DNA from: Thiovibrio frasassiensis
GTDB lineage: Bacteria; Desulfobacterota; Desulfobulbia; Desulfobulbales; Desulfurivibrionaceae
Assembly: GCF_029607905.1 (NCBI RefSeq)
Contig: NZ_JAPHEH010000001.1
Span: 649,530 to 713,529, forward strand
DNA: 64,000 bases
Direction: 5' to 3'
The notes beneath the pieces were generated by a model. The model saw only the letters and a list, made by a program, of their open reading frames with translations, had not been told where the DNA came from and made no database searches. Every line of letters begins with the position of its first letter. Position 1 is the first letter of the stretch. A program made the position numbers and the translations under genes. Shown here piece after piece: positions 1 through 64,000 of this stretch.

Positions 1-697
1 TGAAGAGCCGCAACGGCTTATTGGAGTGGGCCACGATGGAGTCGATGGCGAGATTGATCAACTTTGTAAAATTGTAGGACGATTTGCCGTACAAGCGATC
101 ATCGTGCTCCACCGGAATCTGCGTTCGCCTGAAACCGGCAATCTTCACAAAGAGCGGGAAGGAGCGGTTCTGCTCCCGGTAGCGGTTGACGGTGGCGATC
201 ACCTGGCGGGAAAAGATACCGAAATTGGCGATGGTATTGTCGTGTTCCGTGTCGGTAAAATACTCCAGCACCCGGTAAAACATCCGGGAGGCGAGCTTCT
301 TGAAAAAATTATCCTGCCGCTCCACCCGTTGGCCGAAAACGATGTCGTACCCTTCCATGGCCTTGGCATAGAGCTTAGCGATCTCCTCGGGCTTGTCCTG
401 CAGGTCGCAATCCATCACCACCACCCAGTCGCCCTGGACATGATCGAGTCCGGCGGTAATGGCGTAATGCTGGCCGAAATTGCGGGAGAGGTTGATCCCC
501 TTGATCCGCGAATCCTGCCGAGCCAACGTCTGGATCTGCTCCCAAGACCCTTGGGGGCAGGCGTCATTGACCAAGATGATTTCAAAATCATCGGTGATGG
601 GAGCAAGGGTAGCAGCAACCCTTGCGCAGAGCGCTCCCAGACACTCCCTGCATCCGTACACCGGAGACACCACGCTGATCTTTACAGGACTGGACAC
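1..697 (-). CDS. Family 2 glycosyltransferase, C-terminus cut by window edge
   Basis: Only the first 232 residues are visible. The GTG start is preceded by GGGAGA at suitable spacing. The visible part is a GT-A domain: a first strand ISVVSPVYG, then IILVNDACP, NLSRNFGQHYAIT and the acidic metal/nucleotide motif VVMDCDLQDKPEE. This is the pattern of DPM1/GtrB-like enzymes that load a sugar onto polyprenyl phosphate at the inner membrane; these normally end in two membrane helices, which would lie beyond the edge. The gene starts 42 bp after the stop of a membrane glycosyltransferase-like gene on the same strand, so the two probably form a surface-glycan modification operon. The fold is certain; the sugar donor is unknown. 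Confidence 0.88.
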   Translation of the reverse strand, partial: MSSPVKISVVSPVYGCRECLGALCARVAATLAPITDDFEIILVNDACPQGSWEQIQTLARQDSRIKGINLSRNFGQHYAITAGLDHVQGDWVVVMDCDLQDKPEEIAKLYAKAMEGYDIVFGQRVERQDNFFKKLASRMFYRVLEYFTDTEHDNTIANFGIFSRQVIATVNRYREQNRSFPLFVKIAGFRRTQIPVEHDDRLYGKSSYNFTKLINLAIDSIVAHSNKPLRLF

Positions 698-739
698 GGG
701 ATTCTCCCTTTGCTGATTTTTTCTGCTGCCGGTTTCATC

Positions 740-2389
740 TCAAGGCTCACTTTCATCCCCCTCTCTACAGGCTCGGCCACTCTCTCCGATGCCGATGAGC
801 GGATTGGCGGAAAAAACAAAAACCGTATAGCCATCGTGGGTAAAGACCTCGGCAGGCTGAGGCAGGGAAAGTCTTTCACTGCCGTCTTTCCAGTTCTCCA
901 GCTTGTCATTGGACACCAGGAAAAAGACCTTGCCGTCGGCATATCCCTTTTCGTACCACCGATCGCTTGAGAGCCAGACACAGAGACCGACCCCGCGCCA
1001 ATCGATGTCGATGGGCCGGATGCGCACCGTGCCCTTGCTGAGTACGGTATACACGTGGGAATCCCAGTAGGGGGCATAGCCGTGGGAAAGCCCGCGGCTC
1101 TTCAAGGCGGCGATCAGGTCGGCCTGTCCCTTTGCCGTCTCCCGCCAACCCTCGGGGGAAATGTTTTTCCAGGACCCCCCGATTGCGAGCACAAGGGTCA
1201 CAACCAGCACACCCTTGGCAACCTGGGGAAAGAAGCGCCAGACCACCACCGGGCAGACCAGTATCATCATCAGATAGGGGATGATGTAACGGATATTGTT
1301 TCTGGCGGCAAAAGCCCCGTCATGCAGAGTGCTCACCGAATACAAAAAAAAGATCAAGCCAAAGCCAAGGTAGGAGAGAAGGAGAAAATATCTTTGCCCC
1401 CGCTCCAAGCGGAGAATATTCTTCCAGCCATAACAGGCAGGCAGAACCAACGCCACAGGATAGAACCCCAGTTTCAATAGGGAAAACACCCCTTCCGCCG
1501 AGGCCAGAACCACCTTATCCCCCCACTCCGCCCCGATAAAATTCAGAAACCCGAGCAGCGAATAGGCGACATGAAACAGCAACTGCTGAACCGGAACCAG
1601 CAACGCTTGATTGGCGCCACCGGCATGGTTCAGTCGCGCCAGCAGGAAATCGTGGGAAAAAGCCCCCAGCAGGAGTGCCGCGAGAACGGCGGCCGCGGGG
1701 ATGATCTTGGGGAAAAACCTTGCCCTGCAACCATCTGCGCCACCCGCAAGCAATGCCTGCCGCTCCGCATAGAGCAACACCAGAAAAGCGCCGAAAAACG
1801 GCGCGATGTAATAGACCAGAAACCGTACCGGGTTTTCGATCACCACCAGATAGACAAGCACAAGCAGAAGCGCAAACAGAGCCTGGCGCGAGATTCTTCC
1901 CGAATCCGGCCTGGCGGCCTGGAGCGGAAGCAGCAAAAAAGAGAGGATAAAGGCAAAGTACCAGGTGTAGGCAGCCTCGCCGTAAACCTCCCGCAGATAC
2001 ATGGGGGAATATCCCAGGCCAACAACGACACACCCCATCAGCGCCGCTGTCTTTGAGAGCCCCAGATTTCGGAGGAGCAGAGCGAGCACCGTCATGGTGA
2101 CCAAAACCACCAGGAAAACGGAAACCCCATGGGCAAAAAAGCTATTTTCTCCAGCCATGACCCATGGGATCAGGAGCAGGTGCTTGTAAAACACCCAGAG
2201 GTCATTGTTGACATACCACCAGGTTTTCGGGAAAAAATCCCCGGCCCGGACGATTTCTTCCGCCAGGATATTGGCGATGGCCGCGTCGGAGTTGAAAAAA
2301 GCCTGGTACGAACAGAAAATGTAGAAGGCAAGTGCACCAATGGTGGTCGCGAGCAGAAGCGCGGCGCCACGGAAAAGCCATTTCTGCAT
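740..2389 (-). CDS. Polytopic membrane protein, GT-C glycosyltransferase-like
   Basis: About 549 residues with an N-terminal membrane helix and roughly ten more hydrophobic segments, then a soluble C-terminal part of about 130 residues. The first periplasmic loop carries an acidic motif (FFNSDAAIANIL), as in GT-C enzymes that use polyprenyl-phosphate sugars, and it is followed by a Trp/Tyr-rich stretch. Together with the downstream GtrB-like gene this suggests a GtrII/GtrC-like glycan-modifying pair; that role is inferred. The reading frame stays open upstream to 2707, but that extra part looks non-coding. The start at 2389 (MQKWLF) or 2461 is preferred, although neither has a strong ribosome binding site. 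Confidence 0.7.
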   Translation of the reverse strand: MQKWLFRGAALLLATTIGALAFYIFCSYQAFFNSDAAIANILAEEIVRAGDFFPKTWWYVNNDLWVFYKHLLLIPWVMAGENSFFAHGVSVFLVVLVTMTVLALLLRNLGLSKTAALMGCVVVGLGYSPMYLREVYGEAAYTWYFAFILSFLLLPLQAARPDSGRISRQALFALLLVLVYLVVIENPVRFLVYYIAPFFGAFLVLLYAERQALLAGGADGCRARFFPKIIPAAAVLAALLLGAFSHDFLLARLNHAGGANQALLVPVQQLLFHVAYSLLGFLNFIGAEWGDKVVLASAEGVFSLLKLGFYPVALVLPACYGWKNILRLERGQRYFLLLSYLGFGLIFFLYSVSTLHDGAFAARNNIRYIIPYLMMILVCPVVVWRFFPQVAKGVLVVTLVLAIGGSWKNISPEGWRETAKGQADLIAALKSRGLSHGYAPYWDSHVYTVLSKGTVRIRPIDIDWRGVGLCVWLSSDRWYEKGYADGKVFFLVSNDKLENWKDGSERLSLPQPAEVFTHDGYTVFVFSANPLIGIGESGRACREGDESEP

Positions 2390-2929
2390 GGAGTTGGTCG
2401 GCAAGGTAGTCACTGCGCTTTCAGGTCCATTGTCGGCAGGAGGAGAACAGGGTAAGCCCATTGAGAGATTTAAGGGAAAGAGACACCGACCGTCACCTGC
2501 TTTGGCAGCGGCGCTGTATCCCTCGGAAAACCATCTGCCACAGGCTGGATCATCCTGAAATAATACAAAAAATTCGTATTCACTGTCAAGGGGAATCAGC
2601 AGCCGCCGATACCACGGAACGCCTCTTAATCCCACGGAGGACAGAGAACAAGCAAAAAAACCATCCGGCTGAATCCAGATGCCCCTTGAAGCAGATCGGG
2701 CCGCCAAGGTTCTTCCCGTTCAGGGATACCCCTGGCGCACCGCAGCCACCTGTGCCGCGCCCCTCCTCCTCCCAAAAAACACCCATATCCGTATCGTTAT
2801 CTGCGACTGCCATTGTTATTTTCTGCCATCTGCAGTATAGTACGCGGTTTACAATAGCCAGCGCCCATCTTCTCCGCACAGGACGCCGGAAACGCACCAC
2901 GCTTTCTTCATTAAACCCAAGGAAATATC
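2390..2929. other. Intergenic region between divergent genes
   Basis: No convincing gene is seen in these 540 bp. The left part could extend the membrane-protein frame but has poor coding character. The right end carries the promoter of the ABC-F gene. Confidence 0.5.
2813..2841 (+). promoter_or_regulatory. Sigma-70-like promoter of the ABC-F gene
   Basis: A -35 box TTGTTA (2813-2818) and a -10 box TATAGT (2836-2841) are separated by 17 bp and lie about 90 bp before the ATG at 2930. The start itself has AAGGAAA upstream. Confidence 0.5.
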
Positions 2930-4567
2930 ATGATCAGCGCAGTCAATATCGCCCTCTCCTACGGGAAGCGGATTATCTTCAAGGACGTCAACATCAAGTT
3001 CACCCCCGGCAACTGTTACGGCCTCATCGGCGCCAACGGCTCCGGCAAATCCACCTTCCTCAAGATTCTCGCCGGGGAAAAAGAGGCGGACAAGGGCGAG
3101 ATCGTGGTCGGCCCCAAGGAGCGGATCGCCATGCTGCGCCAGGATCATTTCGCCTTTGACGAAGAAACCGTGTTCGATACGGTGGTCATGGGGCATAAGC
3201 AGCTCTATGCCCTGATGCACGAACGGGAGGCGCTCTACGCCAAGGCCGAACTCAGCGAGGCGGACGGCATCCGGGCCGGAGACATTGAGGCGGAGTTTGC
3301 CGAGATGAACGGCTACGAGGTGGAATCCGAGGCGGCCGTTCTCTTAAAGGGCCTCGGCATCCCCGAGGAGTTCCGCGAAAAAAAGATGAAAGAGCTGGAA
3401 GGCGGCGACAAGGTGCGGGTCCTCCTCGCCCAGGCGTTATTCGGCAACCCGGACATCCTGCTGCTGGACGAGCCCACCAACCATCTGGATCTCAAATCCA
3501 TCACCTGGCTGGAGGATTTCCTCTTCCGCTTCCAGAACACGGTGATCATCGTCTCCCATGACCGACATTTCCTCAACCAGTCGTGTACCCATATCGCGGA
3601 CATCGACTTTGGCGAGATCCGGGTTTACGTGGGCAACTACGATTTCTGGTACCAGGCCAGCCAGCTCTTCTTCAAACAGAAGCAAGACGACAACAAGAAG
3701 ACCGCAGCCAAGGCCAAGGAGCTCACCGACTTCATCCAGCGCTTTTCCTCCAACGCCTCCAAGGCCAAGCAGGCCACCTCGCGCAAGAAGCTGCTGGACA
3801 AGCTCACCATCGAGGACATGCCCGCCTCGTCGCGCAAATACCCCTTCGTGGTTTTCAAGCCCGAGCGGCCCTGCGGCGACATCATCCTGGAGGTTACCGG
3901 GCTGGGCAAGGAGATCGACGGGGTCACGGTCTTAAACGATTTCGACCTCACGGTGCACAAGGAAGACAAGATCGCCTTCATCGGCCTCAACTCCGTGGCC
4001 AAGACCACTCTTTTTGAGATCCTCACCGAGGCGATGACCCCGGATCGCGGCACCTTCCGCTGGGGGATCACCATGTCCACCGCCTACTTCCCCAAGGAAA
4101 ACAGCTCCTTTTTCGAAAAGGATATAACCCTGGTGGATTGGCTGAGCCAGTACACCCCGCCCAGCGAGGGGGAAAGCTTTGCCCGGGGCTTCCTGGGCAA
4201 GATGCTCTTCTCCGGGGAAGAGGCGTTAAAAAAGACCTCCGTCCTCTCGGGCGGCGAGCGGGTGCGCTGCATGCTTTCGAGAATGATGCTCACCGGGGCC
4301 AACGCCCTGATCCTGGACGAGCCCACCAACCATCTGGACCTGGAATCGATCACCGCCTTAAACAACGGCCTCATCGCCTTCCCGGAGGTGATCCTTTTTG
4401 CTTCCCACGACCATCAGATGGTCGCCTCCACCGCCAACCGGATCATCGAGATCCTGCCCGGCGGGATTATTGACAAGCGGATGCCGTTTGATGATTATCT
4501 GGAGGATGCGGAGGTGATGGCGCTGCGGGAATCGCTGTGTAATGGAGAGGTGGCGTTGAGTCTCTAG
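2930..4567 (+). CDS. ABC-F family ATPase, YbiT-like
   Basis: 545 residues with two nucleotide-binding domains joined by the charged linker typical of ABC-F proteins, and no membrane segment. These proteins act on ribosomes in the cytoplasm (translation factors or antibiotic protection). Domain 1 has Walker A GANGSGKST, a weak signature (LEGGDKVR) and LLLDEPTNHLD. Domain 2 has LSGGERVR and LILDEPTNHLD. The linker motif RFSSNASKAKQATSR and the overall order match E. coli YbiT rather than EttA or Uup. The oddity is the Walker A of domain 2: GLNSVAKT, with Ala357 in place of the conserved Gly before Lys. Single-gene unit with its own promoter. Confidence 0.92.
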   Translation: MISAVNIALSYGKRIIFKDVNIKFTPGNCYGLIGANGSGKSTFLKILAGEKEADKGEIVVGPKERIAMLRQDHFAFDEETVFDTVVMGHKQLYALMHEREALYAKAELSEADGIRAGDIEAEFAEMNGYEVESEAAVLLKGLGIPEEFREKKMKELEGGDKVRVLLAQALFGNPDILLLDEPTNHLDLKSITWLEDFLFRFQNTVIIVSHDRHFLNQSCTHIADIDFGEIRVYVGNYDFWYQASQLFFKQKQDDNKKTAAKAKELTDFIQRFSSNASKAKQATSRKKLLDKLTIEDMPASSRKYPFVVFKPERPCGDIILEVTGLGKEIDGVTVLNDFDLTVHKEDKIAFIGLNSVAKTTLFEILTEAMTPDRGTFRWGITMSTAYFPKENSSFFEKDITLVDWLSQYTPPSEGESFARGFLGKMLFSGEEALKKTSVLSGGERVRCMLSRMMLTGANALILDEPTNHLDLESITALNNGLIAFPEVILFASHDHQMVASTANRIIEILPGGIIDKRMPFDDYLEDAEVMALRESLCNGEVALSL

Positions 4568-4634
4568 CAGGGAACCTGCTGTAACAGTTTTCTCTGGTTA
4601 CTGTGCAATCTCAGCAATGAGATACGCATTGTTG

Positions 4635-4822
4635 TTCTGTTCATTTCTTTGCGTGCCCAAAGAAACGAACCAAAGAAAGGGCACCCTGTGTCTCTTGTCC
4701 CGCCTTTGGCGGGATGCCCGGCGCTCCTCGATGCTGCCGGGGCTTTGCAAACTCGCTTCGCTCAAACAGTGCAAATCCCCTTTTCGGCAGCCTCTCCGGT
4801 GCTCGGCTGCGTGCCAATGGGA
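4635..4822 (+). repeat. Dispersed structured repeat, copy A (188 bp)
   Basis: This block recurs almost unchanged at 23751-23977 (same strand) and 25399-25603 (opposite strand). It begins TTCTGTTCATTTCTTTG and ends GCCAATGGGA. Inside are nested inverted repeats: TTTCTTTG/CAAAGAAA, TCCCGCC/GGCGGGA, and a Cys-loop-like TTTGCAAACTCG...CAAACAGTGCAAA arrangement around GCTTCGC. Several frames stay open across it, which produces spurious short proteins. Copy A lacks the two hairpin inserts seen in copy B. It lies in the gap between the ABC-F gene and eda. Confidence 0.85.
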
Positions 4823-4904
4823 ATTTAACTACAGCAGGGAAAAAACTCTAATGCACCGCAACCACCGCTCACCCTGAGCCTGTCGGAGGGCCTTTTACGA
4901 AGCC

Positions 4905-5555
4905 CTATTTCCCTGCGTCTAGAACCGCATCGCGGGCAAGTTGACTAATAAGCTCCCAATCCCCCCGCGCCACCGCCTCGGCCGGCGCCACCCAGGAACC
5001 ACCCACACAGGCCACATTCCCTAATGCCAGATAGTCGCGGTAATTTTCCACACTGATCCCGCCGGTCGGGCAAAAAGTCACCTTGGGAAACGGCCCGGCA
5101 ATGGCCTTGAGCATGGGGATGCCGCCCGCCGCTTCGGCGGGGAAAAACTTAAAATGATCATAACGCCATTGCAACCCGACCATCAGTTCGGAAACCGTGG
5201 CAATGCCGGGAATCAGGGCAATAGACCCTCGATTGGCCGCATCCAGCAGCTCCGGAGTAAGCCCCGGGCTGATGGCAAAAACTGCGCCGGCCTCGCTCAC
5301 CGCCACAAGATCCTCCGCGTTGGTCACCGTCCCGGCCCCCACCACCGCCTCGGGCACTTGCCGAGCAATCTCCCGGATAGCCGCAACAGCAACAGGGGTG
5401 CGCAGGGTAATCTCCAGCACCCTGATCCCGCCCGCCACCAGGGCACGGGCCAAGGGCACGGCATGGGCAAGATCCTTGATCACCATGACCGGCACCACCG
5501 GCCCTTGAGCAAAAACCTCGCCGGGCTGCATCTTCCATTTCCTTGTCAGCGCCAT
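4905..5555 (-). CDS. eda: KDPG/KHG aldolase
   Basis: 216 residues, the usual length for 2-dehydro-3-deoxy-6-phosphogluconate aldolase, a class I (Schiff-base) aldolase with a TIM barrel. It cleaves KDPG to pyruvate and glyceraldehyde 3-phosphate, the last step of the Entner-Doudoroff pathway. Visible motifs are VLEITLRT with the catalytic Glu, GAGTV, and FKFFPAE with the Schiff-base Lys, followed by FCPTGG. It is on the same strand as zwf, pgl and edd but is separated from edd by an unknown gene and a toxin-antitoxin pair, so it may no longer be cotranscribed with them. Confidence 0.95.
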
Positions 5556-5618
5556 CCTTAAATTACCTCACAAAATGTCGTCACACCGGTGCTCTTTCCA
5601 GTCCGGTTGATTGGAGGA

Positions 5619-6383
5619 TTAGATTTCTCCCCACTCTTTTGATTCATAGTTCTTCCCGGATAATCGTTCGAACTCTCGAGTGAATTCATGGATCGTGGCA
5701 AACAATTCTTCATCGCCAAAAGCTTTAGCGATAAAGCTGAATGCGATGATGCTTCGATAAAAGTAGTTCCAAAGATCAGCCTGGTGTTCAAGATGACGCG
5801 ATGTTCCTCTCATCCCTCGAACATGGAACCTTGCGGGACTCCCGCCGTACATATCCATAATCTGCGGTGATGCTGCGTGAATATATCCAGAATACGCTTT
5901 GCTTAATGTGCGAGCGAGTTCTACCCCACGACTGGAATCCATGGGGGTGCCCTCCATTCGGGCGATATACGCGCGAATTTTCTTCCGCGGGACCATTGGC
6001 CTCTTTTGTGTGGATGCAACAGCCGACGCTGCATCGAATTCTTCTTCGAAAAACGAATCAAGGTAAGCCTGTTGCAGAAGCGTCTTATCGTTGAAAATCA
6101 CTGTATAGGCAAGGAACATCACGTCCTCATCCATTTCATCGAGAATGCGCTGAAGTGATGCCTGCTCTTGTACAAAACCATGATTCATTAGAAGGCGAGC
6201 TGCCTGCAAAGTGCTTACGATCCGCGCCGACTTCTGCACCAATGCTTGATGTATCGACTTTTCGATATGCCGGTAGACAAACCCGTCTTTGTATGGCACC
6301 CGCACTGGTTGTGGGACTCGCTGGGCCAACATATGCACGGTACGCTCCATATTTAAAAGCGTTTGGTCATAGAGTTTATCCAT
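5619..6383 (-). CDS. Hypothetical helical protein
   Basis: 254 residues, not recognised. It is predicted to be mostly helical and soluble, with no signal peptide or membrane segment. A middle linker (STQKRPMVPRKKIRAYI) separates two helical halves, and the C-terminal half has YSGYIHAASP and FHVRGM. The first half is rich in Gln, Leu and Met. Base composition is clearly lower in GC than eda and edd on either side, and it lies next to a toxin-antitoxin module, so it was probably acquired with it. No function is proposed. Confidence 0.75.
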   Translation of the reverse strand: MDKLYDQTLLNMERTVHMLAQRVPQPVRVPYKDGFVYRHIEKSIHQALVQKSARIVSTLQAARLLMNHGFVQEQASLQRILDEMDEDVMFLAYTVIFNDKTLLQQAYLDSFFEEEFDAASAVASTQKRPMVPRKKIRAYIARMEGTPMDSSRGVELARTLSKAYSGYIHAASPQIMDMYGGSPARFHVRGMRGTSRHLEHQADLWNYFYRSIIAFSFIAKAFGDEELFATIHEFTREFERLSGKNYESKEWGEI

Positions 6384-6479
6384 GTGCTGATCGAAACCTA
6401 AACATTGATTACAATTAAAAACGGGACGCCCATGATTTCATGCATTCCCCTCTGAGCAGCGGGGAAAATGGGGCCAGAC

Positions 6480-6788
6480 TTACGCTGCGGCAACCCTTTT
6501 TTCCGGCTGGATGGTCATTTTCAGCCCCATGCCGTGCAGGATGGCCAGAAGATTCGACAGAGCAGGATTGCCCCGGAGCGAAAGCGCCCGGTAGAGGCTT
6601 TCCCGCGGCACCTGGGCTTTTTCCGCGACCAAGGCCATCCCTCCCTGGGCTTGGGCTATCCGGCGCAAGGCCAGCAGCATGGTGTCTTTATCCCCCTCTT
6701 CAATGGAGGCCGTAAGGTATTCGGCGGCATTGTCAGGGTCTTTCAGCCATTCACTCAAGTCTTTTTCGTAATGCGTCATTTCTCTCAT
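6480..6788 (-). CDS. Type II antitoxin, HigA-like DNA-binding protein
   Basis: 102 residues. The C-terminal half is a helix-turn-helix domain (GGMALVAEKAQVPRESLYRALS...NPALSNLLAILHGMG), the pattern of addiction-module antidote proteins that pair with HigB/RelE-like killers. Its start overlaps the toxin stop by 4 bp (ATGA), giving the toxin-first order typical of higBA. It should neutralise the toxin and, with it, repress the promoter at 7126-7154. Confidence 0.88.
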   Translation of the reverse strand: MREMTHYEKDLSEWLKDPDNAAEYLTASIEEGDKDTMLLALRRIAQAQGGMALVAEKAQVPRESLYRALSLRGNPALSNLLAILHGMGLKMTIQPEKRVAAA

Positions 6789-7120
6789 GATATTCTCTCC
6801 CGGTGACTGGCCCAGTATGATTTTGCCGTCTCGATATCCTTGGTCTGGGTTGACTTGTCACCACCAAGGAGCAGCAGGACAACGGTCTTACCGCTGATGG
6901 CATAGTAAACGCGATACCCAGGACCATGATCGATCTTCAACTCGAACACGCCATTGCCGACGCTTTTGCAGAAGCCAAAATTCCCGAGTTCCACCCGGTC
7001 AAGACGAACGGTAATCCGGGCAAAGGCTGCACGATCACGAAGCCCGTAAAGCCAGTCCCGGAAAGGTTCTTTCCCCTTCTCGTCGGCATAGTACTCAAGA
7101 CAGTATGTCGTTTCCGGCAT
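6785..7120 (-). CDS. Type II toxin, HigB/RelE superfamily
   Basis: 111 residues with the RelE/ParE fold pattern of the 'addiction module killer protein' family: FRDWLYGLRDRAAFARITVRL, then a core of strands ending GYRVYYAISGKTVVLLLLGGDKSTQ and a final Lys/Arg-rich helix. Members are usually ribosome-dependent mRNA endonucleases; that activity is family knowledge. The start codon lies only six bases after the predicted -10 box. Confidence 0.88.
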   Translation of the reverse strand: MPETTYCLEYYADEKGKEPFRDWLYGLRDRAAFARITVRLDRVELGNFGFCKSVGNGVFELKIDHGPGYRVYYAISGKTVVLLLLGGDKSTQTKDIETAKSYWASHRERIS

Positions 7121-7125
7121 GGCTT

Positions 7126-7154
7126 ATTGTAGATTATATGTTACAATATGTCAA
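7126..7154 (-). promoter_or_regulatory. Promoter and operator of the higBA-like module
   Basis: On the minus strand, TTGACA (7149-7154) and TACAAT (7126-7131) are spaced by 17 bp. The -10 box is also one arm of an inverted repeat ATTGTA-N10-TACAAT (7126-7147), so a dimeric repressor bound here would cover it. The toxin ATG follows at 7120, which implies a leaderless or nearly leaderless transcript. Confidence 0.65.
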
Positions 7155-7182
7155 TCTTACAGAACGAGACATCCATCACCCC

Positions 7183-9039
7183 CTACTCATCCACCCCAAA
7201 ATTCACCTTACACTTCTCCCGCACATAGGTGAACAACGAGCTCGCCCCTTCCTCAGCCCCCAGCATATCACTGCGCAGGGCGGCAAAGATCTGTCTCCCC
7301 ACCCCGTACCGCTGCTCGTCAAGCTCGGCCTCGGCATACTCCCGCTTGGCTAGCTCCGCCTCATCCACCAGCAATTCCAGGCTTCCTGCCCCCACATCGA
7401 TGCGGATCAAATCCCCGTCCCGCACCTTGGCCAACATCCCACCGCACAAGGCCTCCGGCGTCACGTGGATGGCGGCCGGCACCTTGCCGGATGCGCCGGA
7501 AAGTCTGCCGTCGGTGACCATGGCCACCCGGAAGCCCCGGTCCATAATGACGGAGAGCGGGGTGATCAGCTTGTGCAGCTCGGGCATGCCGGTAGCCTGC
7601 GGACCCTGAAAGCGGATGACCGCCACCAAATCCCGGTCCAGCTTGCCTGCGTGAAAGGCCTCGGCCAGTGCCGTCTGGGTGTGGAAGACCATGGCCGGGG
7701 CCTCGATGCAGGTTGCGTCGCCATCTGCCAAGGCGGAGACCTTGATCACCGCCCTGCCGAGGTTGCCGTCCAGCACCTTGAGTCCGCCGGTGGGGGAAAA
7801 CGGTTGGGCCAGCGAGGCAATGACCTCGGGCACCCGAGAGGACTTCGGCCTCTCGGACCATTGGGCCTTACCCGCCACCAGAGTAGGACGCTGGGTGTAC
7901 CGCTCCAACCCTTCCCCGGCCACGGTCATTACCTCGTTGTGGAGAAAACCGCCGCCCAGCAGCTCGGAAATCAGCACCGCCATACCGCCCGCAGCCTGAA
8001 AGCTGTTGATATCGCCGGGACCGTTGGGGTAGATCCGCACCAGCATAGGAACCGCTTCGGAGAGCTCGGAAAAATCATCCCAGTTGATGCGGATGCCTGC
8101 GGCTCGGGCAATGGCCACCAGATGCATGGTCTGATTGGTGGAGCCGCCGGTGGCCAGCAAGCCGACGATGCCGTTGACCACCGATTGTTCGCTGACCACC
8201 CGGCACAGGGGAGTATAGTTTTCGCCCAGATGGGTCAGCTCGCAGACCCTGGCCGAGGCCGCATTGGTCAAGGCTTCGCGCAGGGGATCGTCCGGATTGA
8301 CAAAGGAGGCGCCGGGCAGGTGCAAGCCCATAATCTCGGCGATCAACTGGTTGCTGTTGGCCGTGCCGTAGAAGGTGCAGGTCCCACCCCCGTGGTAGGA
8401 GGCGCACTCCACCGCCAGCATCTCTTCCTTGCTGATCTTGCCCTGGGCGAACTGCTCCCGGGCCCGGGCCTTTTCCCGGTTGGAGAGCCCGGTGCGCATG
8501 GGTCCGCCCGGCACCAGGATCATGGGGAGATAACCGAACTGCAGCGCCCCCATCAAGAGACCGGGCATGATCTTGTCGCAGATCCCCAGGAGCAGAGCCC
8601 CATCGAAGACGTTGTGGGACAACCCGATCACCGTGGACATGGCGATGACGTCCCGGCTGATCAGGCTGAGATCCATGCCCGGCTCGCCCTGCGTGACCCC
8701 ATCGCACATGGCGGGCACCCCGGCCGCCACCTGGGCCGTGCCGCCCGCCGTTGCCACCGCCTTCTTGATCTGGGCCGGATAGTGCTCGTAGGTGTGATGG
8801 GCCGAGAGCATGTCGTTGTAGGAAGTGATGATCGCGATATTGGGCGCCTGTCCACCGCGCAGGGCCTGGCATTCCCCGCCCCGGCAGACCGCCAGATCAT
8901 GGGCGAGATTGCTGCTGGCCAGCCGGTGCCGGAAGGGCCCGGTCACCTGGGCCGCCTCCATGTTGCGCAGATAGCTTTCCCGATGAGGACAACTGCGTTC
9001 GATAATCCGCTGGGTTACTTTTTCGACCGTACTGTTCAT
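7183..9039 (-). CDS. edd: 6-phosphogluconate dehydratase
   Basis: 618 residues, full length for the IlvD/Edd family. It dehydrates 6-phosphogluconate to KDPG using a [4Fe-4S] cluster, in the cytoplasm. Diagnostic stretches are SYNDMLSAHHTYEHYP, AMCDGVTQGEPGMDLSL, GICDKIMPGLLMGAL and TGGSTNQTMHLVAIA, with cluster-type cysteines at CDG, CDK and ECASYHGGGTCTFYGTA. The C-terminal swivelling domain has TDGRLSGASGKVPAAIHVTPEA. It lies 15 bp after pgl on the same strand, so the two are cotranscribed. Confidence 0.97.
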   Translation of the reverse strand: MNSTVEKVTQRIIERSCPHRESYLRNMEAAQVTGPFRHRLASSNLAHDLAVCRGGECQALRGGQAPNIAIITSYNDMLSAHHTYEHYPAQIKKAVATAGGTAQVAAGVPAMCDGVTQGEPGMDLSLISRDVIAMSTVIGLSHNVFDGALLLGICDKIMPGLLMGALQFGYLPMILVPGGPMRTGLSNREKARAREQFAQGKISKEEMLAVECASYHGGGTCTFYGTANSNQLIAEIMGLHLPGASFVNPDDPLREALTNAASARVCELTHLGENYTPLCRVVSEQSVVNGIVGLLATGGSTNQTMHLVAIARAAGIRINWDDFSELSEAVPMLVRIYPNGPGDINSFQAAGGMAVLISELLGGGFLHNEVMTVAGEGLERYTQRPTLVAGKAQWSERPKSSRVPEVIASLAQPFSPTGGLKVLDGNLGRAVIKVSALADGDATCIEAPAMVFHTQTALAEAFHAGKLDRDLVAVIRFQGPQATGMPELHKLITPLSVIMDRGFRVAMVTDGRLSGASGKVPAAIHVTPEALCGGMLAKVRDGDLIRIDVGAGSLELLVDEAELAKREYAEAELDEQRYGVGRQIFAALRSDMLGAEEGASSLFTYVREKCKVNFGVDE

Positions 9040-9054
9040 GACTACTTCCTTATT

Positions 9055-9762
9055 TTATGGAGACCAGAAAACCGTAACCGGCGAAAACGTCTGGCGCAGT
9101 ATGGCCCGGATGGGCATCTCACCCACCGGCCCCTCGGCCAGCGCCTTTTCGTACACTATGCGCTTATCCGAGCCGACAATATGGAGGATGATCTCCCGGC
9201 TCTGCAACAGGGTGGGCAGGGTGAGGGTCATCCGCTCATGGGGTGCTGCGGGAGGGGTGATGGCCATACAGAGTTGACCGGAATCCAGAGCAAGGGCCTT
9301 TTTCAACCGCGCAGCCTGGGGAAAGAGCGAGGCGGTATGTCCGTCGTTACCCATCCCCAGAACCAGGGCATCAAAAGGGCGCGGCACCCCGGCCAGCCTT
9401 TCCGCACAGTCATTTTCACCTTCGGCTGCGGTAAGCGCCTCGGTTTTAAGCCCCACGAAACGGGCCAAGGCCGCCCGGTTTTGCAGGAGATACCGCCGCA
9501 CCAGCTGCTCGTTGCTGGCCGCATCGCTTGGCTCCACCCAACGCTCGTCCGCCAGGGTGACCACCACCTCTTCCCAATCAAGGTGCTTTTCCGAAAGGGC
9601 CGCGAAAAACGGTAGCGGGGTGGAACCGCCGGACACCACCAGGCTCGCCCTGTCCCGCGCCCTGATCCCAACCCGCAGCAGCTCGGCAACCCGATCCGCC
9701 AGCGCCGCCACCAGGGCGGAAGAATCCTTAAACTCTTTAAATTCAGGCATAATCTGCTCCAT
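9055..9762 (-). CDS. pgl: 6-phosphogluconolactonase
   Basis: 235 residues, the DevB/SOL type of 6-phosphogluconolactonase. It hydrolyses the lactone made by Zwf to 6-phosphogluconate. Visible motifs are SLVVSGGSTPLPFFAAL, VTLADERWVEPSDAASN and LVLGMGNDGHTASLFPQA. It sits between zwf and edd on the same strand, in pathway order. A palindromic element occupies the 148 bp between its start and the zwf stop. Confidence 0.95.
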   Translation of the reverse strand: MEQIMPEFKEFKDSSALVAALADRVAELLRVGIRARDRASLVVSGGSTPLPFFAALSEKHLDWEEVVVTLADERWVEPSDAASNEQLVRRYLLQNRAALARFVGLKTEALTAAEGENDCAERLAGVPRPFDALVLGMGNDGHTASLFPQAARLKKALALDSGQLCMAITPPAAPHERMTLTLPTLLQSREIILHIVGSDKRIVYEKALAEGPVGEMPIRAILRQTFSPVTVFWSP

Positions 9763-9769
9763 TATTCAT

Positions 9770-9915
9770 AATAAACGCTCAGCAGCGCCGCTTTGCTGCT
9801 GATGCAGGTGCGAGGAAAAGGTCTGCGAAGTGTGCTATTGCACATGAGCAGACCGATGACAGCTAAGCGAGCGCCGCGAGACTGCGCGCAGCTGCGTTGC
9901 TGCTGAGCGTTTATT
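9770..9915. repeat. 146-bp palindromic element with 17-bp perfect terminal inverted repeats
   Basis: AATAAACGCTCAGCAGC (9770-9786) is perfectly complementary to the sequence at 9899-9915. Inside are further hairpins: AGCAGCG...GCTGCTG next to the left end, and GGTCTGC...GCAGACC enclosing GTGTGC/GCACAT in the centre. There is no reading frame of note. The right terminal repeat contains the zwf stop codon. The structure resembles a miniature inverted-repeat element or large intergenic repeat; no target-site duplication is obvious. Confidence 0.75.
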
Positions 9916-11362
9916 CGTCCCAGGCCCGGCCATCGCGTGCCATCAACGCCACCGAGGCCACCGGCCCCCAGGTCCCTGCCGGATAGGGCATGGGCGCGTC
10001 GTTGCTGGTGCGCCAGGCATCCTGAATGGAATCGATCCAGGTCCAGGCCTGCTCCACCTCGTCGCGCCGGATAAACAGGGACTGGCTTCCCTCGAGAGCG
10101 GAGAGGAGCAACCGCTCGTAGGCATCGGCAACATGCGCCGACTCGAAGGCCTCGGAAAAGCTCAGGTCGAGGGTGGTCCGCTGCAGCTTGACCCCCGAAC
10201 CGATGCCCGGAACCTTGTTCAGCATCTCGATCTCCACCCCCTCGTTGGGCTGGAGACGGATGATCAGCTTGTTGGAGGGGAGATTTTTGTAGCTTTCCCG
10301 GAAGATGTTATGGGGCAGCCGTTTGAAATAGATGACCACCTCGGAGAGCTTCTTGGTCATGCGTTTGCCGGTGCGCAGATAAAACGGCACCCCGGCCCAG
10401 CGCCAGTTGTCGATATCCACCCGCAGGGCGACAAAGGTCTCGGTAAAACTCCGGGGGTTGCCCGCCTCCTCCTCATGGTAGCCCGGCACCGGCCCGCCTT
10501 TGAGAAAGCCGGCGGCGTACTGGCCCCGAACGGTTTTCTCCTCGATATTGTCCTTGGTGATGGGGCGTAACGCCTTCAGCACCTTGAGCTTTTCGTTGCG
10601 GATGCTCTCGCTGCCCAGGGTGACCGGCGGCTCCATGGCCACCAGGGAGAGGATCTGCAGGAGATGGTTCTGCACCATGTCGCGGAGCTGGCCGGATTTG
10701 TCGAAATATCCCCAGCGGCCCTCGATCCCCACCTCCTCGGCCACGGTAATCTGCACATGGTCGATGGTGGTGTTGTCCCAGTTGGTGGTAAAGATGGAGT
10801 TGGCGAAGCGCAGCGCCACCAGATTGAGCACTGTTTCCTTGCCCAGGTAATGATCGATCCGGTAGACCTGTTCTTCCTTGAAGAATTGAGCCACCGCGTC
10901 GTTGATCACCTTTGAGGAGGCCAAATCGGTGCCCAGCGGCTTTTCCAGGACCACCCGGGTCTGGGGGGTGACCAAGCCGGCCTGGGCCAAGCCCCGGCAA
11001 ATGTCGCCATAGATGGAGGGGGGAACAGCGCAGTAGTTGACCATGACCCGCTTGACCGGATCGATAATCTCGCGGAGCTTGCTGTACTGGTCATGGCTGG
11101 CAAGATCGAGGCAGACATACCGCAGCCGCCCGGCAAACCGCTCCCAGACCTGCGCGTCCACCGGTTCCTTCATAAAGGTGGTCAGACTTTCCCTGGCCAG
11201 GGCGAGATACTCGTCAAGGGCCATCTCCCGACGAGCCACCCCGACAATCCGCAGGTCCGGCTCAAGAAGACCCGCCTTGTCCAGCTGGTAGAGCGAAGGC
11301 ACCAATTTGCGGGTGGCCAGATCGCCATGGGCGCCGAAGACGACAAAATCACATGGTTGCAT
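9911..11362 (-). CDS. zwf: Glucose-6-phosphate dehydrogenase
   Basis: 483 residues, the normal length. It oxidises glucose 6-phosphate to 6-phosphogluconolactone with NAD(P)+. The N-terminal dinucleotide motif is FGAHGDLATRKLVPSLY (His replaces the usual Ser). The substrate site RIDHYLGKETVLNLVALRFAN is intact, and ATG-LEKPLGTDLASS precedes it. It is the first gene of the minus-strand Entner-Doudoroff cluster zwf-pgl-edd. The last residues (RAWDE) and the stop codon lie inside the right arm of the palindromic element, so that element has set or replaced the end of the gene. Confidence 0.96.
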   Translation of the reverse strand: MQPCDFVVFGAHGDLATRKLVPSLYQLDKAGLLEPDLRIVGVARREMALDEYLALARESLTTFMKEPVDAQVWERFAGRLRYVCLDLASHDQYSKLREIIDPVKRVMVNYCAVPPSIYGDICRGLAQAGLVTPQTRVVLEKPLGTDLASSKVINDAVAQFFKEEQVYRIDHYLGKETVLNLVALRFANSIFTTNWDNTTIDHVQITVAEEVGIEGRWGYFDKSGQLRDMVQNHLLQILSLVAMEPPVTLGSESIRNEKLKVLKALRPITKDNIEEKTVRGQYAAGFLKGGPVPGYHEEEAGNPRSFTETFVALRVDIDNWRWAGVPFYLRTGKRMTKKLSEVVIYFKRLPHNIFRESYKNLPSNKLIIRLQPNEGVEIEMLNKVPGIGSGVKLQRTTLDLSFSEAFESAHVADAYERLLLSALEGSQSLFIRRDEVEQAWTWIDSIQDAWRTSNDAPMPYPAGTWGPVASVALMARDGRAWDE

Positions 11363-11436
11363 TTGTTTTTCTCCCGAACTTCGCTGCCCTTTGCCGGGAC
11401 ATACCCCGGTGCGTACATCCCGTTTCTCTTAAAAGG

Positions 11437-11760
11437 CTACGGCTGTTTCAAAAATGAAGTCAAGGAAAATATGGGCCCCTCACCACCGCCGAACCAGACA
11501 CTCCGACAGGCGGGCGGCCCATTGATCAGCCCTTCCGCCGCTTCGGGCAGCCAGACCCCTTCCTCGCCCATGTTGCGCAACAGGGGCAGGGACACAATGC
11601 CCGGATCCCGGCTTTCATAAAAACCAAGGCGAATCTCCTGAAGATAGGCCGATTCCGGACCCGGCTCTTTTTTAAAAGGAGAGTGCACGCCCGCTTGCTT
11701 CCCGATAAACGGGAAATTGATCGCGCCGCCGCTCGTGCCCTTGGCAAAATTCAGCCACAC
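11437..11760 (-). CDS. Hypothetical protein, possibly N-terminally broken
   Basis: The frame from a GTG at 11760 gives 107 residues with plausible coding composition (FVGKQAGVHSPFKK-like, GFYESRDPGIVSLPLL, EEGVWLPEAAEGL). It is not recognised. The same frame stays open upstream to an in-frame TAG at 11908-11910. That upstream part encodes a hydrophobic, signal-like stretch (FFIGAVLFAQTLLIP) but has no ATG, GTG or TTG. Either the real start is unconventional, or the gene is a remnant that lost its start. It is the only candidate between zwf and the exonuclease gene. Confidence 0.35.
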   Translation of the reverse strand: MWLNFAKGTSGGAINFPFIGKQAGVHSPFKKEPGPESAYLQEIRLGFYESRDPGIVSLPLLRNMGEEGVWLPEAAEGLINGPPACRSVWFGGGEGPIFSLTSFLKQP

Positions 11761-11990
11761 AGGGCGGGTCGCCAGGGGGTTGGCAGGGTGTTCCTTGATT
11801 TGCAGAATCTTCAGCCGGGACTTGAGTTGCTGCCCCGCGGACGGCAGGAAAAACCGGGAGGGGATAAGGAGGGTCTGGGCAAAGAGGACCGCCCCGATAA
11901 AGAAAAGCTATCGGTCTGATGGAGGGGGCGATTGGTGCCGGAGGAATAAAAATCCTTCCCAAACCAGCGACGGTTCTCGTATATAGACTC

Positions 11991-12605
11991 ATGCACACCA
12001 ACGACCCACGCCCCGGCTTTGCCCAGCGGATGACCAAGGAAGAAATCAACACCTGCCCCATACGAAGATGGGAGGGTGCGGTCCATGTGGTCCGCACCGC
12101 CGCGGAGGTAAGCCAGGCTGTCCGCGCCCTGGCGGAGGAAAGCCTCCTCGGCTTTGACACGGAAACCCGGCCCGCCTATAGCAAGGGGGAATGCTACCTC
12201 CCCTCGCTCCTGCAGCTGGCGGGGGAAAGCGCGGTCTACCTCTTTCAGCTGAAACATCTCGGCTTGCCCGGTCCCCTGCGCGAAATCCTGGCCGATCCCA
12301 AGATGATCAAGGCAGGGGTTTCCCTGGCCTATGATCTGCAGGAACTGCACAAGCTGGCCCGCTTCGAGCCCGCCGGCTTTGTCGACCTTGGCACACTCGC
12401 CAAGGAGGCCGAGATAAAAAACCACGGTTTGCGGGGATTGGCCGCGGTCTTACTGGGCTTTCGCATCGCCAAGGGCGCCCAGACCACAAACTGGGCCAGG
12501 GATGTTCTCGCTCCGGCCCAGATCCAGTACGCCGCCACCGATGCCTGGGTAGGCCGGGAGCTGTATTTGAGATTACGGCAGGAAGGTGGGAATTCCAGCC
12601 GGTGA
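11991..12605 (+). CDS. 3'-5' exonuclease, RNase D-like domain protein
   Basis: About 204 residues from the ATG at 11991 (MHTNDP); an ATG at 12030 (MTKEEIN) is an alternative. It has a DEDD-type 3'-5' exonuclease domain: LGFDTETRP carries the first Asp and Glu, KAGVSLAYDLQEL the second Asp, and QIQYAATDAWVGRELY the last Asp with the Tyr of the DEDDy class. It lacks the HRDC domains of true RNase D, so it is a single-domain relative. Single gene. Confidence 0.88.
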   Translation: MHTNDPRPGFAQRMTKEEINTCPIRRWEGAVHVVRTAAEVSQAVRALAEESLLGFDTETRPAYSKGECYLPSLLQLAGESAVYLFQLKHLGLPGPLREILADPKMIKAGVSLAYDLQELHKLARFEPAGFVDLGTLAKEAEIKNHGLRGLAAVLLGFRIAKGAQTTNWARDVLAPAQIQYAATDAWVGRELYLRLRQEGGNSSR

Positions 12606-12633
12606 AGTCCTCCGGGTTGTGCCTGGAGTAAGA

Positions 12634-12894
12634 TTAGAAATCAAACAACTCGCCCAACAATCCCTTATGTTTTTTCTTTTTATGATAGTCGTGATCATGG
12701 TGATCATGGAATGGTTGCCGTGCCCCGCGTTCTTCCTGCCGCTGGGGTTGGGCCTGGAGGCCTGAACGCTCGATAATCTTGTCCAGTTCTCCCCGATCCA
12801 GCCAGATGCCCCGACATTCCGGGCAATAATCTATCTCCACTCCCTGCCGATCCGTCATGACCAAATCCACCTGAGTGCATACCGGGCATTTCAT
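12634..12894 (-). CDS. zf-TFIIB domain protein
   Basis: 86 residues. The ATG at 12894 is chosen because AAGGAGAG lies just upstream; the frame extends further but that part is basic and non-conserved. The N-terminus is a zinc ribbon: MKCPVCTQVDL, then DYCPECRGIWLDRGELDKI, the hallmark of the zf-TFIIB family. The tail is His/Lys rich (HDHHDHDYHKKKKHKG), which could also bind metal. The exact role of the family is not known. A lipoprotein gene lies 13 bp upstream on the same strand. Confidence 0.88.
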   Translation of the reverse strand: MKCPVCTQVDLVMTDRQGVEIDYCPECRGIWLDRGELDKIIERSGLQAQPQRQEERGARQPFHDHHDHDYHKKKKHKGLLGELFDF

Positions 12895-12907
12895 TGGTTC
12901 TCTCCTT

Positions 12908-13129
12908 TTATTTTGTTTCGTCTTCTTGCTTCTCTGTTTCCTTGCTCGAACCGGCCTCTTCTTTTTCAGCCTGGTCGCCGCCCGTGATGGCCTTGCTGAT
13001 CTCGGCGGCAACATCCTGCTTTGCCTTTTCCGCCGCTTCTGTGGCCAAGTCTTTAGCCTGTTCGCAACCGCTCAGACCCATGACCGAAAAAAGCAATAAC
13101 AGGGCGACGATTGTTCGGATATTTTTCAT
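12908..13129 (-). CDS. Small lipoprotein
   Basis: 73 residues with a lipoprotein signal peptide (MKNIRTIVALLLLFSV) and lipobox LSGC, so Cys22 is probably lipidated. The mature part is a short charged helix (KDLATEAAEKAKQDVAAEI) with a Glu/Lys-rich tail. It is not homologous to anything I can name. It is followed by the zf-TFIIB gene and preceded by the P-type ATPase gene on the same strand (40 bp). Confidence 0.8.
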   Translation of the reverse strand: MKNIRTIVALLLLFSVMGLSGCEQAKDLATEAAEKAKQDVAAEISKAITGGDQAEKEEAGSSKETEKQEDETK

Positions 13130-13168
13130 TGTGAAGCTCCTTTTTTCATTTTTTTCAGCATGAACCCT

Positions 13169-15898
13169 TCAGGCACCAACGCGACCCTTTTTGAGCCACA
13201 GTTTCTTTTCGATCTCTATCACCACAAAAACCACCACCCCTGCCACCACGGTCCTGCCCCAGACGGCAAGATCAATGGGGGCGCTTTGAAACAAGCGGTT
13301 CATCACCGGCAGATAGGTGTAGGCGATCTGCAGCAGGAACATGGCGACAGAGCCGCCCAGCACCCACAGATTCGAGAAAAAACCGAGCTTGAAAATAGAT
13401 TTTTCCAGGGAGCGGCAGTTGAAGAGATAAAACAGCTCGACCATGACAAAGGCATTCACCGCGGCGGTGCGCGCCTCGGCAAGGGTGGCGCCGATCCTCT
13501 GCTCCCAGGCAAAGAGCCAGAAGGCGGCCCCCAGCATCAAGAAACTCACCAGGGTAATGCGGAAGATGACAATATTGCTCAAGATCGGCGCATCCGGTTG
13601 CCTGGGCGGCCGGAGCATGAGGCCCGGCTCCTTGGGCTCAAAGGCCAGGGCCAGACCAAGAAAGCCGGCAGTGGTCATGTTGATCCAGAGGATCTGCACC
13701 GGCAGGATGGGCAGGGTAACGCCGAGAAAAACAGCGGTGAGGATAACCAGCCCCTCGCCAAGATTGGTGGGCAGGGTCCAGACAATGAACTTGGTCAGGT
13801 TGTCGAACACTCCCCTCCCTTCTTCCACCGCCGCCTCGATGGAGCTGAAGTTGTCGTCGGTAAGCACCATGTCCGCAGCTTCCTTGGCCACCTCGGTGCC
13901 GGTGATGCCCATGGCCACGCCGATATCCGCCCGCTTCAAAGCCGGGGCGTCGTTGACCCCGTCGCCGGTCATGGCCACCACCTGCCCCCTGGCCTGAAGG
14001 GCCTCGACCAGACGAAGCTTCTGTTCCGGGGTCGCCCTGGCAAAAACCACGGTGTCTTCGGCCCGGTCGATAAATTCGCTGTCCGAGAGTTTTTCAAGCT
14101 CCGCACCGGTGAGGACCGGAACTCCATCTCCACGGGTTGAACCCAGGTTATAGAGTCCGACCTGCCTGGCAATAGCCGCGGCGGTAACCGGATGATCGCC
14201 GGTAATCATCTTCACCCGGATACCGGCGGTCTGACAGATCTTCACCGCTGCCACCGCTTCCGGCCGCGGCGGGTCGATCATTCCCTGCAGGCCGAGAAAA
14301 ACCATGGTTGTCGGCAGATCGGCATGATGGATAACACAGGTTTCCGGAGCCATCTCCGCACGGGCCATGGCCAGCACCCGCATTCCCTTGGCAGCCATAC
14401 TCTCCACCGCTGCCTGAACATCCTCAATACGCAGGGGAACCGGATTGCCCATCCGGTCAAGCTGGGTGATGCAGCGGGCCAAAACCGCCTCCACCGCCCC
14501 CTTGAGGTATACCAAGCGGGGGGCGCCAAGACCTCCATCATGCAGGGTGGCCATGTACTGGTGTTCCGATTCAAAGGGCACCGTATCCAAGCGGGGGTTA
14601 ACGGTCAGCGTTTCCGGGCCGAGTCCGCCTTTTCTTGCCGCGGTCAGCAAGGCGCCCTCGGTGGGATCGCCCTGTATTTGCCACACCCCCTCTTCCTCCA
14701 CAAGCTGGCTGTCGTTGCAGAGAAACCCGGCCCGCAAACATTCCCGCAGAGCCGAAGAGATCCCGGGATCGGCAGCGTTTTCCAAATTATCAATGGTGCC
14801 GACCAGGGGATTGTAGCCGGTGCCGCTCACCGTATGCGACACACCGCCGGCCACGATCTCCTGCACGGTCATCTGGTTTTCGGTGAGGGTGCCGGTTTTA
14901 TCGGTGCAGATCACCGTGGTGGAGCCCAGGGTTTCCACGGCCGGAAGTTTCCGGATGATGGCCCGTTTTTTGGCCATGCGCGAAACGCCGATGGCCAGGG
15001 TGATCGTTACTGCGGCGGGCAGCCCTTCGGGGATGGCGCCAACCGCCAGGGCCACCGCGGCCATGAACATCTCGAGGAAGGGCTGTCCCCGAAGAAGACC
15101 GACCACAATAGTCAGCCCAGCCAAGCCAAGAATCACGTAGAGCAGCACATTGCTGAACTCACTGATCTTGCGGGTGAGCGGGGTGGCAAGCGCCTCGGCC
15201 GCGGAAATCAGCTTGGAGATGCGGCCGACCTCGGTGGCGTCCCCGATGGCGGTAACGATGCCCTTGCCCTGTCCATAAGTGACCAGGGTCGAGGCATAGG
15301 CCATGTTATGCCGATCGGCCAGGACCGTCTCGCGACCGTGGAGCCCGTGATCCTTGGCCACGGGGGCGGATTCGCCGGTCAGCGCCGCTTCGGCGATCTG
15401 AAGATCGCGCACCTGAAAGAGCCGCAGGTCGGCGGGAACCTTGTCGCCGCTTTGCAGGAAAACAATGTCGCCGACCACCAGTTCCGTGGCCGGGATCTGC
15501 CGCTTCTCCCCCTGCCGCATGACCGTGGCCACGGTGGTCATGGTCCGGGCCAGGGCAGCCAGGGCATTGACCGCCTTGGCTTCCTGGATGTAGCCGACAA
15601 AGGCGTTGACCAGCACCACTCCGAAAATAACCCCGGAATCCACCCATTCCCCGAGAATAGCGGTGATCAACCCGGAAGCGATAAGAATATAGATCAGGGG
15701 CTGATGGAACTGGAGGAGAAAACGGATGAGCGGGCTTTGTCCTTTTTGCGCGGTGATGGCATTGGGGCCGAACGCCTCCTGGCGGTGCTCGACCGCGAAC
15801 CGGTCAAGCCCCTGCTCCCGCTCCGACTCCAACAGCTCCACCACTTCCTCAATGGGCAGGTGGTGCCAGTGCTTGGCGATCAAATCCTCAACTTTCAT
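13169..15898 (-). CDS. Cation-transporting P-type ATPase (P2 type, CtpF-like)
   Basis: 909 residues, full length, with an N-terminal cation_ATPase_N domain, the actuator loop AALTGESAPVAK, PEGLP in TM4, the phosphorylation site DKTGT (Asp333), and MTGDGVNDAPALKRADIG. This pumps a cation across the inner membrane with ATP. In TM6, where calcium and sodium/potassium pumps have N-x-x-T-D, this protein has Asn740-Met-Thr-Thr-Ala744. That pattern is found in the CtpF-like group, so calcium specificity should not be assumed. It is transcribed divergently from an nhaR-like regulator, which hints at a response to sodium or alkali cations (inference). Confidence 0.93.
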   Translation of the reverse strand: MKVEDLIAKHWHHLPIEEVVELLESEREQGLDRFAVEHRQEAFGPNAITAQKGQSPLIRFLLQFHQPLIYILIASGLITAILGEWVDSGVIFGVVLVNAFVGYIQEAKAVNALAALARTMTTVATVMRQGEKRQIPATELVVGDIVFLQSGDKVPADLRLFQVRDLQIAEAALTGESAPVAKDHGLHGRETVLADRHNMAYASTLVTYGQGKGIVTAIGDATEVGRISKLISAAEALATPLTRKISEFSNVLLYVILGLAGLTIVVGLLRGQPFLEMFMAAVALAVGAIPEGLPAAVTITLAIGVSRMAKKRAIIRKLPAVETLGSTTVICTDKTGTLTENQMTVQEIVAGGVSHTVSGTGYNPLVGTIDNLENAADPGISSALRECLRAGFLCNDSQLVEEEGVWQIQGDPTEGALLTAARKGGLGPETLTVNPRLDTVPFESEHQYMATLHDGGLGAPRLVYLKGAVEAVLARCITQLDRMGNPVPLRIEDVQAAVESMAAKGMRVLAMARAEMAPETCVIHHADLPTTMVFLGLQGMIDPPRPEAVAAVKICQTAGIRVKMITGDHPVTAAAIARQVGLYNLGSTRGDGVPVLTGAELEKLSDSEFIDRAEDTVVFARATPEQKLRLVEALQARGQVVAMTGDGVNDAPALKRADIGVAMGITGTEVAKEAADMVLTDDNFSSIEAAVEEGRGVFDNLTKFIVWTLPTNLGEGLVILTAVFLGVTLPILPVQILWINMTTAGFLGLALAFEPKEPGLMLRPPRQPDAPILSNIVIFRITLVSFLMLGAAFWLFAWEQRIGATLAEARTAAVNAFVMVELFYLFNCRSLEKSIFKLGFFSNLWVLGGSVAMFLLQIAYTYLPVMNRLFQSAPIDLAVWGRTVVAGVVVFVVIEIEKKLWLKKGRVGA

Positions 15899-15988
15899 AC
15901 ACGTCTCCTTTTTACACCGGCAGTTCGACCCGGGATCTCGGGCTGGTGCCTTGATTCACTTCAGTATACTAAAAGATACCGCGGGAAT

Positions 15989-16029
15989 ATAGTTTGAACA
16001 ATTAGAAAATACAGCTAGAATAGTTCGAA
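15989..16029 (+). promoter_or_regulatory. Direct repeat in the divergent ATPase/nhaR promoter region
   Basis: ATAGTTTGAA (15989-15998) and ATAGTTCGAA (16020-16029) are spaced 31 bp start to start, about three helical turns, just before the nhaR start at 16052. The shared intergenic region (15899-16051) is AT-rich. Such paired sites between a LysR-type gene and a divergent target fit a regulator-binding region. Binding is inferred. Confidence 0.45.
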
Positions 16030-16051
16030 ATAAACGAAACGGGGTGCCTGC

Positions 16052-16957
16052 ATGGAATGGCTCAACTACCACCATCTTTTCTATTTTTGGACCGTAATGC
16101 GCGAAGGCAGCCTGACTGCGGCCAGCTCTCGCCTCAGCCTGGCGCCGTCCACGGTCAGTGCTCAACTGAGCCGCCTGGAAGAGGTCTTGGGCGGCAAACT
16201 TTTTCTGCGGGTGGGCCGCAACCTGGAGCCCACCGATCTGGGACGCCTGGTATTCCGCTATGCCGACGAAATCTTCTCCCTGGGGAGGGAGATGATGGAC
16301 ACCATCCGCGGCAGGCCGGTGGCCGGACCATTATCCCTCAAGACCGGAGTGGTGGACGTGCTGCCGAAACTCATTGTCCGCAAGCTGCTGGAACCGGCCC
16401 TGCAGCTCCCGGAACAGGTGAAGCTGGTGTGTCTGGAAAACAAGGAAGACGCTCTGCTCGCCGAACTGGCCATGCATACCCTGGATGTGGTGTTGAGCGA
16501 TGCGCCGCTCCGGGCGGGTCTAAGCGTCAAGGCTTACAGCCACCTGCTCGGCGAATGCGGCATCACTTTTTTTGCCGTTGAGAAACTCGCAGGGAAGCTG
16601 CGGGCGGATTTCCCCCAATCGCTCCACGAGGCGCCCATGCTCCTGCCCATGGAGATGACCGCCCTCAGGGGTGCGCTGGAGCGCTGGTTTTCCACCCTCG
16701 GGATCCGGCCGACCATTGCCGGGGAATTCGACGACAATGCCCTGCTCAACGTCTTCGGCCAGGAAGGGGACGGCGTCTTTGTGGCGCCCACGGTCATTGA
16801 AGCCGAGGTGCTGCGCCAGCATCGGGTCCAGGTCGTTGGCCGGACCCAGGCGGTAAAGGAACGCTACTACGCCATTTCGGTGGAACGGATCATCAAACAT
16901 CCCGCCGTAGCCGCTATTTTAGAGGCGGCCCGGCACAACCTGTTCATGATGAAGTAA
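16052..16957 (+). CDS. nhaR: LysR-family regulator, NhaR type
   Basis: 301 residues. The N-terminal winged helix-turn-helix begins MEWLNYHHLFYFWTVMREGSL, the signature start of NhaR proteins, and continues with APSTVSAQLSRLEEVLGGKLF. The rest is a substrate-binding-like effector domain. NhaR activates genes for sodium/proton exchange in response to Na+ in enteric bacteria. Here the divergent neighbour is a P-type ATPase rather than nhaA, so the regulon has probably been rewired. Its 3' end overlaps that of the dus gene by 14 bp. Confidence 0.9.
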   Translation: MEWLNYHHLFYFWTVMREGSLTAASSRLSLAPSTVSAQLSRLEEVLGGKLFLRVGRNLEPTDLGRLVFRYADEIFSLGREMMDTIRGRPVAGPLSLKTGVVDVLPKLIVRKLLEPALQLPEQVKLVCLENKEDALLAELAMHTLDVVLSDAPLRAGLSVKAYSHLLGECGITFFAVEKLAGKLRADFPQSLHEAPMLLPMEMTALRGALERWFSTLGIRPTIAGEFDDNALLNVFGQEGDGVFVAPTVIEAEVLRQHRVQVVGRTQAVKERYYAISVERIIKHPAVAAILEAARHNLFMMK

Positions 16958-17921
16958 GCAGCTCCCCGAACCGGGCAAGGCTTTTGCTGCGTTTGAGCTG
17001 CCGCGCCAGGTCCACCACCTCCGGGGCGTGTACATGGCAGAGCACCTCCTTCATCTTGCAGAGAATCTGGTGCTCGCCGCAGAACAACTCCCGGTAACGG
17101 CACAACAACTCCTGCAGATACTCCCGCAGCTCCGCCGCCTGATCCTCCGGGGAGGATTCGCCGGGATAGCTGCCCCGCAGACGTTCAAAAAGCAGGGGGT
17201 CGGCGATGGCGCCGCGGCCCAGCATCAGCCCGGCCGCGCCGGTCTCGGCGAGAACCCGCTGGCCGGTGGCCGCGCTGAAGATGTCGCCGTTGGCGATCAC
17301 CGGCAAGGAGGTTTGCCGGACCACCCCAGCGGTGACCCCGTGATCCGCGGCCCCGCTGTAGAGCTGCTTCACGGTGCGCGGGTGGACCACGAGAAAATCG
17401 ATGCCGCTGTCTGCAAAGATCTGCAGCAGGGAAAAGATCTGGGCCGGATCGTCAAAGCCGGAGCGCACCTTGACCGAAAAACTGCCCCGAATCTCGTGGC
17501 GCAAGCGGGCAAGCAGCCGGGCCAGGGGAACCGGCTCGCGCAACAGGGCGCCGCCCGCGGTCTGGCTGGTCATCCGGCCGTAAGGACAGCCGAGATTGAT
17601 ATTGAGATGTTCGGCACCCAGCTCCTGCACGGTATTGGCCGCGGCCAGCAATGCCTCGGTGTCGGTGCCGATGAGCTGCACCACCAGCGGCACTCCGCCG
17701 CCGGTGCTGACCACCTCCTGTCGGTCATTCTCGGTGATATTCTTCTTGGCACTCGCCTTCACCCGAACGAATTCGGTGAAGACCACATCGGGGCGGACCC
17801 GCTCGATGAACAGGGAGCGCAGAGCCCGATTGGTCACCCCCTGCATCGGCGCCAGCATCAGGGGCAGGCTTCCTACCGCCCAAGGCAGTTTGGTCTTGGC
17901 TTGTATCTCACCCATCAACAA
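16944..17921 (-). CDS. tRNA-dihydrouridine synthase family protein
   Basis: 325 residues, an FMN-dependent TIM-barrel enzyme that reduces uridines in the tRNA D-loop. Motifs are LMLAPMQGVTNRALRSLF (FMN site), LNINLGCPYGRMTSQTAGGALL with the catalytic Cys, VKVRSGFDD, VHPRTVKQLYSG and VIANGDIF...GLMLGRGAI. The C-terminal helical domain is present. The spelling CPYGRMTSQ differs from DusA/DusB (CPxxKVxxxxxG), so the target position cannot be assigned; DusC-like is possible. Convergent with nhaR. Confidence 0.9.
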   Translation of the reverse strand: MLMGEIQAKTKLPWAVGSLPLMLAPMQGVTNRALRSLFIERVRPDVVFTEFVRVKASAKKNITENDRQEVVSTGGGVPLVVQLIGTDTEALLAAANTVQELGAEHLNINLGCPYGRMTSQTAGGALLREPVPLARLLARLRHEIRGSFSVKVRSGFDDPAQIFSLLQIFADSGIDFLVVHPRTVKQLYSGAADHGVTAGVVRQTSLPVIANGDIFSAATGQRVLAETGAAGLMLGRGAIADPLLFERLRGSYPGESSPEDQAAELREYLQELLCRYRELFCGEHQILCKMKEVLCHVHAPEVVDLARQLKRSKSLARFGELLTSS

Positions 17922-18229
17922 TAACCCTCACAGTATAAAAATCCACGGCTACCGGTGCATACCCTGTCCTGGGGCTGGCCGTCAAGGGAACCCTTGCCTT
18001 TCGCGCCCTGCCTCGGCTGACCTGGAGGTCAAATAAAACCGGGCCTATTCTGCGCCGATGGCGTAAAATTACTTGCAAGCTCCACAATCTACCACGCATA
18101 ATAACCCCATGCTTGCCGTCGGGACACATGCCCCCAGCGCACTTGAGCAGTTATTCCCTTGGGGAACGACTTGGTACCGGCTGGCAATCATCAATTAACC
18201 CGCATTATTTACTATAAAAAGGAGCTCCC
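17922..18229. other. Intergenic region
   Basis: About 308 bp between the divergent dus and YIP1-family genes. No gene or clear promoter was identified. GGAGCTC lies just before the ATG at 18230. Confidence 0.4.
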
Positions 18230-18760
18230 ATGACCACATTTATGACTCGGATGATTCGCGCGGCAAAATTGGATGTCCATCTATATGAAGAGGTTGAGGC
18301 GGACAAAGGCGCAATGCGGCAGGCCATGGGGGTTGTGGTTATTTCCAGTGTCGCCGCAGGCGTGGGCAGCATTGGCACCATGGGGATTGGCGGAATTCTG
18401 TTCGGAACGGTTGCCGCCCTTGTCGGCTGGTATATCTGGGCCTACCTCACCTATTTTATCGGCACAAAACTCCTGCCGGAACCGCAAACCGAAGCCGATC
18501 TTGGCCAATTGCTGCGCACCACCGGTTTTTCCAGTTCCCCTGGGTTGCTGCGCATCTTAGGAATCATCCCGGGGGTGGGCTCGGTGCTCTTTGCCGCAAT
18601 TTCCGTCTGGATGCTGGTGGCCATGGTGATCGCGGTCAGGCAGGCCCTTGATTACACCGGGACCTTGCGGGCCGTTGGTGTTTGCGTCATCGGCTGGATC
18701 GTTCAGACCGTAATCCTGATGGTATTGTTCTCGTTGGCGGGCGGCCCCCCAGCATTTTGA
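18230..18760 (+). CDS. YIP1-family membrane protein
   Basis: 176 residues with about four to five membrane segments, an N-terminal amphipathic part (LDVHLYEEVEADKGAMRQA) and the GVGSIG...YFIGTKLLPEPQTEADLGQLLRTTGFSSSPG core seen in bacterial YIP1-domain proteins. Members are integral membrane proteins of unknown bacterial function. A well-placed GGAGCT precedes the start. A second small membrane gene follows 63 bp later. Confidence 0.85.
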   Translation: MTTFMTRMIRAAKLDVHLYEEVEADKGAMRQAMGVVVISSVAAGVGSIGTMGIGGILFGTVAALVGWYIWAYLTYFIGTKLLPEPQTEADLGQLLRTTGFSSSPGLLRILGIIPGVGSVLFAAISVWMLVAMVIAVRQALDYTGTLRAVGVCVIGWIVQTVILMVLFSLAGGPPAF

Positions 18761-18823
18761 TCCTTATCGTATACAGATAATCACCGACACCGGGCGAGGC
18801 ACTGCCCGGAATCAAAGGAAACC

Positions 18824-19216
18824 ATGCGGATCAATATCAGCCAGGCCCCACCGACCGATGTCGTGGAAGGCAAAAAAATCTATCTCCGGATCATCCCCAT
18901 TCTTTTGGCCTTGATCCTCGGCGCCATCCTGCTGGCGCTCTTCCTCTTTGCCTTTGGCTCGAGCCAGGAAACCCTTTTGGAAAACATCGCCCTTGCCCTT
19001 TTCGTGGGGCCGGGGTTGGCGTTTTTCTTTTTTGCCGAAAAGCTCCATGGTTACAAAGCGCTTTCCGCGAAGCAGGAAAAAGAGATGGAGGAATTCCGTC
19101 GGCAGGATCCAGAAATTGCAGCCTATTGCGCCAAGGTCTCGCTGCTGGACAGGACCCTGATCAAAGCGGAATATGATGCGTGCAAAGCGCGGGCGGAAAA
19201 GGTAAAGAGGCCATAG
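18824..19216 (+). CDS. Hypothetical two-helix membrane protein
   Basis: 130 residues. It has two hydrophobic segments, IIPILLALILGAILLALFLF near the N-terminus and a second (LALFVGPGLAFFFFAEKL), followed by a cytoplasmic-looking charged helix (LSAKQEKEMEEFRRQDPEIAAYCA). No family was recognised. AAAGGAAACC precedes the start. It lies between the YIP1 gene and yajD on the same strand. Confidence 0.7.
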   Translation: MRINISQAPPTDVVEGKKIYLRIIPILLALILGAILLALFLFAFGSSQETLLENIALALFVGPGLAFFFFAEKLHGYKALSAKQEKEMEEFRRQDPEIAAYCAKVSLLDRTLIKAEYDACKARAEKVKRP

Positions 19217-19297
19217 CGCGCAGCGGAAAGCTCTGGAAGTCCCCTGCCGGACCGCGAGAAACAAGAAGTCCACCTCTTTCCACAGGATCACCCACCC

Positions 19298-19672
19298 ATG
19301 ACCCCACCGAACAAAAGCACTCCCCAAGAAGGGATGCTGGCTGCGGCCCAGCGGGAGCGGGAGCTCCGGGCACAGACCTATCGGGAAAAAGCGCTCAAGA
19401 TCTACCCCTGGATCTGCGGCAGATGCGGGCGCGAATTCACCGGCAAAAAACTGCGCGACCTCACCGTCCACCACAAAGACCACAACCACGAAAACAACCC
19501 GCCCGACGGCAGCAACTGGGAGTTGTTGTGCCTCTACTGCCACGACAACGAGCATGACCGCCAGAGCGTTGCCGACGCTTATGGGGAGCTGAAGCCGGGC
19601 GAACCCCAAAAAGGCATCGCCACCTCGAATCCCTTCGCCGCACTCGGAGCCTTATTAGAAAAGAAAAAATAA
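19298..19672 (+). CDS. yajD: HNH nuclease family protein YajD
   Basis: 124 residues, very similar in order to E. coli YajD: YREKALKIYPWICGRCGREF, then LTVHHKDHNHENNPPDGSNW, ELLCLYCHDNEH and a C-terminal NPFAALGALLEKKK. Two CxxC pairs form a zinc site around the HNH motif (His-His, Asn, His). The fold is that of a small HNH endonuclease; the cellular substrate of YajD is not established. Confidence 0.93.
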   Translation: MTPPNKSTPQEGMLAAAQRERELRAQTYREKALKIYPWICGRCGREFTGKKLRDLTVHHKDHNHENNPPDGSNWELLCLYCHDNEHDRQSVADAYGELKPGEPQKGIATSNPFAALGALLEKKK

Positions 19673-19690
19673 CTGCGCCTCTGGCCGGAC

Positions 19691-21757
19691 CTACGATTGC
19701 GGACCGGTTTTCGCCGAGAGAATGTCTGCACCCCAGCGTATCCGCCATAGAGCAAGGGCCAACAGATCGTTGTGTTTCTGCACTACCTGCGCCATGGCAG
19801 GAGGAGAGCCATGCTCCCTGCTCCATGGCAGTGGGGACGCCACCATTCCATCAAGATCGAGCAGATAATCAGCGGTAATGGCCCGACCTTTTTCGATTCC
19901 GAGAAATTCAGGCGAAGGAGCAAGCAGGTTTTTACCAAGGGCATGGTACATGAAGCCCCTAGGCGCAGCCAATTCTATCAAGGTGGCAGCAATATCCTTG
20001 TGGGAGCCGGCAACATTGTCCGGCAGCCGTTTCCCTGCCAGAACCTTGGGCCCGTAAAGGACGAAAGGTACAGACACCCCCTCGTAAAAGCCAACCCGCC
20101 CCCCGGGATACCAACGACCAAAATGATCGCCGGTAACCGCAACGAGGAGGGAAGGAAATCTTTTCTCCATACCGCGGGCGAATGTGCCGATGCAGTGATC
20201 CGCATACCAGAGATGCCCCAGATGCTTGAGGTTTTCCTCCCCGGCAAAGCGCGCCTGCAGTTCGGCCGGGAGCTCGGGGGGCTTGAACCCCTTGGCCTGG
20301 GTGTCGACATTATACGGGGAATGATTTGATGTCGTCAGAATGATATTGAAGCTGGGAAGATCATCGCTGACAGTACGTTCCGCAAACTTGAAGATCTCTT
20401 CATCATCGACCCCCCATTCCTTTCGCTCGCCACCCAACGCCATATCCGCGCCACCATATATCTCCTCAAACCCCTGATGCTTACAAAAATCACCGATATT
20501 TTGCCAGCTCAGGTAGCCCCCGTAAAAGAATCTGGTTTTGTAGCCCAAGCGACGAAAGATCTCCGGCATCGAGGTGGGATAGGGGGTCAGCCCGGATTGC
20601 TGGTAGTTTGCCATAATCCCCGAAAATGGCATACCGGTGAGAATAGCGCCGAAAGAGCTCATGGTGCCGTTGGCGGCAGCCATGAAGGGAACCACCCGCA
20701 GCCCATCCTTGGCCAAAGCCCGCAATTCATTGGTTACCCCGAGGGGGGCAAATTGCTCCTGCAGGGGCCAAGCATCGTAACTTTCCCCGACAATAAGGAA
20801 GATGTGCCGTGGAGCCTGGCTCCCAACCCCGAGCGCATACCGTTTCAGCGCATTGTCGATATTGCCCTCCGCCTTCCCGCCTGTTGCCCTGGTCACCGCC
20901 TGCTCGATATCATTAGTGGGGAGATAGCAGTGAATATTCCCGCCCTCAATCGTCTCGAGGTGATTTTCAATGGCGTACTTCAGGGCGACAAAGGGGTTGA
21001 TGGTCGCTTTATTGAGAAAGCCATCGCGGGTGATGGCTGAATCCTTAAGCTGAATCGGACGACTGCCGAAAGAGCCCCGGACACCGCCGGCCAGGAGAAT
21101 GGCAACCAGGGAAAAGAAGATCCACCGACTCGGGGTCGTCCTGGTCAGGGAGGCAAGCAGATGATCCGGCAGGAGAGGTCGGGCGAGCACTTTTCTGGAG
21201 ATCCTCAAACCGACAAGCAGCAACAGGATTCCGGCGCACAATTCGAGGACAACATGATACTGGGCGTAGATGGTTTTGGCGATGGCCGAGGGGTCGTCAT
21301 AATACAACCCGAAAAGCCATTGATTGAACAGATCATCGTATTCCTTAAAATAACCGATGGCGATGCGGCCCAGCACCACAATGCACCCCCAGAACAGGAC
21401 CCCCATGAAGAGGCGGAGCCGCTCGGTACGGTGTTCCCAATCGATAAAACCGGAGATCAAGGTCAGGGAAAAGGAGGGGACCAGGGCCAGGGTCGCCACT
21501 TTGGAGTCGAACCGGAAGCCGATCTCCAGGGATTGCCAGATGGTGTGCCAGCTGCTGTTTTCGGCGATTCGCGTTGAAAATACCGCCAGGAACAGAAGAC
21601 GGTAGAGGGTAAGCAGCAGAATGCTGACCAGCCAGAAACTCCCGTCACGGGAGAGCTGGCGGGAGAAGCGAGGCCAGCTCAACTCCACTGCCCCGGCAAT
21701 CCGATTTCCCTGTTCTCTGATCAGCTTGACCGCCCAAGCCGTGAATCCTCTAGACAT
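19691..21757 (-). CDS. LTA synthase-like sulfatase-family membrane protein
   Basis: 688 residues with five N-terminal membrane helices (about residues 35-220) and a large periplasmic alkaline-phosphatase-superfamily domain. The catalytic region shows IFLIVGESYDAWPLQ (metal Glu), NGTMSSFGAILTGMPFSG with the Thr nucleophile, FFYGGYLSWQNIGDF, and VTGDHFGRWYPG with the metal Asp-His. Such proteins transfer phosphoglycerol or phosphoethanolamine between lipids and glycans. In a Gram-negative cell the acceptor may be periplasmic glucan or LPS (inference). Confidence 0.88.
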   Translation of the reverse strand: MSRGFTAWAVKLIREQGNRIAGAVELSWPRFSRQLSRDGSFWLVSILLLTLYRLLFLAVFSTRIAENSSWHTIWQSLEIGFRFDSKVATLALVPSFSLTLISGFIDWEHRTERLRLFMGVLFWGCIVVLGRIAIGYFKEYDDLFNQWLFGLYYDDPSAIAKTIYAQYHVVLELCAGILLLLVGLRISRKVLARPLLPDHLLASLTRTTPSRWIFFSLVAILLAGGVRGSFGSRPIQLKDSAITRDGFLNKATINPFVALKYAIENHLETIEGGNIHCYLPTNDIEQAVTRATGGKAEGNIDNALKRYALGVGSQAPRHIFLIVGESYDAWPLQEQFAPLGVTNELRALAKDGLRVVPFMAAANGTMSSFGAILTGMPFSGIMANYQQSGLTPYPTSMPEIFRRLGYKTRFFYGGYLSWQNIGDFCKHQGFEEIYGGADMALGGERKEWGVDDEEIFKFAERTVSDDLPSFNIILTTSNHSPYNVDTQAKGFKPPELPAELQARFAGEENLKHLGHLWYADHCIGTFARGMEKRFPSLLVAVTGDHFGRWYPGGRVGFYEGVSVPFVLYGPKVLAGKRLPDNVAGSHKDIAATLIELAAPRGFMYHALGKNLLAPSPEFLGIEKGRAITADYLLDLDGMVASPLPWSREHGSPPAMAQVVQKHNDLLALALWRIRWGADILSAKTGPQS

Positions 21758-21864
21758 TGCTTCCTCTTCTCTTCATTGCATACTCCCCGTGGCATATACC
21801 CGACTTCCAGCAATATGTCTATTTGTCTCGTGTATTCAAAGCGTTGCCTCGCGAACTACCCCCC

Positions 21865-22968
21865 CTACCCCTCTCCCAGCAGCAACCCCAGGTTGCCGGT
21901 GTGCGCCTCGGCTCCAACCCCCTTGTGGATCACCAGCTGTTTCCCCTCCCGCTGCCCGGCCTGATAGATGTCTCCATGCACCCGAGGTCCGGCGTGCTGC
22001 ACGGTGCGGAGGCGGGGATAGCGACCCCGGTAGTAGCGGATCAGGCCCGGATCGGCGGCGCAGATCAGACTGCTTGCGGTATCGTTACCGCTGGTGTGCA
22101 TGACCTGCCGCTCCTGGCCGGCGAGCTTTTCCCGAAACCCGTTCAACACCCCCAGCCAATAGGAATTCTTCTCTTTGCCCAAAGCCCCCGTGCTTTTCCG
22201 GTACTCCCGCCAGAGATACTCCAGCCGGTGGCGGAGAAAATGATACACATGCTCGGCCACGGCCAGATTTTCCTTGGCGCCGGTCAGCTCGATCACCCGC
22301 AGGGTTTCCCCGCTCAATGCCTCATACTGCCGGGCAATGACCACATTGACATAGAAAAAATCCTTGAGGATTGCGGCAATGAGCCGCTGGTGGGCGACGA
22401 TCCGCTTCCCGCCGGGCTTGATGATCAGGTAATCATACTCAGAGGGGGTCTGGCGGTCGAGCCGCTCGAGGTTGTAACGCCGGAGGATAGCGTTGGCCTT
22501 CTCCATGGCCAGGGACGCCTCGTGGACGTTGGCGCTCTGGGCCAAGGCAAAAAGTTTTTCCACCCTGGCCAGCATCCCCCCGGAGCGCTGCTCCTCCTTG
22601 CTGAGCAAGCGCGGGATCGCCCCTTGGGCGCTGCGAAACTCCGGGTGCACCCCCAGCCGGTCGCACGCCTCCTGAAAGGCCGGGCCGTGGGGCAACTCAT
22701 CCCCCCGCCCCATGTGCGCGACATACTGGTGGCTCATCTCATGCTTCAACACCTCCAGAACCACATCCCAGGAATGCTCCCGGATCAGCCAGGAGGCCAG
22801 GCTGAGGGTGTCGAGCCCCGATGACCAGGAGCCGGCCCGGCCCTGGCCCTCGCTGATCTCAAAGAGCGGAGTCGTAAGCTGCACCCGGTACAGCCAGCAG
22901 AGATGACGGTACTCCTGGGCCAGCTGCCGGCGCCAACCCTCCATGAGGAGGCTCTCTTGTTCGCTCAC
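21865..22968 (-). CDS. SprT-like metalloprotease-type/DUF2786 protein
   Basis: 367 residues. The N-terminal part has a zinc-metalloprotease motif HEMSHQYVAH (HExxH-like, with Met-Ser) in a SprT-like context, with PHGPAFQEACDRLGV after it. The middle has the DUF2786 block MLARVEKLFALAQSANVHEASLAMEKANAILRR in two overlapping parts (KLFALAQS, EASLAMEKAN). The C-terminal third is helical with no recognised domain. It is 14 bp downstream of rnhA on the same strand. A function in protein or DNA-protein turnover is possible but not shown. Confidence 0.85.
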   Translation of the reverse strand: MSEQESLLMEGWRRQLAQEYRHLCWLYRVQLTTPLFEISEGQGRAGSWSSGLDTLSLASWLIREHSWDVVLEVLKHEMSHQYVAHMGRGDELPHGPAFQEACDRLGVHPEFRSAQGAIPRLLSKEEQRSGGMLARVEKLFALAQSANVHEASLAMEKANAILRRYNLERLDRQTPSEYDYLIIKPGGKRIVAHQRLIAAILKDFFYVNVVIARQYEALSGETLRVIELTGAKENLAVAEHVYHFLRHRLEYLWREYRKSTGALGKEKNSYWLGVLNGFREKLAGQERQVMHTSGNDTASSLICAADPGLIRYYRGRYPRLRTVQHAGPRVHGDIYQAGQREGKQLVIHKGVGAEAHTGNLGLLLGEG

Positions 22969-22982
22969 CCGCGCTCCCCTCT

Positions 22983-23687
22983 TTAGCCCTTGTACCCCGA
23001 ATCCACCGGCAGATCGGCGAGCCGGGACGAGGCCACGGCCAGTTCATCGCAACGCTCGTTAAAGGGATTGCCGTTATGCCCCTTGACCCAATTGAAGGTG
23101 ATGTTAAGCCCCTCGATAAGATCCAGCAGCTGACCCCAAAGATCGGGGTTGACCGCAGGCTGCCGGTCCGACTTGATCCAGCCCCGTTTCCGCCAGCTCT
23201 TGGCCCACCCCTTGCTGATCCCGTTCACCACATAGCTGGAATCGGAATAGAGGGCCACCGGCTTGTCCCGGTGCTCCAGTTCGCGCAGGGCCACGATGCA
23301 GCCCATCAGCTCCATCCGGTTATTGGTGGTCAAGCGGAAGCCGCCGGAAAGCTCCTTGCGCGCACCGTTGTAAACCTGGACGATGCCGTAGCCGCCCGGC
23401 CCGGGATTGTAGCGGGCACCGCCATCGGTGTAAATGGAGACCACCCCGTCGCGAGGGGAGGTGTCCGCGCCTGCCCCGGAACTCGACTTCAGCGCGGGCT
23501 TGCTGCTTCCCGGTCCGGATTGGCCCGAAGTGGGGTTCTTCAACCAAGCCTCGGCCTCATCCCGGGTGGCAAAACCTTTGAAGCGAGCGCCCTGAAAGCC
23601 AATGACCTGGGCTTGGGCCTTGGGCCAGTTGTCATAGATGCCAGGCACCCGGCCGGCCAAGATTGCGTAGAATTTCTTTGCTGCCAT
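22983..23687 (-). CDS. rnhA: Ribonuclease HI with N-terminal hybrid-binding domain
   Basis: 234 residues. The N-terminal 45 residues (KFYAILAGRVPGIYDNW, FKGFATRDEAEAWL) are a viroplasmin/RNase H1 N-terminal domain that binds RNA-DNA hybrids, as in eukaryotic-type RNase H1. A flexible Ser/Gly linker follows, then the catalytic RNase H domain: SIYTDGGARYNPG (Asp), NNRMELMG (Glu), LYSDSSYV (Asp) and NERCDELA (Asp). It removes RNA from RNA-DNA hybrids. Cotranscribed with the DUF2786 gene. Confidence 0.95.
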   Translation of the reverse strand: MAAKKFYAILAGRVPGIYDNWPKAQAQVIGFQGARFKGFATRDEAEAWLKNPTSGQSGPGSSKPALKSSSGAGADTSPRDGVVSIYTDGGARYNPGPGGYGIVQVYNGARKELSGGFRLTTNNRMELMGCIVALRELEHRDKPVALYSDSSYVVNGISKGWAKSWRKRGWIKSDRQPAVNPDLWGQLLDLIEGLNITFNWVKGHNGNPFNERCDELAVASSRLADLPVDSGYKG

Positions 23688-23750
23688 GTCTGGATTGTCC
23701 TTGTTTTTGTTGCCAAGCTGTTTCAGCAGCCAGAGAGATACACTTTATTT

Positions 23751-23977
23751 TTCTGTTCATTTCTTTGCTGGACTTTATGCCCTTTAGGGTACAAAGAAAC
23801 GAACCAAAGAAAGGGCACCCTGTTTCTCTTGTCCCGCCTTTGGCGGGATGCCCGGAGTTTATGCCCCGGAGGGGTACTCCTCGATGCTGCCGGGGCTTTG
23901 CAAACTCGGCTTCGCCTCAAACAGTGCAAATCCCCTTTTCGGCAGCCTCTCCGGTGCTCGGCTGCGTGCCAATGGGA
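23751..23977 (+). repeat. Dispersed structured repeat, copy B (227 bp)
   Basis: Same element as 4635-4822. It has two extra hairpin inserts: one after TTTCTTTGCT (ACTTTATGCCCTTTAGGGT) and one in the middle (GAGTTTATGCCCCGGAGGGG). Outside these it is nearly identical to copy A. It lies directly downstream of the rnhA start region and faces the related element at 24006-24170. Confidence 0.85.
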
Positions 23978-24005
23978 TTTCTCTCTCCCCCCATTTGTCC
24001 TGCCG

Positions 24006-24170
24006 CGCCTCGCAGGCGGGGGCGGAAAAGACGCTAAAACTGTTTGAGGGCGAAGCCCGAGTTTTTTAGCGTCCCGCCCTCGGCGAGAAGTAAGGGAAGC
24101 CCGCAGGGCCAGGACTGGCTGGGGTGCCTTTTTCTTGTTTCTTCTTTTGGGCACGCAAAAGAAGAAAAAG
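24006..24170 (-). repeat. Related structured repeat, second type
   Basis: Read on the minus strand it opens with CTTCTTTTGCGTGCCCAAAAGAAG and later GGCACCCC, the same order as the opening of the first repeat type (TTTCTTTGCGTGCCCAAAGAAA...GGGCACCCT). The body differs: a long hairpin GACGCTAAAA...TTTTAGCGTC encloses GGGCTTCGCCC, and CGCCTCGCAGGCG closes it. It points toward copy B, so the two elements are convergent. Confidence 0.7.
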
Positions 24171-24284
24171 CTCCCCTCTTGCCCCATTCCCCAATTTCAA
24201 CTATGTTGCCCAAGCAAGAATACACCATCGCGACAAAGCCGAAAACAGCGATGATCTTATCCCCCTCGCATCCAGGTGAAAAAA

Positions 24285-24452
24285 ATGAAACTCTTTGTCA
24301 CGCCCAAAGGCGACCGCTGGCTCTGTTCCGAATGTGAAGAGGATTTCAGGGAGACCATCACCGAAGAAGGGTGGCGGGTGGCCTTTACCAAGATCGACCC
24401 CATGCTCCGCTGTTCCGAATGCAAACATGGCGACATCGAAATCTTTGATTAG
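24285..24452 (+). CDS. Tiny zinc-ribbon-like protein (55 aa)
   Basis: The 55-residue frame starts MKLFVTPKGDRW and ends GDIEIFD. It has AGGTG six bases before the ATG. Two CSEC motifs (Cys14/Cys17 and Cys43/Cys46) are spaced like the knuckles of a small zinc ribbon. The stop is 11 bp before the start of the radical SAM gene, so the two are very likely cotranscribed and perhaps translationally coupled. Not recognised as a named family. Confidence 0.75.
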   Translation: MKLFVTPKGDRWLCSECEEDFRETITEEGWRVAFTKIDPMLRCSECKHGDIEIFD

Positions 24453-24463
24453 TCCCGCGATCA

Positions 24464-25327
24464 TTGAAAAAATTCAAGAAGATATACCTTGAGATCACCA
24501 ACCGCTGCAATCTTTCCTGCAGCTTTTGCCACCAGAGCGAGCGGGCCAAAGGTTTCATCCGGGTGGAGAATTTCCGCGCCATCCTCCGCAACATCGAGGG
24601 TCACACCGACCATCTTGCCCTGCATGTGCTGGGCGAGCCCCTGTTGCACCCGGAACTCGGCGAGATCCTCGCCCTCTGCCGAGAATACAACTTCAAGGTC
24701 AACCTGACCACCAACGGCACCCTGCTCCCCCAGCGTCAAGAGCTGCTGCTGACCAGCCCGGCCCTGCGCCAGATCAACATCTCCCTGCACAGCTTCAGCG
24801 AACAGGAGACCCATCCCCCATTGGCCGCTTATCTCGCCGGGATCTTCGGTTTCCTCCGGGAGGCGGCTGCCACCGATTTATTGATCAGTCTGCGGTTCTG
24901 GAATCTGCCGGCAATGGAGACCAATCTTCCGTCCGCCAACGACCCCATCCTCAAAGCGCTTGAATCCTTTTTCGGGCTGCCCGAGCCGCTGGCCACCAGA
25001 CTCACCCCCGGCCACGGCATCACCCTGGCGCCAAAAGTTTTCCTGAGCCAAAACCCTCGCTTCACCTGGCCCCATGGACCCGCCCCGGACCTGGGCGACA
25101 AGGGAACCTGCCGGGGCCTGCGGGATCATGTCGCCATCCTGGTGGACGGCACCGTGGTCCCCTGCTGTCTCGATGCTGAGGCGGATATTGCCCTGGGCAA
25201 CATCCACGAACAATCCCTGCCCGAGATCATCAACTCCCCGCGCGCCGAGGCCATGCGCACCGGCTTTAGCCAACGCCGCCTTACTGAGCCCCTCTGCCGC
25301 CGCTGCACCTTCCGCCAAATATTCTAG
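24464..25327 (+). CDS. Radical SAM/SPASM-type protein
   Basis: 287 residues from a TTG start (KKFKKIYLEITNRCNLSC). The radical SAM cluster motif is CNLSCSFC (CxxxCxxC), followed by HVLGEPLLHPEL and LTTNGTLL. The C-terminal part has cysteines typical of a reduced SPASM/twitch region: DKGTCRGL, VVPCCLDAEADIALGNI and CRRCTF. Such enzymes modify peptides or act on small molecules; the substrate is unknown. Its immediate partner is the 55-residue zinc-ribbon gene just upstream. No strong ribosome binding site precedes it. Confidence 0.88.
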   Translation: MKKFKKIYLEITNRCNLSCSFCHQSERAKGFIRVENFRAILRNIEGHTDHLALHVLGEPLLHPELGEILALCREYNFKVNLTTNGTLLPQRQELLLTSPALRQINISLHSFSEQETHPPLAAYLAGIFGFLREAAATDLLISLRFWNLPAMETNLPSANDPILKALESFFGLPEPLATRLTPGHGITLAPKVFLSQNPRFTWPHGPAPDLGDKGTCRGLRDHVAILVDGTVVPCCLDAEADIALGNIHEQSLPEIINSPRAEAMRTGFSQRRLTEPLCRRCTFRQIF

Positions 25328-25398
25328 CTCATCCTCACAACTCCCTAATCTGACTTGCAAACATTAAAACCCAAAACTTTTCGTCTTATAGCCGTTAA

Positions 25399-25603
25399 TC
25401 CCATTGACCCGCAGCCGAGCACCGGAGAGGCTGCCGAAAAAGGGCTTTGCACTGTTTGAGCGAAGCGAGTTTGCAAAGCCCCGGCAGCATCGAGAAGTCC
25501 CCGCAGGGGATAAACTCCGGGCATCCCGCCAAAGGCGGGACAAGAGACACAGGGTGCCCTTTCTTTGGTTCGTTTCTTTGGGCACGCAAAGAAATGAACA
25601 GAA
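25399..25603 (-). repeat. Dispersed structured repeat, copy C (205 bp)
   Basis: Reverse-strand copy of the element at 4635-4822 and 23751-23977, with the same TTCTGTTCATTTCTTTG start. It has the simple first loop of copy A but keeps a middle hairpin insert (GAGTTTATCCCCTGCGGGGACTTC). It fills most of the gap between the radical SAM gene and rlmN, and may act as a shared transcription end for these convergent genes (inference). Confidence 0.85.
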
Positions 25604-25648
25604 GAAAGACTATCTTCCTCTTGTTGCTGAATGTTGTTTGCACCCAGA

Positions 25649-26752
25649 TCAACTCTTCCCCGCCAGCTGACCGCAGGCCGCAGAGATATCTCCGCCCCGA
25701 CTCTGCCGGATAAAGGTGTTAAACCCCGCTTCGCGCAGCACCTTCTGAAAGGCAAGGGTCTGCGCCGCATCCGGGCAGGCAAACTCCGTTTCCCCGGAGC
25801 CGTTGTAGGGCAGCAGGTTGATCCGGCTGGGGATACCCTGCAGCTTTTCCGCCAGCAGATGCGCATCAGCCAACGAATCGTTGATCCCCTTGAGCATGAT
25901 GTACTCGAAAAGAATCACCTTTTTTTTCCCCAGCGGATACCTGCGGCAGGCAGCGAGCAGCGCTTCCAAGCCATAGGTTGTGTTCACCGGCATCAGGCGG
26001 CTGCGGACCGCATCATCGGCGGCGTGCAGCGACACGGCGAGATTGACCCGGATGTCCCGCCCCAAATCGTCCATCCTCGGCACGATGCCGCAGGTGGAAA
26101 CAGTGATCCGCCGTTCGGAAAAGCCGAGGCCATGGTCATCCATGAGGATCGTCAGCGCAGCCAGGAGAGTGTCATAATTGGCCAGGGGTTCGCCCATGCC
26201 CATGAAAACCAGGTTGTTGAGCAGCTCCCGCGGCGTGGCCCGCTGAATCCCGTTTTCGACCATATGGGCCATCACCGCCAGGACCTGGCCCACGATCTCG
26301 GCGGGGCGCAGATTGCGGACAAAGCCCTGTCCCCCGGTGAGGCAAAAGCGGCAGCCCATGGCGCAGCCCGCCTGGGAGGAGATGCACAGGGTATGGCGAC
26401 CGTCTTCTGGGATAAGCACACTCTCGATCACTGCGCCGTCCGCGAGGCGGAAGGCGAATTTCTCGGTGCCGTCCGCCGATTTTTCCACCGTCGCGGGTTC
26501 AAGACTGCTCATGCTGGCGTGTTTTGCCAGCAGCTCCGTCACCTCCCGGCTGATGCCGAGTTGGGCAAAATCGCGCACCCCGGGGTGGTACAGCCGGGTA
26601 AAGATCTGTCGCGCCCGCTTGGCAGGCAACCCCAGGGAGACGACATAATCGCGCAACCGGTCCGGGGTAAGATCGCGCAGGTCGGTCTGGCCGCCCTTGG
26701 CCGAGACTGTTTCCACCCCGCCCTCCATCGCTTGTTTTGGCTGCATCTTCAT
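25649..26752 (-). CDS. rlmN: Dual-specificity 23S/tRNA adenine C2-methyltransferase RlmN
   Basis: 367 residues from the ATG at 26752, which has AGAGGG in front; the frame extends to 26881, but that part is not conserved. This radical SAM enzyme methylates A2503 of 23S rRNA and A37 of some tRNAs. It has the cluster motif CAMGCRFCLTGGQGF, GMGEPLANYD, VNLAVSLHAADDAVRSRLMPVN, and the C-terminal catalytic Cys in RGGDISAACGQL. Divergent from the TetR-type regulator. Confidence 0.95.
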   Translation of the reverse strand: MKMQPKQAMEGGVETVSAKGGQTDLRDLTPDRLRDYVVSLGLPAKRARQIFTRLYHPGVRDFAQLGISREVTELLAKHASMSSLEPATVEKSADGTEKFAFRLADGAVIESVLIPEDGRHTLCISSQAGCAMGCRFCLTGGQGFVRNLRPAEIVGQVLAVMAHMVENGIQRATPRELLNNLVFMGMGEPLANYDTLLAALTILMDDHGLGFSERRITVSTCGIVPRMDDLGRDIRVNLAVSLHAADDAVRSRLMPVNTTYGLEALLAACRRYPLGKKKVILFEYIMLKGINDSLADAHLLAEKLQGIPSRINLLPYNGSGETEFACPDAAQTLAFQKVLREAGFNTFIRQSRGGDISAACGQLAGKS

Positions 26753-26839
26753 CCACCCTCTGTAACACATTTCCGCCCCTGTTTCAAAGGATAGCCGAAG
26801 GGAAGCCGGCCCCAAAAACCCCTTGACGCGGCAAGATAA

Positions 26840-26865
26840 ATAAATCAAATATACATTTAACTTAT
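26840..26865. promoter_or_regulatory. Dyad operator upstream of the TetR-type regulator
   Basis: A 26-bp imperfect palindrome (20 of 26 positions symmetric) starting ATAAATCAAAT and ending ATTTAACTTAT. It lies 20-45 bp before the GTG start of the regulator and downstream of TTGACG (26823-26828). Likely autoregulatory site of the TetR-type protein. Confidence 0.5.
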
Positions 26866-26884
26866 TACGCAAAGGAAACACCCC

Positions 26885-27562
26885 GTGAGAAAACTACGAA
26901 GCGACGGCCAGGAAACCCGCCAGAACCTGCTGGCGGCCGCAGGCAGGATCTTTGCCGCCAAAGGCTTTCGCGATACCACCATCGCCGAGATCTGCCAGCA
27001 GGCAGGGGCCAACACCGCCGCGATCAGCTACCATTTCGGCAGCAAGGAAGCCCTCTATGCGGAGAGCTGGCGCTATGCCTTCACCGAGTCGCTGAACCTC
27101 TATCCCCCCGATGGCAGCATTCCGCCGGACGCCCCCCCGGAAAAACGCCTGCGGGGCCGGATTCTCGCGATCATGCGGCGGATCGTGGACCCGCAAAGCC
27201 ATGATTTCGACATCTTCCACAAGGAAATGGCAAACCCCACCGGCCTGTTGGCCCAGGCCATGCAGGAGTCGGTGGAACAGATTTTCAAGGGCCTCAGTCT
27301 TCTGGTGGGAGAATTGCTCGGAAAGGAGCCCCACGAATCCGAGGTGCAGCTCTGCGCCATGAGTATCCGGGCCCAGTGTTTCGGCCCGTTGCTTCTCGCC
27401 CGCCGCCGCAAGGCGGATCAAGGCCTCTTCACCACCGGCGTTGAACCCCTGCTCGATGATGTGGAGCAGTTGGCCGATCATGTCACCCGCTTCAGCCTGG
27501 CGGGCATCCGTGCACTTCACCCCCTACACCATCAACAGTCTCTCGTCGAGGTTGACTCATGA
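26885..27562 (+). CDS. TetR-family regulator with CecR-type C-terminal domain
   Basis: 225 residues from a GTG. The N-terminal helix-turn-helix is typical (LLAAAGRIFAAKGFRDTTI, ICQQAGANTAAISYHFGSKEALY), and the C-terminal ligand domain matches the CecR/DUF1956 type (DFDIFHKEMANPTG). In E. coli CecR controls an ABC exporter. Here the gene overlaps by 4 bp (ATGA) the first gene of a tripartite exporter operon, so it probably represses that operon in the absence of an inducing compound. Confidence 0.9.
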   Translation: MRKLRSDGQETRQNLLAAAGRIFAAKGFRDTTIAEICQQAGANTAAISYHFGSKEALYAESWRYAFTESLNLYPPDGSIPPDAPPEKRLRGRILAIMRRIVDPQSHDFDIFHKEMANPTGLLAQAMQESVEQIFKGLSLLVGELLGKEPHESEVQLCAMSIRAQCFGPLLLARRRKADQGLFTTGVEPLLDDVEQLADHVTRFSLAGIRALHPLHHQQSLVEVDS

Positions 27563-28854
27563 AACACCCGGCCAAGAAAGCCCTGATCATTCTGATCGCC
27601 GCACTGCTTCTCGGCAGCCTCGCCACCTGGCAGCTGACCCGCAGCAAGGCGAAGAATGGCGCCGGTTACCGGACCGCCGAACTGACCCGCGGGGATCTGC
27701 TGGTGACCATCAGCGCCACCGGCACCGTGGAGCCGGAGGAGGTCATCGACGTCGGCGCCCAGGTGGCCGGACGGATCGTTTCCTTCGGCAAGGATGCCCA
27801 CGATAAAACCGTGGATTACGGCTCACTGGTCGAGGCGGGCACGGTGCTGGCCCGGATCGACGACTCGCTCTACGCGGCGGACGTGACCCAGGCCGAGGCC
27901 CAGCTCATGTCGAACAAGGCCGGCTTGCAAAAGGCCAAGGCCGACTTGAACCAGGCGGAGCTGAACTGGAAACGGGCCCAACTCCTCGGCTCCTCCCAGG
28001 CCCTGTCGCAATCGGCCTACGAATCCTACGAATCGGCGCATACAACCGCGCTGGCCCAGGTGGCGGTGAGCGAGGCCTCCATCCGCCAAGGGGAGGCGGC
28101 CCTGGCCCGCGCCCGGCGCAACCTGGGGTACTGCACCATCACCTCGCCGGTCAAGGGCATCATCATCGACCGCAGGGTCAACACCGGCCAGACCGTGGTG
28201 GCGAGCCTCAATGCCCCGAGCCTCTTCCTGCTGGCCAAGGATCTTACCCGCATCCAGGTCTGGGTAGCGGTGAACGAGGCGGATATCGGCAGAATCCAAC
28301 CCGGCCAGCCGGTGACCTTTACGGTGGATGCCTTTCCCAACGAAACCTTCACAGGCGAGGTGGGCAAGATCCGACTCAACGCCTCCATGACCCAGAACGT
28401 AGTGACCTACACGGTGGAGATCACCACCGACAACACGGATGGCCGCTTGCTGCCCTATCTCACCGCCAACGTGCTCTTTCAGCTGCAGCAGGTGCGCGAC
28501 GTCCTGCAGGCGCCCAATGCGGCCCTGCGCTGGAGCCCGCCCGCCTGGGAAGGCGAGGCAGAACCCGGCAAGAAAAAAAGCGGGATAAAAGAAAGCAAAA
28601 AAGCATCCTCCGCCCCAGAACCGGGCAAGAAAAGCGGCAGCCTCTGGGTGCTGGACAAGGACCGGAAGCCACGCCGGATCGCGGTCCTGACCGGAGCCAG
28701 CGACGGCACCAACACCGTGGTGGAGAGCATGGAGCTGCGCGAGGGGATGCAGGTCATCACCGGGATACGCATCTCCGAAACGGAAAAGAGCGCGGGGGGC
28801 AGCCCTTTCACCCCGCAGTTCGCCCGCGGCAACAAGGCCAAGGCAGAGAAGTAG
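27559..28854 (+). CDS. Periplasmic adaptor (MacA-like, HlyD family)
   Basis: 431 residues with an N-terminal membrane anchor (KKALIILIAALLLGSL), a lipoyl/barrel-sandwich domain (GTVEPEEVIDVGAQVAGRI), a helical hairpin (about residues 105-190) and beta-barrel and membrane-proximal domains (SPVKGIIIDRRVNTGQTVV). It bridges the ABC transporter and the outer-membrane channel. Unusually, a Lys/Pro/Glu-rich insert of about 35 residues (about 335-370) interrupts the C-terminal membrane-proximal domain just before SGSLWVLDKDRKP. Second gene of the exporter operon. Confidence 0.92.
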   Translation: MKHPAKKALIILIAALLLGSLATWQLTRSKAKNGAGYRTAELTRGDLLVTISATGTVEPEEVIDVGAQVAGRIVSFGKDAHDKTVDYGSLVEAGTVLARIDDSLYAADVTQAEAQLMSNKAGLQKAKADLNQAELNWKRAQLLGSSQALSQSAYESYESAHTTALAQVAVSEASIRQGEAALARARRNLGYCTITSPVKGIIIDRRVNTGQTVVASLNAPSLFLLAKDLTRIQVWVAVNEADIGRIQPGQPVTFTVDAFPNETFTGEVGKIRLNASMTQNVVTYTVEITTDNTDGRLLPYLTANVLFQLQQVRDVLQAPNAALRWSPPAWEGEAEPGKKKSGIKESKKASSAPEPGKKSGSLWVLDKDRKPRRIAVLTGASDGTNTVVESMELREGMQVITGIRISETEKSAGGSPFTPQFARGNKAKAEK

Positions 28855-28861
28855 AGCAGCC

Positions 28862-29563
28862 ATGAACCTCATCGAACTGCACGGTATCGAAAAAACCTAC
28901 CAGATGGGCGACATCTCCGTGCCCGTGCTGAAGGGCATCTCCCTTTCCATCCGGCAAGGAGAGCTGGTCGCGCTCACCGGCTCGTCCGGCTCCGGGAAAT
29001 CCACGCTGATGAACATCCTCGGCTGCCTGGACCGGCCCAGCGCAGGCGAATACTGGCTGGACGGCCAGGAGACCTCCACCCTCTCCACCGATGAGCGGGC
29101 CCTGCTCCGCAACCGCAAGCTGGGCTTCGTCTTCCAGAGCTTCAATCTCCTGGCCCGAACCAGCGCCATCGAGAATGTGGCCATGCCGCTCACCTATGCC
29201 GCCGAACCCTTGAGCGAACGCGAAGCCAGGGAGCGGGCCGCCGAGATGCTTAACCGGGTTGGCTTGGGTGACCGGCTGGACCATCATCCCTCGCAGCTTT
29301 CCGGCGGCCAGCAGCAGCGGGTGGCCATCGCCCGGGCCCTGATCAACCGCCCGCCGGTGCTTTTTGCCGACGAACCCACCGGCAACCTGGATTCCAAGAC
29401 CAGCGAAGAGGTGCTCAAGATGTTCGAGCGGCTCAACAGCGAAGACAAGATCACCATCATCATGGTAACCCACGACCCAAAGGTAGCCGGACACGCCAAA
29501 CGGATGATCCGCATGGAAGACGGGGTGATCCGAAACGATGCCCCCCCGGGAGGCAGGCCATGA
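28862..29563 (+). CDS. ABC transporter ATPase, MacB-type
   Basis: 233 residues. Walker A GSSGSGKST, Q-loop FVFQSFNLL, signature LSGGQQQRVAIARAL, Walker B PPVLFADEPTGNLD and H-loop VTHDP are all intact. It is of the LolD/MacB type that powers mechanotransmission exporters. It is separate from the permease, unlike fused E. coli MacB, and overlaps it by 4 bp. Confidence 0.94.
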   Translation: MNLIELHGIEKTYQMGDISVPVLKGISLSIRQGELVALTGSSGSGKSTLMNILGCLDRPSAGEYWLDGQETSTLSTDERALLRNRKLGFVFQSFNLLARTSAIENVAMPLTYAAEPLSEREARERAAEMLNRVGLGDRLDHHPSQLSGGQQQRVAIARALINRPPVLFADEPTGNLDSKTSEEVLKMFERLNSEDKITIIMVTHDPKVAGHAKRMIRMEDGVIRNDAPPGGRP

Positions 29564-30927
29564 TGGTCTACACCACCGCCCGCACCGCCTTCCGCGCCCT
29601 GCGCCGCAATCCCTTGCGGGCCATGCTCACCACCCTGGGCATTGTCATCGGCGTGGGCGCGGTCATCGCCATGATGGAGATCGGGGCCGGGGCCTCGGCG
29701 GCGCTGAAAAAAACCATCGCCAGCATGGGGGCCAATGTCCTGGTAATCCGACCCGGCACCGCCTCGAGCGGCGGAGTCTCCTTCGGCGCCGGCTCCACCA
29801 CCACCCTGACTCCGGAAGACAGCCTCGCTATCCTGCGGGAATGCCCGGCGGTACGCAACGCCACCCCCATGGTCCGGGCCCGGACCCAGGTGGTCTACGG
29901 CAACCGCAACTGGGTGCCCAACGCCATCTACGGCACCACCCCGGCCTATCTCGATGTCCAGGACTGGTCCATTCTCGCCGAGGGCGAGCCCTTCAGCGAC
30001 CGGGATGTCTTAAACGGCAACCGGGTCTGCATCCTGGGCAAAAGCCTGGTCCGGGAGCTCTTCGAGGGCGAGTCGGCGGTGGGCAAGGAGATCCGGATCA
30101 AGAACATCGCCTTTCGGGTGATCGGGGTGCTCACCCCCAAAGGCGCCAACATGATGGGTTTTGACCAGGACGATGTCATCCTCGCCCCCTGGACCACCAT
30201 CAAGTACCGGGTTACCGGCGCCAGCCTCTCGACCGCCAACCAGAGCACCGCCACCGCCGCCGATTCGGTGAACACCCTCTCCAATCTCTACCCCACGGCC
30301 CAGCGCAGCCTCTACCCGGAACGCTCCGCCGTCCAGCAAGCCAACAATCCCATGCCGGTGCGCTTCGCCAATATCGACCAGATCATGGCCGCGGCCAACA
30401 GCTCGGCGGAGATTCCCTTGGCCATCGAACAGATCGCCGGGGTCCTCCGAGAACGGCACCGCATCCGCAACGGCGAGCCGGACGATTTCAACATCCGCGA
30501 CATGGCCGAGCTCACCAAAACCCTCTCCACCACCACCAGCCTGATGACCAACCTGCTGCTGGCGGTGGCCATGATCTCCCTGGTCGTGGGCGGGGTGGGA
30601 ATCATGAACATCATGCTCGTTTCGGTTACCGAACGCACCCGGGAGATCGGGCTGCGCATGGCGGTCGGCGCCCGGGGCAAAGACATCCTCCGCCAGTTTT
30701 TGGTGGAAGCGGTGGTCCTCTGCCTCACCGGCGGGGCCATGGGCATCGTCCTCGGCCACGGCGGCTCCCTGCTGGTCAAGCTCCTGCTCAAGTGGCCGGT
30801 GGAGACCTCGCCCGCGGCCATCGCTACGGCGGTACTGGTTTCCGCCGGGGTGGGGATCATCTTCGGCTTTTATCCGGCCTGGAAGGCCTCCCGCCTTGAT
30901 CCCATCGAAGCGCTCCGTTATGAATAA
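29560..30927 (+). CDS. ABC transporter permease, MacB-type
   Basis: 455 residues. An N-terminal helix (RNPLRAMLTTLGIVIGVGAVIAM) is followed by a periplasmic MacB_PCD domain of about 230 residues and three C-terminal helices of the FtsX domain (MTNLLLAVAMISLVVGGVGIMNIMLVSVTERTREIGLRMAVGA...). It carries substrates from the periplasm to the MacA/TolC conduit. The periplasmic domain is a little longer than usual, with a Ser/Thr-rich stretch at about 225-250. Operon with the ATPase and adaptor. Confidence 0.93.
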   Translation: MMVYTTARTAFRALRRNPLRAMLTTLGIVIGVGAVIAMMEIGAGASAALKKTIASMGANVLVIRPGTASSGGVSFGAGSTTTLTPEDSLAILRECPAVRNATPMVRARTQVVYGNRNWVPNAIYGTTPAYLDVQDWSILAEGEPFSDRDVLNGNRVCILGKSLVRELFEGESAVGKEIRIKNIAFRVIGVLTPKGANMMGFDQDDVILAPWTTIKYRVTGASLSTANQSTATAADSVNTLSNLYPTAQRSLYPERSAVQQANNPMPVRFANIDQIMAAANSSAEIPLAIEQIAGVLRERHRIRNGEPDDFNIRDMAELTKTLSTTTSLMTNLLLAVAMISLVVGGVGIMNIMLVSVTERTREIGLRMAVGARGKDILRQFLVEAVVLCLTGGAMGIVLGHGGSLLVKLLLKWPVETSPAAIATAVLVSAGVGIIFGFYPAWKASRLDPIEALRYE

Positions 30928-30974
30928 AAATGCCAGGGCCGGCTTTTCGGCCCATCTTATTAAGGAGTAACCCC

Positions 30975-32426
30975 ATGAACCGCACCACCTACCGGACCTC
31001 CCTGGCCCTCTGCCTCTGCCTGCCCCTCCTGACCAGTTGCGCGCTGGGTCCCGATTTCCTCCGCCCGGAAACCAAGGTCTCCTCCCAGTGGCTGGGGCAA
31101 CCGCCCCCCGCTGGCGAGGCTGCGCCCACGGTGGAACAAAACCTGGCCCAGTGGTGGACGGTGTTCAACGATCCCCAGCTCACTTCCCTGATCGAACGGG
31201 GAATGCAGGCCAACCTGGACTTGCGCATGGCCGAAAGCCGCATCCGCCAAGCGCGCGCCTCCATGGGTATTGCCGGGGCGGACCTCGGCCCGACCGTCAA
31301 TACCGCGGCCTCCCTCACCCGCAGCCGGACCCCGGCCTCCGCCAGCCGGAGCGAGGTGGCAACCGGCAATCTCTATCAGATGGGATTCGATGCCGGCTGG
31401 GAGATCGATCTCTTCGGCGGCTTGCGGCGCGGGGTTGAAGCGGCGGGCGCGGATTACGAAGCGGCGGTGGAAAGCCGCAGCGATCTCTTGGTGAGCCTGA
31501 GCGCCGAGGTGGCCTCCAACTATCTCAACCTCCGCTCCCTGCAACAGCGGCTCGCTATTGCCCGGGAGAACCTGACCGCCCAAAAACACACCACCGACCT
31601 GACCCGCCAGCGCTTTGACGCAGGCTTTGCCAGCAAACTCGATCTGGTGCGGGCGGAAGCGCTGGCCGCCAACACGGCCGGGCAGATCCCGCTCCTTGAG
31701 GCGCAGGTCCGGCAAACGATCTACAGCCTCAGCCTGCTCCTCGGCGGCGAACCCGCCGCCCTGTTGGAAGAACTGAGCCCGGAGGGTGCCCTGCCCACGG
31801 CGCAAGCAACAGTGCCGGTGGGCTTGCCTTCCGATCTGCTTTTGCGGCGACCGGATATCCGCAAGGCGGTTGCCAAGCTCCATGCGGCCACCGCCCGGAT
31901 CGGCGTAGCCAAGAGTGATCTCTTCCCCAAATTCACGATCTCCGGGGCCCTTGGCTACCAGAACAGCAATTCCAATGCCCTCTTCTTCCCTGCCAGCAGC
32001 TTCTGGTCCCTCGGACCCGCCCTGAACTGGCCGCTTTTTGACATGGGCCGCACCCGCGCCAATCTCGAACTGAAAAAGGCGGTGCAGGAAGAGGAGCTCC
32101 TGGCCTATGAGCAGACAGTACTCAACGCCCTGCGCGAGGTGGAAAACGCCCTCATCGCCTCGACCAAGGAGGAGGAACATCGCCAAGCCATGGCCCAGGC
32201 CGTGGCGGCCAACCGCAGCGCCGTGGAGCTGGCCACCGCCCTCTACACCGCGGGGCAGAACGACTTCCTCGCCGTGCTCGATGCCCAGCGCTCCCTCTAT
32301 GCGGCCGAGGATAGCTTGGCCCAGTCCAGCCGCACCGTCTCCACCAATCTCGTCGCCCTGTTCAAGGCGCTGGGCGGCGGCTGGCAGACGGTAGAGCCCG
32401 CAACTCCCGCCGGTTCCGACTCCTAG
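30975..32426 (+). CDS. Outer-membrane efflux lipoprotein, NodT/TolC family
   Basis: 483 residues from the ATG at 30975, chosen for AAGGAG at 30962-30967; the frame begins 15 codons earlier. Signal peptide with lipobox LLTSCALGPDF, so it is an outer-membrane lipoprotein. Two OEP domains have the family motifs WEIDLFGGLRRGVEAA, ASKLDLVRAE, LLRRPDIRKAVAKLHAA and ALNWPLFDMGRTRA. It provides the outer-membrane channel for the MacA/MacB-like exporter encoded directly upstream. Confidence 0.93.
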   Translation: MNRTTYRTSLALCLCLPLLTSCALGPDFLRPETKVSSQWLGQPPPAGEAAPTVEQNLAQWWTVFNDPQLTSLIERGMQANLDLRMAESRIRQARASMGIAGADLGPTVNTAASLTRSRTPASASRSEVATGNLYQMGFDAGWEIDLFGGLRRGVEAAGADYEAAVESRSDLLVSLSAEVASNYLNLRSLQQRLAIARENLTAQKHTTDLTRQRFDAGFASKLDLVRAEALAANTAGQIPLLEAQVRQTIYSLSLLLGGEPAALLEELSPEGALPTAQATVPVGLPSDLLLRRPDIRKAVAKLHAATARIGVAKSDLFPKFTISGALGYQNSNSNALFFPASSFWSLGPALNWPLFDMGRTRANLELKKAVQEEELLAYEQTVLNALREVENALIASTKEEEHRQAMAQAVAANRSAVELATALYTAGQNDFLAVLDAQRSLYAAEDSLAQSSRTVSTNLVALFKALGGGWQTVEPATPAGSDS

Positions 32427-32474
32427 CCGGAGCTGCACCTTGCAACTCCTGGGGGGCATGCGGATGGCCGGGCA

Positions 32475-33440
32475 ATGATGGAAAGAAAAAACTCGGTGCG
32501 CATCCAGCCCCAGCAGGTGGGGCAGCAGCTGCTCGACTTTATCAGCCAGCGCTTCACCTACCGGAGCAGGGAGGAATGGCAGGCGGAACTGACAGCCCAC
32601 CGTTTCCTCCTCAACGATACCGAGGCGCGAGGTGATGCCGTCCTGGCTGCCGGCGACCGCCTCGTTTACCTGATGGACGCCCTGATCGAACCCCCGGTGG
32701 CCACCGACTACACCATCCTCCACGAAGATGACGACCTGCTGGTAATCGACAAACCCGCCCCCCTGCCCTGCCATCCCGGCGGCCGCTTCTTCGCCCATAC
32801 CCTCTGGGCCCTGCTCAAGGAAAACCACGGATTCGACAATCCGAGGCTCATCAACCGGCTGGATCGGGAGACCTCCGGCCTTGTGCTGGTGGCCAAGAAC
32901 AAAGCTGCGGCCCGCCTGTGCCAGGCGCAGTTTATCCAGCACACGGTGGAGAAGGTCTATCTGGTGGTGGTGGAAGGGGATTTCCCGGACACGCCGATTG
33001 GGGTGGAGGCCATTGGCTGGCTGGGGGTGGACCCGGAGAGCGCGATCCGCAAGAAGATGCGGTTCTATCCCACCCAAAACGATGCGCCCCCAGGAGCAGC
33101 GGAATCCAGCACCGAGTTCCACCGAATCTCCACCGCCAGCAACGGTAGCCTGAGCCTGGTGGCAGCGAAGCCGCACACCGGCCGCTGCCATCAGATCCGG
33201 GCGACCTTGCTACACTTGGGCTTTCCGGTGGTGGGCGATAAACTCTACGGACTGGATGAGCAGCTTTTCCTCCGTTTCAAGGAAGGGCACCTGAGCGCCA
33301 CCGACCACACCCTGCTCCGCATCCCCCGCCAGGCCCTGCATGCAGCCAGTCTGCGCCTCAACCATCCGACCACCGGCAAGGAGCTGGAGTTTTCCGCCCC
33401 GTTACCGTCTGCGCTTCAGGGATTACTGGCAGGGAGATAG
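32475..33440 (+). CDS. RluA-family pseudouridine synthase
   Basis: 321 residues. An N-terminal S4-like region (about 1-75) precedes the catalytic domain with INRLDRETSGLVLVAKN (catalytic Asp), YTILHEDDDLLVIDKPAPLPCHPGG, and PHTGRCHQIRATLLHLGFPVVGDKLYG. It isomerises uridine in rRNA or tRNA; the target site cannot be read from sequence. It follows the exporter operon after 48 bp and is the last high-GC gene before the AT-rich cassette array. Confidence 0.9.
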   Translation: MMERKNSVRIQPQQVGQQLLDFISQRFTYRSREEWQAELTAHRFLLNDTEARGDAVLAAGDRLVYLMDALIEPPVATDYTILHEDDDLLVIDKPAPLPCHPGGRFFAHTLWALLKENHGFDNPRLINRLDRETSGLVLVAKNKAAARLCQAQFIQHTVEKVYLVVVEGDFPDTPIGVEAIGWLGVDPESAIRKKMRFYPTQNDAPPGAAESSTEFHRISTASNGSLSLVAAKPHTGRCHQIRATLLHLGFPVVGDKLYGLDEQLFLRFKEGHLSATDHTLLRIPRQALHAASLRLNHPTTGKELEFSAPLPSALQGLLAGR

Positions 33441-33887
33441 ACCTGATTCCCTGTAAACGTGCCCAACTTCTTGGGGCTGGTTTTCCTGGGGCAATTTAGG
33501 TTTACTTTTCCCTTGAGATTCCATACCCTATCAGACAATAAGTGGAAACCGGTCATGACAGAATCGGGGAGTATTCCCCCATTATCTGTAATCCACCGTT
33601 TTCAAAGGATAAAATCATTGCCTTGCCCCTTGTAGTCAGGTAGGCAGATAACACCCCGACTATTTTTAGCCGGAATTATATAGCTAGCTACATAACACCC
33701 CCATACGGGGTGGATATATAGCTATTTAAGAGAAAAAACGCTCAAAACTTGCCCAGAAAAATCAATTAAAGGGCCTAAAAACGAGCAGAAAATTTCAACT
33801 CGAGCTAGCTCGATAATAAATATGTTATGTGTTTAGGAATGACTGATTTCGAAACATAGCGGCCAATGTGGAAATGAGAATCATCCC
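33441..33887. other. AT-rich non-coding region with palindromes, left flank of the cassette array
   Basis: No gene seen. It holds a hairpin CACCCC/GGGGTG (33696-33712) flanked by two direct copies of ATATAGCTA (33678-33686 and 33716-33724), and a perfect palindrome TCGAGCTAGCTCGA (33800-33813). ACATAAC (33690-33696) and GTTATGT (33824-33830) are complementary and could be the R'' and R' of a decayed attC, but inner L boxes do not pair. The G^TTATGT at 33824 is the predicted left boundary of the first cassette. Confidence 0.5.
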
Positions 33888-34967
33888 ATGCGGAATACAC
33901 CAACAGATGACATCGGAATATTAAAAACAGTCTGGAGGAAGGATGAGGCAGGCGTTTGGGCTGGTCACGATCTAAAAGGCATTGACCTGAAACCGCGAGA
34001 AGGATTCACAAAGGATTATTTCAAGATACAAAATAGCGAAATGAATCTTATGACCCAGAGTCCGGGTCCTATCATGAATAGTTTATTTACCACGTTTGGT
34101 ACCACAGAATTTTTAATACGTCAAAGCATCGTGCCTGTCGTGGCTTGGAATAATGGTGATGAAGAGATGCGCTGCATTGGTACAGGCTTTTTCATTAGTG
34201 CTTCTGGCCTGCTGCTAACCGCCGCTCACGTACTTCGTGATCCTGTTGACGAAAATTATACCACTCTCACTCAGGTTGACGAACGGTCTTTCAGGTTGGA
34301 CGAGTCGTTGCAATATGGTGTTTTAATTCCTGCGAACCCAGCCATGAAAAACGCTCCAAGTCCACCATTTCAAATTCATCCAGCTATGCGGGAAGCAAAA
34401 TGGTTTATGTGTCCATTTGAGTGGACACAACATTGGGGAAAAAACATCCAAAACCCACTTTTGCATAAAAAACCTGAATTCAAACTCGACCTAGATATTG
34501 CGGTATGCAAGGTTAGAGAACAGCCCTTGATTGGTAACTATCAGCCGTTGAATATAGGTATGCATAATCTCAAGCTTAATGACCGTGCTGTAGCGATCGG
34601 TTATCCCGAAATGCGGAATATACGATTTGGTGGTGATGATTATCAACCAGAACTGGTTGTTTCAGTTGGCTCAGTAACGGCCATTTATCCTGATAACATA
34701 ACGGAAAAGGAAAACCCAACGGATGGACCCAATTTCGAATTTAACGCAAAAATTCCGGGCAAAATGAGTGGTAGTCCTATTTTAGTTGGCGGAGGGATTA
34801 TAACGAAAGGAGTTGTTAGTCGCAGTTTGGGAAGCAAGGAAAATCACGCCAGCGGATGTCTAATCGCACCCATGATGGGTTTACCATTAATTGAAAATAA
34901 AAGCCTGTTTGAGCTAATGAATAATGGCAAGGATGGAATCCCTCAATTTATCGGAAAAGGTCTTTAG
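33888..34967 (+). CDS. Trypsin-like serine protease (cassette-borne)
   Basis: 359 residues with a chymotrypsin/trypsin fold: IGTGFFISASGLLLTAAHVL (catalytic His), KLDLDIAVCKV (Asp) and GKMSGSPILVGGG (Ser in the MSGSP oxyanion motif). There is no signal peptide, so it is probably cytoplasmic. It has an N-terminal extension of about 70 residues before the protease domain and an insert with Cys and Trp residues (AKWFMCPFEWTQHWGKN). Composition is strongly AT-rich compared with neighbours. It is the gene of cassette 1, followed by attC-A. Trypsin-like proteases without export signals occur in some defence systems, but nothing else here supports that. Confidence 0.85.
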   Translation: MRNTPTDDIGILKTVWRKDEAGVWAGHDLKGIDLKPREGFTKDYFKIQNSEMNLMTQSPGPIMNSLFTTFGTTEFLIRQSIVPVVAWNNGDEEMRCIGTGFFISASGLLLTAAHVLRDPVDENYTTLTQVDERSFRLDESLQYGVLIPANPAMKNAPSPPFQIHPAMREAKWFMCPFEWTQHWGKNIQNPLLHKKPEFKLDLDIAVCKVREQPLIGNYQPLNIGMHNLKLNDRAVAIGYPEMRNIRFGGDDYQPELVVSVGSVTAIYPDNITEKENPTDGPNFEFNAKIPGKMSGSPILVGGGIITKGVVSRSLGSKENHASGCLIAPMMGLPLIENKSLFELMNNGKDGIPQFIGKGL

Positions 34968-35021
34968 GTCTGCTTTTGGCCGGAAGTAAAGTTAAGTAAG
35001 TCAAATGAAGAGCAATAAATC

Positions 35022-35111
35022 ACATAACCAATCAATTCACTGGATGCCGATAACGTCTGCGGCCCTAAGGGGCCAAATTTTTGGCGGCACCAGTGATTTT
35101 TAGCGTTGGGC
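35022..35111 (+). repeat. attC-like site A
   Basis: R'' ACATAAC (35022-35028), L'' TCACTGGATGCCG (35037-35049), L' CGGCACCAGTGA (35085-35096) and R' GTTGGGC (35105-35111). L'' and L' pair over 12 bp with a single extrahelical A (35044), the hallmark that orients attC recombination. A further hairpin GGCCC/GGGCC lies in the loop. Total 90 bp. R'' and R' differ because R' takes its last six bases from the next cassette. Confidence 0.78.
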
Positions 35112-35159
35112 TTTCCTAATACTTTGTTAGACGTGCTACCTCTCGTTGAAGGAGACATC

Positions 35160-35876
35160 ATGCGGTTCATTGTGCCTGCAATAGCTCTCTTAGTTCTACT
35201 CTCAGGGTGTACGTCATCTTCTTCGGCGTATAAAGAAAGTTTCTCGGAGGTGCATGTTTCATCCGATCTCAAAAAGATATTAGTAATCGGAACTGATAAA
35301 TACTCTTATGAATTTGATGTCCCCGCCCCTTTGTCGCAGATGATTAATTCGCCGCTGAAAAAGGGCCTTAGTTTTCTGTTTCAGAATGATGGCGCCATAG
35401 CATTTGAGGTTAAAAAAGATGGGACGATTCTCGGTTCTTTTTCTGTTGTCCTACCAGATTCGTTTTTTCAAGACCACGAAAGCATGAAACAAGTAGCTGA
35501 GAGCATCGGCTTTTCCCATGGTCATATCTATTCACTCAAGGGGCGAATGCAGGTCGTACGAGACGGTATGCCAATACCTCGGTATGTGGCGTGGTCCGAT
35601 GCTGACGCTGAAAAATACACAAAAAAACTGGGTGGTGTTTTTTTTCTCCCACTATCTATAGCCGGCCGTCGATTCGATGACAAAAAACCGGTGGCAATGC
35701 AGGGAGCTGATTTTCAAAAGCTGGATCAACGCTACACAGTGGTAGTCGTGGACGGCCAAACAACCAAAGTCGATTTGCTTGGACCTACTGCAGCTATAGT
35801 AGGGGGTGCGACTTGTGCCGCCGCGTGGCCGATATGCCTTGCTGCCGCCTTGCCGATGATGGGGATGAAACCATAG
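35160..35876 (+). CDS. Cassette-borne lipoprotein
   Basis: 238 residues from the ATG at 35160, preceded by GAAGGAGA. Signal peptide MRFIVPAIALLVLL with lipobox LSGC, so it is a lipoprotein. The mature domain starts SSSSAYKESFSEVHVSS and has mixed strands and helices (VLVIGTDKYSYEF, DGAIAFEVKKDGTILGSFSVVLP). The C-terminus is hydrophobic and Ala/Cys-rich (AAIVGGATCAAAWPICLAAALPMM), possibly membrane-inserting. It is not recognised. Gene of cassette 2. Confidence 0.75.
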   Translation: MRFIVPAIALLVLLSGCTSSSSAYKESFSEVHVSSDLKKILVIGTDKYSYEFDVPAPLSQMINSPLKKGLSFLFQNDGAIAFEVKKDGTILGSFSVVLPDSFFQDHESMKQVAESIGFSHGHIYSLKGRMQVVRDGMPIPRYVAWSDADAEKYTKKLGGVFFLPLSIAGRRFDDKKPVAMQGADFQKLDQRYTVVVVDGQTTKVDLLGPTAAIVGGATCAAAWPICLAAALPMMGMKP

Positions 35877-35898
35877 TTGGCACGCCTGATAGTTGGAC

Positions 35899-35905
35899 GT
35901 TGGGC
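35899..35905 (+). repeat. Lone attC R' core GTTGGGC
   Basis: Identical to the R' of attC-A, preceded by ATAGTTGGAC. No matching R'' or L'' is visible upstream, so this is read as the right remnant of a truncated attC and the left boundary of cassette 3. Confidence 0.4.
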
Positions 35906-35963
35906 AACAAAAAATACAATTTAAAACACAACGAAATTATCTGTATTCTCTAGGAACTTCCTT

Positions 35964-36152
35964 ATGGATATCTTGTTTGAATTATTCATTTACTCATTAT
36001 ATGGAGCAGGTGCTTTTTTGTTTTGGATTGGGAAGGGGTGTAAAACCAACTTTTCTGATGAATTAAGCAAAAAATACGAGTTGCGGAACGCAGTTTCCAC
36101 AATTTGCCTCCTAGCAATAGCTGCGTTTGCTGTAATAAAAGTCAACAACTAG
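35964..36152 (+). CDS. Small two-helix membrane protein (cassette-borne)
   Basis: 62 residues: an N-terminal helix LFIYSLYGAGAFLFWIG, a short charged loop (KKYELRN) and a second helix TICLLAIAAFAVIKV. AGGAAC precedes the ATG. AT-rich like its neighbours. Gene of cassette 3, followed 17 bp later by attC-B. No family recognised. Confidence 0.65.
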   Translation: MDILFELFIYSLYGAGAFLFWIGKGCKTNFSDELSKKYELRNAVSTICLLAIAAFAVIKVNN

Positions 36153-36169
36153 GCAATGTTATCAATATT

Positions 36170-36237
36170 GCCCGACAATGCGCTCAAGCACGACGGTCTG
36201 GCCTCCGGCCAGCCGCGTCTTATCTTGAACGTTATGC
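36170..36237 (+). repeat. attC-like site B
   Basis: R'' GCCCGAC (36170-36176), L'' CTCAAG (36183-36188), L' CTTGA (36224-36228) and R' GTTATGC (36231-36237). Between them a strong hairpin GGTCTGGCC/GGCCAGCC. Total 68 bp. The block GCTCAAGCAC also occurs in attC-C. Confidence 0.72.
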
Positions 36238-36256
36238 CACAAATAAAACCAACCAC

Positions 36257-36286
36257 TTGCACGACCCACCTTAAGTACGGTATAAT
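36257..36286 (+). promoter_or_regulatory. Promoter of the cassette-borne Phd/ParE module
   Basis: TTGCAC (36257-36262) and TATAAT (36281-36286), 18 bp apart, within cassette 4. GTAC repeats flank the -10 (GTAC-N8-GTAC), a plausible operator for autorepression by the antitoxin. Cassette toxin-antitoxin modules commonly bring their own promoter. Confidence 0.65.
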
Positions 36287-36314
36287 GTACAAAACTAATC
36301 ACAAGGTGGAGACC

Positions 36315-36596
36315 ATGCAAAGATTACGAGTCGATCAAGATATTCGCTCAATGTCAGAATTCAGAACAGGAATCGCTTCTTTCCTCAAACAGGTTCACGA
36401 CACAAAAAGGCCATTAATTATCACTCAGCATGGCAAAAGTGCAGCAGTTCTCATGGATGCCGGCGAATACGACGCCATGCAGGAAAAAATTGAATTACTC
36501 AGCGAAATACACACCTCAATAAGCCAAATCGAAAATGGCGAAGGGGTCGCTCATGGTGATGCCATGGAAATGATCCTCAAGAAAGTATCCAAATGA
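36315..36596 (+). CDS. Type II antitoxin, Phd/YefM family
   Basis: 93 residues from the ATG at 36315, chosen for AAGGTGGAG just upstream. The N-terminal Phd/YefM fold shows SMSEFRTGIASFLKQVHDTKRPLIITQHGKSAAVLMDAGEYDAM; the C-terminal tail binds the toxin. It overlaps the toxin gene by 4 bp. Confidence 0.92.
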   Translation: MQRLRVDQDIRSMSEFRTGIASFLKQVHDTKRPLIITQHGKSAAVLMDAGEYDAMQEKIELLSEIHTSISQIENGEGVAHGDAMEMILKKVSK

Positions 36597-36889
36597 AAAT
36601 TATTTGGTCTCCGGTAGCAATTGACCGGGCATCGGAAATCGCTCAATACATCGCTTCAGACAATCCAACGGCTGCAACAAAATGGGTTGAAAGAGTTTTT
36701 GCCAAAGTCAACACCCTATCATCATTGCCAGAAGCTGGCAGGAAAGTACCCGAAGTGAACAGAAATGAGATTCGAGAATTAATTTTTGGCAATTATCGCA
36801 TAATCTACCGAATTGAGAAATCAAACATCTCTATCCTTACTATCCGTCACAGCAAACAGATATTGCCGGTAGATGAAATCTTGGCATAA
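36593..36889 (+). CDS. Type II toxin, ParE/RelE superfamily
   Basis: 98 residues with the ParE-type pattern IIWSPVAIDRASEIAQYIA...ATKWVERVFAKVNTLSSLPEAGRKVPEV...IRELIFGNYRIIYRIE...ILTIRHSKQIL. ParE toxins inhibit DNA gyrase and RelE toxins cut mRNA; sequence alone suggests ParE. The stop codon lies inside the R'' box of attC-C, an arrangement common in compact cassettes. Confidence 0.92.
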   Translation: MKIIWSPVAIDRASEIAQYIASDNPTAATKWVERVFAKVNTLSSLPEAGRKVPEVNRNEIRELIFGNYRIIYRIEKSNISILTIRHSKQILPVDEILA

Positions 36890-36986
36890 CAATTTGCTCA
36901 AGCACACCAGTTTTACGGCTTCGGCCAACTCAATACAGCCGGACTTACCAACCTCGACTAGGCGCGCGTCTAGCTTTGCGTTATGC
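36884..36986 (+). repeat. attC-like site C
   Basis: R'' GCATAAC (36884-36890) and R' GTTATGC (36980-36986) are perfectly complementary. After R'' comes AATTTGCTCAAGC, the typical start of many attC sites. Total 103 bp. Inner arms pair less well than in site A. Confidence 0.72.
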
Positions 36987-37032
36987 ACCGGTTATCCTTG
37001 CCACAGGGACATAAAATTGCCGATCATTCCCC

Positions 37033-38103
37033 ATGAATCCATCCAATCTTAACGGTTTGGGCTGGGATAGCCGGTTTGCAGAACAAGCCGGGCTGCATTG
37101 CCCCCCCACGGCCACGGTCGCGCGGGTAGTGACCGTGGACCGCGAGCAGTTGCTGCTCCTCAATGAAACCGGCCCTTTCCGGGCAAAGCTTTCGGGGAAG
37201 TACTTGCACGAATCAGTATCCGCAGCGGAGTTGCCGTGTGTCGGCGACTGGGTCTGCGTCATAAAGTCCGAGGCCGATCAATTCGGGCAGGTGCACGGAA
37301 TTCTCGAACGAAAGACCCACTTGCGGCGCAAGGCTGCCGGAGAATCAGTCAAGTACCAGATGATCGCGGCGAATATCGATTTCGTCATCATCGTGCAGTC
37401 CTGTCACTACGACTTCAACGTGCAAAGGCTGGAACGGTATCTGGTAATGGTGGAGGATGGCGGGGCAAGGCCATATATTCTCCTGAGCAAAACCGATCTG
37501 GTTGACCCTGCGGTTCTGGCGGCCCAGCTTGCGGAAATCTTGCAAGCTGGCATTACCGCTCCCGTGTTCACCTTGAGCAATGTCACGAAAGAAGGGCTTC
37601 GCGAGCTGAAAGACGTTCTCTCCCCAGGCAAAACCTATTGCTTTGTCGGCTCGTCAGGCGTTGGCAAGAGCACCATTATCAACGGTCTTGTGGGCCAGGA
37701 GGTGCGTGAAACCAAGGGGGTCAGCAGCACTGGCGAGGGGCGGCATACGACCGTTCGCCGGGAGCTCATCATCCTGAAAAACGGGGCGATGGTCATAGAC
37801 AACCCAGGCATGCGGGAATTTGCCGTGCTCGGCGCAGAGGGCGGAATTGACGAGAGCTATGCGGACATCGTTGCCCTCTCGAGCCAGTGCCGTTTCAGCG
37901 ACTGCAAGCACACCAATGAGCCCGGCTGTGGCGTGCTTAAGGCGGTGGCGGCGGGGGAAATTGACGCCAAGCATTACGAGAACTTTCTCAAGTTACGAAA
38001 TGAGGCCGAGCACTATCAGATGTCGTATACCGAGAAACGCAAGAAAGATAAGGACTTTGGCAAGTTCATAAAGTCTGCCAAGAAAGATCTCGAGGACGAT
38101 TGA
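37033..38103 (+). CDS. rsgA: Ribosome small subunit-dependent GTPase A
   Basis: 356 residues: OB domain (about 40-100), circularly permuted GTPase domain with G4 LLSKTDL before G1 GSSGVGKSTI and G3 DNPGMREF, and a C-terminal zinc finger CRFSDCKHTNEPGCGVL. It helps late 30S subunit maturation. It lies directly after attC-C. GC content returns to the genomic average, so it is taken as chromosomal rather than a cassette gene. Confidence 0.95.
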   Translation: MNPSNLNGLGWDSRFAEQAGLHCPPTATVARVVTVDREQLLLLNETGPFRAKLSGKYLHESVSAAELPCVGDWVCVIKSEADQFGQVHGILERKTHLRRKAAGESVKYQMIAANIDFVIIVQSCHYDFNVQRLERYLVMVEDGGARPYILLSKTDLVDPAVLAAQLAEILQAGITAPVFTLSNVTKEGLRELKDVLSPGKTYCFVGSSGVGKSTIINGLVGQEVRETKGVSSTGEGRHTTVRRELIILKNGAMVIDNPGMREFAVLGAEGGIDESYADIVALSSQCRFSDCKHTNEPGCGVLKAVAAGEIDAKHYENFLKLRNEAEHYQMSYTEKRKKDKDFGKFIKSAKKDLEDD

Positions 38104-38256
38104 CCTGTACCAGGCGAAGAATAATTCACTGCAGGCGCGACGGCCTTGGCGTGCCGCGGCCTGAGCGCAAACGAACTAAAAATATCCTTAAAAAACACCC
38201 TTTGTCTTCCTTGAAAAGGAAGACCTTCGCTCTGCAAACCCCAAAAGGATGAAGCC

Positions 38257-38475
38257 ATGCCTATTTTTGAATTTGAGTGCAACGATTGCGGGAACACCTT
38301 TGAAACACTCACAAATGGGAGAGAAGAAATCTCCTGCCCGCAGTGCGATTCAGCCAACCTGAAAAAACTCATCTCCGCATGCGGCACAACCTCGGATGAC
38401 ACAAAATGCAACTGGGATGATCCCAGCCTGCCGAACAAACAAGAGTTTCAACGGTTATCCCGCAAGGGGAAATAA
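38257..38475 (+). CDS. FmdB-family zinc-ribbon protein
   Basis: 72 residues. MPIFEFECNDCGNTFETL and ISCPQCDSANLKKL form the FmdB-type zinc ribbon (two CxxC). Members are small putative regulatory proteins. The tail (FQRLSRKGK) is basic. Own transcription unit. Confidence 0.88.
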   Translation: MPIFEFECNDCGNTFETLTNGREEISCPQCDSANLKKLISACGTTSDDTKCNWDDPSLPNKQEFQRLSRKGK

Positions 38476-38521
38476 GTGAAACACAAAAGGGTTCCGACGC
38501 AGACCACGCCCGCCGCCAAAA

Positions 38522-39883
38522 CTAACTGTCCACCGCCTCCACGACGCCGACAGGTGTAGCCCCCAACGCTGTCTTCTCTTTCTTTTCCATCTTCTGGGCA
38601 TACATCCTGGTGTCGGCCAATTCCAGCAGATGATCCATGGTATCGCCCTCACTCCACTGGGCTATTCCGTAGCTGAAGGCCAGCACACAACGCTTGCCCA
38701 AGCCATTGTTCACCAGGGCCAGCCGCGCCTCGATCCGCGCTATCAAACGCGTTGCCTCCCCCTCCGGGCAATGGGGCAGGATGAGGAGAAACTCGTCGCC
38801 CCCCATCCGGCAGGCATAATCACCGGCCCGCATCTCGTGGACCAGCTGGCCGGCAAAGATCTTGAGCATAATGTCGCCCTCGGCGTGACCGCAGGTATCG
38901 TTCACCTGTTTCAAGCCATCCAGATCGAGATAGCAGATGGTGAGCGGGATGTGCTCCCGCTGGCTGGCGCCCACCTGTTTCTGGAGCAGGGTGAGGGCCG
39001 CCCTCCGGTTAAAAAGATCGGTCAGCTCATCAATGGCCGCCTGCCGCTCCAGCTCCGCCTCCTTGGCCTTCAACTCCTTGAAGATCAGCTGGTAGGGCGA
39101 GCGAATGCCGGTTTGGACGATGGCCCGGTAAATCATATAAAATGAGATGAGCTTGAAGTAATGCCCCACCATATTGAAAATCCCGTAATTGCTCACGTAC
39201 AGGGCAAAGGCCAGCTCCGAGAGGATGGTGCACACCAGGGAGACCCTGAGGTAGCCGAAGACCTGGGAGGAGAAATGGTGCCGCTGGTGGTAGGCCACCC
39301 AGGCGGCCAGACCGAGGATGGCGCAGATCACGAATTCACCCCAGATCTTAAAGGGGGTCTGCCCCACTCCTTCGATGAAGCACACCGGGAATATCCGCCA
39401 CTGGAAAATCGAAAGCAGAATCAGTCCGGTGACCACCGCATACCCACCCTCGAGCACATAGGGCCGCAACCGTATCCGGGTCGTGACCAAGGAAAAAGCC
39501 GCCAACAGGGTCACGCTTTCCAGGAAACGGGTGGCGATCCACAGTTGATTGGCGTAGAAATCATAATCGGTGAAGATCCGCATCCCCTTGTAGGAAAGGG
39601 TGTGCATGAGGTCGAGGAACCCGATGAAGAGGTAGGCAATGCCCAGGAGATAGAGATAGGAATCCGCCAGATGCTCCCGGGAATTCCAGGCGATGATGAA
39701 GATGGTGCAGGCAATGACGATGCTGAAGATCTCCACCAGGCTGTGGAAAAGGAGATAGTTTTGCAAGCCCACATAATAGAGGGCGATCAACCCCAGGGCC
39801 ATAAAGAGCAACGGCAGCGAGCGGGAGACCACACCGCCCGCCGGAGGGCGCCCAAGGTCTATCGGTATTGCCTTCTCCATCAT
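38522..39883 (-). CDS. Diguanylate cyclase with MASE3 membrane sensor
   Basis: 453 residues. Residues about 20-260 form a seven- or eight-helix MASE3 sensor (NYLLFHSLVEIFSIVIAC, FLDLMHTLSYKGM). A short coiled coil (KELKAKEAELERQAAIDELTDLFNRRA) leads to a GGDEF domain with RMGGDEFLLIL and an intact inhibitory I-site RxxD (RAGD) five residues before it. It makes cyclic di-GMP, with product inhibition. Two tandem ATG codons follow GGAGG; the second (39880) has better spacing. Confidence 0.93.
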   Translation of the reverse strand: MMEKAIPIDLGRPPAGGVVSRSLPLLFMALGLIALYYVGLQNYLLFHSLVEIFSIVIACTIFIIAWNSREHLADSYLYLLGIAYLFIGFLDLMHTLSYKGMRIFTDYDFYANQLWIATRFLESVTLLAAFSLVTTRIRLRPYVLEGGYAVVTGLILLSIFQWRIFPVCFIEGVGQTPFKIWGEFVICAILGLAAWVAYHQRHHFSSQVFGYLRVSLVCTILSELAFALYVSNYGIFNMVGHYFKLISFYMIYRAIVQTGIRSPYQLIFKELKAKEAELERQAAIDELTDLFNRRAALTLLQKQVGASQREHIPLTICYLDLDGLKQVNDTCGHAEGDIMLKIFAGQLVHEMRAGDYACRMGGDEFLLILPHCPEGEATRLIARIEARLALVNNGLGKRCVLAFSYGIAQWSEGDTMDHLLELADTRMYAQKMEKKEKTALGATPVGVVEAVDS

Positions 39884-40129
39884 GCACCTCCGCCCCGGTT
39901 TGCAGCCGCTGAATATCGCATCTCGTATACTCTAGCGAAGCACGGGCCGACTCACAAGGCCAAACCTGCGCCGTACGCAAAACTAATAAAAGAGAGAAGA
40001 GAGGCAGACACCCTCAACAACTGACGACAATTTAACCCATTGCTTTTTGGAGAGCACAATCCATAAAATAAAGATAGCTTAGACAATAAGCTAATCCACC
40101 AAACAGCAATAAATTCCTTAGGAAATCCC

Positions 40130-41230
40130 ATGACAACAAACCGCTTATTTGAACCATTCTCCATCGGAAATTTACATTTCAAAAACAGAATCGCCCTTGC
40201 GCCCATGACCAGATCCCGGGCTGGCTCATCTCGGGTTCCCAATGATTTGATGGCCGAATATTACCGTCAGCGCGCCTCGGCCGGGTTGCTGATCACCGAG
40301 GCAACCGTGGTTTCCAAACAGGGCATCGGCTGGCATGATACGCCGGGCATCTATACCGAAGAGATGGTTGCCGGCTGGCGCAAAGTTACCGAGGCGATCA
40401 AGCCCACCGGCGCACACATGTTTTTGCAGCTCTGGCATTGCGGCCGGGCCTCGCACAGCGATTACCATGACGGCGAGCTGCCCGTTTCCGCCTCGGCCGT
40501 GCAACTGAACGGCGACTCCATCCACACCCCGCTGGGCAAGAAGCCGTACGAAATCCCCCGCGCCCTGACGGTATCGGAAATCAAGGCAACCGTGGCCGAT
40601 TACCGCCAGGCCGCGATCAATGCCAAGGCGGCCGGTTTTTCCGGGGTTGAGGTGCACGGGGCCAACGGCTACCTGATCAATCAATTCCTCGATTCGAAAA
40701 CCAATCTCCGCGCCGATCAGTACGGCGGCAGCCTGGAAAACCGCTTCCGTTTTTTCAAGGAGGTCCTGGAGGCGGTGCTCGAGGTCTGGCCCGCCGACCA
40801 GGTCGGGGCCCGCATCTCGCCCAACGGCGTTTTCAACGACATGGGTAGCGAGGACTTCAGGGAAACCTATCTGTACGTGGCCAAAGAACTCAACAAATTC
40901 AAGCTCGGTTATCTCCATATCATGGACGGGCTGGCCTTTGGCTTTCACGCAAAGGGTGAACCCATGACCCTGGCGGAATTCCGGCCGATCATCCAAACCA
41001 CGATCATCGGCAATTGCGGCTATACCCAAGAGCTGGCGGAACAGCGCTTGGCCGAAGGCACCGCCGACATGATCGCCTTTGGCCGCCCCTTTATCACCAA
41101 CCCCGACCTGCCCGAACGGTTCAAACACCACTACCCCCTCAACCCGGCCGAGGATATGACCCTGTGGTACACCTCGGGCGCCGAGGGGTATACGGATTAT
41201 CCGCCGTACACCCCGCCTGCTGCCGTGTAA
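40130..41230 (+). CDS. Alkene reductase, old yellow enzyme family
   Basis: 366 residues, an FMN TIM-barrel close to NemA/xenobiotic reductases: NRIALAPMTRSRAG, LWHCGRASHSD, FSGVEVHGANGYLINQFLDSKTNLR (active-site His-Asn), and TIIGNCGYTQELAEQRLAEG...DMIAFGRPFITNPDLPERF. It reduces activated C=C bonds and nitro compounds with NAD(P)H. Single-gene unit. Confidence 0.94.
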   Translation: MTTNRLFEPFSIGNLHFKNRIALAPMTRSRAGSSRVPNDLMAEYYRQRASAGLLITEATVVSKQGIGWHDTPGIYTEEMVAGWRKVTEAIKPTGAHMFLQLWHCGRASHSDYHDGELPVSASAVQLNGDSIHTPLGKKPYEIPRALTVSEIKATVADYRQAAINAKAAGFSGVEVHGANGYLINQFLDSKTNLRADQYGGSLENRFRFFKEVLEAVLEVWPADQVGARISPNGVFNDMGSEDFRETYLYVAKELNKFKLGYLHIMDGLAFGFHAKGEPMTLAEFRPIIQTTIIGNCGYTQELAEQRLAEGTADMIAFGRPFITNPDLPERFKHHYPLNPAEDMTLWYTSGAEGYTDYPPYTPPAAV

Positions 41231-41298
41231 GTTGGACCCTGCGGATACCTGGTCAAAAGAACGTCTTTTCTTGAGAACACATCATAAAGGAGCAAAAA

Positions 41299-41895
41299 GT
41301 GAAAGGGTACGGCAAGAAACTATTCATTGGCTGGGTGGCATTGGCGTCTCTCTTTGTGGCGGGAAGTCTGGCGGCACAGGAAAAACCGGCGGCCGGAGCC
41401 AATCCCAAGGTGTTTTTTGATCTCACCATCGGCGATGAAAAAGCTGGCCGGATCGTCATGGAACTGTTTGCCGATGTGGTGCCGAAAACAGCAGAAAATT
41501 TCCTCCAGTTGACCACCCACGAAAAAGGGTTCGGGTTCAAGGGCAGCATCTTTCACCGCATTATTCCCCAGTTCATGCTCCAGGGCGGCGACATCACCAA
41601 CAGTGACGGCACCGGCGGCAAGTCCATTTATGGCCGCACCTTTGCCGATGAAAATTTCATCCGCAGACACACGGGACCGGGCATGCTGTCCATGGCCAAT
41701 GCCGGCCCCAATACCAACGGGTCACAGTTTTTCATAACCACCGTCAAAACGCCCTGGCTCGATGGCAAGCATGTGGTGTTCGGCAAAGTGGTTGAAGGCC
41801 TCGAGGTGGTGAAGAAAATCGAAGAGATGGGGTCGCGCAGCGGCCGGCCCCGGGCAAAAGTGACCATAGTTAACTGCGGACAGCTTGGGGAGTAA
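41299..41895 (+). CDS. Periplasmic cyclophilin-type peptidyl-prolyl isomerase
   Basis: 198 residues from a GTG with AAGGAG upstream. The signal peptide ([19 protein letters not shown]) points to export. The cyclophilin domain has [14 protein letters not shown] with the catalytic Arg, [20 protein letters not shown] and [15 protein letters not shown]. It isomerises prolyl bonds in exported proteins. nfo follows after 3 bp. Confidence 0.94.
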
Positions 41896-41898
41896 GCC

Positions 41899-42750
41899 AT
41901 GCCCAAGTTCGGCGCCCATATGTCCATCAGCGGCGGGATCGCCCTGGCCTTCGACCGCTTGGCCGAGGTGGAGGGCGAGGCGTTGCAGATCTTCACCGCC
42001 AACCAGCGGCAATGGCAGCCCAAGACCCCGAACCCGACGGAGATCGAAGCCTTCAAGGCCCGACGGCGGAAAGCCCCGGGTATTCCGGTGGCCTCCCACG
42101 ATTCCTACCTGATCAACCTCGCCTCGCCCAAACCGGAGGCAGCGGGCAAGTCCATCGCGGCCTTTGCCGACGAGCTGCGCCGCTGCGCGGCCCTGAGCAT
42201 CGAATACCTGGTGGTCCATCCCGGCTCCCATCTCGGCGAAGGGATCGAAGCAGGGCTGCAACGATTCACCGCCAACCTCGACCGCGCTATTGCTGAGGCC
42301 GATACCGGCAAACAGGTCATGGTCCTCCTTGAAACCACCGCCGGCCAAGGCACCAACCTGGGAGCAAGCTTCGAGGAGCTGGCCACGATCATCGCCACCT
42401 CCTCGCACCCGAAACAACTGGGCGTCTGCTACGACACCTGCCACACCTTCGTTGCCGGCTACGACATCCGCACCCCCAAGGCGTACGCCAAAACCATGGG
42501 TGAGTTCGACCGGCTGCTCGGGTTGGAGCGACTCAAGTTCTTCCACCTTAACGACGCCAGCAAGGGGCTGGGCAGCAGGATCGACCGCCACACCCATATC
42601 GGCCAGGGCGAGATCACCATCGAGGGATTCCGCCACCTCGTCAACGATCCGCGTTTTGCCGACCATCCCATGGTCCTGGAAACCCCCAAGTCGGACGATC
42701 TCCACGAAGACCGGGAGAACCTGACCCTGCTGCGGAGCCTGCTGCGATAA
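41899..42750 (+). CDS. nfo: Deoxyribonuclease IV (AP endonuclease)
   Basis: 283 residues, a TIM-barrel with zinc ligands: FGAHMSISGG, YLVVHPGSHLGEG, LLETTAGQG, VCYDTCHTFVAGYD, FHLNDASKGLGSRIDRHTHIGQG and VLETPK. It cleaves DNA 5' to abasic sites in base-excision repair. It starts 3 bp after the cyclophilin stop, so they share an mRNA. Confidence 0.95.
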   Translation: MPKFGAHMSISGGIALAFDRLAEVEGEALQIFTANQRQWQPKTPNPTEIEAFKARRRKAPGIPVASHDSYLINLASPKPEAAGKSIAAFADELRRCAALSIEYLVVHPGSHLGEGIEAGLQRFTANLDRAIAEADTGKQVMVLLETTAGQGTNLGASFEELATIIATSSHPKQLGVCYDTCHTFVAGYDIRTPKAYAKTMGEFDRLLGLERLKFFHLNDASKGLGSRIDRHTHIGQGEITIEGFRHLVNDPRFADHPMVLETPKSDDLHEDRENLTLLRSLLR

Positions 42751-42818
42751 TATCGCTGGCAAAAACCACACCGCCTCCTGCTATAATGGAATATCCATTC
42801 CTTGATGAGGACCCGCCC

Positions 42819-43574
42819 ATGAAAAAATCTCTTTATCTTATCGGTGTCGCCCTGACCCTCTTTGCCTTTTCCGCGGAGTACGCGCAGGCGGAAACCTCCT
42901 GGCTGGAAAAAGGCGCCGGGATGCTGAACACCCTCAACACGACCACCACCCAGAAGACCGGGGGGACACCGAGCAATGCCGAGATCGGCAGCGCCTTTAA
43001 GGAGGCCCTGAACCTCGGCACCAAAAAGGTCGTCGGCCAACTGGGCGCCACGGACGGCTTTAATACCGACCCCGCCATCCACATCCCCCTGCCGCGGGAA
43101 TTACAAACGGTGAAAACCGTTCTTGCCAAGATCGGGATGTCGCAAGCCATCGACGATCTGGAACTCAAACTGAACCGGGCCGCCGAGGCGGCGACCCCGA
43201 AAGCCAAGGCTCTTTTCCTGCAGGCCATCAAGGAGATGACCTTCGAGGACATCAAACGAATCTATGCAGGGCCGGAAGATTCCGCGACCCGCTATTTCCA
43301 GGCCAAGATGACCCCCTCCCTGAAAAAAGAGATGCAGCCCATCATCGACACCAGCTTGTCACAGGTCGGGGCGGTTCAATCCTACGACCAGGTTATGGGC
43401 CAATACAAAGCGGTGCCCTTTGTCCCGGATGTGAAGGCAAACCTAACCGACCATGTTCTGCAAAAAGCAATGGACGGGATCTTTTATTATCTCGCCAAGG
43501 AAGAGGCCAGTATCCGCAAGGACCCGCTGAAACAAACGACCGCCTTATTGAAAAAGGTTTTTGGCGGGAATTAG
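42819..43574 (+). CDS. DUF4197 protein, exported
   Basis: 251 residues from the ATG at 42819, chosen because a signal peptide (KKSLYLIGVALTLFAFSAEYAQA) begins there; TGAGGA lies upstream, and TATAAT (42782-42787) may be its -10 box. The mature part has the DUF4197 pattern: SNAEIGSAFKEALNLGTKKVVGQLG, IHIPLPRELQTVKTVLAKIG and YQAKMTPSLKKEMQPII-like helices. The family is periplasmic, of unknown function. Confidence 0.9.
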   Translation: MKKSLYLIGVALTLFAFSAEYAQAETSWLEKGAGMLNTLNTTTTQKTGGTPSNAEIGSAFKEALNLGTKKVVGQLGATDGFNTDPAIHIPLPRELQTVKTVLAKIGMSQAIDDLELKLNRAAEAATPKAKALFLQAIKEMTFEDIKRIYAGPEDSATRYFQAKMTPSLKKEMQPIIDTSLSQVGAVQSYDQVMGQYKAVPFVPDVKANLTDHVLQKAMDGIFYYLAKEEASIRKDPLKQTTALLKKVFGGN

Positions 43575-43607
43575 TATCAGCCGCCCAACCGGAGGAAAAG
43601 TGCGCAC

Positions 43608-44591
43608 ATGAAGTACGTCGAGGTAGTCGCTCACGCGGAGAGTGCCGAGACGGTTTCGGCCATCGCGGAAAAACATGAGATTGCCGATTTTCGCCTCGGG
43701 GTGGTGGGCAAGGACAAGATGCAGCCCATGCGCCTGCTGGTGACAGAGGACAAGCTCCAGTCGGTACTCGATGCCCTGCAGGCCCTCTTTGGCAAGCAGC
43801 CAGCCGCCCGCATCGTGGTCCTGCCGGTGGAGATTTCCCTGCCCAAACCATCGGAAGAGGAACGCGAGGAAGAAGACGCGGCCACCACCGCCCGGGAACG
43901 CCTCTATGAAGAGGTCGAAAAAAATGCCCGCCTGGATCTGAATTTTGTCGTATTGATAATCCTCTCAACAATCGTTGCGGCCATAGGGATCATCGAGAAC
44001 AACGTGGCCGTGGTGATCGGCGCCATGGTGATTGCCCCCCTGCTCGGCCCCAACCTCGCCTTTGGGCTGGGCACCGCCCTGGGCGATATCCCGCTGATGC
44101 GCAAATCGGCGCTGAGCAACTCCGTGGGAATCGTGCTGGCCATCGCCCTTTCTGTTTTGCTCGGTATTTTTTGGCCATTTGCGGACAAAAGCCCGGAGCT
44201 TCTCGCCCGCACCCGGGTGGGGCTCGATTCCGTTGCCCTGGCCCTGGCCTCGGGCGCGGCGGCGGCCCTTTCCCTGACCACCGGCTTGTCGAGCATCCTG
44301 GTCGGAGTGATGGTGGCGGTGGCCTTGCTCCCCCCGGCCGTAACCCTCGGCCTCATGCTGGGACACGGGGATCTTGGCCTCGCGACCGGCGCGGGCTTGC
44401 TCTTGGCCATCAATCTGGTCTGCGTCAATCTGGCCAGCAAGGTGGTCTTCTTCCTCAAAGACATCCGCCCGCGTACCTGGTGGGAAAAAAAGAAGGCAAA
44501 ACGGGCGATGGTCATCTACATCCTGGCCTGGCTGGCAACCCTGATTATCCTGGTGTTTTTCATTTATGGCCGCAGGGCGTATGCAACCTAG
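43608..44591 (+). CDS. DUF389 (TIGR00341-type) membrane protein
   Basis: 327 residues. An N-terminal ACT-like cytoplasmic domain (about 1-85) is followed by an acidic linker (KPSEEEREEEDAATT) and six hydrophobic segments with the DUF389 core NVAVVIGAMVIAPLLGPNLAFGLG and SILVGVMVAVALLPPAVTLGLMLG. The family is a putative transporter of unknown substrate. It overlaps the start of the next gene. Confidence 0.92.
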   Translation: MKYVEVVAHAESAETVSAIAEKHEIADFRLGVVGKDKMQPMRLLVTEDKLQSVLDALQALFGKQPAARIVVLPVEISLPKPSEEEREEEDAATTARERLYEEVEKNARLDLNFVVLIILSTIVAAIGIIENNVAVVIGAMVIAPLLGPNLAFGLGTALGDIPLMRKSALSNSVGIVLAIALSVLLGIFWPFADKSPELLARTRVGLDSVALALASGAAAALSLTTGLSSILVGVMVAVALLPPAVTLGLMLGHGDLGLATGAGLLLAINLVCVNLASKVVFFLKDIRPRTWWEKKKAKRAMVIYILAWLATLIILVFFIYGRRAYAT

Positions 44592-45378
44592 CCGGCCGGA
44601 ACCTATGGACGAAGATCACTCCTCCTCTCGCAGAATCATGCTCCTGGCCATCGCAATTGCGGCGGTTATCACCATGCTCTTTCTGGAGCGAATCCCCCAA
44701 GACCCAGCCTACCACAGCTTTGCCGACAGCCGCGAGATTGCAACCCTGCCAAATTTCGCCAATATCTGCTCCAACCTGCTCTTTCTCTTCGTTGGCCTCT
44801 ATGGCCTGCAACGACGCCCTCTTTTGCGGAAACCGGAAACCAGACCCGGCTATACCGCCCTCAGCCTCGGAATTCTCTGCATCGGCCTCGGCTCCGTGCA
44901 CTATCACTGGGCCCCCTCCACCCCCGCCCTGTTCTGGGACAGGCTCCCCATGAGCATAACCTTCATGGCCCTGTTCTCCCTGCTGCTTGAAGAGCGGGTC
45001 TTCCCCACAGCCAGCTCGAAAACCCTCTGGCCGCTGCTGGCCATGGGGATTGGTTCCGCAGCGTATTGGCACTGGAGCGAAGCCCAAGGTCTCGGAGATC
45101 TCCGCCCCTATGCGCTGGTGCAATTCCTGCCCATGGCCCTGATCCCGGCAATCCTTCTGCTTTTTCCCGCCAAATATCTGCACAGCGAGCGGTTGTGGGC
45201 CGGGCTGGCCCTCTATACCCTGGCCAAGCTCTGCGAACTCTTTGATCGAGAGATCTTGGCCGCAAGCACCATGGTCAGCGGCCACACCCTCAAACATCTG
45301 CTATCGGGCCTGGCGGCGCTCTGCATGCTGCTCGCGGTGCCGGTGCGGGAGAGGACTAGAAAAAGAAGGAGAGGATGA
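44581..45378 (+). CDS. Ceramidase-like (CREST superfamily) membrane protein
   Basis: About 265 residues with seven predicted helices. Conserved histidine and serine motifs match the alkaline ceramidase/CREST group: ATLPNFANICSNLLFLFVGLYGL, LGSVHYHWAPSTPALFWDRLPM and TLKHLLSGLAALCML. These enzymes are zinc-dependent membrane hydrolases; in bacteria the substrate is usually unknown. The start at 44581 overlaps the DUF389 stop; 44605 is an alternative. Its 3' end overlaps the convergent lpxR gene by 23 bp. Confidence 0.78.
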   Translation: MQPSRPEPMDEDHSSSRRIMLLAIAIAAVITMLFLERIPQDPAYHSFADSREIATLPNFANICSNLLFLFVGLYGLQRRPLLRKPETRPGYTALSLGILCIGLGSVHYHWAPSTPALFWDRLPMSITFMALFSLLLEERVFPTASSKTLWPLLAMGIGSAAYWHWSEAQGLGDLRPYALVQFLPMALIPAILLLFPAKYLHSERLWAGLALYTLAKLCELFDREILAASTMVSGHTLKHLLSGLAALCMLLAVPVRERTRKRRRG

Positions 45379-46396
45379 GGGAGCCGAAGCTGTGATTGTC
45401 GGGTTGCCCATCGAATTCCTTGGTGCGGAGCACCTGGGTCCAGGTCAGCTTCATCTGTTTGAAATAGATGGCCGCCCCGCCTGCCAGATCGGCGACAATC
45501 GGTCTCTTGCTGACGCTGTGGCTGTCGGCAAAGGTGTTGCCGTCCAGAAAGATATCCCGCAACACAACCCGGGTATTCACCGCGGCAAAGAGATAGCCGC
45601 CCTGCTGCTGCCTGACGGAAAAAGCGGTGTTCCCGGCAGGCCGAATCAGGCTCACCCCGAAATCGTCGGGCAGGTTCCAGCCCAACCGGGTTTCGACCCC
45701 GGTATTGGCATAGGTGGAGACATTGCCCAGAGAAGCGCCCAGATGGGAGATGGCATCCATCCCGAAATTGCCGGAACTGAAGATGGGGGGCAGCTGCCAT
45801 TTGCGTTCGTAGATCGCCACCACCCCCGGCTCGTTTTTCAGCTGATGCTCCCAGCCATTGGACCGCTGCAGGTCGCGGAGGTCGTGGACCGCCTGCTGCG
45901 TTTCAGCGGCATAGGACTGCGGCCCGATCATGCCCAGCTGCAGCTCGATGGTATCCATCCACGCCTTGCTTCGGGTGTGAAAGGCCGCGGCGCCGTAAGT
46001 CCAGCCGGCATAGGGACGGTCGTCAACAATCAGATCGCTGCGGGAGGTATCGGCAGGGGTGTACATGTTCTGACCAAGGGAAAATTCCACCTTCCGCTTC
46101 AAGGCGGGATCGGGATCGTTGATAAAGGGCAGTTGGTAGATGTATTCCAGGCTCCAATCCGGCAGCTTGCCGCTCTCGACAAAGCGGAGCAGATCCGGAG
46201 AGATGACCGAGATCTTGACCCCGTTGGTGTAATTGCGATCCGTGCCGGTGAAAAGATCGTTTTCAAAGTAGACATGCACGGTCCACGGCAGTTCCGGGGC
46301 CTCTCCGGCCAGGGCGGTTGTTACCGACGCAAGCCAGCAACACCACAGGGAGAGCGCGAAAAAAAAGGGAAGGGAAAGGCAACGGGACAGGGGCAT
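45356..46396 (-). CDS. LpxR-family outer-membrane lipid A deacylase
   Basis: 346 residues with a signal peptide ending TTALAGEAPE. It is a DUF2219/LpxR beta-barrel: VYFENDLFTGTDRNYTNGVKI holds the conserved Asn-Asp and the Tyr-Thr-Asn-Gly, PYAGWTYGAAAFHTRS the conserved His region, and TIELQLGMIGPQS a Glu; the C-terminus is aromatic (LSFFF), as in outer-membrane barrels. LpxR removes the 3'-acyloxyacyl chain of lipid A. Whether it is active here is not shown. Confidence 0.88.
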   Translation of the reverse strand: MPLSRCLSLPFFFALSLWCCWLASVTTALAGEAPELPWTVHVYFENDLFTGTDRNYTNGVKISVISPDLLRFVESGKLPDWSLEYIYQLPFINDPDPALKRKVEFSLGQNMYTPADTSRSDLIVDDRPYAGWTYGAAAFHTRSKAWMDTIELQLGMIGPQSYAAETQQAVHDLRDLQRSNGWEHQLKNEPGVVAIYERKWQLPPIFSSGNFGMDAISHLGASLGNVSTYANTGVETRLGWNLPDDFGVSLIRPAGNTAFSVRQQQGGYLFAAVNTRVVLRDIFLDGNTFADSHSVSKRPIVADLAGGAAIYFKQMKLTWTQVLRTKEFDGQPDNHSFGSLILSFFF

Positions 46397-46491
46397 GACA
46401 ACCTCACGGGAGGCACCGGACAGAGGGGGACAAAAAAGGGGAAATGGCCTTGGCCGTCTTCTGCCGCCACCTCCCCCCTTGCAGTCGAAAG

Positions 46492-46620
46492 CTAGAACAG
46501 AGAAATAAGATAGATTGCCGCGGTAACGCAGATAAACATGATCCCTATCTTCACGGCCACCTCGGGCTCATCGTGTCCGTATCCGTGGGGGTCGTCGTGC
46601 TGCTCATCGTGTCCACTCAT
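46492..46620 (-). CDS. Tiny His-patterned membrane protein (42 aa)
   Basis: A 42-residue frame with a strong AGGAGG seven bases before its ATG. The N-terminus has histidines at 4, 8, 12 and 16 (MSGHDEQHDDPHGYGHDE), one every four residues, so they would line one face of a helix. A single membrane helix (VAVKIGIMFICVTAAIYLIS) follows. It lies just upstream of lpxR on the same strand. Not recognised; a metal-binding small membrane subunit is one possibility. Confidence 0.7.
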   Translation of the reverse strand: MSGHDEQHDDPHGYGHDEPEVAVKIGIMFICVTAAIYLISLF

Positions 46621-46934
46621 CTGAAAATCCTCCTGGCTGCTTTTTTTATATCCTCGGCAACGGAAACCGTTGCGGCCGCGCGATACGATAATGCCTTATT
46701 CAAGGTATAGTCTTTCCCGGCTTTTTCAAGCATTAAATAACGCTTGGGCTGCGTAGCAGCCCCTCACTCTTCCCCCAGGATTTCGTTGCATTTCAGCCTT
46801 TCCTTTACACCCATTGCCTGCTAGCATGGTAATATGCTGCCGAGTCACCTCGTTTCACCGAACATCACCCCCTGCGTGCATAAAAATATTTCCCTTGTCC
46901 ACCCTTCCCCTTCCTAAAACCACAGGAGAAAACA
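46621..46934. other. Intergenic region with two hairpins
   Basis: No gene seen. GCAACGG-AAA-CCGTTGC (46657-46673) and GGGCTGC-GTA-GCAGCCC (46746-46762) are perfect hairpins. They may end or insulate transcription between the divergent tiny membrane gene and the cytochrome gene. Confidence 0.45.
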
Positions 46935-47528
46935 ATGAAAAAGACCCTCTGTTTTGTCGCAATAATGACTGGATTAATGCTCTCGGGCTGCAGCCAGGAG
47001 GAAAAACAGGCCGAGGCGCCAACAACCATGGTTGCTGCAGAACAGGCCATGGACAAGGCAAAAGAAGCCACCGAGGCGGTTGCCCAGCATGTGGAGAAAA
47101 CCACCGAGGCAGTGGAGGAAAAGGCGGAACAGCAGATCGCAACAGTGGAGGACAAGGTGGCGGCCACCGCTGCACCTGTGATGGAAAAAATCGCCACGCC
47201 GGCAACACCCCCAACGAAACCGGCCGAGACCGCGGTAAAGACAGAGGAAAAAGCGCCCCCGGCCCCGGCAACAGCAGCCAAGCTCACCACCACAGTGGGG
47301 TCCGTTACCATCGACAACAAGAATGGTAAGGTTGTGCTCGCGCACAAAAAACATGCCGAATCCTTCGGCTGTACAGTCTGCCACGGGGACAAAAAACCTG
47401 GCCCGCAAAAGCTGGGCAAAAATGCGGCCCACGCCCTCTGCCAGGGGTGCCATAAAGAAAAAAAGAGTGGCCCCACCGTGTGCAACCAGTGCCATCAGAA
47501 AAAAGCCAAGGCCCTCGAAGGCTGCTGA
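46935..47528 (+). CDS. Trihaem c-type cytochrome lipoprotein
   Basis: 197 residues. Signal peptide with lipobox LMLSGC, so it is lipid-anchored. A long Ala/Glu/Lys/Pro-rich spacer (about 25-115), coiled-coil-like at first and proline-rich later, is followed by a compact C-terminal domain with VVLAHKKHAESFGCTVCH, CQGCH and CNQCH: three CxxCH haem sites and extra histidines. This is the class III/c7 cytochrome pattern used in periplasmic electron transfer by sulfate- and metal-reducing bacteria. The spacer would hold the haem domain away from the membrane. Confidence 0.9.
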   Translation: MKKTLCFVAIMTGLMLSGCSQEEKQAEAPTTMVAAEQAMDKAKEATEAVAQHVEKTTEAVEEKAEQQIATVEDKVAATAAPVMEKIATPATPPTKPAETAVKTEEKAPPAPATAAKLTTTVGSVTIDNKNGKVVLAHKKHAESFGCTVCHGDKKPGPQKLGKNAAHALCQGCHKEKKSGPTVCNQCHQKKAKALEGC

Positions 47529-47548
47529 GCATTCCCCCGCTTCCCGCA

Positions 47549-47585
47549 ATGGGGCGATCCCCGGGCAACCCGGGAGTCGCCCCAT
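47549..47585 (+). terminator. Strong hairpin after the cytochrome gene
   Basis: ATGGGGCGA pairs with TCGCCCCAT, and an inner CCCGGG-CAA-CCCGGG continues the stem. There is no U-run after it, so it may be a structural 3' end rather than a classical terminator. Confidence 0.5.
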
Positions 47586-47753
47586 ACCCGTCTCCTTCGA
47601 CCGCACTTTGCCCCCCTCTTCACCAACAGGGATATGGCTATTTTCGCCAGCCGCGCTATTATGCGTCCTGTTCTCTTACCGTTGCCCCAATCTTGAAATT
47701 CGCCCAGAACGACACGCTTCCGCAACAACCAGAAACCCGCACAGGACCGTATC

Positions 47754-48350
47754 ATGAAAAAAATCAGCCAGTACTTTCTGCAGGGCCTTCTCGTACTCGT
47801 ACCTGTTGTGGCCACGCTCTATGTGGTCTATCTCATTTTCACCAAAATCGACGGGATCTTTCGCTTTGATATCCCGGGGGTCGGTTTTCTAGTCACCATC
47901 GGCCTCATCCTGGGTATGGGGTTCGTGACCTCCAATCTCCTTGCCAACCGGGTGGTGCTTCTGGTGGATCGGATTTTTGCCCGGCTGCCGCTGGTGACCA
48001 TGATCTACACCGCCATCAAGGACCTGATCCATGCCTTTGTCGGCGATCAGAAAAGCTTCAACAAGCCGGTTCAGGTTGCCATCGATACAGACAACAAGAT
48101 CCATGTTCTGGGTTTCATCACCCGCGACGATCTCCAGGGGTTCGGCATTGCCGACAGTGTCGCCGTCTACCTGCCCCAGTCATACAATTTCGCCGGCAAC
48201 CTCATCATTGTCGAGCGGAGCCGGATCACCCCCCTGAGTGGTGATCCCGGCGCAATCATGAAACTCATCGTCTCCGGCGGGGTTTCCGCCCAGAAAACAA
48301 CCCAGGCTCCCTTATCGCCTCAAGCGGAAGCTGATCCCGGACAGCTATAA
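47754..48350 (+). CDS. DUF502 membrane protein
   Basis: 198 residues with two membrane helices (about 10-30 and 42-65) and the DUF502 core: PGVGFLVTIGLILGMGFVTSN, RIFARLPLVTMIYTAIKDL and FVGDQKSFNKPVQV. The family is of unknown function and conserved in many bacteria. The 4Fe-4S gene follows 2 bp later, so they are cotranscribed. Confidence 0.9.
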   Translation: MKKISQYFLQGLLVLVPVVATLYVVYLIFTKIDGIFRFDIPGVGFLVTIGLILGMGFVTSNLLANRVVLLVDRIFARLPLVTMIYTAIKDLIHAFVGDQKSFNKPVQVAIDTDNKIHVLGFITRDDLQGFGIADSVAVYLPQSYNFAGNLIIVERSRITPLSGDPGAIMKLIVSGGVSAQKTTQAPLSPQAEADPGQL

Positions 48351-48352
48351 TT

Positions 48353-49168
48353 ATGTGCCAATTCTGCACCCAGCACGGAGAAGGGAAAAAATGGTACGAA
48401 AACATGGCCAACTATACGGCCGAGATGTTCCACCAGGTCAATTCCGAACAGAACCTCCTCCGCTTCCTGCGCACCTTCAGCAAATCGCTCCGCGATAATG
48501 TCGCCACCGCCTCCCGCTGGCAGCGCCGCTTCCCCCGCATCTACCGGTTCATTGCCTATCCCCTTCTTTCCCGCAAGATGGAGAAGACCCACTTCGGCCA
48601 GGTCGTGCCCCTGGAGGACGTGGAATCGATCCTCTCCCAGATGGAGCACATCGTCCGGCTGCCCTGCGTCTGCCGAAGGGTTTCCCTGGGCACGGAGCAG
48701 CGCTACTGCTTCGGAGTGGGCATGGACCTTACCCCGATCCTGGCCCAGGTGCCGGATTTCGCCGCCTTCGAATACTGGACCCGGGAGCAGGCCATCGCTT
48801 TCATCCGCCAACTCGATCAGGAGGGCAAGACCCACAGCGTCTGGACCTTCAATACCCCGTTTATCGGCGCGATCTGCAACTGCGACCAAGACTGCATGGC
48901 CTATAGGGCCCAAATCACCTTGGGAGTAACACGCACCATGTGGAAGGCGGAATACGTGGCTGCCATCGATCCGCACCGCTGCACGGGCTGCAACCTCTGC
49001 CGCAAACGCTGTTTTTTTGACGCCATCGGGGTCAACCGCGACAACCAGAAGTGTGTGATCGATGCCGCCGCCTGCTATGGCTGCGGGGTCTGCCGTCCCG
49101 CTTGCCAGCACAATGCCATCCGTCTCATCGACCGAGCTGCGGTACCTGCGGCGGCGGGGAGCTGGTAG
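48353..49168 (+). CDS. 4Fe-4S ferredoxin-type protein
   Basis: 271 residues. The C-terminal part has two 4Fe-4S motifs: RCTGCNLCRKRC and ACYGCGVCRPAC. Earlier cysteines (PCVCRRVSLG; ICNCDQDCMAYR) suggest a further metal site. The N-terminal helical region begins MCQFCTQHGEGKKWYENM. It is cytoplasmic, probably an electron carrier or oxidoreductase subunit. Downstream is a DUF504 gene (23 bp). Confidence 0.85.
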   Translation: MCQFCTQHGEGKKWYENMANYTAEMFHQVNSEQNLLRFLRTFSKSLRDNVATASRWQRRFPRIYRFIAYPLLSRKMEKTHFGQVVPLEDVESILSQMEHIVRLPCVCRRVSLGTEQRYCFGVGMDLTPILAQVPDFAAFEYWTREQAIAFIRQLDQEGKTHSVWTFNTPFIGAICNCDQDCMAYRAQITLGVTRTMWKAEYVAAIDPHRCTGCNLCRKRCFFDAIGVNRDNQKCVIDAAACYGCGVCRPACQHNAIRLIDRAAVPAAAGSW

Positions 49169-49190
49169 CCATCCAAAAGGAGTGCCCTCC

Positions 49191-49481
49191 ATGCAGCCGC
49201 TCGACCAACTCCTCAGCCGCATCAAATGGGACAAAGCATTCGGGGATGGCGCCTTTGAGATCGGCTACTACGATCGGGTGGCCGCTCGCATTGTCCGGCA
49301 CCCGCTTACCGATCTGCTCTTTGAGCCGACCGGAAAGGACTCCTTTCTGCTCATGGACGAGGAGGGGGTGTACCAACGGATCCCCCTGCACCGGGTGCGC
49401 GAGGTATACCGCAACGGCGAGCTGATCTGGCAGCGTCCGGATCCCGCCAAAAGAGACCGCAAGACAATCCCCGAGAAATAA
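49191..49481 (+). CDS. DUF504 protein
   Basis: 96 residues from the ATG at 49191 (AAGGAG upstream). The DUF504 pattern is clear: LLSRIKWDKAFGDGAFEIGYYDR and IPLHRVREVYRNGELIWQRP. The family occurs in archaea and anaerobic bacteria and has no known function. Last gene of the DUF502/ferredoxin unit. Confidence 0.88.
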   Translation: MQPLDQLLSRIKWDKAFGDGAFEIGYYDRVAARIVRHPLTDLLFEPTGKDSFLLMDEEGVYQRIPLHRVREVYRNGELIWQRPDPAKRDRKTIPEK

Positions 49482-49600
49482 CCCCTTCTTCCCCGCAATC
49501 CGCCGCCCTTCTGCCCGCAGCCATCCAGCCAATGGCTGCAGGCATCACTCCCAAAACGAGAAATCACCTTCGCCTGTACTTCCCCGGAAACCTACCCGCC

Positions 49601-49640
49601 TTGACAAGAGAGCTTGTTTGTGTTCTAATCATTTGAACAC
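49601..49640 (+). promoter_or_regulatory. marR-type gene promoter with overlapping operator
   Basis: TTGACA (49601-49606) and TCTAAT (49624-49629), 17 bp apart. The palindrome GTGTTC-N9-GAACAC (49620-49640) overlaps the -10 box, the typical layout for autorepression by a MarR dimer. Confidence 0.65.
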
Positions 49641-49676
49641 GAAAGATTCGGATGATAACATAATAGCAGGAGAGCG

Positions 49677-50222
49677 ATGAGCAATTCAGTGCAGGAAAAC
49701 GAGAAAGGTCACGCCTCGGAAACAGGCGGAGAGGTCCTGCTGGGACCCGGAGTCACTCCGCCGGTTCCCAAAGACAGCTATGAGCTGCGGATCCTGCAAT
49801 CCATTCGCCGCATCATTCGGGCGGTGGAAATCCATTCCCACAAACTGGCCCACGAGCACGAGATAACCGGGCCGCAGCTGGGCTGCCTGCTGGCCCTTGC
49901 CAAAGGCGGACCCTTGACCATTACCCAGCTGGCCCGCATGGTGTACCAGAGCCCAAGTACGGTGGTGGGAATCGTCGACCGTTTGACCGACAAGGGGCTG
50001 GCCCTCCGCGAGCGCTCCAGCAAAGACCGGCGCTTGGTGCAGGTCTGCGTGACCGCGGCAGGCGAAACGCTGATTGCCAACGCCCCCTCCCCCCTGCAAA
50101 AAACCCTGGCAGAATCGCTCAAGAACCTTCCCGAGCTGGAACAGGTTTCCATTACCCTGGCCCTGGAAAAGGTGGTTGACATGATGGAGGCCCGAAAGAT
50201 TGAAGCACCGCCGGTTCTCTAG
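49677..50222 (+). CDS. MarR-family regulator
   Basis: 181 residues with an N-terminal extension of about 45 residues before the winged helix-turn-helix: LACLLALAKGGPLTITQLARM (reading QLGCLLALAKGGP), YQSPSTVVGIVDRLTDKGL and ERSSKDRRLVQVCVT. Likely represses its own promoter. The kamA-ablB operon lies downstream, so it could control beta-lysine synthesis (inference). Confidence 0.9.
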   Translation: MSNSVQENEKGHASETGGEVLLGPGVTPPVPKDSYELRILQSIRRIIRAVEIHSHKLAHEHEITGPQLGCLLALAKGGPLTITQLARMVYQSPSTVVGIVDRLTDKGLALRERSSKDRRLVQVCVTAAGETLIANAPSPLQKTLAESLKNLPELEQVSITLALEKVVDMMEARKIEAPPVL

Positions 50223-50317
50223 ACCGGCCCAAGTTCTCCCTGCTGTCCCTCCGAATATTTCCGTCCGTCGCCTCAAACAAGAGACATCAACAAAGAGCGT
50301 TTTGGCCCCGCCGAAAC

Positions 50318-50354
50318 GCCCGGCAAGGCCTGAACATCCACGGGCCTGCCGGGC
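50318..50354 (+). terminator. Terminator hairpin after the marR-type gene
   Basis: GCCCGGCAAGGCC pairs with GGGCCTGCCGGGC (one mismatch) and is followed by TATTTGTT. It separates the regulator from kamA. Confidence 0.6.
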
Positions 50355-50422
50355 TATTTGTTGACCAGCACAGCCTGACCGATAGCCCCTGAACACTGTA
50401 CAAAAAGCCGCTCAAGGTATTT

Positions 50423-50448
50423 AAGAGCTTGTTTCCAAGCAAACTCTT
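50423..50448. promoter_or_regulatory. Dyad before kamA
   Basis: AAGAG/CTCTT ends flank GCTTG/CAAGC in a 26-bp dyad. Its GAGCTTGTTT (50425-50434) also occurs in the marR-type promoter (49610-49619), so the two may share a regulator. Confidence 0.4.
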
Positions 50449-50466
50449 CCCGCAAAGGACCCGCAC

Positions 50467-51783
50467 ATGACTATTTTCTCAGCCAACCAGCAAAACATCG
50501 CCAAAATAATCACCACCGAAACCGTCGACCTTGCCAACTGGCGTGACTGGCGCTGGCAGCTCAAACACGCCATTAAGGATATCTCCATGGTGGAATCCAT
50601 TCTGGGGATCCAATTTGAAGAAGAGGAGCGGGCACAATTGGAGCTGACCTTGGAAAAGTTCCCCCTCTCGATTACCCCCTACTACCTTTCCCTGATCAAT
50701 GCCGAGGATTACCAGAACGATCCGGTATTCAAGCAGGCCTTCCCCTCACCCCGGGAACTGGTCATTGAAAAGTTCGACATGGCCGACCCGCTTTCCGAGG
50801 ACAAGGACAGTCCGGTGCCGGGCATCACCCATCGCTATCCGGACCGGGTCCTCTTTCATATCAGCAACATCTGCTCCATGTACTGCCGCCATTGCACCCG
50901 GAAGCGCAAGGTGAGCGATACCGACTCCGTTCCCGGTACCGATGATATCGAGAAGGGGCTGGAATATATCCGCAACACCCCGGTAATCCGGGATGTCCTC
51001 CTTTCCGGCGGCGACCCCCTGATGCTTACGGATAAGTACCTGGACTGGATCCTCACCCAATTGCGCAAGATCGAGCATGTGCAGGTGATCCGCATCGGCA
51101 CCCGCATGCCGGTGGTGCTCCCCTACCGGATCACCCCCGAGTTGGTGGCGATGCTCAAGACGCACCATCCCCTCTGGATCAACACCCATTTCAATCACCC
51201 CCGGGAGATCACCACCTCCTCCAAGCAGGCGTTGCAACGCCTGGCCGATGCCGGCATTCCCCTGGGGAACCAGTCGGTCCTCCTGGCCGGGGTAAACGAC
51301 TGCCCGCGGATCATGAAATCCCTGGTGCACAAGCTGGTGGCCAACCGGGTCCGCCCCTATTACCTGTACCAATGCGACCTCTCGGAAGGGCTCTCCCATT
51401 TCCGCACCCCGGTGGGCAAGGGGATCGAGATCATGGAGAGCCTGATCGGGCATACCAGCGGTTTTTCCGTACCCACCTATGTGATCGATGCGCCGGGGGG
51501 CGGCGGCAAGATCCCGGTGAACCCCAGCTACCTCATTTCCCACTCCACCAACAAGGTGATCCTGCGCAACTACGAAGGGGTCATCACCACCTACAAGGAG
51601 CCGGACAGCTACGAACCGGTCTTCTGCGACCGCAACTGCGTGGACTGCCATCTGCAGTTGAACCTGGAGGATGCCGAGGAGTTTCGCTCAACCGGCATCG
51701 AGAGGCTGCTTTCGGACTATCACCAGGCCATTTCCCTGACCCCGGAAAACAACCGGAGAATGGAGCGAAGAGATGAAGCCTGA
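50467..51783 (+). CDS. kamA: Lysine 2,3-aminomutase
   Basis: 438 residues, a radical SAM and PLP enzyme that converts L-lysine to L-beta-lysine. The cluster motif is [12 protein letters not shown], with LSGGDPLML and [12 protein letters not shown] for substrate binding; the PLP Lys lies in [12 protein letters not shown]. The C-terminal Cys residues (CDRNCVDCH) fit the zinc site. With ablB, which overlaps its 3' end by 11 bp, it makes the osmolyte N-epsilon-acetyl-beta-lysine rather than serving lysine degradation. Confidence 0.95.
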
Positions 51784-52609
51784 TGCCATTGAACAGCTCG
51801 GCGACTCGTTGATCCAGCACGGCAAGGTCAACGACCGCGCCTACGTAATGAAGGTTGGAAAAGGGGACTGCACCGGGATTGTCGATTTTGTCGTCGCACT
51901 GGCGCAGCGAAAAGGCTACAGCAAGATTTTCGCCAAGGTGCCGACCTTTGCCAGATCGCGCTTTCTGGAGCGCGGCTTTGTTGAGGAGGCACGCATTCCC
52001 GACCTTTTTCAGGGCAAGGGCGACAGTTTCTTCCTGAGCCGCTTCTTCTCCGCCGAACGCGGGCAAGAAAAAGAGCCGGAGCTGGTCTCACAGGTTCTGG
52101 AAATCGCGGAACAGAAAGCAGGAACCCTGGAGGAAGTCGGACTGCCCTCGGGCCTTACCTGCCGGACCATGGAAAAAGATGACGTTGAGGAGATGGCCCA
52201 GCTCTACCGGCAGGTCTTCGCCTCGTACCCCTTCCCCATCCATGATCCCGAATACCTCGCCCAGACCATGGATGAAAATTTGATCTATTTCGGCATCCGC
52301 AACGAGGACAAATTGATCGCCCTCTCCTCGGCAGAGATTGATTTTGCCGGCCAGAATGCGGAGATGACCGATTTCGCCACCCTACCGGAGGCTCGCGGGT
52401 TGGGGCTGGCAACCCACCTTCTGGCCAAGATGGAAAAGGCGATCCGCCGGATCGGGATCAAGACCGCCTTTACCATTGCCCGGGCCTATTCCTTCGGGAT
52501 GAATATAACCTTTGCCAAACATGGCTACACCTATGCCGGGCCCTTGGTCAACAACACCCAGATTTCCGGGGATCTCCAGAGCATGAACGTTTGGCATAAA
52601 CGGCTGTAA
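51773..52609 (+). CDS. ablB: Putative beta-lysine N-acetyltransferase
   Basis: 278 residues, a GNAT-fold protein of the AblB type: N-terminal helper domain ([29 protein letters not shown]) and C-terminal acetyltransferase domain ([65 protein letters not shown]). It acetylates beta-lysine to N-epsilon-acetyl-beta-lysine, a compatible solute known from methanogens and some bacteria. Translationally coupled to kamA. Confidence 0.92.
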
Positions 52610-52812
52610 ACCCGTCGCCGGCCATGGCTCGCACCCATGACTTTCCCGGCCATTCCTGCGCTCCCACCCTTTTATTCCCTGCCGCCAACGGACAGCTTCC
52701 GCTTTCTGCGCGGAAAAGAGATTGCAGTGTTTGCCTCTATTCTTTAATATACTAAAAGTGGTTTTTTTCTTGCTTATACTTTTTACTCAACTTCAAGATA
52801 GGAGTAGGATCC

Positions 52813-53220
52813 ATGTTGCAAAAAATGATCAAACCCATGAGTTTCTTTTTGGTTTTCACCTTTCTGCTCCTCGATTTTTCCGTACACACCGCACAGGCCC
52901 GGATGATCGACACCAGCAACGTGCTCACCGCGCAGCAGACCGCAGCAAACCGGGAGCGGGTGAGCACCTTTTTGGGCCGCGACGATGTGCAGAAGGTTAT
53001 GGAGCAGCACGGGGTCGATGCGGCCGAGGCGCAGAAAAGAGTGGCCTCCCTTTCCGATGCGGAGCTGGCGAAAATCTCCCAGAGCATGGAGCAGCTGCCT
53101 GCCGGTGGCGATGCGATCGGGGCGATCGTTGGCGCCGCGGTTTTCATCTTTGTGGTCTTGCTGATCACCGATCTCCTCGGTCTCACCAATGTTTTTTCCT
53201 TTGTTAACCCCGTCCGCTAA
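52813..53220 (+). CDS. PA2779-family protein
   Basis: 135 residues with a signal peptide (FFLVFTFLLLDFSVHTAQA), a helical middle (NRERVSTFLGRDDVQKVMEQHGV, SLSDAELAKISQ) and a C-terminal membrane helix. This is the PA2779 family, always seen next to a PA2778-type peptidase as here. Function unknown. AGGATCC precedes the start. Confidence 0.9.
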   Translation: MLQKMIKPMSFFLVFTFLLLDFSVHTAQARMIDTSNVLTAQQTAANRERVSTFLGRDDVQKVMEQHGVDAAEAQKRVASLSDAELAKISQSMEQLPAGGDAIGAIVGAAVFIFVVLLITDLLGLTNVFSFVNPVR

Positions 53221-53260
53221 GCACCAGGCAAACTCGCGTTTCCTTCAGGCCGGCAATCGG

Positions 53261-54205
53261 ATGATTGTCGGCCTGTTTTTTTTCGCGCTGCCCCTTGTCC
53301 TCTCCGGCTGCGGTCTCCTCTCAACAGGACGGTTGCCCCAACCCGCGAACGTGCCGGACAAAGCCATGGTTTCCGGCGTCCCTTTTTTTGCCCAAGATGA
53401 ATTGCAGTGCGGCCCGGCGGCTCTGGCCATGGCCCTCAACTGGAGCGGGGTCGCGATTCAACCCACTGCACTCACCCCCGAGGTCTTCAGCCCCACTCTC
53501 AAGGGCAGCCTGCAGAGCGGGCTGATCGGCGCAGCGCGCCGGCATGGCCGGGTGGCTTATCCCATCAGCGGCAGCGAAGCCCTCCTCGCCGAGGTTGCTG
53601 GTGGGAATCCGGTGATCGTTCTGACCAATCTCGCTTTTTCCTGGTACCCGAAATGGCATTATGGCGTGGTCATCGGCTACGACCAGGAACAGAGCGAGGT
53701 TATCCTCCATTCGGGGCTCACGGCCAACGAGCATCTCAGTTCCTCGGTTTTTCTCAATATCTGGCAGCGCAGCGAATACTGGGGACTCCTGGTTCTGCCG
53801 CCTGAACGGCTGCCGAAGAGGGTCGAAGAAGCGCCTTGGCTTGAGGCCGTTGCCGGGCTGGAGCGAACCGGCCACTGGCAGGAGGCGGCAGCCGGCTATC
53901 GTGCGGCCCTGAAACGCTGGCCCAAAAGCTTTGGCGCCTGGATGGGGCTTGGCAACAGCCGCTACAGCCTACACGATCTCGCTGGCGCTGCCGAGGCCTT
54001 TCGAAAGGCCACCCGGCTGCAGCCCAAAAACGGCATCCCCTTCAACAACCTGGCCCAGGTTCTCGCCGAACAGGGCAAGCGCAAAGAGGCTCTGGCGGCG
54101 GCGCAACGAGCCGTGGATCTTGGCGGCCCGCTTGTCGATAATTTCCGGCAGACCCAGGCAGAGATCAAGGCAAAAAAGGCAAAATCAAGGCCCTCGCCCC
54201 GTTAA
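53261..54205 (+). CDS. PA2778-family cysteine peptidase with TPR repeats
   Basis: 314 residues from the ATG at 53261 (a longer frame overlaps the PA2779 gene). Lipoprotein signal with LVLSGC. The papain-like C39 domain has FFAQDELQCGPAALAMAL (Gln, Cys), WHYGVVIGY (His) and LHSG. The C-terminal third is a TPR-like helical array (GLERTGHWQEAAAGYRAAL, GNSRYSLHDLAGAAEAFRKA). It is an envelope protease of unknown substrate, paired with PA2779. Confidence 0.9.
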   Translation: MIVGLFFFALPLVLSGCGLLSTGRLPQPANVPDKAMVSGVPFFAQDELQCGPAALAMALNWSGVAIQPTALTPEVFSPTLKGSLQSGLIGAARRHGRVAYPISGSEALLAEVAGGNPVIVLTNLAFSWYPKWHYGVVIGYDQEQSEVILHSGLTANEHLSSSVFLNIWQRSEYWGLLVLPPERLPKRVEEAPWLEAVAGLERTGHWQEAAAGYRAALKRWPKSFGAWMGLGNSRYSLHDLAGAAEAFRKATRLQPKNGIPFNNLAQVLAEQGKRKEALAAAQRAVDLGGPLVDNFRQTQAEIKAKKAKSRPSPR

Positions 54206-54213
54206 GGCAAGGA

Positions 54214-54249
54214 CTCCCGGCTGCCTTCAACGGGAAGGCGCACCGGGAG
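54214..54249. terminator. Bidirectional terminator
   Basis: CTCCCGG...CCGGGAG with inner GCCTT/AAGGC between two convergent genes. A T-run (TTTTTT) follows on the plus strand at 54258-54263. Confidence 0.65.
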
Positions 54250-54261
54250 CAGAGACATTTT

Positions 54262-55158
54262 TTACGCGGTAACATTCAACAGTAAGGCCGAACCCGTTGA
54301 TTCTGCCTTACTGAGTTTGGTTAATCTTTCCAGCATGATTTTCAGCAGATCGATCTGTTCCTGCCCCCCCGCCTTGGTCTTTGAAGATTCGGCTTGTGCA
54401 TCCTCGCTGGTCGTTTTCATGGCCATGCCTTCCGGGGGCGGTGGCGGCGCAAAACCACTTTTGTCCATAAACGCCTTCAACTCATCGGTATTGAGGGAGC
54501 CGTCCCCATCGCTGTCGGCCGCCGCAAAGCTGTCCTGATCGACGGTAATGGCCTGGCCGGTCTTATCCTGGATATTCGTGGCCATGGTTGACAGCTCATC
54601 CAGGGAAATGCCACCGCTGCCATCCGTATCAACCTTCTTGAAAAAATCATGCGGCCCATGATGACTGCCGCCGTTGCCGACCGATGCTGTCTCCGTGGAA
54701 GTCCCTTGATCTCCGGACTCGGACTGCAACTGCGCCAACAACTGCTGCAAACCGGCAATCAGAGCCGACAAAGAGTCCCCGCCGGAAGTGACGGCATAGG
54801 CTGCGGCTGCCTGATCTTTCGAGGGCGGCACTCCTCCTTCTCCCGCGCCTTGCATGTCTCCTGGGGGGCCAAAGCCGTTGCTTTTCATGACGGCCATCAA
54901 CTCCTCCCCGCTCAACTCCCCACTGCCATCGGCGTCGTAGCTGGCAAAGGAGGTGTCGTCCACGCTGAGGCTCTTGCCGGTTTTACTGCTGATGTCTTCC
55001 GCCAGCGTTTGAAACTCAGCCTGGGAGACCATACCGCTGCTGTCTAAATCCACCTTCTTGAACAAATCCTGCGGCCCCTGCCGCTGCTGCGCGCCTTGCA
55101 TGGCGGCCAGCATCGCCTGCATGGCGTAGCTGCTTGAACTGCTGACACTGTTTACCAT
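54262..55158 (-). CDS. Four EF-hand calcium-binding protein
   Basis: 298 residues from the ATG at 55158, which has AGGAGG upstream. It contains four EF-hand loops: DLDSSGMVSQAE, DADGSGELSGEE, DTDGSGGISLDE and DSDGDGSLNTDE, in two pairs separated by a Ser/Gln-rich stretch. The first 30 residues (NSVSSSSSYAMQAMLAAMQ) lack a classical signal peptide. Similar EF-hand proteins occur in Xanthomonas and delta-proteobacteria; the role is unknown. Confidence 0.88.
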   Translation of the reverse strand: MVNSVSSSSSYAMQAMLAAMQGAQQRQGPQDLFKKVDLDSSGMVSQAEFQTLAEDISSKTGKSLSVDDTSFASYDADGSGELSGEELMAVMKSNGFGPPGDMQGAGEGGVPPSKDQAAAAYAVTSGGDSLSALIAGLQQLLAQLQSESGDQGTSTETASVGNGGSHHGPHDFFKKVDTDGSGGISLDELSTMATNIQDKTGQAITVDQDSFAAADSDGDGSLNTDELKAFMDKSGFAPPPPPEGMAMKTTSEDAQAESSKTKAGGQEQIDLLKIMLERLTKLSKAESTGSALLLNVTA

Positions 55159-55346
55159 AATCTGTCCTCCTGTGTTGGGTCTGATGATGCATCCGATGAT
55201 GCGCCTATTTGCTCTATCGGCTGCAGACCCGCGCAACAATGTGGAAAGAATAAGGAAAGAACTCCGGACGAATCAAATGCCCATGCGCACCCCCACTGGT
55301 TGTGCTACAAAGAAAATCGAATCCGAACAGTTCCTGAGGACAGCCC

Positions 55347-56816
55347 ATGCGAATCAGCATTACCCACAAACTCTTCTTGGCGATCAGCCTGGCTGCCGCC
55401 GTGGCGGTGATCAGTCTGGTTCTTGCCATGCAATGGAGCATGAAACAGGGGTTTCTACGCTACCTCAACACCATCGAAAAAACAGGGGTCTCCAGGCTGG
55501 CCGCTTCACTGGAAGAGGGCTATCGCCGTGAATCCGGCTGGGGGTTTGTGCTGCATCACCCAGCCATGTGGCAGCGACTGATCATGACCTCAATCCCGGA
55601 AGGCGGCATGCCTCCCCCGCCTGGACCTCCGCCTGAGCTCCTTGCCGGCCCAGCAGCCAACCTTCCCCCACCCCTGGGAATGGACGAGAAAGCCCCCCAC
55701 AGACCGCTTCCTCCCCGTCTTCTCCACCACTTTGAGCAACGCTTTTTTCTGCTCGATGCGGGCGGCAAGGTTCTGATCAGCCGGCTTGAAATCCCTGCAC
55801 ACAGCGAGGCCACGCCTTTGCGCAATCAGGGGAAGGTCATAGGATATCTCGGGATTTTGCCGCGCACCGAGATTTCTGAGCCTCATCAAGAGCGTTTTCT
55901 CAAGGAGCAGACCATGGCATTCGCCATAGTGGCGGGAATCGTCCTCCTGCTTGCCTCCTGGCTTTCAGCACTTCTCTCCAAACGGCTGGTCCGCCCCCTG
56001 CAAAACCTGGCCGGAGCAACACGCCTGCTGGCGGCAGGAAAGTTCACCACCAGGGTGGAAGTGGTCTCTGCCGACGAACTGGGACAGCTGGCCGGCAACT
56101 TCAATACCCTGGCCATGACCCTGGAAAAAAACGAACAAGCCCGCCGCCAATGGGTTGCGGATATCTCCCATGAACTGCGCACACCGGTGGCGATCCTGCG
56201 CGGCGAGATCGAAGCACTTCAGGACGGCATTCGCCAACCGGACCAGCACTCGCTCAGCTCACTGCATGGAGAGGTACTCCGCCTCGCCCGCCTGGTGGAG
56301 GATCTTTATCAGCTTACGATGTCCGACCTCGGGGCGCTTACCTACCGGAAAAAAAATCTGGATATCATCGCTCTGCTCAAAGAGATTGTCGTTATCCATG
56401 CCGCTCAATTCACCGAAAAAGGCCTTTCCCTCACCAACACTGTGCCTGCGGAAAACGCCGTGGAAGTCTTCGGGGATGCCGAGCGATTGCGCCAGCTTTT
56501 CACCAACCTCCTCGATAACTCCCTGAAGTACACCAATGCCGGAGGAGCACTGCGCATCGACATGACCTGTCATGAACGCACCGTGCGTATTGATTTTCAG
56601 GATTCCGCCCCAGGGGTTGCCGGAGCGGACATGGAACGACTGTTCGAGCGCCTGTATCGGGTGGATGCCTCACGAAACCGAGAAACCGGCGGGGCCGGAC
56701 TCGGGTTGGCCATTTGCCGGAACATCGTCGAGGCCCACCTGGGGAAAATCTCGGTACAACCCTCTCCCCTGGGCGGCCTCTGGGTCCAGGTCGAACTTCC
56801 AAGGACGAACCCCTGA
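55347..56816 (+). CDS. Sensor histidine kinase, BaeS-like
   Basis: 489 residues: N-terminal helix, a periplasmic domain of about 150 residues with a proline-rich segment (PPPPGPPPELL and LPPPLG), second helix, HAMP, HisKA with WVADISHELRTPVAIL (phospho-His) and HATPase with LLDNSLKYTNAGG and GAGLGLAICRNIVEAH. It phosphorylates the response regulator whose gene overlaps its stop (ATGA). The proline-rich part may shape the ligand domain. It is likely an envelope- or metal-stress sensor (inference). Confidence 0.93.
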   Translation: MRISITHKLFLAISLAAAVAVISLVLAMQWSMKQGFLRYLNTIEKTGVSRLAASLEEGYRRESGWGFVLHHPAMWQRLIMTSIPEGGMPPPPGPPPELLAGPAANLPPPLGMDEKAPHRPLPPRLLHHFEQRFFLLDAGGKVLISRLEIPAHSEATPLRNQGKVIGYLGILPRTEISEPHQERFLKEQTMAFAIVAGIVLLLASWLSALLSKRLVRPLQNLAGATRLLAAGKFTTRVEVVSADELGQLAGNFNTLAMTLEKNEQARRQWVADISHELRTPVAILRGEIEALQDGIRQPDQHSLSSLHGEVLRLARLVEDLYQLTMSDLGALTYRKKNLDIIALLKEIVVIHAAQFTEKGLSLTNTVPAENAVEVFGDAERLRQLFTNLLDNSLKYTNAGGALRIDMTCHERTVRIDFQDSAPGVAGADMERLFERLYRVDASRNRETGGAGLGLAICRNIVEAHLGKISVQPSPLGGLWVQVELPRTNP

Positions 56817-57496
56817 TGGCGCAAATGATTCTGATCGTGGAGGATGAACCGAAGCTGGCAGGGGTGTTACGCGACTATCTCCGGCAGGCGGGATTCAAGA
56901 CCTTTTGGATTGCCACCGCCGCGGCGGTGGCTCCCTGGGTACTAAAACACGCCCCGGCCATGATTCTCCTGGACCTGATGCTGCCAGGAGGCGACGGCCT
57001 TGATATCTGCCTTAATATCCGCACCTATTCGTCTGCGCCGATTATCATGATCACCGCCCGTATCGAGGAAATCGACAGGCTCCAGGGCCTGGAATCGGGA
57101 GCGGACGATTACATCTGCAAACCCTTCAGCCCCCGCGAGGTGGTGGCCAGGGTCAGGGCGGTACTCCGACGAACCGATAGGGCCTCCTCCCTCGAGGTTC
57201 CTGGTCTGGTCCTGGATCAATCGCGCTATCAGGCCACCCTCAACGGCTGCGACCTAGGACTTACCGCTGTCGAATTCAGATTATTACAATTTTTTTCCGC
57301 AAAACCGGGGCAGGTCTGCACCCGACAGCAACTAATGGACAACATCTATCCCGACGAACGGATCGTGGCTGACCGAACCATCGACAGCCACATCAAGCAT
57401 CTCCGCGAGAAAATCTCTCTGGCTAATGCCGCAACGGAGTTCATCCATTCCGTTTATGGGGTAGGGTATAAATTTGAACCGCGGGAAGAAAGATAG
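56816..57496 (+). CDS. OmpR-family response regulator, BaeR-like
   Basis: 226 residues: receiver domain with VEDEPKL, phosphorylatable Asp in LLDLMLPGGDG and CKPFSPREVVARV; then a winged-helix effector domain (GLTAVEFRLLQFFSAKPGQVCTR, DRTIDSHIKHLREKI). It starts at the ATG within ATGA of the kinase stop, so the pair is cotranscribed. Confidence 0.94.
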   Translation: MAQMILIVEDEPKLAGVLRDYLRQAGFKTFWIATAAAVAPWVLKHAPAMILLDLMLPGGDGLDICLNIRTYSSAPIIMITARIEEIDRLQGLESGADDYICKPFSPREVVARVRAVLRRTDRASSLEVPGLVLDQSRYQATLNGCDLGLTAVEFRLLQFFSAKPGQVCTRQQLMDNIYPDERIVADRTIDSHIKHLREKISLANAATEFIHSVYGVGYKFEPREER

Positions 57497-57589
57497 GCTG
57501 CCATTCCCTTGTGCGTTGGGCCGGCAGAACATGGCGGAGCTCAAGGCTGAATATCCCACCCAATTGGGCCTTCTCGAACCCTCCGCAGC

Positions 57590-57860
57590 TCAGGCCGTGA
57601 AATACCGCCGCACCAGCTGATAGAGCAAACCGTTCAACTCCGCCTCCTGCTCGTTGCCGCAGAGCTGCGGGGCAATGGCCAAGGCATCGACCAGTTTCTG
57701 GTCAAAGTGGCTGCCGGACGATTCCTGCAGGATGGCGACGGAACGCGCATAGGAAAAGGGCTCTTTGTAGGGCCTTTGAGATGAGCGCATCAAAGACCTC
57801 GGCAAGGGCAAAGATCCTGGCGCTTTTCGGAATACCCTGCTCCCGACGGCCGAAACAAGC
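57590..57860 (-). pseudogene. Remnant of an HD-GYP domain protein
   Basis: The minus strand encodes the end of an HD-GYP domain in two frames. IPKSARIFALAEVFDALISK is in one frame, and RPYKEPFSYARSVAILQESSG continues in another, so a one-base shift breaks it inside the conserved DVFDALTSKRPYKEP region. It ends with a stop at 57590. The upstream catalytic part (HD and GYP motifs) is missing, so only about 85 residues remain. Confidence 0.7.
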
Positions 57861-57884
57861 TGGGTAGGTCGTTGAGACCCGACT

Positions 57885-59204
57885 CTATTGCCGGGCTTCC
57901 AAGGTCATGCTGCACGGACGGCGGCCCAGCTTGCCTTGCAGCTGATAGCCGCTGCCGTCGAAGCTGCCGCTCAGGTGGGCGCTCCCCGGACGGCCAAGCG
58001 TGGCCTTGGCGCCGGAAATGACGTTGCCAATCATGGTCAGCTGACCGTTAACAGGCTTGCCCTGCAAAAACACATAACCCGGCTGACCGGCATTGCCCCG
58101 TTCAAAAACAAAATCCCCCCCGCGCGAGGTAACCGGCAGGCGCATCTGTGACGCGGGACGATTCTCAAAGGCCTCGCAGGACAGGGTGGCGATCCATTGG
58201 GGCGAAGCCTCTACCGCTGGTTTTACCGGTGGCTCGGACGAGTTGGGAGCAGAATCCTGCACCGCGGAAGGCAATGGGGCTGGTACTGCCGCTGGTATGA
58301 CGCGAGGCTCCGAGCGCGAGGACGAAGCCGCCTTGTTGCGCACTTCAGCCTCACTGCGGCGCTTGATCTGTTCCGCCTCGGTCCGGGCTTTCTCCAGCGC
58401 CAACTCCGCCTGCATCCTGGCCATCTCCCCTTCAGCGCGCAATTTTTCCAGCTCGGCCTGGGCTCGCCCCCTTTCCGCTTCCAGCCGGCTTTGTTCCAAT
58501 TCCCTGGTCATCGATTGAGGAGGTGCTTCGCCCGTGGGCAACGGTTTTTGCGAGGAGGAGAGAAGAAAATACCCGCCCAGCGCCAAGATCGCCACGGGGA
58601 AGAGGAATCCCGCCACCACCCAAAAGATTCCGCGCTTGCGGGTTGCATTGACCGCCCTGGCCTTTATCGGGGCATTGGCCCCGGTCAGCTGGTAGACATG
58701 GATGGGACGGGTGATATTCTTGAGATTCTGCTCGCCCAGATCGGCGAAACCGAGATTGATCTTGCCTGAAATCTGGTCGTAGACGCTGGAGGAGATGCAG
58801 ATGCCCCCGGGTTCGGCGATGCTTTGCAACCGGGCGGCCACATTGACGCCGTCACCCAAGAGATCGCTGCCGCTGATCATCACGTCGCCGAGGTTAACCC
58901 CGATGCGAAAAAGCATCCGCTGATCGCTGGGGAGCCCGTCGTTACGCGTCTTGAGCGCTTCCTGCATCTCGATGGCGCAGCGCACCGCGGCCACCGAACT
59001 GGAGAATTCGGCCAGCACACTGTCTCCGGCAGTGTTGACGATCCGCCCTTCGTGGGCCTCGATGATGGCATCGAGGATGCGCCGTTGATCCGCCAGGGTC
59101 CGCAGCGTTTGATCCTCGTTCTCGCTCATCATCCGGCTGTAGCTGACCGCATCGGCCGAAAGGATGGCAGTCAATTTGCGCTTGATCTGAAAATCATCGC
59201 TCAT
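57885..59204 (-). CDS. Class III adenylate/guanylate cyclase domain protein
   Basis: 439 residues. The N-terminal cyclase domain (about 1-180) has ILSADAVSYSRMM with a metal Asp, VNTAGDSVLAEF with the second, and GDGVNVAARLQSIAEPGGICI with Asn-Arg. A membrane helix follows (WVVAGFLFPVAILALGGYFLL), then a coiled coil (about 235-290; Glu/Arg/Ala heptads) and a C-terminal domain of about 90 residues (SCEAFENRPASQMRLPV, GSFDGSGYQLQGKLG) that lies outside. Probably makes cAMP. The HD-GYP remnant lies downstream. Confidence 0.9.
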   Translation of the reverse strand: MSDDFQIKRKLTAILSADAVSYSRMMSENEDQTLRTLADQRRILDAIIEAHEGRIVNTAGDSVLAEFSSSVAAVRCAIEMQEALKTRNDGLPSDQRMLFRIGVNLGDVMISGSDLLGDGVNVAARLQSIAEPGGICISSSVYDQISGKINLGFADLGEQNLKNITRPIHVYQLTGANAPIKARAVNATRKRGIFWVVAGFLFPVAILALGGYFLLSSSQKPLPTGEAPPQSMTRELEQSRLEAERGRAQAELEKLRAEGEMARMQAELALEKARTEAEQIKRRSEAEVRNKAASSSRSEPRVIPAAVPAPLPSAVQDSAPNSSEPPVKPAVEASPQWIATLSCEAFENRPASQMRLPVTSRGGDFVFERGNAGQPGYVFLQGKPVNGQLTMIGNVISGAKATLGRPGSAHLSGSFDGSGYQLQGKLGRRPCSMTLEARQ

Positions 59205-59271
59205 GGTGATTCCTGCTCTTTATTCTTGCCCCGTTCCAAGGGCTCCTCCCATCTTCGCGTCCCGCCGCGCC

Positions 59272-60282
59272 TCAAAGCCAGTTCCCCTGGGGTTCGGGCG
59301 CGGTTCTGATCCGCTCCAGCTGCTCATCGAGGTCGCGCAACTCCCGCTGCCAGTAGTCACGGGTACCGAAATCAGGCGCCACCCGGCTCAAGCCCTCCTC
59401 GGCCACCTGATAACCGCACCAGGCCATGTAGTGGATATAACGCATGGCCCGAAGCGGCTCGATCAGCCGCAGGCTCCGGCGGTCGAAATCGCGGAAGGTC
59501 TCATAGCCTTCGAGAAAGAGGTCGATCTCGGCAAAGGTCTCTTCCCGGTAGCCCGGCAGGAGCATCCAGAAATCCTGCACCGGCGGCCCCAGGGCCATAT
59601 CGTCGAAATCGATGAGATAGAAGGATTCGCCGGGCCGGTAGATGAGATTGGAAAAATGACAGTCCCCATGGATACGGATCATCTCGGTGTTCTTAAAGAG
59701 CGGACTGATCTCGGCGACCAGGGCCTTGGCCAGCTCCCCGAATTGGATGGCAAGATCCCCGTCCATGAACTTCCCGGCCAGGAGATAGTCCATTTGCTCC
59801 CGGGTTGATTTCTCCGGAGTCATAATGATCCGCCCCTCCGGAATCCGCCCCGCGCCCACGGCATGGGTGCGCCCGAGCAACCGGCCGATTTCCAGCCACT
59901 GCTCATCGGTGTATTCATCCGAACTGCGGCCGCCGCATTTGGGAAAGACGGCAAAATACATCCCCTCATGCTGACCCAGACTGCTGTTGCCCTGCAAGGC
60001 AAGAGGGGCGATGACCGGGATCTCCCGGCTGGCGAGCTCAAGCAAGAATTCATGCTCGTCCTGGAGCGCTCCATAACTCCAGCGGCCGGGCCGATAGAAC
60101 TTGACCACCAATCCCTCCCCATCCTCGCCTTCCAGCTCGTAGACCCGGTTGATATAGCTGGCCAGGGGCCGGCAGAGATTGGTGCAGCGGATATCCAGAG
60201 CCTTTTCCACCAGGGTGAGGACGATCTCCGGGGTGAGGCGCTGAAAGGCGGTGTGCGCGTGGGGCGCGACGATGCGGTTCAT
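59272..60282 (-). CDS. srkA: Stress response serine/threonine kinase, SrkA/YihE type
   Basis: 336 residues with an aminoglycoside-phosphotransferase/choline-kinase fold: ASYINRVYELEGEDGEGLVVKFYRP (Lys), RIHGDCHFSNLIYRPG (catalytic Asp-Asn) and YLIDFDDMALGPPVQDFWML (DFD). SrkA is a cytoplasmic protein kinase that counters programmed death under envelope or oxidative stress in E. coli. Single gene, with repeats in front of it. Confidence 0.94.
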   Translation of the reverse strand: MNRIVAPHAHTAFQRLTPEIVLTLVEKALDIRCTNLCRPLASYINRVYELEGEDGEGLVVKFYRPGRWSYGALQDEHEFLLELASREIPVIAPLALQGNSSLGQHEGMYFAVFPKCGGRSSDEYTDEQWLEIGRLLGRTHAVGAGRIPEGRIIMTPEKSTREQMDYLLAGKFMDGDLAIQFGELAKALVAEISPLFKNTEMIRIHGDCHFSNLIYRPGESFYLIDFDDMALGPPVQDFWMLLPGYREETFAEIDLFLEGYETFRDFDRRSLRLIEPLRAMRYIHYMAWCGYQVAEEGLSRVAPDFGTRDYWQRELRDLDEQLERIRTAPEPQGNWL

Positions 60283-60285
60283 CGT

Positions 60286-60420
60286 TGCTCAATGTAAAAT
60301 GAAAAATGGATAGTGAAAAATGGGAAAAACTTCTTCTCCCTGCATCCTCCACCGCATGGTTCTTGATACCTTTTCATTTTTCCTGTCCTTCCTTGTTAAT
60401 TTTACATTTTTCATGCTGCA
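60286..60420. repeat. AT-rich inverted repeat array between srkA and the ZIP gene
   Basis: ATGTAAAATGAAAAATGG and GTGAAAAATGGG near 60292-60330 are mirrored on the other strand by CCTTTTCATTTTTCC and TTTTACATTTTTCAT near 60370-60415. Such AAAATGAAAAATG blocks look like a low-complexity dispersed repeat rather than a promoter. Confidence 0.45.
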
Positions 60421-60426
60421 TTGCCG

Positions 60427-61248
60427 TTAGCCCAGCGCCACATCGAGAACCATCATCACCGCGAAACCCACCATGGTCGCCATGGTTACCATATCAATAT
60501 GTTTCGGATTCTGCTGCGACTCCGGAATCAGCTCTTCCACCACGACAAAGATCATGGCCCCGGCGGCAAAACAAAGGGCATAGGGAAGCACAGACTGCAT
60601 GCTGAGGACGAAATAGGCCCCCAGCACCCCGGCCACCGGCTCCACCAGCCCGGAGGCCTGGCCGAGCACAAAGCTTTTTCCCCGGCTTAAACCCTCGCGC
60701 CGCAGGGGCATGGATACCGCGGCCCCTTCGGGAAAATTCTGCAAGCCGATGCCGATAGCCAGGGCAATGGCGCCGCCCAAGGTGGCCGAGGGGATATTGG
60801 CGGCTACCGCGCCGAAGGCCACGCCCACCGCGAGCCCTTCGGGGATATTGTGCAGGGTAATGGCCAGCACCAGCAGGGTGCTGCGCTGCCAGGAGGTTTT
60901 CACCCCCTCGCTCTTGCTGATATCCAGACCGGGATGGAGATGGGGTAGGAATAAATCGATGAGCCGCATGAACAGCCCGCCCGCCATGAACCCCAGCGCT
61001 GCGGTGCGCCAGGGCACGAAGCCCATCTGCCCGGCCATCTCGATCCCGGGGGCAAGCAGCGACCAGAAACTCGCGGCAATCATCACCCCGGCGGCAAAGC
61101 CGAGCATGGAATCCATGACCTTCCGGTTCACGGTTCGATGCATGAAAACCAGGGCCGCGCCCGCGGCGGTCACGCCCCAAGTAAACAGGGTCGCCAGCAA
61201 CGCCTGAATGACCGGATTCAATTCCTGAAAAAAAATAAATGGATGCAT
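60427..61248 (-). CDS. ZIP-family metal transporter (GufA-like)
   Basis: 273 residues with eight helices. TM4 has TLHNIPEGLAVGVAFG and TM5 NFPEGAAVSMPLR, the metal-binding motifs of ZIP transporters. The His-poor loop and MHRTVNRKVMDSMLGFAAGVMIAASFWSL fit the GufA group. It imports zinc or another divalent ion into the cytoplasm. Divergent from arsR. Confidence 0.93.
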   Translation of the reverse strand: MHPFIFFQELNPVIQALLATLFTWGVTAAGAALVFMHRTVNRKVMDSMLGFAAGVMIAASFWSLLAPGIEMAGQMGFVPWRTAALGFMAGGLFMRLIDLFLPHLHPGLDISKSEGVKTSWQRSTLLVLAITLHNIPEGLAVGVAFGAVAANIPSATLGGAIALAIGIGLQNFPEGAAVSMPLRREGLSRGKSFVLGQASGLVEPVAGVLGAYFVLSMQSVLPYALCFAAGAMIFVVVEELIPESQQNPKHIDMVTMATMVGFAVMMVLDVALG

Positions 61249-61460
61249 CCTGCCGCCTGTAACCTAAGAAATTAAGCCTAAAAAGCTTCCCACGGCCATT
61301 GTATGCCAGAAACAGTGAAAAGTATATGCGGGAAATAGGCCGCCACGCTTCAGACCTGTGCCGACACCGCACTTGCTTTCATCCGCCTATCCGGATATGC
61401 TTATTATCGGAGTGCGATTTTTCACAAGAAACACCCTACCAGAAAGAGAATCGGAGATTC

Positions 61461-61802
61461 ATGCGGACAACAGCACAATTTTTCAAAGCCTTATCCGAGG
61501 AGCCTCGCTTGCGGATTCTCGCCCTGCTTCTGGACGGCGAGCTCTGCGTGTGCGACCTGATGGCCGTGCTCCAATTGCCGCAATCCACAATCTCCCGGCA
61601 CCTTGCCTATCTCCGCAACACGGGCTGGGTAAAAGGCAGGCGGGGCGGAGTCTGGATGTATTACCGACTCGCCGAGATGGAGACCCCGTTGGCCAAGGAA
61701 CTGGTCGAGCTGCTCAGCAAGAGGTTGCCAGAACTGCCAGACACCCAGCAGGATTACAACACCCTGGAGGCCTTCAGACGCACCAAGAAAAAATGCGCCT
61801 GA
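61461..61802 (+). CDS. arsR: ArsR-family metalloregulator
   Basis: 113 residues from the ATG at 61461. Winged helix with [18 protein letters not shown]-type start, [31 protein letters not shown] (the CVCDLM arsenic-sensing Cys pair) and GVWMYYRL. It should repress the operon that follows and be released by As(III) or Sb(III). Confidence 0.92.
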
Positions 61803-61902
61803 CAACCTGGCCTTCTTCAGGAACGTCACCCCGGCGAAGATGGTCCTTAGCACGACGTTTACACGAGACCAAACCCAGACAGAACTCATCAGGAGGATCA
61901 CC

Positions 61903-63249
61903 ATGAAAATTCAGGTATTGGGCCCAGGCTGTCCCAGATGCCGCGAGGTGGAACGCCTCATGCAAACCGTACTGGACGAGACCGGGGTGCAGGCCACCAT
62001 CGAAAAGGTGACGGACTTTGAGCAGATCGCCAAACTCGGCGTCTTCTCAACCCCGGCGGTGGTCATCAACGGCACGGTGCAATGTGTAGGCAAGGTTCCC
62101 AGCAAAAAGGAAGCCCTTGCCTGGCTTGGCTACGAGAACAGCCCCCTTCCGGAGAACCCCGGTCCGGAAACAGGGAAAAAGCTCTCCTTCCTCGACCACT
62201 ACCTCACCCTCTGGATCTTCCTGGCCATGTTCATCGGGGTGATGGCCGGCTGGCTCTATCCGCCGGTCACCGAGATCATCAACTCCTTTCAGGTCGGCGC
62301 CACCAACATCCCCATCGCCATCGGCCTGATCCTCATGATGTACCCGCCCCTGGCCAAGGTGCGCTACGAAAAGCTGCACGAGGTTTTCCGCGATTTCAGG
62401 GTGCTGGCCCTTTCCCTGGTGCAGAACTGGCTTATCGGCCCGCTCCTCATGTTTCTTCTGGCCGTCACCTTTCTCTCCGGCCACCACGAATACATGGTGG
62501 GGCTCATCCTCATCGGCCTGGCCCGCTGCATTGCCATGGTCATTGTCTGGAACGATCTGGCCGGCGGCGACACCGAGTACTGCGCCGGGCTGGTGGCCTT
62601 CAACTCCATATTCCAGGTACTCTTCTTCTCGCTCTACGCCTGGTTTTTCATCTCGGTACTGCCGGGCTGGCTGGGGCTGACCGGCGCGGTGGTGGACATC
62701 TCCATGGCACAGATCGCCGAGTCGGTCTTCATCTATCTCGGCATCCCCTTTATCGCCGGGATGCTCACCCGCTTTATCGGCGTGAAACTCAAGGGGGAAG
62801 CCTGGTACCAGGAAAAACTGATCCCCAAGATCAGCCCCTTCACCCTGGTCTTCCTGCTCTTCACCATCATGGTGATGTTTTCCCTCAAGGGCGAATACAT
62901 CGTGCAGCTGCCCTTTGACGTAATCCGCATCGCCATCCCGCTCACCATCTACTTTCTGGTCATGTTCCTGGTTTCCTTTTTCATGTCCGTGAAGGTGGGG
63001 GCCACCTACGAGCAGTCCGCCACCCTCTCCTTCACCGCCGCTTCCAATAACTTTGAGCTGGCCATCGCCGTGGCCATCGCCGTATTCGGTATCAACTCCG
63101 GCGTCGCCTTTGCCGCGGTGATCGGGCCGCTGGTCGAAGTGCCGGTGCTCATCGGGTTGGTCAACGTGGCGCTTTGGTTCCGGAAAAAATATTTCCCCTT
63201 TACCAAGGAAACCCTGGCCGGAGTCTGCCATGTTTCCTGCAAACCGTGA
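61903..63249 (+). CDS. Thioredoxin-like/ACR3 arsenite permease fusion
   Basis: 448 residues from the ATG at 61903 (AGGAGG upstream). The first 80 residues are a small thioredoxin-fold domain: [17 protein letters not shown] (CPRC at 10-13) and [24 protein letters not shown] linker leads to a ten-helix ACR3 (BASS-type) permease with [19 protein letters not shown] (conserved Cys) and [18 protein letters not shown]. It exports arsenite or a related oxyanion; the fused domain may reduce or deliver the substrate. The frame ends CHVSCKP. Confidence 0.9.
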
Positions 63250-63286
63250 GGCCGGACTGATCGCCGCCACTAAGGAGAAAAAACAG

Positions 63287-63736
63287 ATGCAAACGAGACA
63301 TTGGCCATGGACGGCGGGATTGTTCCTGCTCCTGTGCTTCAGTCCGGCACAGGCCGCTTCCCTTGACGAGTATCTGGCAGGTTTCACCTACCAGGAACGC
63401 AAGGAGATGAAGATCGACAGCAAGGAACTGGTGGAACTGCTCAAGAAAGGAGAGGCCCAGCTCATCGACATTCGCTTTCCCGAGGAATTCGCCGCTTGGC
63501 ACATGAACTTCGCCAAGAACATCCCGCTCAACGAACTGCCCGCACGACTGGGCGAACTGGACAAGAGCAAGCTCGTCGTCACCGCCTGCCCCCACTACGA
63601 TCGCTCCAGCATGGCCCGGCTCTATCTCATCACCAAGGGATACCGAGCCAGATACCTCAACGATGGCCTGCTCGGACTGGCGGAGCTGTTGCGGGGCGAC
63701 AAGGCGCGGGATTTCATCACTACCCCGGCACAGTAA
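63287..63736 (+). CDS. Periplasmic rhodanese-like protein
   Basis: 149 residues from the ATG at 63287 (TAAGGAG upstream). Signal peptide GLFLLLCFSPAQAAS. The rhodanese domain has LIDIRFPEEFAAWHM and VVTACPHYDRSSMA with the active-site Cys, then LYLITKGYRARYLNDGLLGLAEL. It handles sulfur transfer in the periplasm and is cotranscribed with the permease and thioredoxin genes. Confidence 0.9.
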   Translation: MQTRHWPWTAGLFLLLCFSPAQAASLDEYLAGFTYQERKEMKIDSKELVELLKKGEAQLIDIRFPEEFAAWHMNFAKNIPLNELPARLGELDKSKLVVTACPHYDRSSMARLYLITKGYRARYLNDGLLGLAELLRGDKARDFITTPAQ

Positions 63737-63796
63737 GAAGCTTTGCAATAACTTCCGTTCGCAAGGGAGCATCCCATACAACACCAAGGAGAACGC

Positions 63797-64000
63797 ATGA
63801 AAACAATTGTCCGATTCGCATTGTTGCTGGCCGCCCTGGTCGTTCTGCACACCTCTGCCGGTTGGGCGTCAAGCCCATCTGCCCCGGTACCGGTTCTCGA
63901 CACGGTGACCATGGTTGATCTCGGCGCCACGGCCTGCATCCCCTGCAAGATGATGGCGCCCATCCTTGAGGAGTTGGCAGCAGAATACCGGGGCAAGGCG
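63797..64000 (+). CDS. Exported thioredoxin, C-terminus cut by window edge
   Basis: 68 residues visible from the ATG at 63797 (CCAAGGAG upstream). Signal peptide FALLLAALVVLHTSAGWA, then VTMVDLGATACIPCKMMAPILEELA with the redox motif CIPC. A periplasmic thioredoxin that may serve the rhodanese or permease above. The rest lies beyond the window. Confidence 0.9.
   Translation, partial: MKTIVRFALLLAALVVLHTSAGWASSPSAPVPVLDTVTMVDLGATACIPCKMMAPILEELAAEYRGKA

Follow-up and report, generated by a model that had tools for sequence, protein, structure and literature searches.

A small four-cysteine protein gene and a SPASM/twitch radical SAM gene probably form a genus-specific pair of independently conserved families

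The window, that is, the whole stretch of 64,000 nucleotides analysed here, carries two closely spaced genes on the plus strand, and the reading frames and coordinates of both were confirmed. The upstream gene (S, 24285..24452) encodes by translation a 55-aa protein with four cysteines in two CxxC pairs, starts with ATG and is preceded by an AGGTG-type ribosome site. The downstream gene (R, 24464..25327) starts with TTG and encodes a 287-aa radical SAM protein with a SPASM/twitch C-terminus, as assigned by Pfam and alignment. The 11 bp between the S stop and the TTG of R (24453..24463, plus strand) contain no Shine-Dalgarno (SD) core. A sequence-only reading had described a 55-residue protein with two CSEC motifs ending 11 bp before a TTG-started radical SAM/SPASM gene that has no ribosome site of its own, and coordinates, Pfam domains and the missing SD core all agree with this description. 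The neighbouring genes, identified by Pfam, lie on the minus strand: a SprT-like/DUF2786/DUF7168 protein (21865..22968), 1.3 kb from S; an RNase HI with a Cauli_VI domain (22983..23687), which is found in synteny with the pair across the genus; and an RlmN-type methyltransferase (25649..26881, Radical_SAM and RlmN_N domains), convergent with R. A scan for promoters and terminators found none, and window positions 20000-30000 contained no known RNA element. Among 15 related loci, two RNA matches reached the gathering score, a group II intron on contig L126 and Acido-Lenti-1 on L066, and neither is tied to the pair. Further upstream, window positions 18230-18760 encode a 176-aa protein that has no Pfam match at E 0.01; at E 1e-10 it has counterparts, 50-85% identical and in scattered families, in 27 of the order's 193 genomes.

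A dispersed intergenic repeat of ~200 bp flanks the pair. Both copies were found by blastn, one upstream (23792..23979, minus strand) and one downstream in the opposite orientation (25395..25610, plus strand). The genome holds 29 matching stretches, 22 of which cover at least 144 of the 216 bases. Oppositely oriented flanking repeats could make the pair a mobile cassette, a reading favoured by the two copies in the window, to which we nevertheless give hardly any credence. Across the 17 pair loci of the genus, a copy between R and rlmN was found in this window only; none was found downstream of R in the 16 other genomes, and rlmN follows R in all 17. The upstream copy recurs in 11 of the 16 other loci. 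Since the downstream repeat is confined to this window, flanking by repeats is incidental, and the cassette is largely refuted. The earlier description of the pair as isolated between repeat copies is accurate for the window, but its downstream boundary is not shared by the syntenic loci.

R matches Radical_SAM (PF04055) with 56.4 bits against a cut-off of 29.5, and SPASM (PF13186) with 63.5 bits against 21.5. The three cysteines of the CX3CX2C cluster motif (C15, C19, C22) and five further cysteines (C216, C234, C235, C278, C281) are invariant in 30/30 aligned sequences. By motif and PF04055 match, R is assigned to the radical SAM superfamily, and its C-terminal SPASM domain with predicted auxiliary-cluster cysteines assigns it to the SPASM/twitch subclass. 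The 2.84 Mb genome has 45 radical SAM matches, R included. A Pfam scan with E up to 1 returned just SPASM, Radical_SAM and a weak DUF5937, with no precursor-binding domain, and none of the best 25 of 78 NCBIfam families reached its cut-off. The best NCBIfam match listed was TIGR04317, a tungsten-cofactor oxidoreductase maturase family, at 76.7 bits versus 380. All 30 members of the R set (A3) matched it, with a best E of 6.3e-22; R was rejected as a TIGR04317 equivalog because its score lies below the curated cut-off. Against PHROGs, R matched radical SAM families only, and against PADLOC it matched viperin models (E 2.8e-16, residues 7-115). S matched nothing in either collection, and a phage or defence role was set aside on these results.

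The structural model of R (pLDDT 85.6) was compared with solved folds. Of the 1000 aligned chains, BtrN ranked first (21% identity over 222 residues, Z 21.1, rmsd 2.7); the next different protein was SuiB (Z 17.1), and SkfB reached Z 16.4. A profile search also placed BtrN first (E 8e-16), with domain E-values of 2.6e-9 for the radical SAM part and 0.004 for the auxiliary CxxC part. A two-cluster SPASM domain has more C-terminal cysteines than R. The cysteine count and the BtrN-like fold of the model suggest one auxiliary [4Fe-4S] cluster, as in twitch enzymes, rather than the two of a full SPASM domain. We place R in the SPASM/twitch class of radical SAM enzymes as a new member, probably of the oxidase/dehydrogenase type.

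In S, the two CSEC motifs occupy residues 14-17 and 43-46, giving the CxxC pairs C14/C17 and C43/C46. We aligned 41 sequences, drawn from genomes both with and without R. Residues M1, G9, D10, W12, C14, C17, W30, L41, R42, C43, C46, and D55 are among those invariant in 41/41, and conservation spans the full length, to the invariant D55 at the end. No pattern of conserved leader and variable core was seen in this alignment. For the window copy, all 13 Pfam families listed were below cut-off (YjdM ribbon, 15.9 bits versus 30.8), and over the 41 members the best E was 0.001 among the best 25 of 56 families. The model of S (pLDDT 91.3) shows the order strand-strand-helix-helix-strand, with a helix following the first CxxC. 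A search of solved folds with this model returned no clear match (Foldseek best E 2.3, VIA best Z 2.3), which is not evidence of a new fold. From its conserved cysteines, S is probably a small metal-binding Cys4 protein; this is a sensible reading, with zinc as a candidate metal.

In the window's genus the two genes are tightly paired. S lies immediately 5' of R in 17/17 genomes, with a gap of 11 bp in 13 of them, 10 bp in one, 6 bp in two, and 171 bp in one. The pair is no chance occurrence: the S copies of the 16 other genomes share 75-96% identity with that of the window, and pairwise differences over 18 loci (the 17 of the genus plus L126) fall mostly at the third codon position (875/295/2088 at positions 1/2/3). 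The gene order rnhA, S, R, rlmN is common to the genus loci; rnhA precedes S in 13 of the 14 loci whose contig reaches at least 850 bases upstream, the exception being L122. The shared synteny and the invariable adjacency indicate that the arrangement probably arose in one ancestral event. One genome of the collection (G015) has a second S copy, which ends 20 bases before a contig end (L028, L120).

Outside the genus the two genes are mostly apart. In the order, S matched in 91/193 genomes and R in 47/193, the latter count being based on the best 12 candidates scored per genome, so that distant relatives fall outside it. After the weak matches in G030 and G150 were dropped, the strong S set comprised 89 genomes, 51 of which are without R. 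Conversely, 9 of the 47 R genomes are without strong S, including four rated 95-99% complete (G030, with its weak match, G038, G044, and G084). R occurs in 30 genomes outside the genus and strong S in 21 of these; in 19 of the 21, match coordinates place the genes on different contigs. In G025, which belongs to the same family and another genus, S and R are 4.2 kb apart with rnhA and a SprT-like gene between them. R adjoins rnhA there without S in between, so R's place does not need S. In G053 the genes are 197 bases apart on contig L126, the sole adjacent case of the 21. L126 carries the gene order of the genus, with neighbours about 80-88% identical to the genus's own; most simply it is a stray (mis-binned) contig, or it may reflect a recent transfer. 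This contig (MGTA01000208.1) is 7.8 kb long, sits in a different family's bin and has its group II intron RNA match at 420-550. We fetched R loci from 21 of the 30 R genomes outside the genus, and S was near R in just one, that of G025 (L072). The conserved neighbourhood that the sequence-only reading had named as its check was therefore not found beyond the genus, and its proposal of S as a dedicated chaperone, cofactor or substrate of R is unsupported, S not lying beside R elsewhere.

Both families appear to be centred on the order. In a sample of 297 genomes of the phylum, the 2 with S both belong to the order, and so do two of the 3 with R at E 1e-50 or better, the third lying outside it; the R count took the best 8 candidates per genome at this strict threshold, and distant relatives fall outside it. 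Records matching S are named, for example, Desulfobulbaceae, Desulfurivibrio, Desulfocapsa, or Desulfobulbus, and many just Deltaproteobacteria or Proteobacteria. One record named Aminicenantes (L175, JAOZUQ010000104.1) contains an S match nearly identical to Desulfobulbales-type copies (L173), probably through a binning error. The literature searches turned up no paper dealing with S or with the R family.

We then compared the start regions. R starts with TTG and has no SD core in 18/18 genus loci (17 plus L126). Of 21 R genes from other genera, none directly preceded by S, 14 start with TTG; 4 have an SD core and 17 lack it, a frequency close to that in random 20-mers (36 of 390). For comparison, an SD core occurs in 7/8 control genes of the window, and before S genes in 33/41 cases in other genera and 10/18 in the genus loci. 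A TTG start without SD core is thus a property of R in general. Since it is seen in most R genes that no S precedes, the weak start is R's own and not a sign of coupling to S, and the clue to coupling that had been read from it is lost. Re-initiation after S may exist in the window's genus, but it is not what shaped the weak start of R. R genes combining TTG, no SD core and A-rich first codons are found whatever lies upstream (L072, L092-L111, and 24464 in the window), and in several R loci in-frame stops a few codons upstream leave little room for an alternative start. Codons 2-7 of R are A-rich, with a GC3 of 0.38 versus 0.72-0.76 later in the gene, a comparison within 36 R genes with no other genes as control. 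Single-sequence folds of 23 stretches upstream of R showed, by eye, no shared leader structure.

Despite their separation, S and R occur together across genera more often than expected by chance. By genus, S is present in 16/20 genera with R versus 13/42 others (Fisher p 0.0004), where a genus counts as positive if any sampled genome is, which favours well-sampled genera; sampling was uneven and the tests are tree-free. By genome, with the window's genus and G053 left out, the counts are 20/29 versus 51/146 (p 0.0009). Two control genes of the window gave p 0.45 and 0.41 by genus, the first being present in 9 genera only and so having little power. A family-stratified test observed 15 against 11.5 expected (p 0.012, exact one-sided 0.004); it covered 52 of the 62 genera, with families typed from listings, leaving out one genus with a suspect contig (g27) and nine absent from the listings. 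We regard the S-R co-occurrence signal as mild; it keeps a loose functional link between S and R possible. The coupling claimed from the sequence accordingly stands in part: the pair is tight in the genus and the genes co-occur beyond chance, but adjacency is lost outside it.

One explanation of this signal is that S and R serve one process, S being a small Fe- or Zn-binding Cys4 protein, for example an electron donor or cluster assembler for R, and that the genus brought the genes together because of the shared process. The co-occurrence by genus and by family stratum, set against null controls, argues for it, as do the tight spacing in the genus, the apparent rarity of both genes among the phylum genomes outside the order, and the weak matches to rubredoxins that the S profile gives in the PDB (E about 0.3). 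However, rubredoxin is not known to have a helix of the kind seen after the first CxxC in the S model, the R genomes without strong S and the more numerous S genomes without R do not fit a shared process, and the genus-level counts are biased by uneven sampling. We consider this explanation unlikely. A more specific form, which we rate as less probable again, would place R in a new class of twitch radical SAM dehydrogenases centred on Desulfobulbales, with S as its dedicated helper, either donating electrons or serving as cluster or metal partner; the genus would have fixed a translationally coupled pair, and another carrier would replace S where it is missing.

The surroundings of the two genes in other genera were compared over 20 S loci and 20 R loci. 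The neighbour tables are rough, as greedy ORF calls gave some false antisense genes in GC-rich loci. No constant partner of S and no constant neighbour of R was found among these loci, and the neighbour clusters near both genes are few and generic, such as ABC ATPases (near S in 2 loci, near R in 6) and DEAD-box helicases (near S in 3, near R in 2). S has its own recurrent partners in some groups. In family f12, several records of which are named Desulfocapsa or Desulfocapsaceae, S adjoins an M23 peptidase gene in 37/42 loci, some being the same genome twice, and an RNase E/G gene usually comes next. A dihydrouridine synthase gene follows S in six loci, and LptF, like the M23 peptidase gene, is a recurrent neighbour of S in a family other than that of the window; we take the M23 peptidase gene and LptF as housekeeping genes. 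In G114, G132, G148, and G172, all from one other family (L182, L184, L185, L186), the gene immediately 5' of S, on the same strand, is a relative of the SprT gene. S was considered as the detached zinc ribbon of a SprT-like protein; we rejected this, leaving it as an idea, because most S loci examined are not beside a SprT gene. The SprT ribbon model was touched weakly by 2/41 S members (best E 0.0029). Hand-picked S neighbours include enzymes acting on nucleic acids (RNase H, RNase D-like, SbcD, RecQ, RlmL, Dus, a pseudouridine synthase, and SprT), three proteins without Pfam match, and unrelated proteins (SIS isomerase, rubrerythrin, TetR, a sigma-54 activator, SCO1, LptF, M23 peptidase, and an EAL protein). 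As the neighbours were hand-picked and others are unrelated, the nucleic-acid theme is only a hint.

These loci also bear on a substrate role, in which R would be a SPASM-type maturase and S the ribosomally made peptide that it modifies. A small four-cysteine gene directly upstream of a radical SAM/SPASM gene has the look of such a pair, and the fold of R also matches the maturases SuiB and SkfB. Against this, S is conserved over its full length, with no leader or variable core even when genomes without R are aligned; the Pfam scan with E up to 1 detects no precursor-binding domain in R; and no peptidase or exporter is constant beside R, the ABC ATPase genes being limited to the 6/20 loci mentioned. 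With adjacency confined to the genus and L126, a RiPP precursor-maturase pair was rejected, and we judge the substrate role highly improbable.

Taken together, we consider it probable that the pair is a genus-specific bicistron of two independently conserved families centred on the order; the two parts would not form an obligate machine, and their pairing most likely reflects a local arrangement of genes. Three observations run against full independence: the co-occurrence beyond chance, the proximity within 4.2 kb in G025, and the 11-bp gap kept in 13/17 genomes. In the preferred reading, R would be a radical SAM enzyme acting on its own and is predicted to carry one auxiliary [4Fe-4S] cluster. 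The enzyme would most likely abstract a hydrogen from its substrate through a 5'-deoxyadenosyl radical and then pass the second electron to the auxiliary cluster, as proposed for BtrN. S carries a ribosome site of its own, and its gene partners change from group to group and include some nucleic-acid enzymes. In the ancestor of the genus, S would have come to lie just upstream of R, and ribosomes leaving the S stop may now help the weak TTG start of R.

Both families are centred on a single order of sulfur bacteria. R stands for a radical SAM subfamily that scores below cut-off for each of the best 25 of 78 NCBIfam families, and S for a family of small proteins that no Pfam model matches at cut-off. 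Knowing that the pairing is specific to one genus should keep annotators from treating S as a partner of radical SAM enzymes. That most R genes start with TTG and lack a ribosome site is an oddity in its own right.

Among known systems, S shares the two CxxC pairs with small zinc-ribbon and treble-clef proteins, and differs from them in that Pfam models stay below cut-off, fold searches give no convincing hit, and the predicted order of elements is strand-strand-helix-helix-strand. The zinc ribbon of the sequence-only reading accordingly stays putative, with four cysteines in two CxxC pairs. The SPASM RiPP maturases SuiB and SkfB have in common with R the overall fold (Z 17.1 and 16.4) and the SPASM Pfam domain. 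R is shorter than maturases of this type, lacks a precursor-binding domain in the Pfam scan, and has no small gene conserved beside it outside the genus. The best match of R in both sequence and fold is BtrN, the 2-deoxy-scyllo-inosamine dehydrogenase, a twitch radical SAM enzyme. A review describes BtrN as a twitch enzyme in which four cysteines hold the single auxiliary cluster, the proposed acceptor of the second electron (PMC9012708). R differs from BtrN by one additional invariant cysteine (CC at 234-235), and identity is ~21% over the aligned part. The likeness is one of fold and profile and does not imply the BtrN reaction, the oxidation of DOIA in butirosin synthesis; what the two proteins have in common is the radical SAM cluster motif and a C-terminal region ending in CxxC.
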